DNA of 64,000 nt, taken from contig OX031058.1 in NCBI GenBank assembly GCA_943736015.1, forward strand, positions 21,787,001-21,851,000, written 5' to 3'. Below are positions 1 to 64,000 of this stretch, piece by piece. The number at the start of each line of letters is the position of its first letter. Position 1 is the first letter of the stretch. The translations under genes and the position numbers were made by a program. Origin of the DNA: Tridacna crocea (Eukaryota > Mollusca > Bivalvia > Cardiida > Cardiidae). The notes under the pieces are model-generated. The model was given only the letters and a program-made list of their open reading frames with translations, did no database searches and was not told the DNA's origin.

Positions 1-1250
1 CACCTTTAAGGAACAGAACGAATTCATGCAATAAAATTTCACAATTTGTATTCATCTGCTAATAGATAAAAAGAGGGATTCATCTGCTTAAATAGATGAA
101 AAGAGGAATTACCATTTCCTGATACGGCATCTTGGACTCATCCAATTTGGGAGAATTTAGGGGAAAATTTACAGATCTGCTTGATAAAAGTATAATTTTG
201 AAAAAGAATAGAACATGTAACGAGAAAGGAAGAAATTGTTCGTTGAGTGTAATTTCTTCTCAAATTCTTACAATATTTTCTTAAGTCATTGACTGATGAC
301 TCATTTGTATGAGGAATAGGAATAACCACTATAAAACAGTATTTCGCATAAAACATTCAGATTCTTCAAGAAACTTGTGAACATCCCTCACTGGTGTCTT
401 TCTTTATGGGGCTTTTTTTAAATGGTGACACATAAACAAGCCTTCAAACTCATTGTCTTAGTATCATCATTAGGTTGCAGAGGCCTGTTCCATAGCTTCA
501 AATCTTTTGGAATACTTTTGAAGTTTTTTTTATACGAAATTGTTTCTTTAATTTCTTTGTGAGTCAAATTCTGAAATTTTGATATTGAGGTTTTTCCTTT
601 ATGGATTTCCAAATTATGATTTATTTATATCACCAAAGCTTGTGGTTGACAGTTTGCTGTAAAGGCATCTGAATTACTCCATTTTATACAGATTTATACC
701 ATCAGGCATCAGATTTGTTATCCCAAGAACCGTACAGAATATTTGAAAAAACTCCCAAGACATCGTACAGATAGATTTTGTAAACTCGCAAGTAAGGGTA
801 CGAATCACCAGCAAGAAACGTACAGTTGACCTACTTTACATAGAGGCATTAATTCTTATTTTTTAAGTTCAAAATCCAACTTTAAAATGCCCAATGCCGC
901 AAATGTCTTTTTTAATTAATTGATTGCACCGGTTCAAACTCAGAAAACGTGTTTCAGCCAGCCTTAACATGATAAAAGCTGATTTAAGATCGGGTCTACT
1001 GCAAATGACGCTGTAGCCGTGCGGTGAGTATTGAGAATTTCAATGTTTTAAAGCTAAGAATGATTATTTAGCAGTTTATGTATTAACAGTAAAGGTTTGG
1101 CATAAACTATACATAAAGATTCACATCGTTTACATTCAGCAGTATGAAAGACGCAACAATTTTTATCTCGGCTGTCTCTAATGCAAAGTGGACATCACTG
1201 AAATTTACTCGCAATATCCGGTTTGGGTACAGTTCGTTTATACGCTGTGA
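1..1250. other. Intergenic DNA, nothing recognised
   Basis: AT-rich sequence with only short chance open frames. I see no splice-bounded conserved coding block, tRNA cloverleaf or clear repeat in it. Confidence 0.5.
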
Positions 1251-1257
1251 ATACTGT

Positions 1258-1548
1258 TAATTTGGATAGGCCATATTATTATACTGCAAAGAAATTTCTC
1301 GTGATCTGATTGGTTAACATGCCGGGAACATATTATCATGTTCCCTGGCAAAAACCACGGAAAGCCAGTTTCCCTTTTGAGTGCCCCGTAAACATTACTA
1401 CACGTGCAACACAACATCCAAAATGGTGGCGTTGATCGATCACCAGACTGCACATTTATGCATCAAACTGCACCAAACTTTAGCTGGGGTGACATGATTC
1501 ACCACAGCCGTGAACAAGTTTCCAAGTCTCCTGCCACCTGACCGTACA
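1258..1548 (-). repeat. Dispersed repeat, copy of the one near 18.5-19.0 kb, inverted
   Basis: This stretch reads, on the opposite strand, like 18490-18985: both share the CACCACAGCCGTGAACAAG block, the 'AACATCCAAAATGGTGGC' block, the ATCGATC run and the 'GTTAACATGCC' block in the same relative order. The copies differ by many substitutions and an insertion in the later one. No coding content is visible, and the transposon class is not clear. Confidence 0.6.
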
Positions 1549-1767
1549 ACTAATAATGTTTGGCGTTAAGCTTGGATTGTACATATGGTGTATTTATGTG
1601 TATATGTTCTATTATAAGATCCCTGTGTTGGGGGTAAAGATGGCTGTTCGAGTACAGCCGATTCATTGGCTAGCTCCCATGTTATTTTTTATGATTTTGT
1701 CTCCTGCTAAGAAACAATCACAAAATAATGTTGTGATATATGGCACTGGGTGGACTCACGACCAGAT

Positions 1768-2167
1768 GCACGGCTAGCTCATTTGGTAGAGCTGTCGTAC
1801 TAGTGTTCTGGGGGTCATGGGTTCAAGTCCCGCATTGTACACATTTTTCTCCCTTGACTTACTTCAATAACATCGGACCAATCCTTCAGACTGGTGGTAG
1901 GTAAAGACTTTACCCATTACCAAACAATCTTGGGTTTTGACGACCCATTTTATGACAGGGGAACACATCCGGCACATGCTCTTCAGTCTTCCTTAACTTA
2001 TGGCTACCCCTATCATAGCAGACAAGCAACACCTTGACTATGGCCAAAGCATATCAGAGCCAACAACGGAATGGCTCTGATTTTCAACACAAGTCATGTA
2101 AAGCAAGCAGTGGCTCCTTTTCCAAAATTTTTTCAAGGTTATGAAATGCAGAGGAAAAAAAAAAAAT
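1768..2167 (+). repeat. tRNA-derived SINE-like element
   Basis: The head near 1775-1840 has an A-box match (TAGCTCATTTG) and, about 45 nt on, a B-box-like GGGTTCAAGTCCC, the spacing of an internal RNA polymerase III promoter. The unit may end at the A-rich run near 2155-2167. The acceptor stem does not pair properly, so it is not a working tRNA gene. The 3' limit is uncertain. Confidence 0.45.
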
Positions 2168-3322
2168 GTATTTGTAAAATAATATTGAGTAATGAAGAGA
2201 ACTTGTAGTGATTTATCTAAGGTATATAACAGAACGACAGAGAAGACTCTGCACTGTTGACAAATTTGAAATGACGTCCATTACGAAAACCTACCTGTTA
2301 AATTGTTACCTGTATCGCTTTTGACGTTTTGTCACAACTGTTGTATCTTGGAATTTTCTTTTTTTAAACCTTCTCACATTTTCCAAATAGCAATGACATA
2401 CACTTTTAACCCAACTATCGTATAAGCATATTACACTGCAAATTGACGTGTTCGTCTAAAAATAGTTAATTACGGAGAATGCCAAAAATGTCAACACGTA
2501 ATTAGTCACTGTGACAATATCCACTGCTCGGCAATTTCCGTAAATCGTCGTTTGCAGAACGGATCACCCGTTACTATTCGGTCAGTACAACATTACTCTC
2601 TAACGGAAAATCCGAAGTTTGCCGGATATGGAAACGAGATAGCCGTACAAGTCTTCGTAAATTTCCGAGAATTCCTCACCCTTTACAAAGTCAACACATA
2701 TCCTTTTACCCATGTCCATACAAACGTACTGATTATGATTAGTTTATCTACGGCTTATAAAAATGAAAACTTCAAGGAAATGAAACTAGATATAGATCAA
2801 AGTTTTTTTTTCTGAAGTACTGAAAACTTCACATGTTCTTCTCAATGGAAGTTCTTAGTTAGTTGTTTTATAAACATTTAAAATTAATCCATCAGAGTAA
2901 TAAAATGGTATACGATATGGAAATGGATTGACTTGGACCAGGAGTTTGGCCAAAGAGGATTTTTTCCATCATCTAACAAAACATACAAAAAAGTAATAAA
3001 GTCACCAAAAACAAAACATTCTCCAATATAAGTGGTCTGAACTAAAGATCAGACAAACTTTCAATTGACTTTCAAAAGATTTTTGCCATAAATAGTATAT
3101 TTATGTTGTTTCCGAAAAACTAATCTCCATGAGAAAAATGCTATGCCACTTACCTATGTAGATACAACCACCACAATGATCATATTCAGTGAAACTTGAA
3201 CGTCAGTTAAATAACTCCGGCTTTTCCTGACGATAAAAAAAAAATCGGGTCCGTTTTTCATGACGATTCATTAAATTATGACACCCCCCCCATCCCCTGG
3301 ATTGGAATGCAGTTTGAGACAA
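2168..3322. other. Intergenic DNA, no gene recognised
   Basis: AT-rich. A frame of about 87 codons at 2552-2815 lacks an ATG start, splice context or recognisable similarity, and I treat it as chance. An A9 run and a C8 run lie near 3236 and 3284. Confidence 0.45.
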
Positions 3323-3381
3323 CGTAGATCAAATATCAAAGATCAGACTGTACATTGTTTGTAGTCTGATCTTTGATCTAC
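3323..3381. repeat. GATCAGACTG hairpin
   Basis: A near-perfect inverted repeat of about 25 bp per arm, GTAGATCAAA to TTTGATCTAC, around a short loop. The same hairpin theme recurs near 10630-10675, 62505-62562 and 62637-62695, so it is part of a dispersed repeat. Confidence 0.6.
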
Positions 3382-3487
3382 CACGCCGGTATTTCAAGAT
3401 ATTGATGCCGATAAAAGTGTGAAATGAAACAATTAATGATAGTTCTGTAAAAATACAGAAACGTCTTACACAGTTCATATACGGGCA

Positions 3488-3741
3488 GCAACACGCAAAA
3501 AAGTACATTCGGACATTTGCGTAAAGTGTCGTCTCGGATCAGCCTGCGCAGTCCGCGCAGGCTGATCCGAGACGACACTTTACGATTGCATTAGACTTTT
3601 GCTACAGTACACTTGTCCAAAACAGAAAATTGCATCAAAACGGAAAGCTAGTGTCGTTTCGGATTAGCCTACGCGGACTGCACAGGCTGATCCAAAACGA
3701 CACTTTACGCAAATGTCCGAATGACCCTTTTCGCGTGTTGC
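3488..3741. mobile_element. Palindromic MITE with GCAACACGC termini
   Basis: A 254-bp non-coding element with terminal inverted repeats: GCAACACGC at the left, GCGTGTTGC at the right, continued inward by the CATTCGGACATTTGCG block and an AAAGTGTCG block. An internal palindrome at about 3526-3583 (arms built on GGATCAGCCTGCGCAG) is essentially perfect. A broken copy begins at 4198 and a fragment lies at 60590-60698. Confidence 0.75.
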
Positions 3742-3779
3742 AAGCCAATTACATGTAACGTTAGGCCTATATATTCCGA

Positions 3780-4085
3780 TTACCAGGAAGTCTAATATTC
3801 GAAGGTTTCAAATTTGTTGAAGGTTGGAGATTGAGATTTGGGTTGGTTGTTTAAGTCTTTACCAAAAGACCGTGGCAAAAGTTTTGTCTGGTCAAATTTG
3901 GGAGCAGCTGAAGATCAAGAATTAGAAATGTCTCAAGTGTTTGGAAGGTTGTTTGAAAGCGCAGAAACCATTGTGGAAAATGAGAAAAAAAATGCTGTTT
4001 ACCAGTATTTTCTACTTTTCCCACAATGTTTTTAAACAAAAAAAGCTTTCGAACGGTCGTTAAAACTCTGGATTGTGTGGTAAAG
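3780..4085. repeat. Degenerate TTAA-hairpin MITE (family A)
   Basis: The central palindrome is recognisable at about 3965-4030 (ATTGTGGAAAA facing TTTTCCCACAAT) and the GATTGTGTGGTAAAGG end motif follows, but the terminal TTAA sites are lost. Short overlapping open frames here are translations of the palindrome. Confidence 0.55.
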
Positions 4086-4197
4086 GATGAATTGATAGAT
4101 GAATTGATGTCGGAGTGGGAGTGATGTTTTACACCGCTTTATACAAAATATTATATCACATCGCGGTTACAATCCACTTAAATTGCCATATGTCTCT

Positions 4198-4349
4198 GCA
4201 ACACGCGAAAGGGGCATTCGGACATTGCATAGAGTGTCGGCTCGGATCAGCCTGCGCACTCCGCGCAGACTAATCCAAGACGGTACGTTAACGCCTACAT
4301 TAGATTTTGTGCTCAATAGACTTGCACAAAACAGAAAATTACTTAATTT
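4198..4349. repeat. Broken copy of the GCAACACGC MITE
   Basis: It starts with the same GCAACACGCGAAA terminus and CATTCGGACATT block as 3488-3741, runs through a decayed palindrome, then is interrupted by the separate element starting at 4350. Confidence 0.65.
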
Positions 4350-4685
4350 CAGGCCCGTCGGAAGGAAAGTTCATTTGGTCCGACCATTTTCAAAATTTTT
4401 CCGGGGAAGCATGCCCCCGGACCCCCCTGGCATGGCTTCGCGACTTCGCGAAGCCATGCCAGGGGGGTCCGGGGGCATGCTTCGCGAAGCCATGCCAGGG
4501 GGGTCCGGGGGCATGCTTCCCCGGAAAAATTTTGAAAATAAGACGCTCTCTGGTGCATTCGTGTGCATTTTTTGAGGTTTATATTACGCATTTTTTTTTG
4601 AAAATTGGTCTGGCCATTTTTCATTTTCGGTCGAAAATTTGGTCCGGCCATGGCCGGACCGGCCAGACCGCTTCCGACGGCCTTG
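4350..4685. mobile_element. GC-rich DNA element with 15-bp TIRs and AATTT duplication
   Basis: The ends are CAGGCCCGTCGGAAG and, inverted at the right, CAAGGCCGTCGGAAG. Both sides are flanked by AATTT (4345-4349 and 4686-4690), consistent with a 5-bp target duplication. The interior (about 4387-4535) is a large palindrome with a repeated block around GCCATGCCAGGGGGGTCC, much richer in G+C than the surroundings. Open frames on both strands here are forced by the palindrome and are not taken as genes. Confidence 0.7.
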
Positions 4686-4921
4686 AATTTAACGCGCGCG
4701 TGCTCCTTTTTTCGTAATCATTTACGTTGGCGTTGACCTGCTGCTCAGTATTGTTATACTGGAATGTATGAATAGTTACTTTGGTGAGAAAACGTGGATA
4801 TGTTTATCCTGCGATATTGCAAGCTTTGTCACAGCGCTTATTTAAAAAAAAAAAAACATTTTAAGCATATTATCCTGAAATCATTAAGAGTGTGTCTACA
4901 TGTATCTCTAGACATATCAAC

Positions 4922-5050
4922 TTAACCATTTACCACCCAATCCCCCGAGGAAGAAGCCTTATGAAAACATTGTGGGAAAAGGAGAAAATGCTGGTAACCA
5001 GCATTTTCTCCTTTTCCCACAATGTTTTCTATCATATCAAAAAATTGTGG
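4922..5050. repeat. TTAA-hairpin MITE (family A), 3' truncated
   Basis: TTAA then CCATTTACCACCCAATCC, followed by a perfect central palindrome at about 4970-5030. The right half is cut off just past the TTTTCTA block. Confidence 0.75.
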
Positions 5051-5457
5051 GCTTTTTAAATTATGCCACCTTACAATGACCGATACATTCATTAGATACA
5101 TTTTGTGCACATTATCTTATTCTTATCTTGGGAAATTCAAAAGGGATAGATCTATATATTTTTCTTGTACCATTTCCTCTAGGCTCTAGGCATATATTTT
5201 TAATGCTCTACCCCCGATATGTTTGCATCTAGAATCTATATTTCTTTCTCAATAATTAGTCGCATTAACATAACATCTTCAATAATATATTGTAGATCAA
5301 CATCTACAAGTGTTGAACACTCTGGAAAATGAGGCAACTGCTGGCACGTTTTTCTTTTTTTTTCTTCTTCGTTTATTCTTTCCCTTTAAATCGAAATTCA
5401 GCTTGACAATGTTCATTTTCCAAAAACTGTCACCGTCGACCTTATTAGATCTATAAG

Positions 5458-5695
5458 TCTCAACTCTTTACCAAACGGAAAACTTTTAGACTTGTCAAAA
5501 CTGAAAGCATTTTCGGACGACAAAATCAAGGTAGACAAATTTTAAAATTTGACCCTAGAAGAGTAGAAAAAAATGTGGGAAAAGGAGAAAATGCTGGTTG
5601 GTAACCAGTATGTTCTTCTTTTCCCACAATGCTTTTAGAAGGCTTCTGCCTCTGGATCGTAAAAACCAGGGTTTATTTCGTAAATGAAGTTTTGA
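5458..5695. repeat. TTAA-hairpin MITE (family A), decayed ends
   Basis: It has the CTCTTTACCAAACG start, the GACAAAAT block, a palindrome with a four-base insertion at its centre near 5570-5630, and a degenerate tail near 5690. It lies about 150 bp upstream of the SF3B2 start codon, so it may be in the promoter or 5' UTR region. Confidence 0.65.
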
Positions 5696-5840
5696 TAAGG
5701 CATGTGTGGTCTTATTTTTGTCAATGTGAAAATCTAGCCAGGAAAAATTACACAATTTGCAGTAGATCTCCGCTGTGCACAGTGGTAGATCAAGAACACC
5801 AAAGAACGACAACTCCATTGAAAAAGTATAAGTAAACAAA

Positions 5841-7820
5841 ATGGTGGCCGGTACGGAGTTGAGTGATCTCCGTAAACTAACGGTTGTAAAGTTACGTGAA
5901 CGGCTTTCCAAACTAGGCCTTCCAACATCAGGTGAATTTTTAATACTGTTTGTTTCCGTTTCTAGCATTTCGTCTGGCACGAGATGCATCTTACGCACAG
6001 CTTACGTTTAGCCTTGCAATGGCTGCCTTGTGTCATGGAAATTCGCGTCACGCTTTGACTATGAGCACAAAAAAACTTCACGACTTTAGCATGTAAAGTT
6101 TAGAAAAGAATGATGCGAGGAAGGTGATTTTTCTTTATACGAGTGGATGATGATTCGGACCCAAGAAGATTCAGCCCACTTAGGAGAAGGTTTGGCCGAA
6201 TCAAGAAGAAAATTCTACCTCAAATTTGGGTTATTCATCATTGACATTGTGTTGGATACTTACAAGTGTGGAACGACAAAACTGTATGCAAATTTTATCT
6301 TTAGTAACTCTTAGCTGTGGTTGGCAATAAATAGAGTAGGTCCAGGTAACTTCGGACACCTGCTGCTTGGGAAACTTTGGACACTTCGTTCGTCTGACAT
6401 CAAATACAGAAAACAGAATAAAGACAAAGACTGGAAAAATTGATCTTGGCTTCATGTAAATCCCATAAAAACACAGCACATGTCATGATGACGTAGTCAA
6501 TGCAATGTAAGGGTTAATTCAATTGGATTATGCATCGAAGTGAATATGCATATTTCTCATTGAATGAATTTCTTTTATGTCTTAACAGAATGTAAGGCCT
6601 TTTTCTAATTCTCCGTTCATTCTCGTTTTTCCTTTCATGTGGCTACTGAAGCGGAAAAAGTAATCACTTGTGACTTTTTGTTCCATCAGGATTCTTATCT
6701 ACTCGACTTAAATGGTATTTTTGTATCGAATAAGGCACATAAATGCGACAAAAGCGTGTAACTTTCACAATTTGAAAGAAAATATATGTACATGTATTGC
6801 ATTAAATACATAATTATGCGGATTTCCAATGTTTTTCCACATTAAATATGCCTAAATCAGTTGTATTTACCTTTTATTTTGACCTCGTGTATAAGCGGAT
6901 GACCCATTTCCCTCGCAACAGAAGCTTGCATCAAGTGGGAATCTAGACTGTGAAAAATACACTCTGTCTCCAGTTCAATAATTGTATTCCACATGTTAGT
7001 TTCATACATTTTGAGGTCAACGGTTGTAGTTTCTTTGCTTGTTTGTGTTGTTGTGCATTGTTTTACTTTTTTTTTTTGCTTGTTCACTTTTTCTACGCAC
7101 AAAACAAAAATTATCAACTCCAGTGGTTTACAAACAGTTTTAATTATACACATTGTATATGAATGGGCTAGTCTGTTTGAACTGGAGTGTAGAATATTCA
7201 CGAGTCCTTAGCGACCGCCCTTGACAACCAATCAAATGAACGGAAAATTAAGAAAGTGGATTGTCGAGGTAGGTTTGACAACATCCTTGCATCGAACCTT
7301 TCGATGCAAGTTGTTGTGATTTTTGTCAGTTGAAAGTTTGATTCAGATTTTATATTTAATTAGTTCCAAAAATTTGGATTCGTTGACTGAAATTGTGCAT
7401 TTAGTGAGCTTATTTTGGCCTAGGTGAACGGAGAAAGGAGAAAACAGTATATGCTGGTAATCAATGTTTAGACAGCTGACTATATTCTGTCTGTGTCTAG
7501 ATATCTGACTTTATTCTGAACCATTTTACAAAATTTAGCACTATTTCTTTTCCCTCTCTCTGGCTATAACAATGCACTATAAAAAGTTTTCACACAAATT
7601 TTCTCCTTTATCAAATTATTTTTGCTATGAATCAGTTTTGCACTTTCGTGTTTATCCTTCTAAAAGCAAATGCAGCGGATTTTTACAGCTTGATTTTTAT
7701 CATTTTCCTTTTGTATCTTTGGACTGTTTTTGCATCATGTAGACCGTTATAGCAAATTTTGGTGTATTTGCAGGTCTGAAAGCAGACTTGGTTGAGAGGC
7801 TTTTCAAGTACTATAAGGAG
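5841..7820 (+). CDS. SF3B2: SF3B2 exons 1-2: SAP domain
   Basis: Exon 1 (5841-5931) encodes DLRKLTVVKLRERLSKLGLP and joins in phase 1 to exon 2 (7774-7820), GLKADLVERLFKYYKE. Together they make one SAP helix-extended-helix motif, a known nucleic-acid-binding fold at the N-terminus of SF3B2. The start context ACAAAATGG is favourable. Confidence 0.93.
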
Positions 7821-10800
7821 GTAATGATTTTTTCTTATCTTTGGTATTTATAAATTTTCTATGTTCAAAGGTATAGATCACAGTCTTGAAAACATTTCTC
7901 AGATCAGTAAATTGGTTTTAGAAGTGACAAATGTTATATAGGTTAACCCTTTATCAAACAATCTCTACTTTTTGCAACCAAGAGGAAGAAGCTTTCTGAA
8001 AACATGGTGGAAAAAGGAGAAACTGCTGGTGACCAGCATTTTCTCCTTTTCCCACAATGTGTTTTGCTCATCTAAAAGGAAGTTTTCAACCTTTGATTCA
8101 TTTTTATTTTGTCAACTGTAAATGCTTTCAATTTGGACTTGTGTAAAATTTTATCGTTTGGTAAAGAGTTAACCCTTGTACTGCTAGTGGAAAAAGGAGA
8201 AAATGCTGGTTACCAGCATTTTCTCCTTTTCCCGCAATGTTTTCAAAAGACTTCTATCTCAGGGTTGTAAAAACCAGGCATTGTTTGGTAAAGGGTTAAA
8301 TTGTATACTGCAAGCCTTGCCAAGTGTCAAATACCTGTATTTTCGGCTTGGATTGAAATTGTCTATTTCATTAAGCTCAATATTTTCTACCCTGCTGGAA
8401 ACAAATTTCAATTTTTGAGTTATATTTATTTTGTAGTCTGCAAGTGCTTTCAATTTGGACCAGTCTAAAATGTTGTTGTTCGGTAAAGGGTTAAGTCAAC
8501 TCATTTGATAAAACGAACAATACATAAACACTCATGTAAGATCCTCTCTATATTGCATTATCTTTTTACAGGAAGAAGATGACGAGGGAGATGGCTCTGG
8601 AGGTAGTGTGATGCTTTTGTTCTGTCTGATCTGATTTTATACTTTTTGGGCCAAAAATTGTATAATCTGCAGCAAAGGTCTAAGCTTCAGGGAGTCTTGA
8701 GTTACTGAATTCATAATTTTTGCAAAGCTTGATCTGGATTTATCAGCTTAACTCTATACCAACGACAAAATTTTAGACTTGTCTTAACTCTAAGTATTTA
8801 GAGACTGCATATTAACCCATTACCCACACAATCCCTACTTTGAAAAGGAGAAAACGCTGGTAATCAGCATTTTCTTCTTTCCCACAATGTTTTCTACTCT
8901 TCACAAAACAAATTTCAAATTTTCAGTCTTTTTAGCTCACCTGAGCACAACGTGCTCAAGGGGAGCTTTTAGGGTCACTGGGTGTCCGTCGTCCGTCGTC
9001 AATAATTCTTTAACCCATTACCACACAATCCCTACTTTTGACGCCCCTGAGAAAGAAGCCTTTTGAAAACACTGTGGGAAAAGGAGAAAATGCTGGTAAC
9101 CAGCATTTTCTCCTTTTCCCACAGTGTTTTCTACCCTTCCCAGCACAAATTTCAATTTTTAAGTCACCTTTATTTTGTCGTCTGCAAATGCTTTCAATTT
9201 GGACCAGTCTAAAATTTTCTTGTGTGGTAATGAGTTAAACATCAACTCCTCCTAAACTGCTGGGCCAATTTGGACCAGACTTGGCAGGAATGTTCCTTTG
9301 GAGGTCCTCTTTAAAAAGTGTTCACAGAATTTCATTCCGTCAAAAACTCTGGTTGCCATGGCAACCAAATGGAATTTTTTAGCAAATTCTTTAAAAATCT
9401 TCTCCTCTGAAACCGCTTGTCGGATTTTGAAATTATTTCACAGATATGTTCCTTGGGTGACCCTTTTCAAAAATTGTTCGTGGAATTTTGATCTGTTAAA
9501 AAATGTGGCTCTGGTGAATGGGGGCTACTTGCACTATACAGAAATGAAGGAATTCTTAAAAAATCTTCTTCTCTGAAACCGCTTGTCAGATTTTGAAATA
9601 ATTTCACAGATGTGTTCCTTGGGTGACCCTTTTCAAAAACTGTTCGCGAAATTTTGATTGGTCAAGAAACATGGCTCTGGTGAATGGGGACTACTTGCAC
9701 TATAGGGAAATGAAGAAATTTTTAAAAATTCTTCTTCTCTGAAACGGCTGGACAGATTTTGAAATGATTTCACAGAGATGATCCTTGCGTAACCCTTTTC
9801 AAAATTGTTCACAAAATTTTGATCCATCAAGAAACATTGCTCTGGTGAATGGGGGCTACTTGCACTATATGGAAATGAAGAAATTCTTGAAAATTCTTCT
9901 TCTCTGAAACCCCTAGTCAGATTTTAAAATAATTTGACAGAGATGTTCCTTGGTGATCCTTGCTCTTTTGAATGGGGGCTACTTGCACTATTTGGACATG
10001 ATGAAATTCTTGAAAATTCTCTTTCTCTGAAACCCCTGGTCAGATTTTAAAAGAAATTTTCCGAAATGTTCCTTGGGTGACCCTTTTCAAAACTTGTTCA
10101 TAAGTTTTGATCCATCAAGAAACATGGCTCTCGTGGATGGGGGATACTTGCTCTTATACAGAAGTGAAGAATTCTTAAAAATTCTTCTTTTTGAAACTGA
10201 TGGTCAGATTTCGAAATTGATTTTACAGGTGACCTTTTGAAAATTGCTTAGCAAAATTATAAATTTGGTTCCAATGTTTCAGTACCTCAAAAAAAAAAGG
10301 CTATGGTCATCTCAAAAATTCAAGTGAGCAATCCAGGGCCATCTTGGCCCTCTTGTTTATTTTGCGGTTTGCAAAATTAATGCTTTCAATTTGGACAATC
10401 CTGAGATATTGTCGTTTGTTACTAAAAACCAGAAATTTGTTAGTCATTGGGTTAAAAACATTATGGGAAAAGGAGAAAATGCTGGTTACCAGCATTTTTT
10501 TCTTTTCCCACAATGTTATCAAAAGCCTTTCTATCAATGGTTACCAGCATTTTCTCCTTTTCCCACAATGTTATCAAAAGGATCATTAAAATTGGGGAAT
10601 TTGTTGTAAAGGGTTGACAGGAAAGGTAGATCAAGATCAAACTGCACAAAACATGCAGTCTGATCTTGAATCTACTCTATCTGCTGCCATGCCAGATATT
10701 CTGACAAAGACAGCTTTGCCATGATATCGCAGTATGTTCATCTCAAGTACTGATTGACTGAGAATGTCCATATAGTTCATTTGGCATCACAAGGGTTTAA

Positions 10801-13800
10801 ATATTGGCGCTTGCCTAAACCTATGTTGTTATTAAAACTAGAATAGTCTAAAGTCTATTCTTATTTGGAGACTTCTGTTGAGTACCCACATCATGGGTTT
10901 CTTTGAAGACCTAAAGAAATATTTTTTTGTGCTCCAAAATCCTACATTTTTTTGTGCTCTAAAATCCTAGAACTCTTATCAATGTGTGAACCTTTGTACA
11001 TAGGTATGAGTCTTTGTTCGGAGCATCCTCTGACCTAGGCTACATTACCTAGGAGTTGTTGACTCACAGTTCGAAATTTTTCAGAAACATTTTAGTTTAG
11101 TTCATGTCTCAAATGTAATGGCCAACATGATATTATTTGACCAACTGATCATTTAGGCAAATGAATTAAAAAAAAATATGATATGACAAACACTGTTGGA
11201 AAAAGGAGTATTTGCTTGTCATAAGCAATTGCTCCATTTCCTACAATGATGTGTCAATAAGTCTACAATTAGTACATAAAATGATTGCATTTATATGATA
11301 ATGCATTTTACATCACTTTCAGATCGTGGTTCAATGGATACCATGATACCTCCTCCAAAAGAGCCCCAGAGAACAGCCTTACAGATGAGGTTACAACAGA
11401 TGGCAGGGCAGCCTACAAAAGAGAGTTCCCAGAGTCAGGCCCCTCCCACACAGCCACCCAGTAAACCTCCACCCTCCATTCCCCATTCTCAGCCACCACC
11501 TCTGATGTCACAGCAAGTCCAACCTCCTCGCCCTCCCATGATGCAGCAGCCTCAATCTATGGCTCCACCTCGTCTTGGGCCACCACAGATTCCACCCCCA
11601 GGTCCACCTGGACCTCCAGGCAAGCAAGGACCCCCAGTGCCACCAGGGCCACCACCACCTGGAATGCAATCTCAGCCCCCTAGGCCCCCAACTTCCCAGC
11701 CAATGGTACAGCCCCCACATATGGGTGGTCCTCCTCAAGGTCCACCACCAGGTCCTCCTCAACAAATGAACCAACCACGCCCACCAATGGGCATGCCTCC
11801 ACAGATGGCACAGCCCACTCCACCACGCCCACAGATGCCACCTCCCCCTCAGATGATGCAACCACCCCCAGTACAGGTATAATTCTTGACATTAGTAATT
11901 TTTTACAGTGTAGAGTTGATAATGAAATGACCTGTTGATATTGTACACATATAGCATTTTCAACTGCCTAGACAACTTTTTTTGTATGTAACCCTGTAGC
12001 AAACAATTCAGACTTTCAATAACCATTGGTAAGAAGCCTGATAAGAACACGGAGGAAAAAGTTCCTGGTAACTATCATTTTCTTGTTTTCCTACAACTGA
12101 AATTTTCTTAACTACCATAAAGAAACCCCACCATTTAAATCACTGATTTGTTTGGACATCTGAGAATGTTTTCAATTGCAAAAGGTCAAGGATTTTGTCC
12201 TTTGGTAAAAGTAACTGTAAGGTGATTGAGTAAAATTATGATTTTAACAACTTTTATTCTTTGAGGGGTAAGAAACTTTATTTGTTTTCCCACAATTGTT
12301 TCACAAGGCTTCCTCTTAAAGGTTGTTAAAACTCAACCTTATTTTTATGAATTCCAGGAACCTGACATGCAGGAAAAAATTGCCATGCAAAGCAGAATGT
12401 TGGAGCAGGAGAGGAAACAGCAAGAGCAACAGAGGATCATGGAGCAACAACAGAAAGAAAGAATGGCTATTCAGCGACAAGCAATGTTGTTACAACAACA
12501 ACAACAAACAGCTGAAGATGACGACAGCAACACAGACTTAATGGAGAAAGTTCGCCAACAACAGATCATGCTGGAACAGCAGAAACAAAAGGAGAGATTG
12601 GAGCAACAACAACAGGTTTGATATACATCATTAGCAGACAATTCTAGACTTGTCCAGATTGACAGTATATGCGGACAGAAATTTGTAGATGGCTGAAATG
12701 ATGACACTTGTGTTTAACTCATAACCACACGCCAGTATATCAGGCTTGTCTTAATCAAAAGCATTTGCAGACGACAAAATAAAAGTGACTGAAAATTTGA
12801 AATTTGTTTTGTGAAGGGTAGAAAACATTTTGGGAAAAGGAGAAAATGCTGGTTATCAGCATTTTCTCCTTTTCCTACAATGTTTTCAAAAGGCTTCTTT
12901 TTCAGGGGCATCAAAAGTAGGGATTGTGTGGTAATGGGTTAAAAGGGCATACAGTAGTATGAAAAACATGTACAGGGCTAGTATTCACCAACCATTCTTA
13001 AGACTGTACTTTGTCTTATTCTCCAGAATTTTCTGTATTTGAAAGTAACATAACTTCTGATTGGCTAAACCATTCGGTTTAGCCAATCAAAAGTTGTGTT
13101 ACTTCCAAATTTAGAAAGTTCTTGAGAATATGACTAAGAGTGTTCTTAAGAATGGTTGGTGAATACAGGCACAAGATTACCCCCTTCTCTGATGACATTT
13201 TTTAAAGCCTTTTCTACGGAGCTGTTCAAAGCACTGGATTGTTTTGGTCAGAGGGCAACCTTATTGTCTTCTGTGACAATTTTACCCCAAAAGACTGAAT
13301 GAAAACTTCTGTTATAAAGGGATAGTCAACAAGCGCTAAGGTGTCATTTTGAACCCTTTTGAAAATATTTCTAAAAGGAAAACTTGATATACAGTATCTG
13401 ACATGAGTTAGATTTTGAGATAAAATGTTATAAAACAAGTCTACAAAAATGTTATTAAGCGAGCCTTTGGCGAGCTTAACAAAATCTTTTATGGACGAGT
13501 TTAACAAGTTTTTACCTCAAAAGCCAACAAGTGTCAGATTCTTTTTATCATATTACTGTATGACAAGAATTATAGTCCAAAATATGTTAAACCAGAGGCA
13601 TACATTTATAATGTATAATGAAAATTTACATGAAGCCTAGGTATATTACAATCCGAACTTGCATATATTTATTTTAATGTTGTTTTGAATCTAAAAGTGA
13701 TTAAATCAACAACATTATCATGATTAAGAGTTCTAACCATTAATTCCTTCAGGAACCTACGTCAGCAATGTTTTAGAAATGAAGCTTATAATTAAGATTG

Positions 13801-16800
13801 TTGACCAAATACAGCACTATTTTCTTATCTCACATGTACTGTGTGAGACAAGAAAATTGGTAATGGCTGTATTACATTGAAAACAAGGGGAGTTATGTGA
13901 TAAGTAGAATTGTGTTTTGAGAAAAGGTTGTCTGCAAGGATAAAATACTTGTCTGCAAGATGTCATGTATTAAGTCTCTACCAGATTACCTAGCTATAGA
14001 CTGGTCCAAGTAAGAGTGGTTCCAAAAAACTAAGTGTAGCTCAAATAGTGAGAATTGTTTCAGAAAAGGAGAAGACATTGCTCAAAACGGAGGATAGTGC
14101 TGGTAACCTGCATTTTCTCCTTTACCCACAATGTTTTCAAAAGACTTCTTGCTATAGGATAGTTTAAAGTTAGGATTATTTGTCCCTTTAACATGCAGAA
14201 ATAGTGACAGTTTTCAAACAGGTGAGATAAATTCACTGAAGACTAATTTTGTTGAAAATTTGAAAGAGGCAAAATTCCATCTGTTCATTAGAATCGGACA
14301 TTTATGCATTTTATCAAGACAGTATCGCAAAATCTGTGACTTGGTATAATACTGAAACTTTTATACTGAAATACTTTTATTTATTTAGGCCATGATGGAA
14401 CAGCAAAATCAAGCCATAAAGAAACAAGAGGAGGAAAGAAGAAGAAAGGAAGCAGAACTGCTTCGCCAGCAACAGATAGCCCTGATGGAAGCACAAAGGG
14501 ATGAACAACAAAAACACATGAGGGAAGAAAGGGGTAAGGGAAAATGGCACTCTCACAAATCTCATGTACATTATTGTCATTCATTTAACTCTTTCATCAG
14601 ATAACAAATTTAGACCAATAAATTATTGCAGAAGAACTTCTTTTTGGTACTGATAACAAATCAATAGATAAATGCATTTTCTCCTTTCCCACAATGTTTT
14701 CAAAAGGCCTCTTTCTCAGGGTTGATAAAACTTGGGATTTTTTGGTGAAAGGTAAGCCTCAGTCTTGAGATTTGTGGTAGAATAAGAATTTTTCATTGCT
14801 ATCCAGAAGTTTCTAACATGTCTACTTCTGTGTAAAACTCTTTACCAAAAAACAAGTTTTAGATTGGAGCTGTTTGAAAGCATTTGTAGGTGGTAAGTTA
14901 CTGGTTAAATTGTAGCGCAAATGTTATTCTGTTCATTGATAGCATAGAAAATACTGGGGAAAGGAGAAGATATTGGTTATCAGTATTTTCTCCTTTTCCC
15001 CCCCAAGATGTTGAAAAGAGCCCACGTCTTCAGGCTTGGTAAAAACAGGATCATGTGGTAAAGTGTTGCAGACTATTCTGAAAGTGAAACTTTAGCAGGT
15101 TTTTAAAAGCTATGTTAGAGACTGAGTAGACTATTCTCTGTTATAGGACCACCCCCACAGAGACCTCCCATGGAACCATTCAGTCCCCGACCTGACTTGC
15201 CCCATGGGGCTCCACGGGGTATGATGCCACCCCCTTTTATGCCCCCAAATTCATCAGCAAGGTTTGCTTTTCCACACTCTTTCTAATTGTACAACTTTCT
15301 TTTTATATTAGAATATTTTTGGAATAAAATTAGAGTTAGATAATTCAGTTAGAGCTTTCAGTTTCGATTAGTCTACTTTTTTGTTGTCTGGTGAAGAATT
15401 TACCATTTATCACACTTGTACAGTTTTAATAACCTTAAAGAAGAAAATGTTTGAAAACTTCTTGGCAAAGGGTGAAATATGCTGGTAACCAATATTTTCT
15501 CCTTTTCCCACCAATTAAAAACCAATTATAAGTTTTGAGTCACATTTATTTTGTTATTTGCAAGTTATATTAATACATTTTGAATTATTGTTACAAAAAG
15601 AGAATTTTTTTTAGCATTAATTTTGTCCCTTTTTTCATTGTGTGCATGTGTTTTTATATTGAAAAAGAGTCATTCAAAAGCTTGAGAGCTATTTCAAGAT
15701 ACTAGTATGAATAAATGGTTTCAGTATTCCCCCACTGCTACCCCCACACTCGAATGATGGACCTCGGGGTCCACCTAGAGGTATGCCTCAAGAGGAAAAG
15801 GAGGAAAAAGAAGAGGACGAGATGAAATTAGCACCAGCTCTGGAGAAAGTACTGGCCTTTAAGGACGTCAGAGCACAGGAAGTGGGTTTGACCCCTGAGG
15901 AGATAGAGAAACTGAACATGCCTGAAGGTATTAAGCAATCATGGCAAAGATTAATTCAGTTTACCGAGACATCTACTTTGTCTCCATAGAAAATGAAAGG
16001 TGTGGTGTCTGTGGTTGAGAGGTAGAGCTTCGGCCTCAAAACCAAAGGTTGAGAGTTTTAGACCCGGGAGAGGGTGTCAGCTTTGGGATTTTTCATTGGC
16101 CCACACATTCAGCTCGAGTACTGGTGTAGTTTCCAGGAAGCAGTATAAAGCGAGATTACTGTAAGTTGTAAGAACTTGTTTCTCAATCAATGTAAAATAA
16201 ATATTTTTGAATTAAACTACAAAATGAGAAATATTTAAACCATTTGAAATTGAAAGTATTCACAGAGCACTATTGAAATACTTTACATGCAGATTGTACA
16301 CATATCTTTATTTTGCAGCACTTTTAGCACAGTTTCTACAATGCTGGCATTCTAAACTAAACAATTATCTGTATTTGTTTTCTCAGAAAAGACACATGAT
16401 GATGAAGAGGATGATGAAATAGAGATGGTAGACATGGAAGATGATGAAGAGGGAGGGGATGAGGAAGAAGTTACTCAAACTGACAGTAAAAAGGAGGTGT
16501 GTATTCAGGACTTTCTTTCCAATATTACCATAGCCATCTGCTCAGTCTAGGTAGCTCAGGCTAGTAATTCAGGGTTGTGTTCTATCTCTTAACCCTTTAC
16601 CACACAACAAAATGTTTAAACCAGTCAGAGTTGAAAACATTTGCAGATGACAGTTTCAATGTGACTCATATCAGATGGTTTCTTTAAATTCTTTAATAGG
16701 GTAGTAAACATTGTTGGAAAAGGAGAAAATGCTGGTTACCAGCATTTTCACCTTTTCCCACAATGTTTTGAAAAGCCATCTTTACCAGGGTCGTTAAAAG

Positions 16801-19800
16801 TCATCATTGTGTGGTAAAGGGTTATATTTGAAGACTATCCGTAAGATTGACTTTGCCTGAACCTCCCATGCAGTGATGAGGGTAGTCTTTGTGTGTAAAT
16901 ACATGGCCATCTCTGTTGATCAGGTATTCTGTTTTACCTCTTTACCACACAATCCTGACTTTTAATGACCCTGAAAAAGAACCCTTTTGAAAACATTGTG
17001 GGAAAAAGAGAAAATTCTGGTAACCAGCATTTTCTCCTTTTCCCACAATGCTTTCTACCCTTCCTTAAACAAATTTCAATTTTTGAGCAACATTTATTTT
17101 GTTGTCTGCAAATGCTTTCAATATGGACCAGTCTACAAGTTTGTCATTTGGTAAAGAGTTAAGCAAGCATTGAGTGTGGACCTGCAGAAGGTAAATTTGT
17201 TGAAATGCACCTGTATGAAGTAAGTACCTTTCTTATGCAGGCATATGGTGAATATCCTTGAGATGATTTGGTAGCACTTATTTCAGTGTACCCAGAAAAT
17301 AATGGCAAATGAACGTAAATTCAGTTCTTATTCTGAATTTAAGGACTAGGCAGAATCTTTTCAAGTCGGGACATCATGGCCTGTCAGATGACCAGTCTGT
17401 CAATTAAGAAAGAAGAAATGTGACTAGCTGTTGAAATACATTGACATTTAGTTAAATCATTAATCCTCTACCAGAAAACTTTAAGTTATTTCTCTTTTTC
17501 AGCATTTTCTTTTTTTGTTACAAAATTATGTACCCTTTCAAAATCAGATTGGCATGTAACCCTGTACCAAAAACTGAGTTTAACGTTCACGGAGGTCCTT
17601 AAAAATTTGAAAAAACTCTATTTTGTATCTCTTTAGTCCAAAAACAAAAGAAAAAAGAAGAAGAAAAAGAAGGCAAAAAAGAACAGAACTATGAAGCCCA
17701 CAAAAAGAAGAATAGTGATTCCACTAGACAAAAAGGATGAAGTGCAGATTGAGTAAGTCATGTAGATGTAAAGTATGGTTGGAATGTAAATACTTGTGTA
17801 CAAGTTTAACTTTGCAAAGTATAGAGGGATATGGCCACCTCCCCAACAAGGTTTTATGCTGGATCAATAAGACTATGAAAGGAGAAACACTGCTTTATCT
17901 TATTATCATAAAATTTTGGCAAAAGAATATATTCCCTTGAAATAATGTTTTGTTAGTATTAGGTCAACATTCTCTGTTAGAACGCTTTATCAGAAAATAT
18001 AAATTTTAGGCTTGTCTGATTCAAAAGTAGTTGTATATTATAAATTAACACCTCAAAGGAAAAAAAATGTCTTTGAAAGAAGAAAACATGGTTGGAAAAG
18101 AGAAAGTGCCACTTACTTTTTCAGTTTTCTGCTCAGTTTTCAAACCTCTTTTCATCAGAGTCGTTCAAACATGATATTGTGTGGTATAGAGTTGACATAT
18201 TACCTCTTGAAACAAATTTAGACAGACACATAGTAAACATACCTACAAAGTATAGATGGGCAACAGTAACTGGAGTTTGATGCATGGACCGATTTTGAAA
18301 TCACTGTGGATTATTGAAAACAATACCTCCTGTTGTCATAATGTTAACAAAAGTTGTCTGCTATAAGATGGGGGAAAAAAACCTGGTTGCAGTGTGTTTA
18401 ATTCTATTATGACAAAGTTTTAAACTTTTTCATTTTGAAATCACTTTCCAGACAAAAAGTTGAATGTGACACATACAGTATTAGTTGTATGGTCAGGTGG
18501 CAGGGGACTTGGAAACTTGTTCACGTCTGTGGTTAATCACGTCGCCCGAGCTGAAGGCGAGGTGGCGACATGAATCACCACAGCCGTGAACAAGTTTCCA
18601 ATGTCACATAACAAATTTATTATACTGCAAAGTTATACCCTTTCAAAGCATATTAAGCGAAATTTTCCTGTTTTATAGTCTCAGGAAAATCGAGTAGGCT
18701 GGCGGTATAGAAATTCCCTTCTGACTTCTGAGTACCCCAATTCAGTGAAAACGGATGTCACAGTTAAAAAAACATGCAGTTTGGCACATAAACGTGCAGT
18801 CTGGCGATCGATCGGGGCCACCATTTTGGATGTTTTGTTGCAAGTGAAGTGATGTTAACGGGGCACTCAATAGAACAAATAGGCTTTACATGGTTTTTGC
18901 CAGGGTACATGATATAATTATGTTCCTGGCATGTTAACCAATCAGATCACAAGAAATTTATTTGTAGTATAATAATAGAATTTGTGTTTGAAAGCAGTTG
19001 CTCCTTTGTAGGAAAAAAAAAGAAAATGCTAATTACCAGCATGTTGTCCCTTTCCACAATTTTATCAAAAGCCTTCTTCCTCAAAGCTATCAAAACATGT
19101 AATTGTTTGGTTAAAAGTGTACTTTGACCTAACTCAAGTACTTTTAACGAAACAGATCAAATAGAAAAATCTACATTTTTAGATTAACTCTTTACCACAC
19201 GATCCTGACTTTTAACGACCCCCAAGGAAGTAGCCTTTTGAAAACATTGTTGGAAAAGTAGAAAATGCTGGTAACCAGCATTTTCTCCATTTCCCACAAT
19301 GTTCTCTACCTTACCAAAGACAGAAATCATCATTTGGGTTACTTTCTATTTGTCGTGTGCAAATGCTTTGAATTTGGACCAGTCTAAAATTTTGTCGTTT
19401 GGTAAAGAGTTAAAGGAGACACAGTCTGAAAAAAGAGGGTTTAATGCACTTCCATGGTCTATTACACCAAGCAATTTATTATATGATGATGGTTACCTAA
19501 GATCCATTTTGCTTGATAACAGACTGAATCATGAGGTAGAAAGGTTCATAGAAATGCAGAGAATTGAAAGACAGCAAAAATGTTTGGCCCCTATATGCCT
19601 CTGGGAACTGCACAAGCTGATATGGGTTGATACTACTTGCAGATGCATACAAACCCCTTTTCACAGAGCATGGCTAGCCCAGCTGGGTAGCTCATTGGTT
19701 AGTGTATCTGATTCGTGACCTGAAGGTTGTGGGTTCTGCACCCTGTATTAGTGCACTTCGGCGATTTTTGGCCTCTCACTTCTGATGCATGTGAGAAAAG

Positions 19801-22800
19801 TGGTCAGTGGCTTTGGAAAGAAAGTTGTGTCAGAAATAGTGTGAGAAAGCCAGAAAACACATGGGTGTGTCAACGACTGCCATGATATGACCTGAGCTGT
19901 TAAAATGGTGTTAAACTCCAATACAATACAAGAACATGGCTCAATCGTTTCTTCATTTTCATTAGGTATGTTCAAGAACAGCTGGATCTTGATCCAACAG
20001 ACCCCAACTACTTCACCTTTAGTAAAATATTTGAAATGTTTAAGGTAAGTGATCTATTATATTACGTATACATCTATATATTATACATCTTTTGTACAGC
20101 CCAAGGCTTTGAGTGAGGATCAAACCCAGGGCCTCCAGATTTTTAATTCTACACCTGTATCACTTTGCTAGGCAGGACCCCACATAAATTTTTATAGGGA
20201 CTCTTTTCAGGCAAACCAGCTTTATGAAGTCTTTACCAAACAACAATGATCTTTTAATGTGTTCAATCCAAATCCATAGCATTTGCAAGCAACATAATAA
20301 ATGTAGGTAAGACTTCTGGCCCCTTACTCTCATATTAAAAGATGGAAGCTGCTGAGATTAGCCAAATAGCCTTTACAAAAATGTCGATGTTACGGTCTAC
20401 GGCCCCTGACTCATATATTTAAAGATGGAAGCTGCTGAGATTGGCCCAACAGCCTTTACGACAACATTGATTTTACATGATATTTAACAATGAGGGGTCA
20501 TAATCCTTATATGATGATTTCTGTCCTTGGCAGGGTAGAAAACATTGAAGAAAAAGGAGAAAATGCTGGTAACCAGCATTTTCTCCTTTTCCTTCAGTGT
20601 TTTCAAAAAGCTTCTCTCTCTGATTTGTGGTAAGGAATGACTATAGATAAGGTCTGTTTAGATAAGATAGCACTTAGAGAGAGAAACAATGGGTAAAGTA
20701 ATGAGAAAGTTTGATGTTATTTTTATGAATTACTCTTGTGCTTCATTCATTTTCATGTACATGTATATTTAACCTTTTGCTGGATGAGGCAAGTGTACAC
20801 GTATGCAAAGTAAATGCAGATTGCATTAGAAGGAAATACAGCTCCAATGGTGAGGGTAAAAAAAAACATGGAGGGGGGCGAGAAACTGCTGATTACCAGC
20901 ATTTTCTCCTATTCTTACAGTGTTTTCAGAGGCCTTTTATTTTCCAGGGTAGTTAACAAACTTGTATTACTTTGTAAATGGTCAATGACCCTAGCCACCT
21001 GACGTTATTTACGTCCGTTTTTTACAGATATCTGAGGAGCCTAAAGAGGTGCCCAAAGTGATAGAAGCCCAGCCTGAGAAGCCCACAGAGCCTAAATCCA
21101 AAACAAACTTTGACCCAACAGATGAAGATGATGAAGAGATGGTAAGGGGCTACTTCGATTTGAATCTTTTACACTCAAACTGATACAAATACAATATTTT
21201 AAATCGCCTTTAGAAATATTGTGGGAAAAGAAGCTATTGTTCATTACAAGATGGTTATTATTTTTATATCATTTATAAATATCATTAATCCTTTATTGAA
21301 CAATTCCTTGTTTTAGGTACACAGGAAAAATGCTTTTGTAAACTTTGTGGGAAAATGCTGGTCATTGGCATTTCCCCCTTTTTCCACAATGACTTCTAAC
21401 CTCTTAAGGGCAAACCCAATCAGTTGACCTACATTCATTTTGTGGCCTTCAAAATACTTTACTTTGGACAAGTCTAAAACTTAAATGTTTGGTACTAGTA
21501 AATGGATTTGTTTTGTCTAAATATTTGCGTGTATTGTAATGGGTTGCCCTTTATGATGCCACGGAAAGCTTCTGAGGGTTGTAAGGATCAAGATCAGACT
21601 GTAAAATGCATGCAGTATGAACTTTACATTTTCACTGTCTGATTATTTTGTTGGATATTCTGCCATGAAAGGGACTGTAGAATAGCAACATCTTAGTCCT
21701 TTTTTTACTGACTAGAAACACTTTCCAAAACAGCCATACAACCATGCAGACTGATCTTGGTTTTCACTGTCAGTTTTCAAATATATTAGTTAAAACTTTC
21801 AATACTTACCTTTAATTTTCCTGTTCACCCCTTTTCAAATAAACAGCTTTTAAATGGTCAGTTTTCAGTGAGAACCTTGCGCTGTGGTTAAGGGCTGTCA
21901 TTGGTGTTTTTGTTGTCCCATCACAGTTATATTGCAGTAACATGTTTGGCTTGTTATCCAAAGTTGTTAGCTCAAATCATGGCCCAGCTAATTTCCACCT
22001 AGTATTGATGGAACTAGTAATAAAGGATTCATTCCTCTCTTACCACATAGTTTAAGTTTAAACATATTTATTTTACATCGATTGAGAAACAAGTTCTTAC
22101 AACTTATACTAATCTCTCTCGATTCTGCTTCCTGGGAACTACACCAGTACTTGCACCGAATGCGTGGGCCAATGAAAAATCCAAAAGTTGACACCGGCTC
22201 CCGGGTATCGAACTCTGAACCTTCAGGTTATGAGGCCTACGCTCTACCTCACGACCACGGACACCATTTTATATTGATCATAAGCTTGGTTTATGTACGA
22301 AAGTAGTCAGTGGCTCGGGAAACTGGTGAAGAAACTGGTTTAATGCATTAACTCTTTACCACACAATCCCGACTTACAACGACCCTGAGAAAGAAACCTT
22401 TTGAAAGCATTGTGGGAAAAGGAGAAAATGCTGGTTACCAGCATTTTCTCCTTTTCCCACAATGTTTTTTACCCTTCTCTTTCCCATACCAATTTCAATT
22501 TTTGAGTCACATTTATTTTGTCATCTGCAAGTGCTTTCAAGTTGGACAAGTGTACAATTTTGTTGTTTGGCAAAGAGTTAACACTTGTGATAGCTGTGGT
22601 GATATAGCTTAAAGATAGATAAAAGTTGATACTTGTATGTAATTTTTACTAACAGGAGGAGAAACCAGAAAGTGATGTACCTAAACTTTCCAAAAAGAAG
22701 TTGAAGAAACTGACACGACTCAGTGTTGCGCAACTGAAACAGCTAGTTCAACGCCCAGATGTTGTGGAAATGCATGATGTCACAGCCCAGGACCCTCGAC

Positions 22801-25800
22801 TTTGTGTTCATCTAAAAGCAACAAGAAATACTGTCCCTGTTCCAAGGCACTGGTGTTTTAAGAGGAAATATCTGCAAGGAAAGCGTGGTATTGAAAAGCC
22901 ACCATTTGAACTCCCAGATTACATTCAGGCCACTGGAATCACAGAAATGAGGGCTGCTCTTGCAGAAAAAGTAGGTACTCTTATATCAAGAAATGCATTG
23001 TGATATAGCCTTTGAACCCTTGTTTTTGCCACTGCCCATTCATTCTAGATAGGAGTTCTAACTCTTGCATGGTTCATCAGTGTTCCAGATGTCCGAATTT
23101 CAGACTGGCCCATAGTAACTATGGCAAAGGATTTGCTGACCAAAAATGGAATTAGGCTAAAATGATTGGGTTTGTCTTTGATTGGGTAGAAAACACTGAT
23201 GGAAAACGAGAAAATACTGTACCTTTTGCCACGATTTTTCGAAATGGTTTCCTTCTTTGGAATGTTAAATTGCAGGATTGTGTTGTACTGAGTTTAGGTA
23301 TTTGACAGTAATTACTGTAAGGATATACTGGTTTGATCCTGACTTGTGACACATGTCCAGTGGGAGTATCTATTAGTAAGTATCTGTTTGTCGTGCTCTT
23401 GCTTTATATTTGTGACCTGTCACGCAAAAAGGAACAATCTGGGAACTTTGACAAGTCTTGACCCTGGTCAGACTGCACGGATTGCGTAGGTTGATCAGGG
23501 TCAACACATTCTGCTTTTATGATATTTTCTGTATACTATACAATGATTTTTGAACTTTCAACCTAAAATGACCCACACTGTCTTTGATCTGTTTTCATTT
23601 AATTGACATACTGATTTCTTAGATTGTCCCTTTTTGGGTGACGGGCCACATTCTTTAAAAACTTCAATCATGGCCACCTTTGATTTTGTACATGTAATAA
23701 TTATTTTAAGTTTAAAGTTAAAAGTCTTTGTTTTCTAGGAAGACCAGAAAAACCTGAAGGCCAAGATGAGAGAAAAAGTGAGACCAAAAATGGGGAAAAT
23801 CGACATAGATTATCAAAAACTGCATGATGCTTTTTTCCGCTGGCAGACCAAACCCAAAATGACCATTCATGGGGACTTATACTATGAGGTGTGTAAAATA
23901 TACTTTTGATTCAAAATTATAAGTAAGAAATTATTGTTGAATCTGAATTACTTTATAGACACCATTTTGGAAGGTAGTTGTTGAAGAATTTCTGACTGCT
24001 CATGCTGACATAATATTCCGAGTCAAAACGACTGATGACCTGAGATGAAGATGTACTTCCTCTTTGGTGTAGGTTTAATTAACTTTTTCTTTTTATTTTT
24101 AACTCACCTGAGCACAAAGTGCTCAGAGTGAGCTATTGTGATAGAGCTGTGTCCGGCGTGCGCCATCCGTCATCAACTTTTACCTTGTGTACGCTCTAGA
24201 GGCCACATTTTCAGTCTGATACTCATGAAAGTTGGTCAGGATGTTTGCCTCAATGAAATCTCGGACGACCTCGAAAATGGGTCATGTCGGGTCAAAAACT
24301 AGGTCACTAGGTCAAATCTTAGAAAAAAAACCTTGTGTACACTCTATAGGCCAAATTTTCTGTCCGATACTCATGAAAGTTGGTCAGAATGTTTGCCTGG
24401 ATGATATCTCAGATGAGTTCGGAAATCTGTCATGTGGGAGCCAAAAACTATTTCACTAGGTCAAATCTTAGAAAAACCTTGTGTAGCTCTAGAGGCCACA
24501 TTTTCAGTCCAAAACTCTTGAAAGTTGTTCAGAATGTTTGTCTTGATGATGTCTCTGACGAGTTTGAAATTGGGTCATGTGTGGTCAAAAACTAGGTCAC
24601 TAGGTCAAATCTTAGAAAAACCTTGTGTACGCTCTAGAGGCCACATTTTCATTTGGAGTAAAAAACTAGGTCACCAGGTCAAATGCTAGAAAAACCTTTT
24701 GTACGCTCTAGAGGCCACATTTTCTGTCCACAACTCTTGTAAGTTGGTCAGAATGTTTGCCTTGATATTATCTCAGACGAGTTTGAAAATGGTTCATGTC
24801 GGGTCAAAAACTAGGTCACCAGGTCAAATCTTAGAAAAACCTTGTATATGCTCTGGATGCCACATTTTCAGTCCAACACTCTTGAAAATAGGTCAGAATG
24901 TTTGCCTTGATAATATCTTGGATGAATTTGAAAATGGGTCATGTAGGGTCAAAAACTGGGTCAATAGGTCAAATGTTATAAAAACCTTGTGTATGCTCTG
25001 GAGGACACATTTTCAGTCTGATACTACTAAAACTTGTTCATAATATTTGTCGTGGTGATACCTTGAATGGGTTTGAAAATGGGTCATGTGGAGTCAAAAA
25101 CTAGGTCAATGGGTCAAATACTAGAAAAACCTTGTGTACACTCTAGAGGCCACATTTTCTGCCTGATACTCTTCAAACTTGGTCTGAATGTTTGTTTTGG
25201 TGATGTCTCAAAAGATTTTGATAATGGGTAATTATTGGGTCCAAAACTAGGTCACTTGGTCAAATCTTAGAAAAACCTTTTGTACGCTGTAGAGGCCACA
25301 TTTTCAGTCCAATACTCATAAATCTTGGTCAGAATGTTTGTCTTATTGATATCTCAAAAGTGTTTTATGATGGGTAATGTCTGATAAAAAACTAGGTCAC
25401 TGGGAAACTAAATGGTTCATGTTTGGTCAATAGACTCAGGTGAGCGATTTCAGGGCCATCATGGCCCTCTTGATCTTTTTATGAAATTCACAAAGGTTAA
25501 ATGTTGAAGTAGAAATCAAACAATTCAGATACAGAGTTTTGAGTAGCAGACAGTCTTGCTAAGTTGTAACAACGTATTTAAAATTGACTTGATCTGTTTA
25601 GATCTGTTTTGAAATAAACCTTGAAGAGAGGTGAAAGAAAATTTTTTCCATTGTTCAAGCTACACACTTTATGAGGGAATGGGGTAATATCAGATATTTA
25701 CATTTATTGGCTTCTATTTACAGGGCAAAGAGTTTGAAACAAGATTGAAAGAGAAAAAGCCAGGAAATATAACTGATGATTTGAAAACAGCACTTGGAAT

Positions 25801-28800
25801 GCCTATTGGTCCTGTATGTATATTAACATTATGTCCTAACCCTGAGAGCACTGATCAGTTGAAAATTTAAACTTGTGCTCTCCAGGAGCCTGTCTTGGCT
25901 GTTTCTCTTTTTTTTGTTGTTGTTGTTGTTTTTTTGTTTTTACAAAAAGTAGGAACAGTGTAGCTCCAAGATCAGATTGTGTTTTCTTCAGCTCTGATCT
26001 CAATCTACTCTGTCCACATAGACAAATAAAGATGTATTTGATTCTGTACTAGTTTAGCAAGGCCAACCGTCTTAGGAGAATCCAGAGCTACTTCTTCAAA
26101 TTATTCACATATCTTGCCGTCTTGCTATGCCTGGCAATTGGGGGTGTCAGAATCATGGTTTATCGTCTGCAAACGCTTTCTTAAAGTGTAAAATCTGGTT
26201 GTGTGGTGCAGGATTAAGTAACTTTAAAAAGTGTTGATGGATATTATGTCATTAAAATCCAAACCTTGTGAATTTGTGATATTTGATAGGAGTCAAAACT
26301 CAAATTTGAAAATAATAGAGAACAAATTGACTTGACAAATATGGATATAGGAATATTAAATAAATCAATACCAGATAACAAAATTTTAGACTGGTCCAAA
26401 CTGGAAGCATTTACTGACAAAAGGCTTTAAATACAGCTCAGATGATTGGACTTTTCTTTGGAAATGTAGACAACATTGTGGGAAAAGAAGAAAACGCTGG
26501 TTACCACCGTTTTGTCCTTTTCCCACAATGTTTCTAAAAGGTTTATCCATAGGGTTTGTAAAACATGTCATGGGCATGTTCGGTTAAGAGTTAAGGATTA
26601 GGGACAAGCAAATATGTCATGGGCTTGTTTAGTTAGGAGATTAGGATTTGAGACTAGGAAATGATGATTGTTTTTCTCTAGGGTTCTGAAAAAGTTCCTC
26701 CCCCATGGTTGATTGCAATGCAGCGATATGGGCCTCCACCATCCTATCCAAATTTGAAGATTGCTGGTTTGAGTGCACCAATTCCAGAGGTGAGTACCGA
26801 TGAGAATATCATATCAGTAAAAGAAAAGTATACAAAAAATTTTACAGAAGAGATTTTTGTAACCTGCATCAAGAGTCTGACTCTGTCACTTCTTATAAGG
26901 GTCAACTAAAATGAGTAAATCTTGTCAGTGTTTTGTCTCAAATATCTTTGTCGGATTTCTATTAACAGGGGAGATGTATTAAGTACTGATCTATTAATAG
27001 TAAAAAGGGGTTTACATACCTGTTTAGTGTATACAGGGGACTAAACATTGCATTTTGAAGGCTTCATTTTGCCAGGAAAGTAATTTTGATTTTATAGAAG
27101 GTGGTACATTAATCCTTTCTGAAATGACAATTTAAATTTCTGTCATTTCGGAAAGGATTGATGTTGGGTGAAGATTTGTAATGTGATTTATCATTGGTTT
27201 TTTTTTCTAGAAAGGCATTGTCATAACTAACATTAAGGTTGAAGTGTTTGATAGGTACAAATTTCCTTGTAATTGATCATTGATAGAAATTTTTGTGGCT
27301 GGTGGTTATAATTTGAAGAGATTGATACAGACATTAAAAAAAAATTCTCAAAGCATGAAATGAATTGGATGAGTAAGCACATGTATATTAAGATCATTTA
27401 ACATTTTGTACTTCTTATTATATGGAGTTTTAATTGCAGGGTTGCTCATTTGGTTACCATGCTGGTGGGTGGGGAAAGCCTCCTGTGGATGAAAATGGAA
27501 AGCCCCTCTATGGTGATGTGTTTGGAACTAAAAGTACAGATTTTGAGGTGGGTAATGTTTAAAGGTATCACAGTATTTCATCAGTTCATAAGAGTTCAAG
27601 CATTTTCTAGAATACATTCAGAATAAATTTTTGTGTGATAATTTTCAGCTTCTTATGCATGATTATTTTGTAGTGGGAGGAGGTGAAATTGTTTGCCATT
27701 GTATCTAGCCATACTTCCCTTATCTAGTAGTCAGCCATAGGAAATGGGACTGTTAATGTACTTGCTTTAAACTTAGAACTTCTTCAAGAATAACACCATA
27801 TGCTTAGTACTTCATGTTTCCCCCGTATTTCCTTATTCAAACAATCCAGATAAAGATCTAGCTGTCAGGATACAAAAGTGCAAAGTAGACTGTAGAGTGG
27901 ACTCAAAAGATAGCTCAGTGTTTATAAACAAAAACTACCTCTTTGGCATTTAAAAGATAGTTCTGCAAGCAAAAATCTGTAAATGTATGTAAACAAAATA
28001 GCCATATGAACACCACTTAACTTTTTACCAGACCACAAACTTGGCAAAATAGAAAGCATTTGCAGATATGATATTTCAACTCTGGTACCAATGAAGGTGA
28101 TACATTGTTTAAAGGATAGAAAGTATTGTTGGGAAAAAGAGATAATGCCGTTTTCTAACATTTGCTCTGTATGCCACAAAGCTTTCTAATGCCTTTCTCT
28201 TGGGATCGTTAAAATATGGGATTATCTGGTAGAGGATTGAACTGTTTTTAACAAAAGAGGTTTATTGACTGTTTCTATATATTTGATTTCAGACAGTGGT
28301 ACAGGAAGATGACATAGACAAATCACACTGGGGAGAGTTGGAATCCGAGTCTGAATCTGAGTCAGAGTCAGAGGAGGAGGAGGAAGAAGAAGGTCCAGAA
28401 GAGTCTGGTCTCATTACTCCAGCAGAGGGGTAAGGTTTATTGGTGATTGAGGGAATGAATTATATTTGGAACATGCTTGTGAAAAGGGGGTTAAATGCAT
28501 CTGAATAAAAGTATCAAATTATGTCAGCCAGTGCAGTCCATGCACACTAAGCTTGGTCGAAACTCTTTGCTTTTGATGTTTTTTTCACATTTAACTCTTT
28601 ACCAAACAACAAAATTTTAGACTTGTCCAAATTGAAAGTATTTGCAGACAACAAAATAAACGTGACTCAAAAATCGAAACTTGACTTTCGAAGAGTAGAA
28701 AACATAGTGGGAAAAGGAGAAAATGCTGGTTACCAGCATTTTCTCCTTTTCCCACAATGTTTTGAGAAGGCTTCTTCGTCTGGGTCGTGGAAACCAGGGA

Positions 28801-31461
28801 TTGTTTGGTACAGGGTTAAAATGACTACTATACCTCTAGATTCAGATACATGTATTTGACAAAATGGATTTTTGGATCCATGATTATGTTATGATTTCCT
28901 TGGTATAAAATCATTTGGATGCATTAAACCTGCTTTTGCCAGAACACAGGCATGGACATTTTTGACATTTTCTCATATCTCTGTCATTACTGAAGACATT
29001 ATGTGCCATCCTCATTCTAGAACGCTAAAAAATCGAACGATTGAAATGCTCAGAGAATGTTGATCAGAACGTCATGGTGTGATGGCTCTTTAAATAAGGA
29101 AAAGTAAACCCTTTATCACATGATAGAAATTTAAACTTTTCCTTATTAATAGCAACAGCAGATGACATTGGCACATCTATTAAATGCTGGTTATTAGCTG
29201 TCTTTTCCATGAAGTTTTGAAAAGACCCTTTTTCTCAGGGTTGTTATGTTTCACTTGATCTTGCAGTCTGGTGACCCCGAGTGGAATAACTTCCATACCT
29301 GTGGGCATGGAAACTCCAGATATGATAGAACTTCGTAAGCGTAGAATCGAGGATGCCATGGACCAAGGGGGAGAAACACCAGCACTCTATCAAGTTTTGC
29401 CAGAAAAGAAATCTGCAGTTGGAGGGGCAATGATGGGATCTGCACACATTTATGAAGTACCAGGAGTAAGTTTATCTGGTTGCACAATTACAGGTTGCTT
29501 TAATATTTCTACTTCAGTTTATATCTTAGACCTTGTTCATATTGAATATTGAATATACATAACATTGCTGTTTTATATCATCATTTTAATGCCAAAGTCA
29601 TTGACATTTTTTGCCATCATAGACATCAATGTTATGTGACCTTGTTATGTTTTTATCTTTCATTATTTATGAAAATTACAAATAAATATACCCGGTTGAG
29701 GCAAACTTTCTTTCCGCCATATTTTCGCCTCTCACCTCTGCTGAAGCATGTGAGAAAAGTAGTTGGTGGCTTTGGAAAGAAAGTAGTGTTAGTACTGGTC
29801 TGAGAAAGCCAGGAAACACATGTGCGTCACCGACCGCCATGATATGACCTTAGCTGTTAAAGTGGCGTTAAACTCCAACACAACCAACCAACAAATAAAT
29901 ATTTTATTTAGATGACTTGATGAATTTTCAGGGAGAAAAAAAATGTCATTTCATAGAAATGGACTTTAATATTTTATCATTACACAAAACGATCAAATGC
30001 CTTGAATGATGAAGCTAAAAGTTTTTCATCCTTTTAGTTAATGTTTTATTACTGTATGTAGTTGTTTTTGTATGATAGAATTAAGGACACTAGATAGATT
30101 CATGACCATAAAAGTTGATGAATGTAGAAGATTTACTCTGTCATGCTGTGAGCAACAGTCAAATAATAAGAAAGCAATAAAACATACGAATCACTTCATA
30201 TTTTATTCAGCTAGCAGAGGATGCTGTATTTTGAAATCTGTCAAAATCTGATAGCCCTGAAAAAGCTCAAACCCAAATTTGTTCATGTATGGTACATGTC
30301 ACTACAGAATGTGCTGTCTGATGTTAGTCTACACTGTCCACTTCTTTGATGGATGTTTTAACCCTTTCCCAAACAATCCCTGGTTTTTACGGGTCTGGAA
30401 TAGTAGCCTTTTGAAAACATTGTGGGAAAAGGAGAAAATGCTGGTAACCAGCATTTTCTCCTTTTTCCACAATGTTTTCTACCCTATCATAGACAGAAAT
30501 CATCTTTTCAGAAAGAGTTGAATTGTCGTCTGCAAATGCTTTCAATTTGGTTGAGTCCAAAAATTTGTTGTTTGGGAAAGGGTTAAAAAACACATTTTTT
30601 TTAAATAGATATTCTGACAAAATAAGCTTTGATGCAATACAATTTGTGCATCCTATGCAGACTGTGAGACAGATTGTCAACAATACTGAATCGGCACTAC
30701 AATGGTTAACTACGATTTACTCCATTTTCAGCTTGGTGCAAAGAAACCTGGAGAAAAAGGAGCTACAGAAGGGGTTGAAATTGCTTTAAATCCAGAAGAA
30801 TTAGATTTAGATACTGCAGCCATGCAAGCTAAATATGACCAGACTATTCGAGAACAGCAGTCTCAATTAGAAAAAGAAGATTTAAGTGATATGGTAGCAG
30901 AACATGCAGCTAAACAGAAAGTAAGTTATTTAACATGTTGTTTTCTTCAGCTGGGTCATAAAAACCAGGGATTGTTTGGTAAAGGGTCAAACCACAATAT
31001 TCTGCTAAAAGTAAAAAAGTTATAGCTTAGGTAGGACTTCCAGACTACCCAAGTTAATACTTTTTTTAGATGCGCTGAATTCCCCGTTAACGGAGCATCA
31101 AGGTACCTTTGTTTGATGTAATGTTGAAATCAATTGGATTTTCCCTTTTTAACCCTTTATTCCATAGATACTCATTTCTACGCATTGCTTGTAGGAGTAA
31201 AACATTGTGGCAAAAGGTGAAATTGCTTGTGACGAGCAATTTCACCCTTTATCACAATATTTTATATGCTATCAAAAGGTGTCATATACACATAAGAAAC
31301 GGCTTCATCCTTGCTGTCATTTAGGGTCAATTAGAGATGCCATAGCAATGCCATATGGGGTAAAGGGTTAAAGCAGATTTTTTTCCCTATTTCAGAAACG
31401 AAAGAAAAAACAAGAAGAGAGTGGAAAAGCAGCAAAGAAATATAAAGAATTCAAGTTCTAG
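5841..31461 (+). CDS. SF3B2: Splicing factor 3b subunit 2 (SAP145), 21 coding exons
   Basis: SF3B2 is a subunit of the SF3b complex of the U2 snRNP, which binds around the intron branch point in the nucleus. Exons: 5841-5931, 7774-7820, 8572-8602, 11323-11876, 12358-12615, 14389-14533, 15147-15261, 15725-15927, 16387-16496, 17637-17752, 19966-20044, 21028-21141, 22656-22970, 23739-23888, 25724-25813, 26682-26789, 27440-27547, 28293-28429, 29267-29465, 30732-30920, 31396-31461. All introns are GT-AG, phases agree throughout, and the join gives 1074 aa. The order is SAP domain (about 5-45), proline-rich (56-241), Gln/Glu-rich coiled region (242-375), acidic and Lys-rich stretches, DUF382 (about 627-757), PSP domain (about 805-860), Glu/Ser-rich segment, and the terminal KKYKEFKF. 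The human protein is 895 aa; the excess lies in the low-complexity N-terminal half. ATG 5841 is the first after an in-frame TAA at 5829. Any non-coding 5' exon is unknown. Confidence 0.97.
7943..8172. repeat. TTAA-hairpin MITE (family A), full length
   Basis: TTAA-bounded, 230 bp, in SF3B2 intron 2. Its right TTAA (8169-8172) is also the left boundary of the next copy. Confidence 0.85.
8169..8299. repeat. TTAA-hairpin MITE (family A), shortened copy
   Basis: A 131-bp copy that shares TTAA with its left neighbour and keeps a perfect palindrome (about 8190-8240). A further half-copy without a palindrome runs from the next TTAA (8296) to 8494. Confidence 0.75.
8812..8931. repeat. TTAA-hairpin MITE, left part, split by a tandem-repeat element
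   Basis: It begins TTAACCCATTACCC, passes the palindrome, and stops at CAGTCTTTTT, where the element at 8932 begins. The missing right part (TATTTTGCGGTTTGCAAA onward) resumes at 10358 directly after that element, so the large element inserted into this MITE. Confidence 0.75.
8932..10357 (-). mobile_element. Helitron/Helentron-like element, 166-bp repeat family
   Basis: Read on the - strand it starts ACAAGAGGGCCAAGATGG and ends GAGCACGTTGTGCTC, CAGGTGAG, CTAA-type. That is a short hairpin a few bases before a CTRR-like end, as in Helitron 3' termini. The body is tandem diverged units of about 166 bp with the recurring phrase GTGCAAGTAGCCCCCATTC (inverted here). It contains no long open frame. 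A hairpin MITE sits inside it at 9010-9238. The class assignment rests on end structure only. Confidence 0.6.
9010..9238. repeat. TTAA-hairpin MITE inserted in the tandem-repeat element
   Basis: A 229-bp copy exactly bounded by TTAA (9010-9013, 9235-9238). Ends: CCCATTACCACACAA and, inverted, CTCATTACCACACAA. Related elements at about 54727-54733 and 55144-55150 carry the uninterrupted site with one TTAA, so this is a direct demonstration of the insertion and TTAA duplication. Confidence 0.93.
10440..10616. repeat. TTAA-hairpin MITE with duplicated right palindrome arm
   Basis: A perfect left arm at about 10466 is followed by two copies of the right arm (CAGCATTTTCTCCTTTTCCC near 10542), and the end GTAAAGGGTTGAC has lost TTAA. 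A GATCAGACTG-type hairpin follows at about 10627-10676. Confidence 0.65.
11163..11270. repeat. Divergent hairpin repeat
   Basis: The palindrome (GGAAAAAGGAG, TTGCTTGTCATAAGCAA, CTCCATTTCC) has the family plan but a different stem tip. It lies about 50 bp upstream of the acceptor of the large SF3B2 exon 4. Confidence 0.55.
11323..11876 (+). CDS. SF3B2: SF3B2 exon 4: proline-rich region
   Basis: A single 554-nt exon encodes about 185 residues made largely of Pro, Gln, Met and Gly, with runs such as PPRPPMM and GPPGPPGKQGPPVPPGPP. Human SF3B2 also has a proline-rich N-terminal part, but this one is expanded. Antisense frames here encode Trp-rich peptides, which are the mirror of Pro codons and not genes. 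Confidence 0.93.
12714..12942. repeat. TTAA-hairpin MITE (family A), full length
   Basis: TTAA-bounded, 229 bp, opposite orientation to the copy at 9010. The palindrome lies at about 12830-12885 with one changed base in the right arm. Confidence 0.85.
12980..13168. repeat. Foldback element
   Basis: Long terminal inverted repeats (GTATTCACCAACCATTCTTA facing TAAGAATGGTTGGTGAATAC) continue almost to the centre, where GGCTAAACC faces GGTTTAGCC. About 85 bp per arm with scattered mismatches; no coding content. It lies in SF3B2 intron 5. Confidence 0.7.
14585..15067. repeat. Two decayed TTAA-hairpin MITE copies
   Basis: The first (14585-14752) keeps only the right arm (GCATTTTCTCCTTTCCCACA). The second (about 14834-15067) keeps both arms (GGGGAAAGGAGAAGATATTG facing TATTTTCTCCTTTTCCCCCC) with mismatches. 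Another decayed copy lies at about 15400-15575. Confidence 0.55.
16006..16212 (+). repeat. tRNA-derived SINE
   Basis: A tRNA-like head (GAGGTAGAGCTTCGGCCTC, then GAGAGTTTTAGACCCGGG) and a 3' tail GTAAAATAAATA. Two further copies on the opposite strand are at 22060-22264 and 32094-32292. All share the TTTCATTGGCCCACACATT and GAACTTGTTTCTCAATC blocks. It lies in SF3B2 intron 8. Confidence 0.75.
16589..16825. repeat. TTAA-hairpin MITE (family A)
   Basis: Left end TTAACCCTTTACCACACAAC, palindrome at about 16712-16765, right end GGTAAAGGGTTAT with the last site base changed. Confidence 0.8.
16933..17162. repeat. TTAA-hairpin MITE (family A)
   Basis: Left site decayed (TTTACCTCTTTACCACAC), right site intact (GGTAAAGAGTTAA). 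The palindrome has two mismatches. Confidence 0.8.
18490..18985 (+). repeat. Dispersed repeat with internal foldback
   Basis: Shares blocks with 1258-1548 in opposite orientation. The left part is an imperfect inverted repeat: GGAAACTTGTTCACG faces CCGTGAACAAGTTTCC around a central GTCGCC/GGCGAC pair. In SF3B2 intron 10. Confidence 0.6.
19184..19413. repeat. TTAA-hairpin MITE (family A), full length
   Basis: TTAA on both sides, 230 bp, palindrome at about 19248-19303. A decayed copy precedes it at about 18990-19115. Confidence 0.85.
19675..19932 (+). repeat. tRNA-derived SINE, second family
   Basis: Head with A-box-like TAGCTCATTGG and B-box-like GTGGGTTCTGCACCC, body with GAGAAAGCCAGAAAACACAT, tail GTTAAACTCCAATACAATAC. 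A 5'-truncated copy is at 29695-29900. This one ends about 33 bp before SF3B2 exon 11, so it directly abuts that exon's polypyrimidine tract. Confidence 0.7.
20230..20636. repeat. TTAA-hairpin MITE split by a small duplicated insert
   Basis: The left arm (CTTTACCAAACAAC, then GCATTTGCAAGCAACATAAT) and the palindrome part (about 20538-20600) are separated by about 195 bp. The insert holds two copies of an AAGATGGAAGCTGCTGAGAT unit. Confidence 0.55.
22060..22264 (-). repeat. tRNA-derived SINE (copy of 16006 family)
   Basis: Inverted copy: AAACATATTTATTTTACATC tail on the left, tRNA-like head ending GACCACGGACAC on the right. In SF3B2 intron 12. Confidence 0.75.
22348..22581. repeat. TTAA-hairpin MITE (family A), full length
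   Basis: TTAA-bounded with a perfect palindrome at about 22410-22465, 75 bp upstream of SF3B2 exon 13. Confidence 0.87.
22656..22970 (+). CDS. SF3B2: SF3B2 exon 13: start of DUF382 domain
   Basis: The most conserved exon. It encodes KKKLKKLTRLSVAQLKQLV and MHDVTAQDPRLCVHLKATRN, then PVPRHWCFKRKYLQGKRGIE, nearly the human wording. DUF382 is the SF3B2 signature domain that contacts other SF3b subunits. Exon 14 (23739-23888) continues it with KMREKVRPKMGKIDIDYQKL. Confidence 0.95.
23412..23649. mobile_element. MITE with about 34-bp TIRs (GTGACCTGTCAC ends)
   Basis: Left end GTGACCTGTCACGCAAAAAG; right end, inverted, GTGGCCCGTCACCCAAAAAG, followed on both sides by GGRACAATCTRRGAA. A relative lies at 49421-49651. 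Non-coding. Confidence 0.68.
24101..25474 (-). mobile_element. Helitron/Helentron-like element, 145-bp repeat family
   Basis: On the - strand it begins CAAGAGGGCCATGATGGCCC and ends with the GAGCACTTTGTGCTC hairpin plus CAGGTGAG. The body is about nine diverged 145-bp units with recurring GTCAAAAACTAGGTCACTAG and GTACGCTCTAGAGGCCACA. It is an older, more diverged relative of the element at 43098-44852, in SF3B2 intron 14. Confidence 0.62.
26368..26594. repeat. TTAA-hairpin MITE (family A), diverged
   Basis: ACCAGATAACAAAATTTTAG start, palindrome at about 26476-26530 with several mismatches, TTAA near 26591. It ends about 88 bp upstream of the PSP-domain exon. Confidence 0.7.
26682..26789 (+). 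CDS. SF3B2: SF3B2 exon 16: PSP domain
   Basis: Encodes VPPPWLIAMQRYGPPPSYPN and LKIAGLSAPIPE, the proline-rich PSP domain of spliceosome-associated proteins. Flanked by exon 15 (GKEFETRLKEKKPG) and exon 17 (GCSFGYHAGGWGKPPVDENG), all in phase 0, so this is a modular exon. Confidence 0.95.
28017..28239. repeat. TTAA-hairpin MITE, diverged
   Basis: TTAA then CTTTTTACCAGACCAC; the palindrome (about 28125-28180) is heavily eroded; the end GGTAGAGGATTGAA lost TTAA. Confidence 0.6.
28591..28819. repeat. TTAA-hairpin MITE (family A), full length
   Basis: 229 bp, TTAA both sides, palindrome at about 28706-28760 essentially perfect. Confidence 0.87.
29695..29900 (+). repeat. 5'-truncated SINE (copy of 19675 family)
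   Basis: Shares the CATGATATGACCTTAGCTGT and GCGTTAAACTCCAACACAAC blocks and ends in an ACCAACCAACAAATAAAT tail. The tRNA-like head is missing. Confidence 0.7.
30358..30586. repeat. TTAA-hairpin MITE, CCCTTTCCCAAAC subgroup
   Basis: 229 bp, TTAA-bounded. Ends read CCCTTTCCCAAACAATCC and, inverted, CCCTTTCCCAAACAACA. Its closest partner in the window is 38285-38513, same length and wording. Confidence 0.88.
31149..31371. repeat. TTAA-hairpin MITE, family B
   Basis: 223 bp, TTAA-bounded, ends CCCTTTATTCCATA and, inverted, CCCTTTACCCCATA. The flanks differ completely from family A, but the central palindrome follows the same plan with paired changes (GTGGCAAAAGGTGAAATTGC arm). In SF3B2 intron 20, ending 24 bp before the last exon. 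Confidence 0.85.
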
Positions 31462-31953
31462 TGCTCTAGTGTTCTTTTTTGACAGTGAGAGTATTGTGAA
31501 ACTTTTAGCATGAATGGGTGGATACAAAATCAAGTGATCATTACTTCCTGTTACGGGACCACTGCAAATTTCATAAATTACAGTGTGATGTTATTATCAA
31601 TTTGAGATCAACAGTAAAATATGCACATTAAACACAATACATGCAGCTATCTACTGTTTACCCTATGTCAGCCCTTTTCACACATTATAAAGACCTTATA
31701 ACAAGAAAAAAGACTTTTGAAAACATTGTCGGAAAAGGAGAAAATGAAGGTATCAAGCATTTTCTCCTTTTCCTACAATGTTTTCTGCTCTATCAAAGAC
31801 ACATTTCACAATTTGATCCACATTTCAATTGTTGTCTACAGCCACTCTAGAATTGGAAAAGTCTTAGATTCTGTCATGTCCCAAGTTGTCATAGTGTGGC
31901 TAGTAAAGAAAATTTTGAAGATTTGTGTACAGGTGGTCTGACAGAAAAATAAA
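31462..31953 (+). other. SF3B2: Probable SF3B2 3' UTR
   Basis: Non-coding sequence after the TAG at 31459-31461, up to the first good AATAAA. It includes a decayed hairpin MITE at about 31660-31885, so the mature mRNA may itself carry the palindrome. Confidence 0.5.
31948..31953 (+). terminator. Candidate polyadenylation signal for SF3B2
   Basis: AATAAA 487 bp after the stop codon; no other AATAAA was noticed between the stop and here. Use is inferred from position only. Confidence 0.45.
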
Positions 31954-32093
31954 ATCGTATAGATGATACCCTTCTTGTCTTACCCTTCATTCTAACCCTT
32001 TCAGGCTGTTTTTTTCCATGAAGAGCCCTTGTGAAAAAGACATACTGTAATTATAAGTTTTTTCATACATTCAGTACAGTCTGATTTTAGTCT

Positions 32094-32292
32094 AAACATA
32101 TTTATTTTACATCGATTGAGAAACAAGTTCTAACAACTTATACTAATCTCTCTCGATTCTGCCTCCTGGGAACTACACCAGTCCTCGTGCCAAATGTGTG
32201 GGCCAATGAAAAATCCCAAAGTTGACACCCGCTCCCGGGTATCGAACTCGGGACCTTATGGTTATTAGGCCCGACCTCACAGCCACTGACAC
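32094..32292 (-). repeat. tRNA-derived SINE (copy of 16006 family)
   Basis: Inverted copy, closest to 22060-22264. Intergenic, just downstream of SF3B2. Confidence 0.75.
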
Positions 32293-32380
32293 TACTGTCT
32301 GATTTTGATCCAACTTTTCAGTAGAACCATGTGAAGTTGTGTTCCAGACACCCATAGAGCTGAATTAATGATATTGCCCC

Positions 32381-32760
32381 TTGGCCATTTACTACACAAT
32401 CCTGATGCTTTAGAAAACATTGTGGGGAAAGGAGAAAATGCTGGTTACGAGGATTTTCTGCTTTTGCCAAAGCGTTTTAACTCTTTACCAAACAACAAAA
32501 TTTCAGACTGGTCCAAATTGAAAGCACTTGTTGATGACAAAATAAATATACCTCAAAAATTGAAATTTGTTTTCATCAGGGTAGAAAACATTGTGAGAAA
32601 AGGAGAATGTGCTGGTTACCAGCATTTTCTCATTTTTCCACAATGTTTTCTAATGGCTTCTATCTCAGGGTGGTAAAAATCTGGGATTGTTTTGTAAAGG
32701 GTTAAGAAGACTTCTTCTCTAGGGTCTCTTAAACATGGGGTTACGTGATGTAGGGTTAAT
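32381..32760. repeat. TTAA-hairpin MITE interrupted by another MITE
   Basis: The host copy runs 32381-32476, then resumes after the guest as GAAGACTTCTTCTCTAGGGT and ends GATGTAGGGTTAA. Removing the guest (32477-32705) restores the family order. Confidence 0.7.
32477..32705. repeat. TTAA-hairpin MITE nested inside an older copy
   Basis: Exactly 229 bp with TTAA at both ends; palindrome at about 32591-32645 with a few mismatches. Confidence 0.82.
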
Positions 32761-32814
32761 TCATGGGTTATCCAGAGTTATCTCGGTTTATACCTGTGGA
32801 ATTTCTTGATGTGT

Positions 32815-33430
32815 TAGCTCACCTGAGCAAAAACTCTGGTTAACATGGTAACCAAATGGAATTTTCTAGTAAATTCTTTAAAAATATTCTCCTCTGAAAC
32901 CGCTGGTCAGATTTTAAATCAATTTCTTAAGAGATTTTCCTTGGGTGACCCTTTTCAAAAATTGTTCGTGAAATTTTGATCCGTCAAGAAACGAGGCTTT
33001 GGTGAATGGGGGCTACTTGCACTATACAGATTTTGAAATGATTTCACAGCAATGTTCCTTGGGTGACCCTTTTCAAAAATTGTTTGCGAAATTTTGATCC
33101 ATCAATAAACATGGCTCTGGTGAATGGGGGCTACTTGCACTACATGGCCATGAAGAAATTCTTTAAAATTCTTCTTCTCAGAAACGGCTGATCAGATTTT
33201 GAAATAATTTCACAGAAATGTTCCTTAGCTGACCCTTTTCAAAAATTGCTTGCTCGAATTTTGATCCATCAAGAAACATGGCTCTGATAGCTATGGACTA
33301 TTTACACTATACAGACGAAATTCTTAAAAATTTTTCTTCTCTGAAATGGCTGATTAGATTTTGAAAAAATTGGCTATGGTCCTCTCAAAAATTCAGGTGA
33401 GCAATCCAGGGCCATCTTGGCCCTCATGTT
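32815..33430 (-). mobile_element. Short Helitron/Helentron-like element, 166-bp family
   Basis: Inverted orientation: begins TTAGCTCACCTGAGC (that is, the CTAA-type 3' end) and finishes GGGCCATCTTGGCCCTCATG. About three diverged units. The terminal hairpin is cut down to one arm. Confidence 0.6.
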
Positions 33431-33918
33431 GTATTTGTTGGAGTGAATTTGTCTAACTGGCAATTGATCTTTGTGAGCACCTGCTCTTTTCTCCGATGTT
33501 TTCTAAAGTTTCTTGTCACACACTCGTCAAATAGCATAATTTGATGGGATACAGTAGGCTTTTTCCTTGTGCAGGGCTTACACCAATCCAAATTTGAACG
33601 AAAGGATGAAGAGTAGCAGGGAATGAGTATAAAGACACAAATATTTGCTTTGCCCAATCAAATACTTGACGATCTTCATTCCTTTTTCCTCTCAAAACAC
33701 ATTTTCACTAACATCCACTAAACAAATGTATTAAAGGAAGGAGAAAATGTTGGTAACCAGCATTTTCTCATTTCCCATGCTGTTTGTGCTCCCCGCTTAC
33801 GTAACTGACATTTATTGAATTGGCTTTGTTGTCTGCAAATGCTCTCCACTGGGGCAAGTGTTAAACTATTGTACTCAACACATTTCTTTTTGATAGTGGC
33901 TAGTCCACCAATCATTAA

Positions 33919-34083
33919 AGAAATAATCTTCTTTCCATCATAGTTTATCATTTGATAAACCACAATTGTGAGTTATGTGACACAATAAATAATACGAGGG
34001 CAATAGTCCAAGTGGTTTATTCATTGTGCCACATAACTCACATGGTTTATTAAATGATAAACCATTAGGAAGATTATTTCGAT
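33919..34083. repeat. Foldback element
   Basis: Arms of about 75 bp: GAAATAATCTTC, GTTTATCATTTGATAAAC, GTGAGTTATGTG on the left face their complements on the right around a short unique centre. No coding content. Confidence 0.65.
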
Positions 34084-34432
34084 TCTAACATGACCAACCC
34101 TTGACGAAAGGAAAACTTCATTATCAGAGTAAAAACGCAGATGCAGATTATATTCCAATGAATTACTTACTTTATACCGAATGATGCTACCATATAAACA
34201 TTGACGTCACTCTATATAGCATAACCTAGATTTTTACCATGCTTTTATTGCACTGTTTTTATAGTACTGATTTCATGTTATGTTAGAATTATGGGTACCA
34301 TGCAAAACACTCTCTCCATGCCCGTTGAGCGAAAATAATTCCCGATATAATGATTTTAATATGGCTCTTGTAACTCATCACTATTATAGACATATGTGTC
34401 AAATTATATCACAAACCTACAGCAATATCATG

Positions 34433-34664
34433 TTAACTCCTTACCAAACCACAAAAGTTTGGATTAGTCCAAACTGAAAGCATTTGCAGACGACAAAATA
34501 ATTGTGAATCAAAACTTGAAATTTGATTTGGAAATTTAGGGTAGAAAATATTGTGGGAAAAGGAGAAAATGCTGGTTACCAGCATTTTCTCCTTTTCCCA
34601 AAATGTTTTCAAAGGCTCTCTTTCTCAAGGTCGTTAAAGTCGGGATTGTGTGGTAAAGAGTTAA
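34433..34664. repeat. TTAA-hairpin MITE (family A), full length
   Basis: TTAA-bounded, palindrome at about 34551-34606 nearly perfect. Confidence 0.85.
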
Positions 34665-35488
34665 GGCCCTCAAGTCTGTTTGCAATTTCTTGCGCGCAAC
34701 AGTTTTCTGAATACATTCAAACTTACAACAAAATATCTCTAGGATGTATAGTTGAGCAGGTGACTTTTATAACTTGGATCTTTGTAGGCATTCTAGAATT
34801 TAAGCTTTTTTAATGACAAGCCTCTTTGGGCATATAGGCACCCCTTTGCGAAGCTTTGATTTTTGTAAATTTTCTGCATGTCCAAGGACCATTCTGTTGT
34901 ATGGTTAAGTTGGTTGTTGAACAAAAGGGACTTGATGTATCCATAATTATGGGATGAATTGCACAGTATCATGCATCATGGAGATGCACTCTTTTCCACT
35001 TTATCTCTGCTGCTCAAATATATTCTTACTAGTGACTGATTGGCTTGGACATTTCTAAAAAGTTGCTATGGCATCATCATACCATATACTAACATACCTC
35101 TGTCCTCTGTATTGTCATCATGGAAATTGCAAAAGTTTCTCATATCTCTGTTTTCACTGTACAGATTTGTCAAACTTGGGCGTATATTTACTCCCATTTG
35201 GGGAACCAATACAAGAAGATAAAGTACTCCTCAACATGTATTTGACAGGGTTATATCCTGTCTTCGACCTACAATTTTCACTGAAAAGTTACTGAAACCA
35301 GGTATTGTCTCCTGTATGTGGTGCTCTTGTTTGTGCAAAGAAAAAACAAGTGAGTGGATAGTTTAAGATTTTAATAAAGCACTTTACATGAGTATAAAGC
35401 CATATTTACAAGGAAATAGTACAATCTTGATTTTGTCAATAAGTTGATATAAATTCATTTGCATTTTTTATTATTCAGCCAAAGATAA
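34665..35488. other. Intergenic DNA, nothing recognised
   Basis: Short open frames at 35040-35295 have no splice or start context and no family resemblance I can name. No clear repeat. Confidence 0.45.
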
Positions 35489-36401
35489 TTAACCCATTAC
35501 CATACAAGCCAGTATTTAACAACCCTGGAAAAAAGAGCCTTTGAAAATACTGTGGGTAAAGAAGACAACGCTGGTAAACAGCATTTTCTCCTTTTCCCAC
35601 AGTGTTTTCTACACTATCAGAGACATTCCCGTCATTTGAGTCACATATACTTGTTGGTAAGCAAGTGCCTTCAATTTGAATGTCTGGATTTGAGTGTTTT
35701 GGTGAAAACTTAACTCTTAATCAAACTATAAAATTTAAGTTTTACCAGACGACAAAATTTTAAAACTGGTCCAAATTGAAAGCATCTGCAGATGACTAAA
35801 TAAAAGTGACTGGAAATTTGTTTTGTGATAGGTAGAAAACATTGTGGAAAAGAAGAAAATGCTGGTTACTAGCATTTTCTCCTTTTCCCACAATGTTTTC
35901 AAAAGGCTTCTTTCTCAGGGTTGTTAAAAGTCGGGATTGTGTGGTAAAGAGTTAACCTGAAAGCATTTGTAGACAAAATATGAAACATGGCTCAAAGTGA
36001 TGTGATTTCACTGTAAACAAGTAGAAAACATTGGAATAGGAGAAACTGCTGTTCAAGATTATTTTGCTCCTTTCCCCCATTTTTCAAACGCTCTCCTCCT
36101 TGGTGTCATTAAAACATGTGACTGTTTGGTAAAGGGTTAATCTTGGCAAGAGACTGTCAATAACCTTTTGGAATAATCATGCTTGTAATAGGTTATACTC
36201 TCAGATAAACTTATTACTCAATACCAGCAATTTCTCTTTCGTCACACTGTTTTCAATAGTGATGTGCAGTGATGTATTTATATCAGAAATATACTAGCAG
36301 GATATTCTAACATTGGGTAGGTGCACTGAAGCATTAACTCTTAAGATGTCAAAATTTTCTCCTTCTCCTACAAAGTTTGGGATTGTGTGGTGAAGGGTTA
36401 A
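35489..36401. repeat. Chain of TTAA-hairpin MITEs
   Basis: Consecutive copies 35489-35713, 35710-35955 and 35952-36140 share boundary TTAA sites, followed by a 68-bp minimal derivative at 36334-36401. The middle copy has the best palindrome (about 35833-35888). Confidence 0.75.
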
Positions 36402-36509
36402 TGGTTATACTACAGTGATGTTTATATCTGATAGCACAAAACTCTCTGCAGTCTGAACAGTGACCTACATCAGATATCTATGCAAGTTATTGGGCGAACA
36501 CCTCCAACT

Positions 36510-36660
36510 TTACAAAGCATCAAACTCAAAAATTAGAATTTGTTTCCAGTAGGGCAGAAAACATTGTGGGAAAAGGAGAAAATGCTGGTTACCAGCATTT
36601 TCTCCTTTTCCCACAATGTTTTCAAAAGACTTGCACAAGGAATTGTTTTGTAAAGGTTTA
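36510..36660. repeat. TTAA-hairpin MITE, partial
   Basis: Perfect palindrome at about 36560-36620; the left third and the TTAA sites are lost. Confidence 0.7.
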
Positions 36661-36769
36661 AAAAAAAGGCCATTTTACTTTTCTAGGCTATTTTACTTTT
36701 CTACATCAAGTACTGGTAACTCTAGAGCATCAAAGTTGTCAGTAAAAAGATAGTGATAGTTTTGAACAC

Positions 36770-37052
36770 TGTTTCAGTTATATCCTAGCAGCCGATGCAC
36801 CTATCAATGCTTCTTGGAATGTCCTTTACCAGAACTTCAACTCCACACAATATTCTTTCCAAGCCACTTGGTGCTCTCCCACATAACCATTGCTAAAACA
36901 ATGGCTTGTGGTGAAAGAGCCATGAATCCTGCCACAATGACTATCATCAATCTTCAAAAAGAAATAGGCCAAGCTGTGGATTGAACCTGCAACCCTGTTC
37001 TCATGTGCTGTATGTACCCTACTTACTAAGCTACTGGGTTTGGGCTACAAAG
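36770..37052 (-). repeat. tRNA-derived SINE, third family
   Basis: On the - strand, a tRNA-like head near 36965-37052 has TAGCTTAGTAAG (A-box-like) and GCAGGTTCAATCC (B-box-like). The body contains ATAACCATTGCTAAAACAAT (inverted). A second copy is at 62065-62320. Confidence 0.65.
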
Positions 37053-37097
37053 TACAAAGGAGATGACTTTTACCAGTCAATCTCTAGTCTTAACTCA

Positions 37098-38119
37098 TTA
37101 ACACTATACCAAAGAACAAATTTATAGACTGGTCAAAATTGAAAGCATTTACAGATGACAACATAAATATGACTGTAAAATGGAAATTTGGTTTGGGAAG
37201 GGTAGAAAACATTGTGGGAAAAGGAGAAAATGCTGGTGTAACCAGCATTTTCTCCTTTTCCCACTATATTTTCAAACAGCTTCTGCCTCGGGGTCGTCAA
37301 AAGTCATCATTGTGTGGTAAAGGGTTAGGCAGAAATACTAAGAAACATTCTGGGAAAAGAAGAGCTGGTAAGTACTTGCTCCACAGTTTTCCATCCTCTA
37401 AAAAACAAATTTCACTTTTTAAGCCACTTGCAATTTGTTAGTAGATGCTGTGGTTTTGGACAGGTCTTCACTTGTGACACTTGGTAAACTGTTAACCCGT
37501 TACATAACAATCCAAAATCTAAACAACCCTGAAAAAGAAAGCTACTAAAATAGCATGGAAAAAGGAGAAAATGCTGGTTACACGCACTTTCCTCTTTTCT
37601 CGCAATGTTTTCCATCCCATTTAAGACATCTAATCTTTTGAGCAGTCTCTTATGTGTCTTCTGGGAGTTTAACCCATTACCCCATAAGGCATTTCTATGG
37701 TATCTCTAACTGACCCTAAATAACAGCAAGAGTAAGCCGTTTCTTATGTGTATATGACACCTTTTGATAGCATAGAAAACATTGTGGCAAAAGATGAAAT
37801 TGCTCATCATGAGCAATTTCACCTTTTGCCAAAATCTTTTCAAAAGGCTCCTACAAGCAATGTGTAGAAATGAGTACCTATGGAGTAAAGGGTTAACTCT
37901 TTACCAAAAAACAAATTTTTGCACTGGACCAAATTCATCAGCATCAGCAGAAAACAAATTAAATATTGGAAATATGATGATTTCTGACTGATAGGGTAGA
38001 AAATATTGTGGGAAAAGGAGAAAATGCTGGTTACGAGCAGCTTCTTCTTTTCCTACGGTGTTTTCTATTGGCTTCTTTCTAAGGGTCGCTTAAAGTTATG
38101 ATTTTTTGGTAAAGGGTTG
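37098..38119. repeat. Chain of family A and family B hairpin MITEs
   Basis: Copies at 37098-37327, about 37324-37495, 37492-37672, 37669-37896 (family B, 228 bp) and 37893-38119 sit end to end. TTAA at 37492, 37669 and 37893 is shared by neighbours. This shows that A and B families use the same kind of site. Confidence 0.75.
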
Positions 38120-38284
38120 AGAGCTGTGTGCATGTAGAGTCAAATATTAGTCTTCAATTTTAGTCTTCAATTTTGCTGTCCTCTATCTGTCGTGTGGCTG
38201 GTAAATACACTTTGAAACGGAACTCTGTTCTTGGAAATGAGCTCTGAAAAGAGAAAGACAAAGACCTGATAACAAATCATCATT

Positions 38285-38513
38285 TTAACCCTTTCCCAAA
38301 CAATCCCTGGTTTTTACGGGTCTGAAATTGTAGCCTTTTGAAAACATTGTGGGAAAAAGAGAAAATGCTGGTAACCAGCATTTTCTCCTTTTCCCACAAT
38401 GTTTTCTACCCCATCATTGGCAGAAATCATCTTTTCAGCAAAAGTTGAATTGTCGTCTGCAAATCCTTTAAATTTGGTCTAGTCCAAAAGTTTGTCGTTA
38501 GGGAAAGGGTTAA
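38285..38513. repeat. TTAA-hairpin MITE, CCCTTTCCCAAAC subgroup
   Basis: 229 bp, TTAA-bounded; closely matches 30358-30586, suggesting a young subgroup. Confidence 0.88.
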
Positions 38514-38587
38514 TGTAACACCACGCCAATTGAAATAGCTTTGATTCAACCATACAGTTACAGAATACCAAACCATAATCACTAAAC

Positions 38588-39420
38588 CTTTAACCTATTA
38601 CTACACAATCCCTACTTTTGATAACCCTGAGAATGAGGCCTTTAAAAAACACTGAAGGAAAAAGAGAAAATGCTAGTAATCAGCATTTTCCAATAATCTT
38701 TTCTACCTTTCAAAAGACAAATTTCAAATTTTCAGACACTTTTATTTTGTCGTCTGCAAATACTTTCGATCTGGACAAACCTAATTTTATAACATAAAAT
38801 CCAAAGTTTTAACGACCCTAAATAGGCAACCTTTTGGAAACACTGGGGGAAAAGAGAAAATGCTTGTAACCAGCACTTTCTTAACTTCCCACAATATTTT
38901 CTACCTTTCCAATACAGTTTCATCAATTATGCCATATTTAGTTTCTCATCTGCAATTATTGCTTTGAATTTGCACAAGTCTATAATTTTACCCTTTGGTA
39001 AAGACAAAATGGGATCTCTTAAAACATAATATCTCTTTAACAAAGGACAAAATTTTGGACTAGTCCAAATTCAAAGCATTTATCAGAACACAATATAAAT
39101 GTGACTTTAACTCTTTACCAAATGACAAAATTTTTGACTGGTCCAAACTGAAAGCACTTGCAGATGACAAATAAAACATAACTCAAAAATTGAAATTTAT
39201 TTCCAGCTGGGTAGAAAACATAGAAGGAAAAGGAGAAAATGCTGGTTACCAATAATTTTCATATCTCCGGGTCATAAAAACCAGGAATTGTTTGGTAAAG
39301 GGTTAGGGTAGAATTTTGTTGTTGAATGGGTATACCACACCTTGGGAAAAGTAGCAAATGCCATTTACTAGCATTCTCTCCTTTTCTCACCATGTTTTCA
39401 AAAATATTTCTTCCTCCGGC
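38588..39420. repeat. Cluster of decayed and nested hairpin MITEs
   Basis: Decayed copies at about 38588-38792 and 38795-39005, and a copy at 39107-39303 that seems to sit inside another (39032-39106 and 39306-39420). Site bases are partly lost. Confidence 0.55.
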
Positions 39421-40351
39421 CCTTATAAGTTTGCACTGTCTGACAAAAGGATAAGATATTTGGTTATATGCTTAGCGCTACCAGCCTTTAGAGTTTCTTT
39501 CAAGGGAAAAGGTGAAATTGCTGATAAACAATTTTGCCACATTTTTTTCAAGTATTTTCTTGTATTCAACTTTTGATCATTGATATTGATGTGATATTCT
39601 GTATTTTACAAGGAAGATTTCAGAGTGTCCTAAAGCCCATTCTGTTTTAGGAGAATATAGGGTTCTAGAATGTGTGACATTAGATGATCAAACACGTGTC
39701 AAACAAGAAAACGGGCCCACAGGTACATTAAAAATATTAACAGATTAAATTGAAAAGAAAATAATTTCATCTCACAATTGAAGAGGAAGGTCATCAGTAA
39801 ATTTTGGTAACATTATACGGGTTGCCCGACTCTACCATGAATGGCGAAAAAATAACGATCACATAATTACAGGTATAACACACCAATATAATTGATGGGC
39901 TCTGTCATGTTACTTCTTCAGCGTTTACCACACAATCCTGCGTCTGATGAAAAAGGTTTTTGAAAACATTGTGGGAACATGCTGGTAACTAGCATTTTAT
40001 CCTTTTCCCACTATGTTTTCTGCCCTATCCAAAATCAACCTTATCATTCAAGCAACATTTGAAATGTTGCCTGCACCTGCTATCAAATTGTACAAGTCCA
40101 AAATTTTGCTGTGTTGTAAAGATATCGATGTCAAAGAGATCACCTTTGGAATACTGAATTAAAAAAACAACAACCCAAATGGATGTTTTTCAGACAACAA
40201 ATAAGAGCCAATTATTTGTAATAACAAATTGTATCAGGTATCTCTGGAAATTTGACATTGTAGATCAAAGATCAGATGACACATTTTCTGTTTGATCTGG
40301 TTGTATCCTGGCCAGAAGTGCAAAGGAACTTGACTGTTTCTTCCTTCACCC

Positions 40352-40567
40352 TTAACCCATTACCACACAATCCCTACTTTTGACGATCCTTTAGAAAATA
40401 TTGTGGAAAAAGGAGAAAATGCTGGAAACCAGCATTTTCTCCTTTTCCCACAATGATTTCTACCCTTTACAAAACCAATTTCAAATTCTGAATAACTTTT
40501 ATCTTGTTGATTGCAAATACTTTCAATTTGGACAAGCCTAAAATATTGTTGTTTGGTAATGAGTTAA
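40352..40567. repeat. TTAA-hairpin MITE (family A)
   Basis: TTAA-bounded, 216 bp, palindrome at about 40400-40455. The right TTAA is shared with a variant copy running to 40727 whose stem tip reads CGATAAAATGG facing ATTTTATCC. Confidence 0.82.
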
Positions 40568-41004
40568 TCAAACGTTCCTAGGTTTTAACAACCCTGCTGA
40601 AGAAGGCTTTTGCAAACATCTTATAAAAACGATAAAATGGTTACAATCATTTTATCCTTTTCCCACTTTGTTTTTGAAAGCGTTATTCATCAGTGTCATT
40701 AAATACAGGATTGTTTTGTGAAAGGTTAAGACATCCTCTGTGGAATAAAAGGAATTTCTTACAAGCAGCATTTTCCTCCTTTTCCAACATGGTGTGTACC
40801 CTTTCAAAGACCCACCATTTTACCCAATTCTGATTAATTGTCTGCAAAGTCTGTCAATTTGGAGCAGCCTAAATTTTTTTCAAGTTATTGAGAGTTGACC
40901 CTTTACCATACAATCTAAAGTTTTAGGTCCTGAAAAATATTAAAGCTTTTCAAAATTATTATTGGGAAAGGAGGAAATGCTAGTAAGCAATGTTTTCTAC
41001 CCTT

Positions 41005-41558
41005 TTAAAGGTGGCCTTTCAGATTTTGGGATGAAAATTTTACAGAAATCCAAAAAAAAAAATCATCTTTTTACTCCATAAGCCTTATAATTTTCATTCA
41101 TTAAACCCCAGTAGTTGAAAACCATCTGACAACTAGATAAATTAGAGATTTACTACAGCCCAGGTCGACAATGAAGGGAAATATGGTCTATTTTTATATG
41201 AGCAACTCGCTCATTTACATACAGGAAATATACAGAGGAAGCTTCAAACATAGCATCCGAAGTTCTAGACATTATGGAAAATAATAACATGTCGGTTATG
41301 TTATGGAATTTGATAGTCATTATTCACGTTCAAGTCACTTAAAAAACATTCCCACAATGCTTTTTTTTTAAATTTTGGTAGGAAATCTAAAAATAGCTTA
41401 AGAGGCTATGTAGCCTTTTAAGGAAATACCATAATTTATTTTTTGTAATTTTATGATTATTAATTACTGATGATATGTATTGTTTTTCATATAAATTTCA
41501 GTGACATATATATTTTTCAATTTGGTGTGTTGTGAAAATTCTAAATACCCACCTTTAA
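41005..41558. mobile_element. Unclassified TTAA-flanked element inside a hairpin MITE
   Basis: Flanked by TTAA (41005-41008, 41555-41558), with short ends AGGTGGCC and, inverted, AGGTGGGT. Removing it and one TTAA restores the MITE wording CTACCCTTTTAAAGACAAAT. About 550 bp, AT-rich, no long open frame. Confidence 0.6.
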
Positions 41559-41806
41559 AGACAAATTTAATTCTTAAGTCCACCTAATTCCATGGTTTGA
41601 GAGCACTTTTAATTTGGACCAGTCTAAAATTTTGCCAAGTGGCATAAGGTCTAAAACCTTTTATCTCAATGCCGATAAAGCAAAAGGACTATTTGCTGAA
41701 ATGATTAAAAGCATGGGCCGTTACAAACAATATCTCCTTTTCCTGTAATGTTTTCAAAAGTCTTCTCTCACAGGATCGTTACAACCTGGGACTGTGTGGT
41801 AATGAG

Positions 41807-42029
41807 TTAACTCTTTACCAAACGACAAAATTTTAGACCAGTCCAAATTGAATGCAGATGGCAAAATAAAAGTGACTTAGAATTTGAAATTTGTTTTAGG
41901 AAGGGAAGAAAACATTGTGGGGAAAGGAGAAAATGCTGATTACCAGTATTTTCTCCTTTTCCCTCAATGTTTTCGGAAGGCTTCTTTCTTAGGGTAGTTA
42001 AAAGTTGGGATTGTGAGGTGAAGAGTTAA
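41807..42029. repeat. TTAA-hairpin MITE (family A), full length
   Basis: TTAA-bounded; shares its left TTAA with a shorter copy (about 41641-41810). Palindrome at about 41918-41972 with two mismatches. Confidence 0.82.
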
Positions 42030-42243
42030 ACAAGCCTGAAATTTAGCAGTTTGGTGAAGAGTTAATAATATTTTATATCAACTGCCGACGTTATTCAGAT
42101 CTACAACCTATGAATGATATTACTACTATCACATTCTCTCAGATTAAATTATCCAAGAAATTGGTGTACTGCAGTATAAGAAAAAAAAATACGAATGCAC
42201 AACTTACACAAAATATATAAATTTACATAAAAGATAATCCTAG

Positions 42244-42708
42244 TCAATAGGTTGGATATCCGTAACCAACAGGGTAACCATAGCAACAGCCATAGTCATA
42301 ATAATAATAATCCCTCTCTTGCTTCACAATGGGTCTGGTACTAACAAAAAGTTTATCATTCCTATAGCCTTTTCCCATCAATATCTGATGTAGAAAGCTC
42401 TCCTTTGGTGTTGAAGATGGACAGCTACAGTCCCTTGATGTTCCCGCTATGTTTTGTGAACCTTTGCTCTCAAAAGTGTAAGGATAATATGTTCCATACG
42501 AGAAAGGTCCAGTGTTATGGTGCGCATGTCCTGTGTAGCTGTACGAATACTCTTCTGTGTTTGAGACTGAAGGTGCAGACGTTGATGTCTGTGTGGACGT
42601 ACAAGGTGTCTCTGGATAATACGATGACATATTTTCTGACACAGGATTGTCCACTAACATTATAGATGATGTCACCAAGTTTTCCTTTGATACACTCTTA
42701 CTTGCCAT
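42244..42708 (-). CDS. Unknown tyrosine-rich protein, single-exon open frame (154 aa)
   Basis: I do not recognise this protein. The ATG at 42708 is preceded by an in-frame TAA 9 nt upstream, and the frame closes at TGA 42244-42246. The first 60 residues are Ser/Thr-rich (STQTSTSAPSVSNTEEYS). Residues about 105-130 (SFLHQILMGKGYRNDKLFVS, then TRPIVKQE) look like a folded or conserved segment, including a VKQE motif of the sumoylation type. The C-terminus is very Tyr/Gly-rich (DYYYYDYGCCYGYPVGYGYP). There is no signal peptide or membrane segment. It could be a small intronless gene or the last exon of a gene whose upstream exons lie toward higher coordinates. It stands out because it is not a translation of any repeat in the window. 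Confidence 0.5.
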   Translation of the reverse strand: MASKSVSKENLVTSSIMLVDNPVSENMSSYYPETPCTSTQTSTSAPSVSNTEEYSYSYTGHAHHNTGPFSYGTYYPYTFESKGSQNIAGTSRDCSCPSSTPKESFLHQILMGKGYRNDKLFVSTRPIVKQERDYYYYDYGCCYGYPVGYGYPTY

Positions 42709-42709
42709 T

Positions 42710-43097
42710 TTCTTTTGTTACTATTTTATTCTTACTATCAGAGTGAGTATTCACTTCAATTTTAACAAGTCTGTAACCTTTTCTATTAAAATAAAAAATC
42801 TGGAAGATAACAATACCTACTTTTAAAGACCCTGAGAAAGAAGCCTTTAGAAAACAATAGAGAAAATGCTTGTTACCATATGCCAAACATTACATTATTT
42901 TGCCAACTGGTTTCAAACTTGAGGACTAAAAAAATTTTTTCAATAAAATCCTACGAGAAAGTTGGGCAAACCCAATTTTGACCGCAAAGCTATAATTACT
43001 GGAATCCTGGTGGAGGTCTACAAGATAAAGCCCCATACCAGATAATACAGGTCTAGAATGTGTGGTTATAAACAAGAAGATTTTCAAACTTTTCTCA
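42710..43097. other. Intergenic DNA with a MITE remnant
   Basis: A remnant of a hairpin MITE (CCTGAGAAAGAAGCCTTTAG) lies near 42830-42880. The rest shows no gene or clear repeat. Confidence 0.4.
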
Positions 43098-44852
43098 ATA
43101 CAAGAGGGCCATGATGGCCCTGAAATCGCTCACCTGAGTTTATTGACCAAACATGCACCATCTAGTTTCCCAGTGACCTAGTTTTTTATCAGACATTACC
43201 CATCATCAAACACTTTTGAGATATCAATAAGACAAACATTCTGGCCAAGTTTCATGAGTATTGGACTGAAAATGTGGCCTCTACAGTGTACAAAAGGTTT
43301 TTCTAAGATTTCATCAAGTGACCTAGTTTTGGACCCGACAATTACCCATTATCAAACTCTTTTGAGACATCACCAAAACAAACACTCTGACCAAGTCTGA
43401 AGAATATCAGGCAGAAAATGTAGCCTCTAGAGTGTACACAAGGTTTTTCTAATATTTGACCCATTGACCTAGTTTTTGACTCCACATGACCCATTTTCAA
43501 TCTCATTCAAGGTATCACCAGGACAAATATAATGAACAAGTTTTAGGAGTATCAGACTGAAAATGTGTCCTCCAGAGCATACAAAAGGTGTTTATAACAT
43601 TTGACCTATTGACCCAGTTTTTGACCCAACATGACCCATTTTCAAACTCATCCAAGATATTATAAAGGCAAACATTCTGACTAATTTTCAAGAGTGTTGG
43701 ACTGAAAATGTGGCATCCAGAGCATATACAAGGTTTTTCTAAGATTTGACCTGGTGACCTAGTTTTTAACCCCCAATGACCCATTTTCAAACCTGTCTGA
43801 GATATCATCAAGACAAACATTCTGACCAACTTACAAGAGTTTCGGACTGAAAATGTGGCCTTTAGAGCCTACAAAAGGTTTTTCTAACATTTGACCTAGT
43901 GACCTAGTTTTTGACCCCACATGACCCATTTTCGATCTTGTCCGAGATATCATCCAGACAAATATCCTGACCAACTTTCATGAGTATCCAACTGAAAATG
44001 GCCTCTAGAGTGTACAAAAGGTTTTTCTAAGATTTGACCTAGTGACCTAGTTTTTGACCCCACGTGACCCATTTTCGAACTCGTCCGAGATATCATCCAG
44101 ACAAACATCCTGACCAACTTTCATGAGTATCCGACTGAAAATGTGGCCTCTAGAGCGTACAAAAGGTTTTTCTAAGATTTGACCTGGTGACCTAGTTTTT
44201 GACCCCACGTGACCCATTTTCGAACTCGTCTGAGATATCATCCAGACAAACATCCTGACCAATTTTCATGAGTATCCGACTGAAAATGTGGCCTCTAGAG
44301 CGTACAAAAGGTTTTTCTAAGATTTGACCTGGTGACCTAGTTTTTGACCCCACGTGACCCATTTTCGAACTCGTCCGAGATATCATCCAGACAAACATCC
44401 TGACCAACTTTCATGAGTATCCGACTGAAAATGTGGCCTCTAGAGCGTACACAAGGTTTTTCTAAGATTTGACCTGGTGACCTAGTTTTTGACCCCACGT
44501 GACCCATTTTCAAACTCGTCCGAGATATCATCGAGACAAACATCCTGACCAACTTTCATGAGTATCCGACTGAAAATGTGGCCTCTAGAGCGTACACAAG
44601 GTTTTTCTAAGATTTGACCTAGTGACCTAGTTTTTGACCCCACATGACCCATTTTCGAACTCGTCCGAGATTTCATCGAGACAAACATCCTGACCAATTT
44701 TCATGAGTATCCGACTAAAACTGTGGCCTCTAGAGCGTACACAAGGTAAAAAGTTGACGCCGCACGACGCACGCCGCACGACGGACGACGGACGCCGGAC
44801 ACAGCACGATCACAATAGCTCACCATGAGCACTTCGTGCTCAGGTGAGCTAA
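43098..44852 (+). mobile_element. Helitron/Helentron-like element, 145-bp tandem repeats
   Basis: Begins ACAAGAGGGCCATGATGGCC, then GAAATCGCTCACCTGAG; ends TGAGCACTTCGTGCTCA, GGTGAG, CTAA, a 7-bp-stem hairpin just before a CTRR-type end. Between are about 12 units. The last four or five (44040-44700) are nearly identical with an exact 145-bp period, while the left ones are diverged. Subterminal TCACCTGA and TCAGGTGA are inverted with respect to each other. Because 145 is not a multiple of 3, overlapping 71-codon frames step across the array; these are not genes. Confidence 0.65.
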
Positions 44853-45076
44853 AAAGGCCCTGTAAAACATAAAAAGCTTTCCTATGATATAAAGTCTTTT
44901 TGGAGGGAGAGATTTTTTGGGAGAGGGAGGAACAGAGGGAGAGAGATGGGGACCGAGGGAGGGAGATAGAAAGAAGAATTTCGCAATTTATATTGAAAGA
45001 TTTTTCTTTAAATAACAATGTTCCTATCAATATCCCAGTAGTTGTTTAGTGTATTCATAATGTCTTTGTATATTCA

Positions 45077-45098
45077 TTTATTTATTTATTTAAATTTA
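45077..45098. repeat. (TTTA)n simple repeat
   Basis: Short tetranucleotide run in an AT-rich stretch of unique-looking sequence. Confidence 0.7.
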
Positions 45099-46096
45099 CA
45101 GTATCAACTTATCAATGGTAAATCAAACAAAACAAACTAGAAAAGCTCACATACACAAACAAAAGCACATAAGGACATAAAAAAATTAACTATAACTCCC
45201 ACAATTATGACTTCAAACTTTATATTAACACTTTCATAATAATATGAAAGAACTTCAAACCAGCTCTGATTTGACATTCCTTTAAAAAGGGCTTACCTAA
45301 TTAAACATAATGGTTTTGACAGGGGTGCATTAAAAAAATTACCTGTTTCTTCAAACGCTTTTACCAAACCCCAAAGTACAGACTTTTCTAAATTAAAAGC
45401 ATTTGCAGACAACAAAGGTTGTCCAAATGACAAAAGATGTTTTTGATAGCTGTTACCAGCATTTCCTCCTTTTCCCACAATGTTTCAAAAGCCATCCCTT
45501 TTCCCACAATGTTTCAAAAGCCATTCTCTTTTCACAGTAGTTAAATGTTGGGGTTGTGCTGCAAAGGGTTCATTCTTCATTCATGTGACAATCTTTTGAC
45601 TTGCCCAGATTAAAAGCACCTGCAGAAGACATCTATAACTTATTGAAGCTGAAATCATTTGACCTGTTTTAAAAGGATCAAAACAATGTGGGAAAGGGAC
45701 AAAATGCTTTTGTTTTTTTTTCCTTTTTCACACAGCATTTTGTCCTTTTTCTCGTGATGTTTGCATAAACATTCTTTATGTTGCTAAAACAGGATTTGGG
45801 GGGATAGAGTGAATTCTTCCTTGTGAAACTTTTGTAAAAACTTTCCTTCGAGATATTATTATGGCAGTCATGGACTTAGCCAAATTTGAAACATTTGATT
45901 GTGTGAGAGTTTTTTTGGTCATTTTCAACACTATTTCATTGCAGAAGCCAGTGTACTTCTTCATGTTTTCCCGGAGTTTTGTTCTTCTAGTAGTTCACAA
46001 AATACAATAGTATTCTCCCAAGCCACTGTCAGCTTTCTGACTTAACCCATTACCACACAATCCCTACTTTTGACGACTCTGAGAAAGAAGCCTTTA

Positions 46097-46795
46097 AGGT
46101 CTGTTTATACAGAGTGCGAATGCGAACGCGTCCAACGCGAACACGAACGCGACTTTGGAGCAGTTTTGCCATTCAAATAGAGCAGGAACCCGAACGCGGA
46201 AATCGTCGACGGCTTTCGAGGCAGCTCCTCTTTTTCTTGCCGTGATAGATAAAATTTGGTCATTTGGAATCATGGCGCAGGTAGAGTCAGACACGGAGGA
46301 GATCATAGTATTGTATTTGTACGTAAAACAGCGGAGGAAGAAAAAGAGGCGTGTGTCAGTGCACGAAATTTTGCAGAAAAGAAGTGAATTTGGAGAGTAC
46401 CACCACCTCGTACAAGAACTACATTTTTATCATGCAAAATTCAAGAATCATGGCTTCTGTCTTGTCCATTGTCTTGTCCATTCTTCTCCAAACTTCATAA
46501 GCAAAGTAGACTGACGCTAGTACCTAGCTTTTTCTTGGAACGGTCAGGCGTACAAGTTTCTATTTGTGGAAATGATGCAAGGGAAGTACCTGCTGATTGG
46601 TTGATAGCAAAAAAGCCGCGCGACCTTCTCAGAAAATTCGCTCTGGGGGCAATCAAGGTGGTTGTTCGCGCGAACAAATATTTGTTCGCGTTAGCGTTCG
46701 CACTCTATTTGAACGGTTCCTCTACAAATGACTAAAATATTCCAGGACGAAAAACCGCGTTTGCTTTCGCGTTCGCGCTCTGTATAAACGGACCT
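46097..46795 (+). mobile_element. PIF/Harbinger-type element, 699 bp, non-autonomous
   Basis: Terminal inverted repeats AGGTCTGTTTATACAGAG and AGGTCCGTTTATACAGAG, flanked by TTA on both sides (46094-46096, 46796-46798), as is usual for the PIF/Harbinger superfamily. GCGAACGCG-type motifs repeat inside both ends. It is far richer in CpG than its host. It contains a broken transposase-like frame (46272-46514). Confidence 0.82.
46272..46514 (+). pseudogene. Truncated Harbinger-like transposase, N-terminal remnant
   Basis: From ATG 46272 the frame reads MAQVESDTEE, then KQRRKKKRRVSVHEILQKRS and EFGEYHHLVQEL. This resembles the N-terminal region of HARBI1-like nucleases, where a basic stretch is followed by a motif of the form 'EFGxYxxLxxEL'. 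It then runs out of frame after a deletion (stop at 46512-46514), so no DDE nuclease domain remains. Open upstream to 46155, but the element's own start is more likely internal. Confidence 0.6.
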
Positions 46796-47113
46796 TTAGA
46801 AAACATTGTGGGAAAAGGAGAAAATGCTGGTAACCAGCATTTTCTCCTTTTCCCACAATGTTTTCTACCCTTTCCAAATCAGTTTTCAATTTTTGAGTCA
46901 CATTTATTTTGTCATCTGTAAATGCTTTCAATTTGGACAAGTCCAAAATTTTGTTCTGTGGTAAAGAGTTAACCATAGACAAAAAAATGACCAGCGGTGA
47001 AAGAGGAGCAATGACTATCATCCATCTTAGAAAAGAAATGGTGGAAGTTGGGACTGAAACAACGATAGCCCTTCATGCTGGTTACCAGCATTTACTCGTT
47101 TCCCTGAAATGAT

Positions 47114-47342
47114 TTAACCCATTACCAAACGACAATATTTTAGGCTTGTCCAAATCGAAAGCATTTGCAGACGACAAAATAAAAGTGACCCAAACTTTGA
47201 AATTTGTTTTGTGAAATGTAGAAAACATTGTGGGAAAAGGAGAAAATGTTGGTTACCAGCATTTTCTCTTTTTCCAACAATGTTTTCTAAAGGCTTCTTT
47301 CTCAGGGGCGTCAAAAGTAGGGATTGTGTGGTAATGGGTTAA
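47114..47342. repeat. TTAA-hairpin MITE (family A), full length
   Basis: 229 bp, TTAA both sides. Its ends (CCCATTACCAAACGAC and, inverted, CCCATTACCACACAATCC) make it a close relative of 9010 and 12714. Further copies follow at about 47470-47678 and 47675-47900. Confidence 0.87.
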
Positions 47343-48273
47343 GAAGCCAAACACCCTAGGGTTAGTTATTTGGTGAAGGGTCAAGGGAATGCCTTTGGTA
47401 CCTACAGCAATTATGTATCATTATTTTCATACCTAATTAGATCCTTTCACTCAAAATATGTTTTTCAGCCTGTTACCACAAGAGAAAATTTCAGCTTTGT
47501 CCACATTGAAAGCATAAGCAGGTGATTTAAAACAAAACTTTGTCAATGAAAGGAAAGAAAGCATCAAGGCAAAAGGAGACAATGCTGGTACCCAGCATTT
47601 TCTCCTTTTCCCACAATGTTTTCAAAAGGCTGCTCCATCAGGGTCATCAAAAGTCGGGATTATGTGATAAAGGGTTAATCAACCAGCCTTGTTTTTATGA
47701 CCCTGGTACAGTATGCTTTTGAAGACAGCAAGGGAAAAGGAGAAAATAGCTGGTAAATGGCACTTTCTCCTTTTTCCATGATGTTTTCCACCCTTCACAT
47801 GGCAAATTCCATTATCTGCCCCACATTGGATCCTTAAAGTCTGACATAATCTGTTCTTCACCCTTTTATCAATCAATTTTGCTTTTTGTAAAATATCCTG
47901 GGATGGACTGCTTTTGAAAAACATCATGGGAAAAAGCAACAAATGGTGGCGACCTGCATTTTCTCCTTCTCCCATAATGTTTCACTCTTCAAATGCCAAA
48001 TACCTTTATTTGTGCAATTGATTTGTGGTCTACAGATGAAAAAAAATTGGAGTAAAATTTTTAAATCTAGTTACAGCGACAAATTAATGCATCTGGAAAA
48101 AGTATCCACTTAAGTTAGCTAGTGCTAGTGCAGCTGCACATGCTGATCCGTATCTAAACTTTCCTTTTGGGTTCATTTTCTACATCTACATGGACTAAAG
48201 TACCTCAGCATATAGTTTATTTTTAGAAGGAATTGATCAATTGGATCCAAAATTATGTGATGACTTGCTTAAA

Positions 48274-49347
48274 AACAAGAGCTTTGCAGAGCGGCGCATA
48301 TACACCTGAAGGGGCTTGTCAGTGAAATGAGTTGCATTGACGGATGGGCCATGTATGAAGAGTAGTTATTCTCCATGATATGTGAAAAATATTAAAGGGC
48401 AATAACTAAAAAAATAAGGGTGGAAAAGTTACAAATTTTGTGAATTGTTCTAATGCACAAGGTGTTCTGTCAGTCTTTGAAGGCCCCAGATCATATCTTT
48501 TACATTTTAGAAATTATGGCCCAGACGAAAATTCAAAGTGAAAAGGGCAATAACTCAAAAGGAAGGATGGCAGTGTCATGGTTCTTGTGCACTTCTTCAT
48601 AATGTGTTCTATTACTCTTTGAAGTTTCAAGATGATGGATTTTGAAGTTTAGAAGTTATGGTCTTTACAAAAATTCAAACTGAAAATTAACGAAGGGCAA
48701 TAACTCAAAAAATGAAGGTGGCAGAGTTATGGTTCATGTGCAATGCACTTCTCCATAATGGGTTCTATCAGTGTATGAAGTTCCAAGTTAATAGCTTTTA
48801 TAGTTTGTAAGTTAGGGCCTGGACAAAAATTCAAACTGAAAATTAACAAACGGCAATAACTCAAAAAATAAAGGTGTCAGAGTTATGGTTCATGTGCAGT
48901 GCACTTCTCCATAATAGGTTCTATAAGTGTATGAAGTTCCAAGTTAATAGCTTTTATAGTTTAGAAGTTATGGCCTGGACAAAAATTCAAACTGAAAATT
49001 AACAAAGGGTAGTAACTCAAAAAATAACGGTGGCAGAATTATGATTCATCTGCAATGCAATTCTCCATAATGTGTTCTATCAGTGTATGTAGTTTCAAGT
49101 TGATACCTTTTATAGTATGAAAGTTACAGTGTGAACAAAAATTCAAAGTGAAAAGTTTTTTTTTTTCAGAAATCAAGGGCAGATAATTTAAGAACGCAAA
49201 CAGCGATCCAAATTCTAAGACCCAGGTGCACAACTAGACATCATGGAGATTCATTGTGGCAAGTTTCAAATAATTCCGATGGAAACTGTAGGAGGAGTTG
49301 TGCACACAAGAAATTGCTAACAGACGGACGGACGACCTGGGGTATAA
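48274..49347 (+). mobile_element. Tandem-repeat element, about 156-bp units, third family
   Basis: Begins AACAAGAGCTTTGCAGAGCG and has TATACACCTG near the left end and CAGGTGTATA at the right, the same layout of inverted subterminal motifs as the 145- and 166-bp families, with unrelated repeat units (GGGCAATAACTCAAAA, CCAAGTTAATAGCTTTTATA). Period about 156 bp, around six units, the left ones diverged. A short ACGGACGGACGACC run precedes the right end, as similar runs do in the other families. Confidence 0.6.
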
Positions 49348-49420
49348 CAGGTGTATAAAGAATTGCATTTAAAGAAATGCTCTGAAACCCCTTTTGCCAG
49401 AGCATGGCTCATAATTATAT

Positions 49421-49651
49421 GTGGATCATCACACAAACTGGGACTTTCTGGGAACTGTGAAAAGTGTCAAACCAGGATCGATACTTTTGCCTTTCATGAT
49501 ATTTTCCGTATGAAAAGTCGTCATTTTATCTTTTTATACGATCATTTTTGAACTATCAACTGAAATTGACCTGCACTATCGTTGATCTGTTTTTTTTTAT
49601 GTAATTGATGTACTGAATTCCCAGATTGTCCTTTTTCATGTGATAGGTCAC
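49421..49651. repeat. MITE related to 23412-23649
   Basis: Left end GTGGATCATCACACAAACTG is decayed, right end (inverted) GTGACCTATCACATGAAAAA is better. The interior ATGATATTTTCCGTATG block matches the other copy. Confidence 0.6.
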
Positions 49652-49928
49652 ATACATGTATATTTTTTCTATGCGAGCATATAAGAGACATTTGGTACAA
49701 AGGTATTACTCTTGTGTTAACTCTTAAGCAAAAAATGACTAAATTTTAGACTGGTCCAAATTGAAAGCATTTGCAGACGACAAAATAAAAGTGAATCAAA
49801 AATTGAAATTTGTTCTGTAAGGGTAGGAGTCATTGTGGGAAAAGGAGAAAATGTCCATAATCAGTAATTTTTTCAACACACATTATATAAATATATATAC
49901 ATGTACACAGTATTTGAACTTTATCCCA

Positions 49929-50360
49929 TTAACCGATAGCCTGCTAAGCACGACTCACTGAACTTTGCGGATAGTGTTGATAAAGGTCAGCACATAACAT
50001 GCAGTTTGATCTTTTATCCCTTTCCCAAACGACAAATTTTAGTCTCTTCCAAACTCAAAGAGTTTACAGACGACAATTTTGAATTTGATGAAAATGGCAG
50101 AAAATTCTCCAAATAGGTAGAAAACTCTGTGGGAAAAGGAGAAATTGCTCGTAACGAGCAATTTCTCCATTTCCCACAGTGTTTTCTAAAGACTAGTACT
50201 GCAGACACGTAAAAACAAGGGCTTGTTTGTGAAAGGGTTATCTACACTGGCAGATAAAGAGATAGTAGTCACAAAAAAATAACTTTGAAATAGCAATATT
50301 TTGACTATCAATATGGAATTGAAAAATCAATTTTAGTTATTTAAGCAGGATAAAGGTTAA
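49929..50360. repeat. Second TTAA element type (GCTAAG ends), interrupted
   Basis: Same family as 62456-62804. TTAA at 49929 and 50357; the interior GCAGTTTGATCTT is split from CTACACTG by the family C MITE at 50014-50241. Confidence 0.6.
50014..50241. repeat. Hairpin MITE family C, flanked by TTAT
   Basis: Ends CCCTTTCCCAAACG and, inverted, CCCTTTCACAAACA, flanked by TTAT (50014-50017, 50238-50241) in place of TTAA. The stem tip GAAATTGCTCGTAACGAGC is of the family B type, while the stem base GTGGGAAAAGGAG is of the family A type. Confidence 0.72.
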
Positions 50361-50484
50361 ATCAATGTGTTATTTTTTCATGTGGCATAACCACAAGCCT
50401 AAAAGTTATTACTTTTTGACATGAAAATAAAGAAAAAAAATTATCATAGGAGACTATGTACTTTTTACATCACAAAAGTATCCT

Positions 50485-50578
50485 TAACCCTTCCGAAAAA
50501 AAGTCCGTCAATTTAACATTTCATGTGTCCTCAGCAAATGGTTTCAAGTCTAAGGTATAGTCATTTGGTAAAGAGTTC
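50485..50578. repeat. TTAA-hairpin MITE, deletion derivative
   Basis: TTAACCCTTCCG start and CATTTGGTAAAGAGTT end, with no palindrome between them. The TRIM element starts 10 bp further on. Confidence 0.55.
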
Positions 50579-50587
50579 AATGTACAT

Positions 50588-50795
50588 TGTTACGAGAGAC
50601 CACTCCTTCCTGCATGGCATATACTCCCGATTTAAATACAATACCTGGCTACTGCGTCAGGGAGATATCTCTTTGGCTCAGTGGTTAGGGTATTGGCTTT
50701 GCGTCCGGGAGTTCGGAGTTCGAATCCCGCTCCGATCCTTATTTCTGCCATGCATTTATTCATTTCTTTCTTTGTTACGGACTTCGTTCGTAAGA
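50588..50795 (+). repeat. TRIM 5' LTR with internal tRNA-like promoter
   Basis: Starts TGTTACGAGAG and ends CTTCGTTCGTAAGA. Contains TGGCTCAGTGG (50674-50684), a perfect A-box, and AGTTCGAATCC (50717-50727), one base off the B-box consensus, spaced as in a tRNA gene. The acceptor and T stems do not pair well, so I call it tRNA-like, not a tRNA gene. Confidence 0.85.
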
Positions 50796-50813
50796 TGGGG
50801 GCTCGTCCGGGAT
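50796..50813 (+). promoter_or_regulatory. tRNA-Pro primer-binding site
   Basis: TGGGGGCTCGTCCGGGAT, abutting the 5' LTR as expected for first-strand priming. Confidence 0.88.
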
Positions 50814-50911
50814 TGGCCATTGAGCCATTAATCCCGTTTGTTGTCCAAAATCGGACTTCCTGCCTAATAAGGCTTTGAGTCATCAATAAATGATGACTTT
50901 AAGAGGGGGTG

Positions 50912-51119
50912 TGTTACGAGAGACCACTCCTTCCTGCATGGCATATACTCCCGATTTAAATACAATACCTGGCTACTGCGTCAGGGAGATATCTCTTTGG
51001 CTCAGTGGTTATGGTATTGGCTTTGCGTCCGGGAGTTCGGAGTTCGAATCCCGCTCCGATCCTTATTTCTGCCATGCATTTATTCATTTGTTTCTTTGTT
51101 ACGGACTTCGTTCGTAAGA
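50912..51119 (+). repeat. TRIM 3' LTR
   Basis: Matches the 5' LTR except G to T just after the A-box (GGTTATGG) and C to G in the TTCATTTGTTTC stretch. It is preceded by AAGAGGGGG and two more bases. Confidence 0.88.
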
Positions 51120-51123
51120 ACAT

Positions 51124-51959
51124 ATAAATGAAGGAAAGGAGAAGTGTGATTTAACATGATCTGAATGAATTGAAGATGGACTATAATTGAAACATGATAC
51201 CATCAGGCATAGAAAATCTCTACTCATATAAAATATCAAAAGGTTCTTCTGTTTGCTTTATTTCACTCAAAGTATTTCAAGTGCTCTCTTCTTTGTAATC
51301 ACAGAGCTTCAGAGAGAGGAAGTGGCTTTGATTTTAAAAATTAAATATTAATAATTCCACAACAAACCCTAGGTTATGGGTACTCATTAGAATCGTCTCA
51401 TTGAAACGATTTTATTGAGTATCCACAACATAGGGTTTGAAAGAGGAATAACTGATTTAGAATACCATCTTTCCCTCTTATCTGGAGCTGTGTTATCAAA
51501 TATATTGTTTTCGCATAAAAGTTAAAGCAATCATAGCACAAACAAATTTTTTACACTTCCACAGCTTTTGAAAACTTTTCGGTAAAAGTAGCAATAATAT
51601 TGCTTTTAACAAGATGTTGATTCAAGCCCTCACAATATTCAATATACATGTATTACCAAAAGTGAGCACTTTCTGTATTCAATTCTTCAGTTTAATTCTA
51701 CATGAACTGTATGAGTGTACGTGAAATATCTCAAAGCCAGTACTGTATTATTTTTAAAGATTCTTAGCTAATGTCTATGGAGTAATGCTATATAACAAAT
51801 ATCAAGGCATTTTAGCACTATAGTTTTGGGCAACAACTTTTCTAAGCTTATCACTCTATATCTTTATAATAAAAACTCTGACTTTTCCAGAAATGATGCT
51901 ATTTGGATCAAGGGGCTAGAAATTCAAATAAGTTGTAACCTTTCAATATATACTCAATA
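51124..51959. other. Intergenic DNA with a small inverted repeat
   Basis: An inverted repeat at about 51361-51442 (AACCCTAGGTTATGGGTACTC facing GAGTATCCACAACATAGGG in outline) has a looser relative near 10820-10905. No gene is seen. Confidence 0.4.
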
Positions 51960-51960
51960 A

Positions 51961-52894
51961 CAAGAGGGCCAAGATGGCCCTGGATCGCTCACCTGAATTT
52001 TTGAGAGGACCATAGCCTTTTTTTTTTGAAGGTATTGAAACACTGGAAACAAAATCATTATTTTGCCAAGCAATTTTTAAAAGGTCACCTGTAAAAGTCC
52101 TTTCAAAATCTGACCAGCAGTTTCAGAAAAGAAGAATTTTTAGAAATTTCTTGAATTCCGTACAGTGCAAGTAGCCCCCATTCACCAGAGCCATGTTTCT
52201 TGACCTATCAAAATTTCGCGAACAAATTTTGAAAAAGGTCATTCAAGGAATATTTCCGTGAAATAAATTTCAAATCTGACCAGCCGTTTCAGAGAAGAAG
52301 AATTTTCAAGAAATTCTTCATTTCCATAGAGTGCAAGTAGCCCCCATTCACCAGAGCAATGTTTCTCGACGAATCAAACTTTCATGAACAATTTTTGAAA
52401 AAGGTCACCAAAGGAATATCTCTGTGAAATTATTTCAAAATCTGACAAGCCATTTCAGAGAAGAAGAATTTTTAAGAATTTCCTCATTGCCCTGTAGTGC
52501 AAGTAGCCCCCATTCACCAGAGCAATGTTTCTTGACGAATCAAAATTTCACGATCAATTTTTGAAAAGGGTCATCCAAGGAACATCTCTGTGAAATTATT
52601 TCAAATTCTGAACAGCCGTTTCAGAGAAGAAGAATTTTTAAGAAGTCCTTCATTTCTGTATAGTGCAAGAAGCTCCCATTCACCAGAGCCATGTTTCCTG
52701 ACGGATCAAAATTTCACGAACAATTTTTGAAAAGGGTCATCCAAAGAACATCTCTGTGAAATTATATCAGAATGTGACCAGCTGTTTCAGAGAAGAAAAT
52801 TTTTTAAGAAGTCCTTCATTTCTGTATAGTGCAAGAAGCCCCCATTCACTAGAGCCATATTTCTTGATGGATCAACATTTTGCAAACAACTTTT
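51961..52894 (+). mobile_element. Helitron/Helentron-like element, 166-bp family, 3' end missing
   Basis: Begins AACAAGAGGGCCAAGATGGC and GGATCGCTCACCTGAATTTT, then about five 166-bp units. It stops inside a unit where the next element's head begins, so its own hairpin end is absent. Confidence 0.6.
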
Positions 52895-55261
52895 AACAAG
52901 AGGGCCAAGATGGCCCTGGATCGCTCACCTGAATTTTTGAGATGTCCATAGTCTATTTTTTTTTTTTTGAGGTATTGAAACATTGGAACCAAATTCATAA
53001 TTTTGCCAAGCAATTTTTAAAAGGTCACCTGTAAAAGTCATTTCGAAATCTAACCATCAGTTTCAAAAAGAAGAATTTTTAAGAATTCTTAATTTCTGTA
53101 TAAGAGCAAGTAGCCCCAATCCAAGAGAGCCATGTTTCCTGATGGATCAAAATTTACGAACAAGTTTTGAAAAGGGTCACCCAAGAAACATTTCGGAAAA
53201 TTTCTTTTAAAATCTGACCAGGGGTTTCAGAGAAAGAGAATATTCAAGAATTTCATCATGTCTGAACAGTGCAAATAGCCCCCATTCACAAGAGCCATGT
53301 TTCTTGACGGATCAAAATTATATGTGCAGCTTTTGAAAAGGGTCACCCAAGGAACATCTCTGTCAAATTATTTTGAAATCAGACAACGGGTTTCAGAGAA
53401 GAAGAATTTTCAAGAATTTCTTCATTTCCATTTAGTGCAAGTAGCCCCCATTCACCAGAGCCATGTTTCTTGGCCAATCAAAATTTCGCGAACATTTTTA
53501 GAAAAGGGTCACCCAAGGAACAACTCTGTGAAATTATTTCAAAATCTAACCAGCTGTTTCAGAGAAGAAGAATTTTTAAGAATTTCTTCATTTCTGTATA
53601 GTGCAAGTAGCCCCCATTCACCAGAGCCATGTTTCTTGACCAATCAAAATTTCGCAAACAATTTTTGAAAAGGGTCACCCAAGGAACAACTCTGTGAAAT
53701 AATTTCAAAATCTAACCAGCTGTTTCAGAGAAGAAGAATTTTCAAGAATTTCTTCATTTCCATTTAGTGCAAGTAGCCCCCATTCACCAGAGCCATGTTT
53801 CTTGGCCAATCAAAATTTCGCGAACATTTTTAGAAAAGGGTCACCCAAGGAACAACTCTGTGAAATTATTTCAAAATCTAACCAGCTGTTTCAGAAAAGA
53901 AGAATTTTTAAGAATTTCTTCATTTCTGTATAGTGCAAGTAGCCCCCATTCACCAGAGCCATGTTTCTTGACCAATCAAAATTTCGCGAATAATTTTTGA
54001 AAAGGGTCACCCAAGGAACAACTCTGTGAAATTATTTCAAAATCTGACCAGCTGTTTCAGAGAAGAAGAATTTTTAAGAATTTCTTCATTTCCCTATATT
54101 GCAAGAAGCCCCCATTCACCAGAGCCATGTTTCTTGACCAATCAAAATTTCGCGAACAATTTTTGAAAAGGGTAATCCAAGGAACAATTCTGTGAAATTA
54201 TTTCAAAATCCGACTAGCTGTTTCAGAGAAGAAGAATTTTTAAGAATTTCTTCATTTCCCTATAGTGCAAGAAGCCCCCATTCACCAGAGCCATGTTTCT
54301 TGACCAATCAAAATTTCGCGAACAATTTTTGAAAAGGGTAATCCAAGGAACAACTCTGTGAAATTATTTCAAAATCTGACCAGCGGTTTCAGAGAAGAAG
54401 ATTTTTTAAGAATTCCTTCATTTCTGTATAGTACAAGTAGCACCCATTCACCAGAGCCACATTTTTTGACGGATCAAAATTTCACAAACAATTTTTGAAA
54501 AGGGTCACCCAAGGAACATATCTGTGAAATTATTTCAAAATCCGACTAGCTGTTTCAGAGGAGAAGATTTTTAAAGAATTTGCTTAAAAACTCCATTTGG
54601 TTGCCATGGCAACCAGAGTTTTTGATAGGATCAAATTCTGTGAACAATTTTTGAAAAAGGACCTCCCAAGGAACATTCCTGCCAAGTTTGGTCCAAATCC
54701 ACCCAGCGGTTTAGGAGGAGTTGATGTTTAAAGAATTATTGACGACGCACGACGGACACCGGGTGATCCTAAAAGCTCCCCTTGAGCACGTTAAAATCTG
54801 GCCAGCGGTTTCAGAGAAGAATTTTTAAGAATTCCTTAATTTCTATATGGTGCAAGAAGCCTCCATTCATCAGAGCCACATTTTTTTGACGGATCAAAAT
54901 TTCGCGAACACTTTTTGAAAAGGGTCACCCAAGAGACATCTGTGTGAAATTATTTTAAAATCTGGCCAGTGGTTTCAGAGAAGATTTTTTAAAGAATTTC
55001 CTAAAAAATTCCATTTCGTTGCCATGGCAACCAGAGTTTTTGACGGAATCAAATTCTGTGAACACTTTATAAAGAGGACCTCCCAAGGAACATTCCAGCC
55101 AAGTTTGCTCCAAATTGGCCCAGCGGTTTAGGAGGAGTTGATGTTTAAAGAATTGTTGACGATGGACGACGGACAACGCACGACGGACGACGCACGATGG
55201 ACGACGGACACCGGGTGATCCTAAAAGCTCCCCTTGAGCACGTTGTGCTCAGGTGAGCTGA
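52895..55261 (+). mobile_element. Helitron/Helentron-like element, 166-bp tandem repeats
   Basis: Head AACAAGAGGGCCAAGATGGC; tail TTGAGCACGTTGTGCTCAG, GTGAGCTGA. The units between 53430 and 54350 have an exact 166-bp period (GTGCAAGTAG at 53435, 53601, 53767, 53933). A pre-terminal block, GGAGGAGTTGATGTTTAAAG through TTGAGCACG, occurs twice (about 54716-54790 and 55132-55240), the first copy joined abruptly to more repeat units. No transposase frame. Confidence 0.63.
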
Positions 55262-55685
55262 AAAAAGTCTTGTGCCTTGTGGCACCAGACAAAAGAGCCT
55301 CAAAATCTTAAGAATCTTAACTGCATGTACATATATACGTGACCCCAGGTGGAATGTTGACCAAAGACTTACACTTTGAACAAACACAGCATAATGATGT
55401 CTATATATTCAGGAATCCAGCCTCTAATTATAGAGTTTGATATGGATATTTTGTACTCATGTAGCAGAATTAACTCTTCGAGCATCTAATAAGCATTACA
55501 GATATTTTCATTCTAGATATAAGATCTTAATTACAGTCAATGTTGCCCTTAAAAGGTCTGCTAAGGCAAAAGGGAGAGTAGATAAAAGATCAGACTGCAA
55601 ATTTTGTTCAACCTGATCATGGTCTACACAGGTTTGAAAGGCAACTAAATAGGGAAAGGCTCTTTAAATGTGAAAAGCATGCAGT

Positions 55686-55901
55686 AACTCTTTACCAAAA
55701 AATCCCGACTTTTAACGACCAGCCTTTGAAAACATTTTCGGAAAAGGAGAAAATGCTGGTATAAACCAGCATTTTCTCCTTTTCCCACATTTTCTACCCT
55801 TTGCAAATAAAATTTCAATCTTTGATAGACATTTATTTTGTCGTCTGCAAATGCTTTCAACTTCGACTAATCCATAATTTTGTCCTTTGGTAAAGAGTTA
55901 A
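55686..55901. repeat. TTAA-hairpin MITE (family A)
   Basis: Left site decayed (GTAACTCTTTACCAAAAAAT), right TTAA intact at 55898. The palindrome has a short ATAAAC loop insertion at its centre. Confidence 0.78.
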
Positions 55902-56504
55902 TTAGTCTATCATTGCACTGTAAGAGTGAAATAAGCTGTTACCTTTTGTTTTATATTACAACTGTTTGCTTGCTCAGATGGACATATATTTAGCTTTCAT
56001 AAGTATTTCCAGCCATATAACTACCACAGCCCACTTATTTATGTTGAACATTTGCTTCAGCATGACAAGGCTGCAAATTTGCAGTGCCTCACTCGAGGAC
56101 ATGTGCCTCCTGTGGTACCAAATTTTATGTCTAATTTGCTGGGCCATGCATAAACTTTTTCTGTGGTACAAGTCCGACATACATGTATTTGCAACAATGA
56201 ATAACTATTCCTGCTAATATTACACCAACCAAAAATAAAACTACAAAATTTTAGACTTGCAGACTACAATTCAAATGTGGCCCAAATAACTAAATTTTTC
56301 TATGATAGGTTAGAAAGCATTATGGGAAAAGGAGAAATGCTAATTACAAGCATTTTCTCCTTAAACTCAAAAGATTTCTCTTGCAGGATCTTTAAAATAT
56401 GGGATTGTGTAGTAATGGATTTTAAAAGAAGAAACATTTGTATGATAGAAAAAAGCCTTCTTTTTAACAGCCTTGTGAACATTGAGAGAAAAGGGGTTAT
56501 TGTT

Positions 56505-56736
56505 ATATCATTACCAAATATATATACATGTATATTAGGCTTGTCCAAATTAAAATGATTTGCAAACGACAAAATGAAATTGACAGAAAATTTGAAATTC
56601 ATTTCGTGAAGAGTCGAAAACATTATGGGAAAAGGAGAAAATGCTGGTTACCAGCATTTTCTCCTTTTCCAACAATGTTTTCTAAAGGCTTCTTTCTCAG
56701 GATTGTCAAAAGTTGGGACTGTTTGGAAATTGGTTA
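56505..56736. repeat. TTAA-hairpin MITE (family A)
   Basis: Perfect palindrome but for one base at about 56622-56677. Right TTAA at 56733; left end decayed. Another decayed copy precedes it at about 56230-56425. Confidence 0.75.
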
Positions 56737-56851
56737 ACATGGACAACTTTTTTCAAAATGTTTCTAAAGCTGTTTACTGGGAAGGGTAGTTGTATCTATA
56801 CTGAAATAGTTAAGCTTTTGAGATTCAACAAGAATATAAAAGCAAACTTAC

Positions 56852-59800
56852 AGGATTCATCACAGTACAGTCTACAGATGTGTTGTGAAATGGGTCAAAT
56901 TTGTCAGCACAGATAATCAGATCTGGCAAGGGGTAGAGTCTCATCCCACAGTCATACGCCCAGTACACTGGGCACACATGGAGAGGTAGAGGTGTGAGAT
57001 GGCCTTGACAAAGTAAAGTCTTCGTAAACTAGGAGAAAAACAACAAGATTCATTTAACATGTCATGTATGTCATGTCATTACAGAATAAATGCTTTTACC
57101 CGTTACAACACAACCCAGACAAAAAAGACTTTAAAAAAACCTTCTTTTTCTATGTTTAAAAAAACCAATATCATAACTACTGAGTCAAAGATATCTCCCC
57201 AACACAGTTTTTAAGTATTGTACATAAATCAGGAAGAATCCATGCATGAAGGAATAGTCTTGGGTAACAGGATATGTACACAAGATTAGCTAATTACCAA
57301 TTACGGACATTTTACCTCAGGAAATGTTTGCCAATTCAAGACACCCTTTATTTGTGGTTATTGTTGTTGAATAAAAAAAAAAAAAAAAAAAAAAAAAAAC
57401 CAGCATTTTCTGCCTTTCATAAAATGTTTTGTCACCTTTCAAAGACATACACTATTATTTGAACTGCATTTAAATTGTTGTCTAAAAATGCTTCCATATT
57501 AACTGGTCTTAAACCAACAACTTTTACCAATAAAGTATTGCAACGATTGTCAGTTTTATTCGAAAACACAGAAAACTTCATTACCCACTAGTGATGCATG
57601 TATTAGAACCGCAAAATAAATAGATATTTCAATAAAAGTTGAGGTTTAACACATCAAATAACATATGCAAGTTTTCGGTCTCCTTTTGTCCTTTACGACA
57701 TGTCCTCTACAAAAAACAAATGCATATACTATAGAAATATAAAACACCTTTGATAGTTGATACTTACATGGGTGGGAACATCCCCATCGTCTGGAAATTT
57801 GACACAATTTCTACACATCTTTGTAACAATGTCTTCCCTAAATACAACAATTTCCTGTGTACAGTACTGTATTCTACAAGGATTACTAGTAAAGATGGCA
57901 GATGGGATTTTGCGTCTCATTTCTTCTGTGATGGAATTTGGAATTGCTGGCCTGAAAATTAAAGTATTAACAAAAGAAGTCTCTTTAACCCTTTACTCCA
58001 TAGATACTCATTTCTACTCATTTCTATGTATTGCTTGTAGGAGCCTTTGGAAAACATTGTGGCAAAAGGTGAAATTGCTTGTGACGAGCAATCTTACCTT
58101 TTGCCACAAATGTTTTCTACACTATCAAAAGGTGTCATATACACATAAGAAACAGCTTCATCCTTGCTGTTATTTAGGGTCAATTAGAGATACCATAGAA
58201 ATGCCTTATTGGAAAAAGGGTTAACAGTTTTGCATTTGCTACCTTCAAAAGTGTTCTGGCTCATGATCACCTTTTGAAAGAATGTTGTTGATCCTTTTAC
58301 CTTCACAACAATAACATACCGCCTGGCTTTTAGTCAATGCTAACTGAAGTGATTGCCATTAAAGAAACTCGCTGTACTAGTATTTCATGCAGAAAACTGA
58401 CTTTTGTTGTACTGATCATGATTCATTTGGACCTTAAATGGTATTCAAGATTAATACTGGATTCTGGTCTTTGATTCTTTCACTTCCTTTAAGCTTTTCC
58501 AAGTTATACGCATTCAACAAAATTTTATGTAGTCAGAAGTTTATGATATTATCGGAAGTCTAAGTACATTTAGAGAGTCAGGTGTTAATGTCATTGATTG
58601 GTGAAGTGATCAAGGTTATGTTGATTACGTAAGTTTATTCAAGCTATTGTTTTCAAATTTGTTGATCGATTAGCCATCTGATAAGTCCATTTTAGATAGA
58701 AGCTGGGGAGTATTTAGAGATGGCAAGTGTCAATAAGGAACATTATGGAATACCACTCTTCACTGCAATGATAAAAAGAAAACTTATTTTTTGTGACCCA
58801 TGATGTAGGTCTAGTTTGTCTTCTACAAAAGTTGCATGAAAGTATTTGCTTTGTGGAAAAACAGAGAAGAAAAAGATCACCGATCCCTTACCTTGGTAAT
58901 ATAGTAGCAGGTCCTGGGTCTAGGGGACCAGGGACAAATATAAATTTACTGCTATTGATTAAATCTGGAAATTCACACAGCAACTCAGTTAAATCATGAA
59001 AACACTCTGAAAGTAAAAGAAATGACATGCTGACAAGGTGGTAAATGCATTTGCAAATAGTGTCAACCCAGGTCAGCATAATAATGTAGTCCCCACAGGC
59101 TGACCTGGGATGAATGTTTTTTGCTATTGGTCAAATTTTTTTTAAAGTCAAAGGACCAATCTTTCTTATGATTCTGCCCTTAGTAAAACAACTTGATTTT
59201 ATTATGAAATGCATCACAGAGGTGCACTAAATTTCCTTTTATGATAGCATGTCTCAAATTCTTATAGTATACTCCAAGAACTATGAGTACAACATGTAAA
59301 AGAAATACCACAATCAACATGCTTAACTCTACCAAACGACAAAGTTTTAGACTGGTCCAAAGTGAAAGCACTTGCAGACAACAAAATAAACATGACTCAA
59401 AAATTGAAATTAGTTTCCAGCAGGGTAGAAAACATTGTGGATACCAGAATTTTCTCCTTTTCCCACAATGTTTTTGATAGGCTTCAATCTCAGGTTCTTA
59501 AAAACCTGGGATTGTTTGGTAAAGGGTTAATAAAATACTGACAAAAATATCTTTATATAACCACAACAATACACTTTGTTAGACAAAGATGAATACAAAG
59601 TACACGTTTTTGAAATTACTTTGGGAGAAAATAATTGACTGCTTTCAAAAGTATATTTTACTTCAAGAATTTATATTTCACTTCACTTCAGTTTCTTTCA
59701 TTTTCCTTACTAACCTGCAAATAAGATAGATGAATCATATCTTTCAACTCTTACACAATCCTTAGTTTTAGAGAACCTGACAGAAAAGGCTATTGAAAAC

Positions 59801-62800
59801 ATTGTGGGAAAAGGAGAAAACATTTCCAATAATGTTTCTTACCCTATCAAAGACAGCAATTTTCATTTGAGCTACAATGATGAATTCATCATCTTTAAAT
59901 GCTTTCAATTTTCTCCAGTCAAAAACTTTGTAGTTTGATAAAGAGCGGAGTTGGTAACCAGCATTTTCTCCTTTTGCCACAATGTTTTCCTTCTATTAAT
60001 TGACTGATACTATTAGCTGGAAAACATTTGAAATATTGATATAAATTCCATCAATATCGGCAAATCTCCAATATTGCAGTGTGGTAAAGGGTTAAAAGAC
60101 AGAAACTGCAGTGATATGCCAAATGGCATTTACGAAATTGTTGATGTTACAAGATATTTACTAATCACTTAGGGGCTATAGACTTAAACAATTGGTTATA
60201 TCATCATATCCAACTAATCTTACCTTTTAAAATTTTTGCATGTTTGGCCCCTTGAGCGGCGGAGAGAAAATTTCCACAAAATATAAAACAGGTCGGTGGA
60301 AAGCCTGAATACCCTGAAAACAACACCCGTAATTTATCCAGCACCTGTAACAAACATAGAAATAATTGGGTACCGGGTAATCTGAATATAACATATAGTG
60401 ATCCATTCGCCTATCAAAATTAATTTCAAACACAGATACTTTGAATTGCTAGCTAATTTAATTGGCTGAGAGAAAGATTGCCCAAGACATTGTCTCTGGC
60501 AATCAGAAAGATAATCTGAAACTAATCTGAAATGACATTTTCTGTGGTTATGTTTTTTTCTGTTTTGTGAAAGTCTATTGTAGAACAAAACCTAATGTAG
60601 ATGTGAAGTGCTATCTCGATCAGCCTGCATGGAGTGGGCAGGCTGATCCGAGACGACACTTTAGTCTAATGTCCGAATGCCCCTTTTTGCATTTTGCAAG
60701 CCATAATAAAAAGACATGAGTAATGCTCTGGCAAGTGGGTATAATGCAACATGGAGATGCATAATATCAGGCAAATCACATAATCACATAATGATGGATC
60801 CAAACTATTCATTTTGTAAAACAAGCAACTGAGTCATGAGGTAGAATGGTCATTTGACAAGCAGAAAATTTATGAATGGCAAAACTTTCCAACCCAGTCC
60901 ACACAAAGCTGACATGTGTCAATACTTTTTGTAAATGCAATTTTTCTTCTTCTCATCTAGCATGGCTCAATTATTCACCTTCACTTGGTCTAGCCACACA
61001 TCAGACAGCACTATAAACATTGCATCCTGGTTTTCCTGTTCTATTTGTCGTAGCTTTGAGGAGGCCTTAACACTGGTGTTTGATGGGCCCCCGAAAAAGT
61101 TGATGTTTCCAAAAAATGATCTGAAACAAACATGTTCAATACAATAATCTTGACTCTTTCCCACAACAATTACTATTTCGTTCAATACAATAAACCTATC
61201 TCTTTCCCACAACAATTACTAGTTTTTAAGACCCTGGAGAAAAAGCCTTCTCGAAATATTGCTGGTAAAAGAGCAAATGCTGGCACCTGGAACAAATGAG
61301 CTGAAATTCTCTGATAGGATAGAATATATTGTTGGAAAGAAGATGATGCTGTTCAGGAAGCTTTTCTTTCCTTTTTTCACAATATTTCAAAACCTTTCAC
61401 CTATTGAAAGGGTCAAATGAACAGTGCCATCAGCACACACTGATTTAGGATTTACTAATTACAAATTAGATTCCATAACTACAATATCAAAAGGAACTAT
61501 GTATTGAAATCATGGAAAAGATAATCAGCTGAACTAGACATATCAAGAAAAGTGACATTTCATCTCTACAAGTGCTTTGGCAAACCAAGACACCTGTATA
61601 GCACAAAATGATGCTAATCTAAGATTCACTGGTCCCTAAAGGCTAATCCTAAGTTTAAGCGACCCTGAGAAAACTAGAGCCGTCACTGAATGTGACTTAA
61701 TACCCCTGCCAGGGTTTTGACAGATTGCATTATAAACTGTTAGGTTAATCTATACAGGAAAAAGGTAACTGACCTTGTAACTTTTGAGGGTTCAGGAGGT
61801 GGAAACCCAAAAGCTTTCACATGAAATACCTCATCTTCATATGCCCCTTCAGCTAATACAAAACAGTTTTCAGTAAATAAACCTGTGTGGAAATTCTGTT
61901 AACATGTTAAGAAATATAGAACACAACAAAGTCTGAAAATTTACAGTTTCTTGAAATCTTTTACTGAACAGCCATCTTTGGGTAATTTTCTCCATCATGA
62001 AAAAAAATTAAGATTTTGCTGAAAAGATTTTTTTGTATGCTGTCAAATGATGTTCTCAAAATCATTTCAGTTATATTAAGGTGGCCAGTGCACCTATCCA
62101 TACTTTATCTGAGTTCCTTTTAACAGTAATTTACACAATATTCCAACGAACCCACTGAGTTCTTTCCCACATAACCATTGTCAAAACAATGATCAGTAGA
62201 GAGAGGAACGAATCCTATGGCAAAGACTATCAAAAATCCTAGGAAAAAAAAAAGCCTTAGCTAGGGATTTCATCTAGCAAGTCCCTGGTTTCAAGCCTTG
62301 CAAGTTATCAACTGAGAAGCAGTAGATAAGGTGGATAAGAAATTACTGACATCAACAAAAGGATACTGCTTTTGTCAGGTCCAGCTGCACCACACCTGTT
62401 GGATCTTCCAGAAACCACTTACCCTGTAGAAACATATAGAACGCATTATCTCGTTTTAACCCTTTGGCTGCTAAGTGTAAGTAAATGACCTTGTGTGGAG
62501 AGTGTAGATCAAAATCAGACTGCACAGAACATGCAGTCTGATCTTGGATCTACACTGCCCAACAAGGAGACATTATTCCCCAAAACATACCTTTGAAGCA
62601 GCAATATTTGGCACAACTAAATGAGCTTTTGTGGACGATGTAGATCAAGATAAGACTGCACAGAACATGCAGTCTGATCTTGGATCTACACTGCACAATA
62701 TGGAGACATTATTCCCCAAAACATAACTTTGAAACAGCAATATTTGGGTTATTAATATTGAACTGAAAATTTTATTTTTAGTTATTTAGCACAATAAGGG

Positions 62801-63911
62801 TTAACAATGTTTACAGAAGTGGACTTTGAAAAAAGCATCATTGTAAAATATAGAATCTGAATTCGAGGCATGCTCTTGGAAAACAGGATTTGATGCATCT
62901 CCCAGATACATTAAACCAAGCAATTTGTTGCATGATAGTGATAGATATTAAAAATAACTTTTATCTAACAAACTGCTAAATCCTAGAGTAGAATCGTCCT
63001 TGGATATGCAGAAAATCACCAAATGCTATATCTGACTGCAAAGCAGGGCTCCAGATTAAGGCATGTCCATGGACTCCTGTCTTCTAAATCTATTTTTGGT
63101 TCGATTTGATTTTTCCACTGAAAATATTGACTACTGCGCATGCACAATTGGCTTCCTATAGAAATTGTTACTAAATTGTCGCTTGTTGAACAAAATCACG
63201 AAGTATGTAAGCGCTCACTTATCTATATAATAGGCTAATTCTCCATGTGTGACTTTGATTTGGTGGCTTTCTTCACTTCAAAATTAAATTTCAAAATGTC
63301 ATTTGACTGGCTATGACAACATCTTCACTTTTGTATAAACTCTGCTAGTCCAAAAAGATTCACTTGATGTAAGAGGTAAATTATAGAAAACAATTACTTA
63401 TCATCCTACTAAGCTGATCTCATTTATTGAATAAATCATATTTACACTGTCCTGGGCGACAAAACTTTAACTGTATCAAAACAGAAAGCATTTACTGACA
63501 ACAAATTCGAAATTCTAAAGAAGCCTTTAGAAAACGTTGTGGGAGAAGGAGAAAATGCTGGTAACCAGTATTTTCTCCTTATCCCACGTTTTCTGTCCTT
63601 CACAGAACAAATTTCAAATTTTTAGTCACTTTTATTTTGTCTTCGGCAAATGCTTTCGATTTGGACAAACCTAAAATTTTGTCCTTTGGTAATTAGTAAA
63701 TAAGTGAGAAAACATTGAGAAAACAAGATAATGCTGATTACCAGCATGATCTCTATCATCTCTATTCCTAGAAAAAATCATACCTTGTGATACAAACAAG
63801 GCTGGAAAAGACAAGAAACAAACAAACCTCCCTCATCTGTGTCAACATTCCTAGGACTATGACCTCTCCGAGTTTAGCTGTTGTGCCGAGTAAATATTCT
63901 ATAGGTTTCAA
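56852..63911 (-). CDS. POLE2: DNA polymerase epsilon subunit 2, partial (8 internal exons)
   Basis: POLE2 is the B subunit of DNA polymerase epsilon, which joins the catalytic subunit at the replication fork in the nucleus. Exons in reading order: 63911-63828, 62423-62367, 61895-61774, 61120-60979, 60344-60224, 59006-58892, 57951-57768, 57028-56852. All borders are GT-AG, phases are continuous, and they give 334 codons. The first encodes the OB-fold part ([20 protein letters not shown]; then [18 protein letters not shown]). The rest form the inactive phosphoesterase-like domain ([79 protein letters not shown]). The wording follows human POLE2 (527 aa) closely. The N-terminal exons lie past the right edge. 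The last roughly 30 residues, after DCTVMNP, were not found. Confidence 0.95.
57373..57399 (+). repeat. A27 homopolymer at the centre of a MITE remnant
   Basis: 27 A residues are followed directly by CCAGCATTTTCTGCC, the right arm of the hairpin palindrome. The left arm is missing. In a POLE2 intron. Confidence 0.7.
57985..58224. repeat. TTAA-hairpin MITE, family B
   Basis: TTAA-bounded, 240 bp including a short CTCATTTCTA duplication near its left end. The palindrome GTGGCAAAAGGTGAAATTGC faces GCAATCTTACCTTTTGCCAC. It begins 34 bp upstream of the POLE2 exon 57768-57951 in that gene's sense, so it lies close to its acceptor. Confidence 0.85.
59333..59530. repeat. TTAA-hairpin MITE (family A), palindrome partly deleted
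   Basis: TTAA at both ends, 198 bp. The left palindrome arm is reduced to ATTGTGG, the right arm is intact. Confidence 0.78.
59745..60092. repeat. Rearranged hairpin MITE material
   Basis: Pieces of family A in altered order: left arm (GTGGGAAAAGGAGAAAA) near 59805, then the right-half flank, then the right arm (GGTAACCAGCATTTTCTCC) near 59955, and a GGTAAAGGGTTAA end near 60082. Confidence 0.55.
60590..60698. repeat. Fragment of the GCAACACGC MITE
   Basis: Contains the GATCAGCCTGC palindrome, the GACGACACTTTA block and the GTCCGAATGCCCC terminal block found at 3488-3741. Confidence 0.65.
62065..62320 (-). repeat. tRNA-derived SINE (copy of 36770 family)
   Basis: Shares TTCAGTTATAT, GTGCACCTATC and CACATAACCATTGTCAAAAC with 36770-37052. 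The tRNA-like head lies near 62250-62320 and is decayed. In a POLE2 intron. Confidence 0.6.
62456..62804. mobile_element. TTAA element with two internal hairpins
   Basis: Flanked by TTAA (62456-62459, 62801-62804), ends CCCTTTGGCTGCTAAG and, inverted, CCCTTATTGTGCTAAA. Two near-identical hairpins (GTAGATCA, CAGACTGCAC, GTGCAGTCTGATC) at 62505-62562 and 62637-62695 sit in a partial internal duplication. Related to 49929-50360. Confidence 0.68.
63530..63700. repeat. TTAA-hairpin MITE (family A), left end lost
   Basis: Palindrome at about 63535-63590 (GTGGGAGAAGGAG facing CTCCTTATCCCAC, itself a paired change) and right half ending GTCCTTTGGTAATTAGTAA. Confidence 0.7.
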
Positions 63912-64000
63912 CTGAAACAGGTAAATTATCAAGCCTCAATGATATATACAAGTAATCATCCATTATGTTTTGAATAAAATTATAAACTACCAATTTGATT

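Follow-up and report, generated by a model that had tools for sequence, protein, structure and literature searches.

Anatomy and setting of the element

The 64-kb window (the whole stretch of DNA analysed here) contains, on its plus strand at 50588-51119, a complete miniature LTR retrotransposon of 532 bp. Two direct repeats of 208 nt (50588-50795 and 50912-51119), which differ from each other only at LTR positions 101 and 179, enclose an interior of 116 nt that starts with TGGGGGCTCGTCCGGGAT and closes with AAGAGGGGG-TG. The first-pass annotation had described two 208-bp LTRs with two differences around a 116-bp interior, an 18-nt tRNA-Pro primer site abutting the 5' LTR, a purine tract near the 3' LTR and ACAT on either side, and each of these parts was present in the sequence at the following positions.

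50584..50587, plus strand: 5' target-site duplication ACAT, identical in sequence to 51120-51123
50588..50795, plus strand: 5' LTR, 208 nt, TGTTACGA...TCGTAAGA
50775..50793, plus strand: 8-pair hairpin at the LTR end, just 5' of the primer site (stretch 50765-50800: z -2.3, 5 of 200 shuffles as stable)
50796..50813, plus strand: primer-binding site TGGGGGCTCGTCCGGGAT, 18 nt, tRNA-Pro, flush with the 5' LTR
50877..50899, plus strand: 9-pair interior hairpin, just 5' of the purine tract (stretch 50872-50912: z -3.5, 3 of 200 shuffles as stable)
50901..50909, plus strand: polypurine tract AAGAGGGGG, two bases upstream of the 3' LTR
50912..51119, plus strand: 3' LTR, 208 nt, differing from the 5' LTR at two sites
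51120..51123, plus strand: 3' target-site duplication ACAT

The target duplication is 4 bp long (ACAT on both flanks, with an unlike fifth base), and the LTR termini form imperfect inverted repeats (TGTTACGA versus TCTTACGA read from the other strand). The window has 12 ORFs of at least 120 aa, and the 532-bp element overlaps with none of them. Under assumed substitution rates of 1-3e-9 per site and year, two differences in 208 nt correspond to an insertion age of approximately 1.6 to 4.8 million years. Folding of the whole interior gave a z of -2.7, and the short hairpins at 50775-50793 and 50877-50899 are possible packaging or priming signals. The 18 letters of the primer site are also contained in a published probe for the proline-tRNA primer site of MLV (PMC4587795).

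Downstream of the element, an exon at 57028-56852 (minus strand) encodes a match to DNA polymerase epsilon subunit 2 (POLE2, E 4.3e-24), with the human chain closest among three matches; this and the exon-intron layout point to an animal host. A candidate last POLE2 exon lies about 18.6 kb further, at 38240-38166 (minus strand; E 4e-7, obtained with a probe sequence from recall). If both exons belong to one gene, the element would be situated in the last POLE2 intron, antisense to the gene. An ORF at 42244-42717 (minus strand), with a Y- and S-rich stretch of 154 aa from the first M that ends in CCYGYPVGYGYPTY, was compared with 20 candidates, of which 14 were homologues at E<=0.001, with identities from 94 down to 40%, and none of the 14 carried a Pfam domain or a name. 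It encodes a conserved uncharacterised protein, located inside what may be an intron.

The window also holds repeats of other kinds. A near-perfect palindrome (AAAACATTGTGGGAAAAGGAGAAAATGCTGGT plus its mirror) is strikingly dense, occurring at 41 places within window positions 4001-63562 (64 half-sites with up to 3 mismatches, versus none in 100 shuffles), and its copies sit inside longer repeats of about 100-230 nt. Tandem arrays with a period of 166 bp (52101-54581 and 9384-9961) and of 145 bp (43172-44747 and 24182-25401) each occur in opposite orientation, and a further array has a period of 156 bp (48542-49154). The arrays resemble the satellite-like arrays that Helentron elements are said to have in oysters.

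Internal boxes of the LTR and a diverged relic

Each LTR contains the two internal boxes of a tRNA-type RNA polymerase III (pol III) promoter:

50674..50684, plus strand: A box TGGCTCAGTGG, exact, 5' LTR
50717..50727, plus strand: B box AGTTCGAATCC, one mismatch, 5' LTR
50998..51008, plus strand: A box TGGCTCAGTGG, 3' LTR
51041..51051, plus strand: B box AGTTCGAATCC, 3' LTR

The spacing from A to B is 43 nt, start to start, in both LTRs, which is tRNA spacing, and AGTTCGAATCC departs from the B-box consensus GGTTCGANTCC at a single base; the claim of an exact A box and a near-exact B box per LTR was thus upheld. With the pattern used, A and B boxes 30-70 nt apart were found at these two sites only on both strands of the 64-kb window, and the number of pairs arising by chance averaged 0.01 per 64-kb strand in 100 sequences simulated from the window with a first-order Markov model.

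A check of the element against tRNA models, which the first-pass annotation had proposed, came out negative. No tRNA was among the three weak Rfam matches to the 532 bp at E<=10, and ARAGORN at default settings found none. The top Rfam match, MIR1031, covers the A-box hairpin described below and was not accepted as real (18.7 bits versus a gathering score of 100). At -ps60, ARAGORN scored the LTRs at 74.3 and 71.6 and drew a tRNA-Asn with a poorly paired T arm for the former; however, these scores carry no weight because at -ps65 the program makes 274 calls across the window. Folded as a single strand, the tRNA-like segment (50668-50741) was on par with shuffles (z -0.02). With Rfam, default ARAGORN and the fold of the segment all negative, a reading as a tRNA gene was rejected; as read from its sequence, the segment is promoter-like and not a working tRNA.

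Searching the rest of the window with the element masked recovered a sole significant relative:

57161..57269, minus strand: diverged relic of the same LTR, covering LTR positions 1-113 including the A-box half, approximately 75% identical (blastn, nhmmer and alignment)

The relic matched the 3' LTR at E 9.7e-16 with blastn and 4.4e-10 with nhmmer (nhmmer E 7.8e-10 with the whole element and 1.2e-9 with the 5' LTR). It starts exactly at the LTR start TGTTAC and extends through the A-box half, beyond which it is T-rich and poorly alignable, such that the B-box half no longer aligns. Since the A-box half occupies the same place in the relic, the A half of the tRNA-like segment is an old part of the LTR family, and the promoter segment is, on this alignment, not private to the copy at 50588-51119. 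The possibility raised earlier that the tRNA-like segment occurs only here was accordingly answered in part: the A-box half recurs in LTR context about 6 kb away, but the B-box half is gone from that copy.

All remaining blastn lines in the window had E >=0.13, a second nhmmer line fell at 19644-19730 (E 0.04 to 0.2), and the interior used alone had no nhmmer match in the window. Neither a second two-LTR copy nor an autonomous partner was seen in the 64 kb. Exact words of 20-26 letters from the LTR and primer site had no matches in collections of viral contigs (a 22-mer and a 20-mer from the start and the end of the LTR, respectively, and a 23-mer from the primer-site region) or prokaryote genomes (a 25-mer spanning the junction of LTR and primer site), nor did a 26-mer of the A-box region in either, which says little given the nature of those collections.

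Putative pol III transcription and its alternatives

Transcription of tRNA genes by pol III begins some 12-20 nt before the A box. By analogy with this spacing, TFIIIC bound to the A and B boxes of the 5' LTR would lead pol III to initiate about 12-20 nt 5' of the A box, near 50654-50662, and the resulting transcript would contain the larger part of the 5' LTR followed by the interior and the 3' LTR. An autonomous element, in all likelihood of the Gypsy type and likewise using tRNA-Pro, would provide the helper proteins that package this RNA; tRNA-Pro would prime reverse transcription, and the copy would integrate with a 4-bp duplication. The tRNA-like segment would act as a promoter and not as a tRNA, and termination in the absence of a run of four T (T4) would fall to a weak T-rich site of the 3' LTR, whose T-rich part spans about 51062-51102, or to flanking DNA. 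This mechanism is supported by the paired LTRs with their primer site, purine tract and flanking duplications, by the restriction of paired A and B boxes to the two LTRs, by the relic, by the absence of T4 from the plus strand and by agreement with the Helenus elements of Kojima (PMC10886601). Counting against it are a B box that starts AGTTC and not with the GGTTC called conserved by Kojima, a relic lacking the B box, the missing tRNA-model match, the flat fold of the segment, the GC-rich tiles that are likewise free of T4, and the failure to see another two-LTR copy or an autonomous partner in the window.

The plus strand of the element has no run of at least four T in its 532 nt, and the next TTTT downstream begins at 51332. 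Among 5000 dinucleotide shuffles of the 324-nt LTR and interior unit, 1.1% were free of T4. This unit has a GC content of 46.6%, and T4-free tiles made up 17 of 1257 outside the element in the window overall, 9 of 103 above 42% GC and 8 of 58 above 44% GC. The absence of T4 is therefore only mildly unusual for the element's GC content.

The A box is also part of a hairpin:

50639..50695, plus strand: hairpin of 57 nt with 25 pairs (6 G-U), loop ATAT, A box within the 3' arm, 5' LTR
50963..51019, plus strand: same hairpin, 3' LTR

At 50639-50695, the hairpin folds at -32.4 kcal/mol as sense RNA versus -13.7 kcal/mol as antisense RNA. Its oppositions include six G-U and zero A-C, interrupted by one C-T mismatch and one bulged base. 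The stretch 50640-50704 had a z of -5.0 and its 3' LTR counterpart -5.6 (0 of 200 shuffles as stable for each), and the counterpart in the relic had a z of -3.0 (also 0 of 200). When the strong hairpins of the window, gathered into 53 groups, were ranked by strand asymmetry, the two LTR hairpins came first and second (20.0 and 19.3 kcal/mol, with the third at 15.7), a property examined post hoc and for which the two LTRs constitute one observation and not two. The strength of the hairpin alone is not unusual because 153 other tiles of the window, outside the element, fold at or below -30.5 (48 places; 12,788 tiles on both strands), and many of the 48 places coincide with copies of the palindromic repeat. 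The relic provides no support for constraint on the hairpin, as LTR and relic do not differ in a way that favours pairing: of 10 changed pairs, six are still standard, three are broken and one is gapped, none is changed on both sides, and in 22% of 5000 random placements the number of broken pairs was no higher (P 0.22). The A-box hairpin and the missing T4 terminator are leads, not results.

The two leads can be joined in a single model, which we put forward tentatively and regard as quite improbable. The LTR hairpin, formed in sense RNA only, would have the A box as its 3' arm, and pol III, meeting no T4, would start in the 5' LTR, transcribe the whole 3' LTR and continue into the flank. Initiation would fall inside the 5' arm, so that at the 5' end of the RNA little more than the A-box arm would be present, while the complete hairpin, partner arm included, would lie in the part transcribed from the 3' LTR. 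The RNA ends could then pair and guide first-strand transfer, such end pairing replacing a short terminal repeat like that of Cassandra.

The alternative that best survives the evidence is that the element is an ordinary pol II TRIM, in which the A and B boxes are roleless relics of an old SINE insertion and the TATA-like TTTAAATA at 50631-50638 drives a start in the LTR. We judge this possible and on balance unlikely. It would account for the lack of a tRNA-model match, the poorly paired T arm in the ARAGORN drawing, the ordinary fold of the tRNA-like segment and the mismatch in the B box, and TTTAAATA is found once per LTR. A TATA-like box could, however, equally serve TFIIIB, and TTTAAATA thus suits either polymerase. 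Roleless boxes also sit poorly with their being intact enough to form the only such pair in the window, and with the conservation around the boxes that Kojima describes across Helenus elements (PMC10886601).

Far less probable is the insertion of a SINE into one LTR of an unrelated element, followed by its transfer to the second LTR in a single cycle of reverse transcription, which would leave the segment private to this copy. Insertion of a SINE into an LTR is what Kojima proposes as the origin of TRIMp3 elements generally (PMC10886601). The relic at 57161-57269 nevertheless weakens this account, since at approximately 75% identity it carries the A-box half at the same LTR place, and this half must then predate the copy at 50588-51119. 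A local tandem duplication of 208 bp without any retrotransposon would fit the single two-LTR copy visible in the window but is highly unlikely given a primer site at the exact LTR edge, a purine tract, ACAT duplications, inverted LTR termini and a relic whose start coincides exactly with the LTR start.

We therefore return to transcription by pol III from the LTR boxes as the preferred reading. Taken as a whole, pol III transcription included, the mechanism appears probable; our confidence is limited to that level by the frequency of T4-free tiles at matched GC, by a tRNA-like segment that folds no better than shuffles, and by the standing of the pol II account.

Relation to described TRIM elements

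TRIMs with tRNA-derived sequence in their LTRs were described as Helenus and grouped with Cassandra and Ajax as TRIMp3 (Kojima 2024, PMC10886601). According to this description, Helenus is present in fungi, in animals and in a single plant, Selaginella; pteriomorph bivalves of five orders account for 51 families; lengths range from 311 to 1263 bp; and animal families make 4-bp duplications. Primers of bivalve families include tRNA-Pro, as in Gypsy-13_CGi, and the tRNA-derived LTR sequence was recognised by Censor similarity to tRNA and SINE2. Box A contains TRGCY and YGG, while GGTTC of box B is called conserved and not invariant. Kojima also states that functional use of pol III has not been validated for Helenus. 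Our literature search found no paper on Helenus as a TRIM retrotransposon beyond this one, the main text of which, by word search, mentions neither an LTR hairpin nor an absence of T4 and names a terminator once, for Cassandra.

The element at 50588-51119 agrees with the published account, with two reservations. Its 532 bp fall within the size range, it has LTRs, a primer site and a purine tract without a coding region, TGGCTCAGTGG contains TRGCY and YGG in both LTRs, and the 4-bp duplication (ACAT) and tRNA-Pro primer site agree with animal and some bivalve families, respectively. It differs in the first base of the B box (AGTTC versus GGTTC), and its tRNA likeness was not recognised by Rfam (E<=10) or default ARAGORN. 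Considering identity alone, the element is very probably a non-autonomous Helenus-type TRIM, an assignment made against the published description. Its design is not new, being of a known kind described in 2024, and the mechanism of the first-pass annotation is the published one. The proposal there, a counterpart of Cassandra in which the LTRs of a TRIM carry a tRNA-like pol III promoter, is consistent with the anatomy and equals the idea behind Helenus, but the accompanying statement that its author knew of no such element described from molluscs has been overtaken by the 51 bivalve families (PMC10886601).

Other described elements are more distant. The biv-TRIM elements of bivalves resemble it in LTR length (202-218 bp) and in the inverted repeats of their interior, but this interior is 77-80 bp, they have no clear primer site and the purine tract is GGGGAGA in most (PMC6934838). 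The comparison was made via primers and a conserved interior 14-mer from that source, and the best matches in the element had 9 and 8 mismatches in 20 for two TDR primers and 5 mismatches for the 14-mer; identity with biv-TRIM was rejected on primers, interior and purine tract. Ajax of nemerteans is likewise an animal TRIM whose LTR is presumed to contain a pol III promoter, but it has a 5S rRNA fragment, 5-bp duplications and a tRNA-Leu primer (PMC10886601). No 5S rRNA sequence as in Cassandra or Ajax was among the three Rfam matches of the element at E<=10.

Overall, the element is a well-preserved copy of a recently named class, and it presents two checkable traits, a sense-only A-box hairpin and the lack of a T4 terminator, both of which are relevant to the question of how an LTR element could use a pol III transcript as its genome. 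Cassandra of plants shares the principle of a TRIM with a pol III promoter module inside its LTRs, but it uses 5S rRNA sequence, LTR terminators and 18-bp duplications at the RNA ends, whereas the element described here has a tRNA-like module and no T4 (PMC10886601, PMC7215508). If pol III transcription were demonstrated, Helenus would join Cassandra as a validated TRIMp3.
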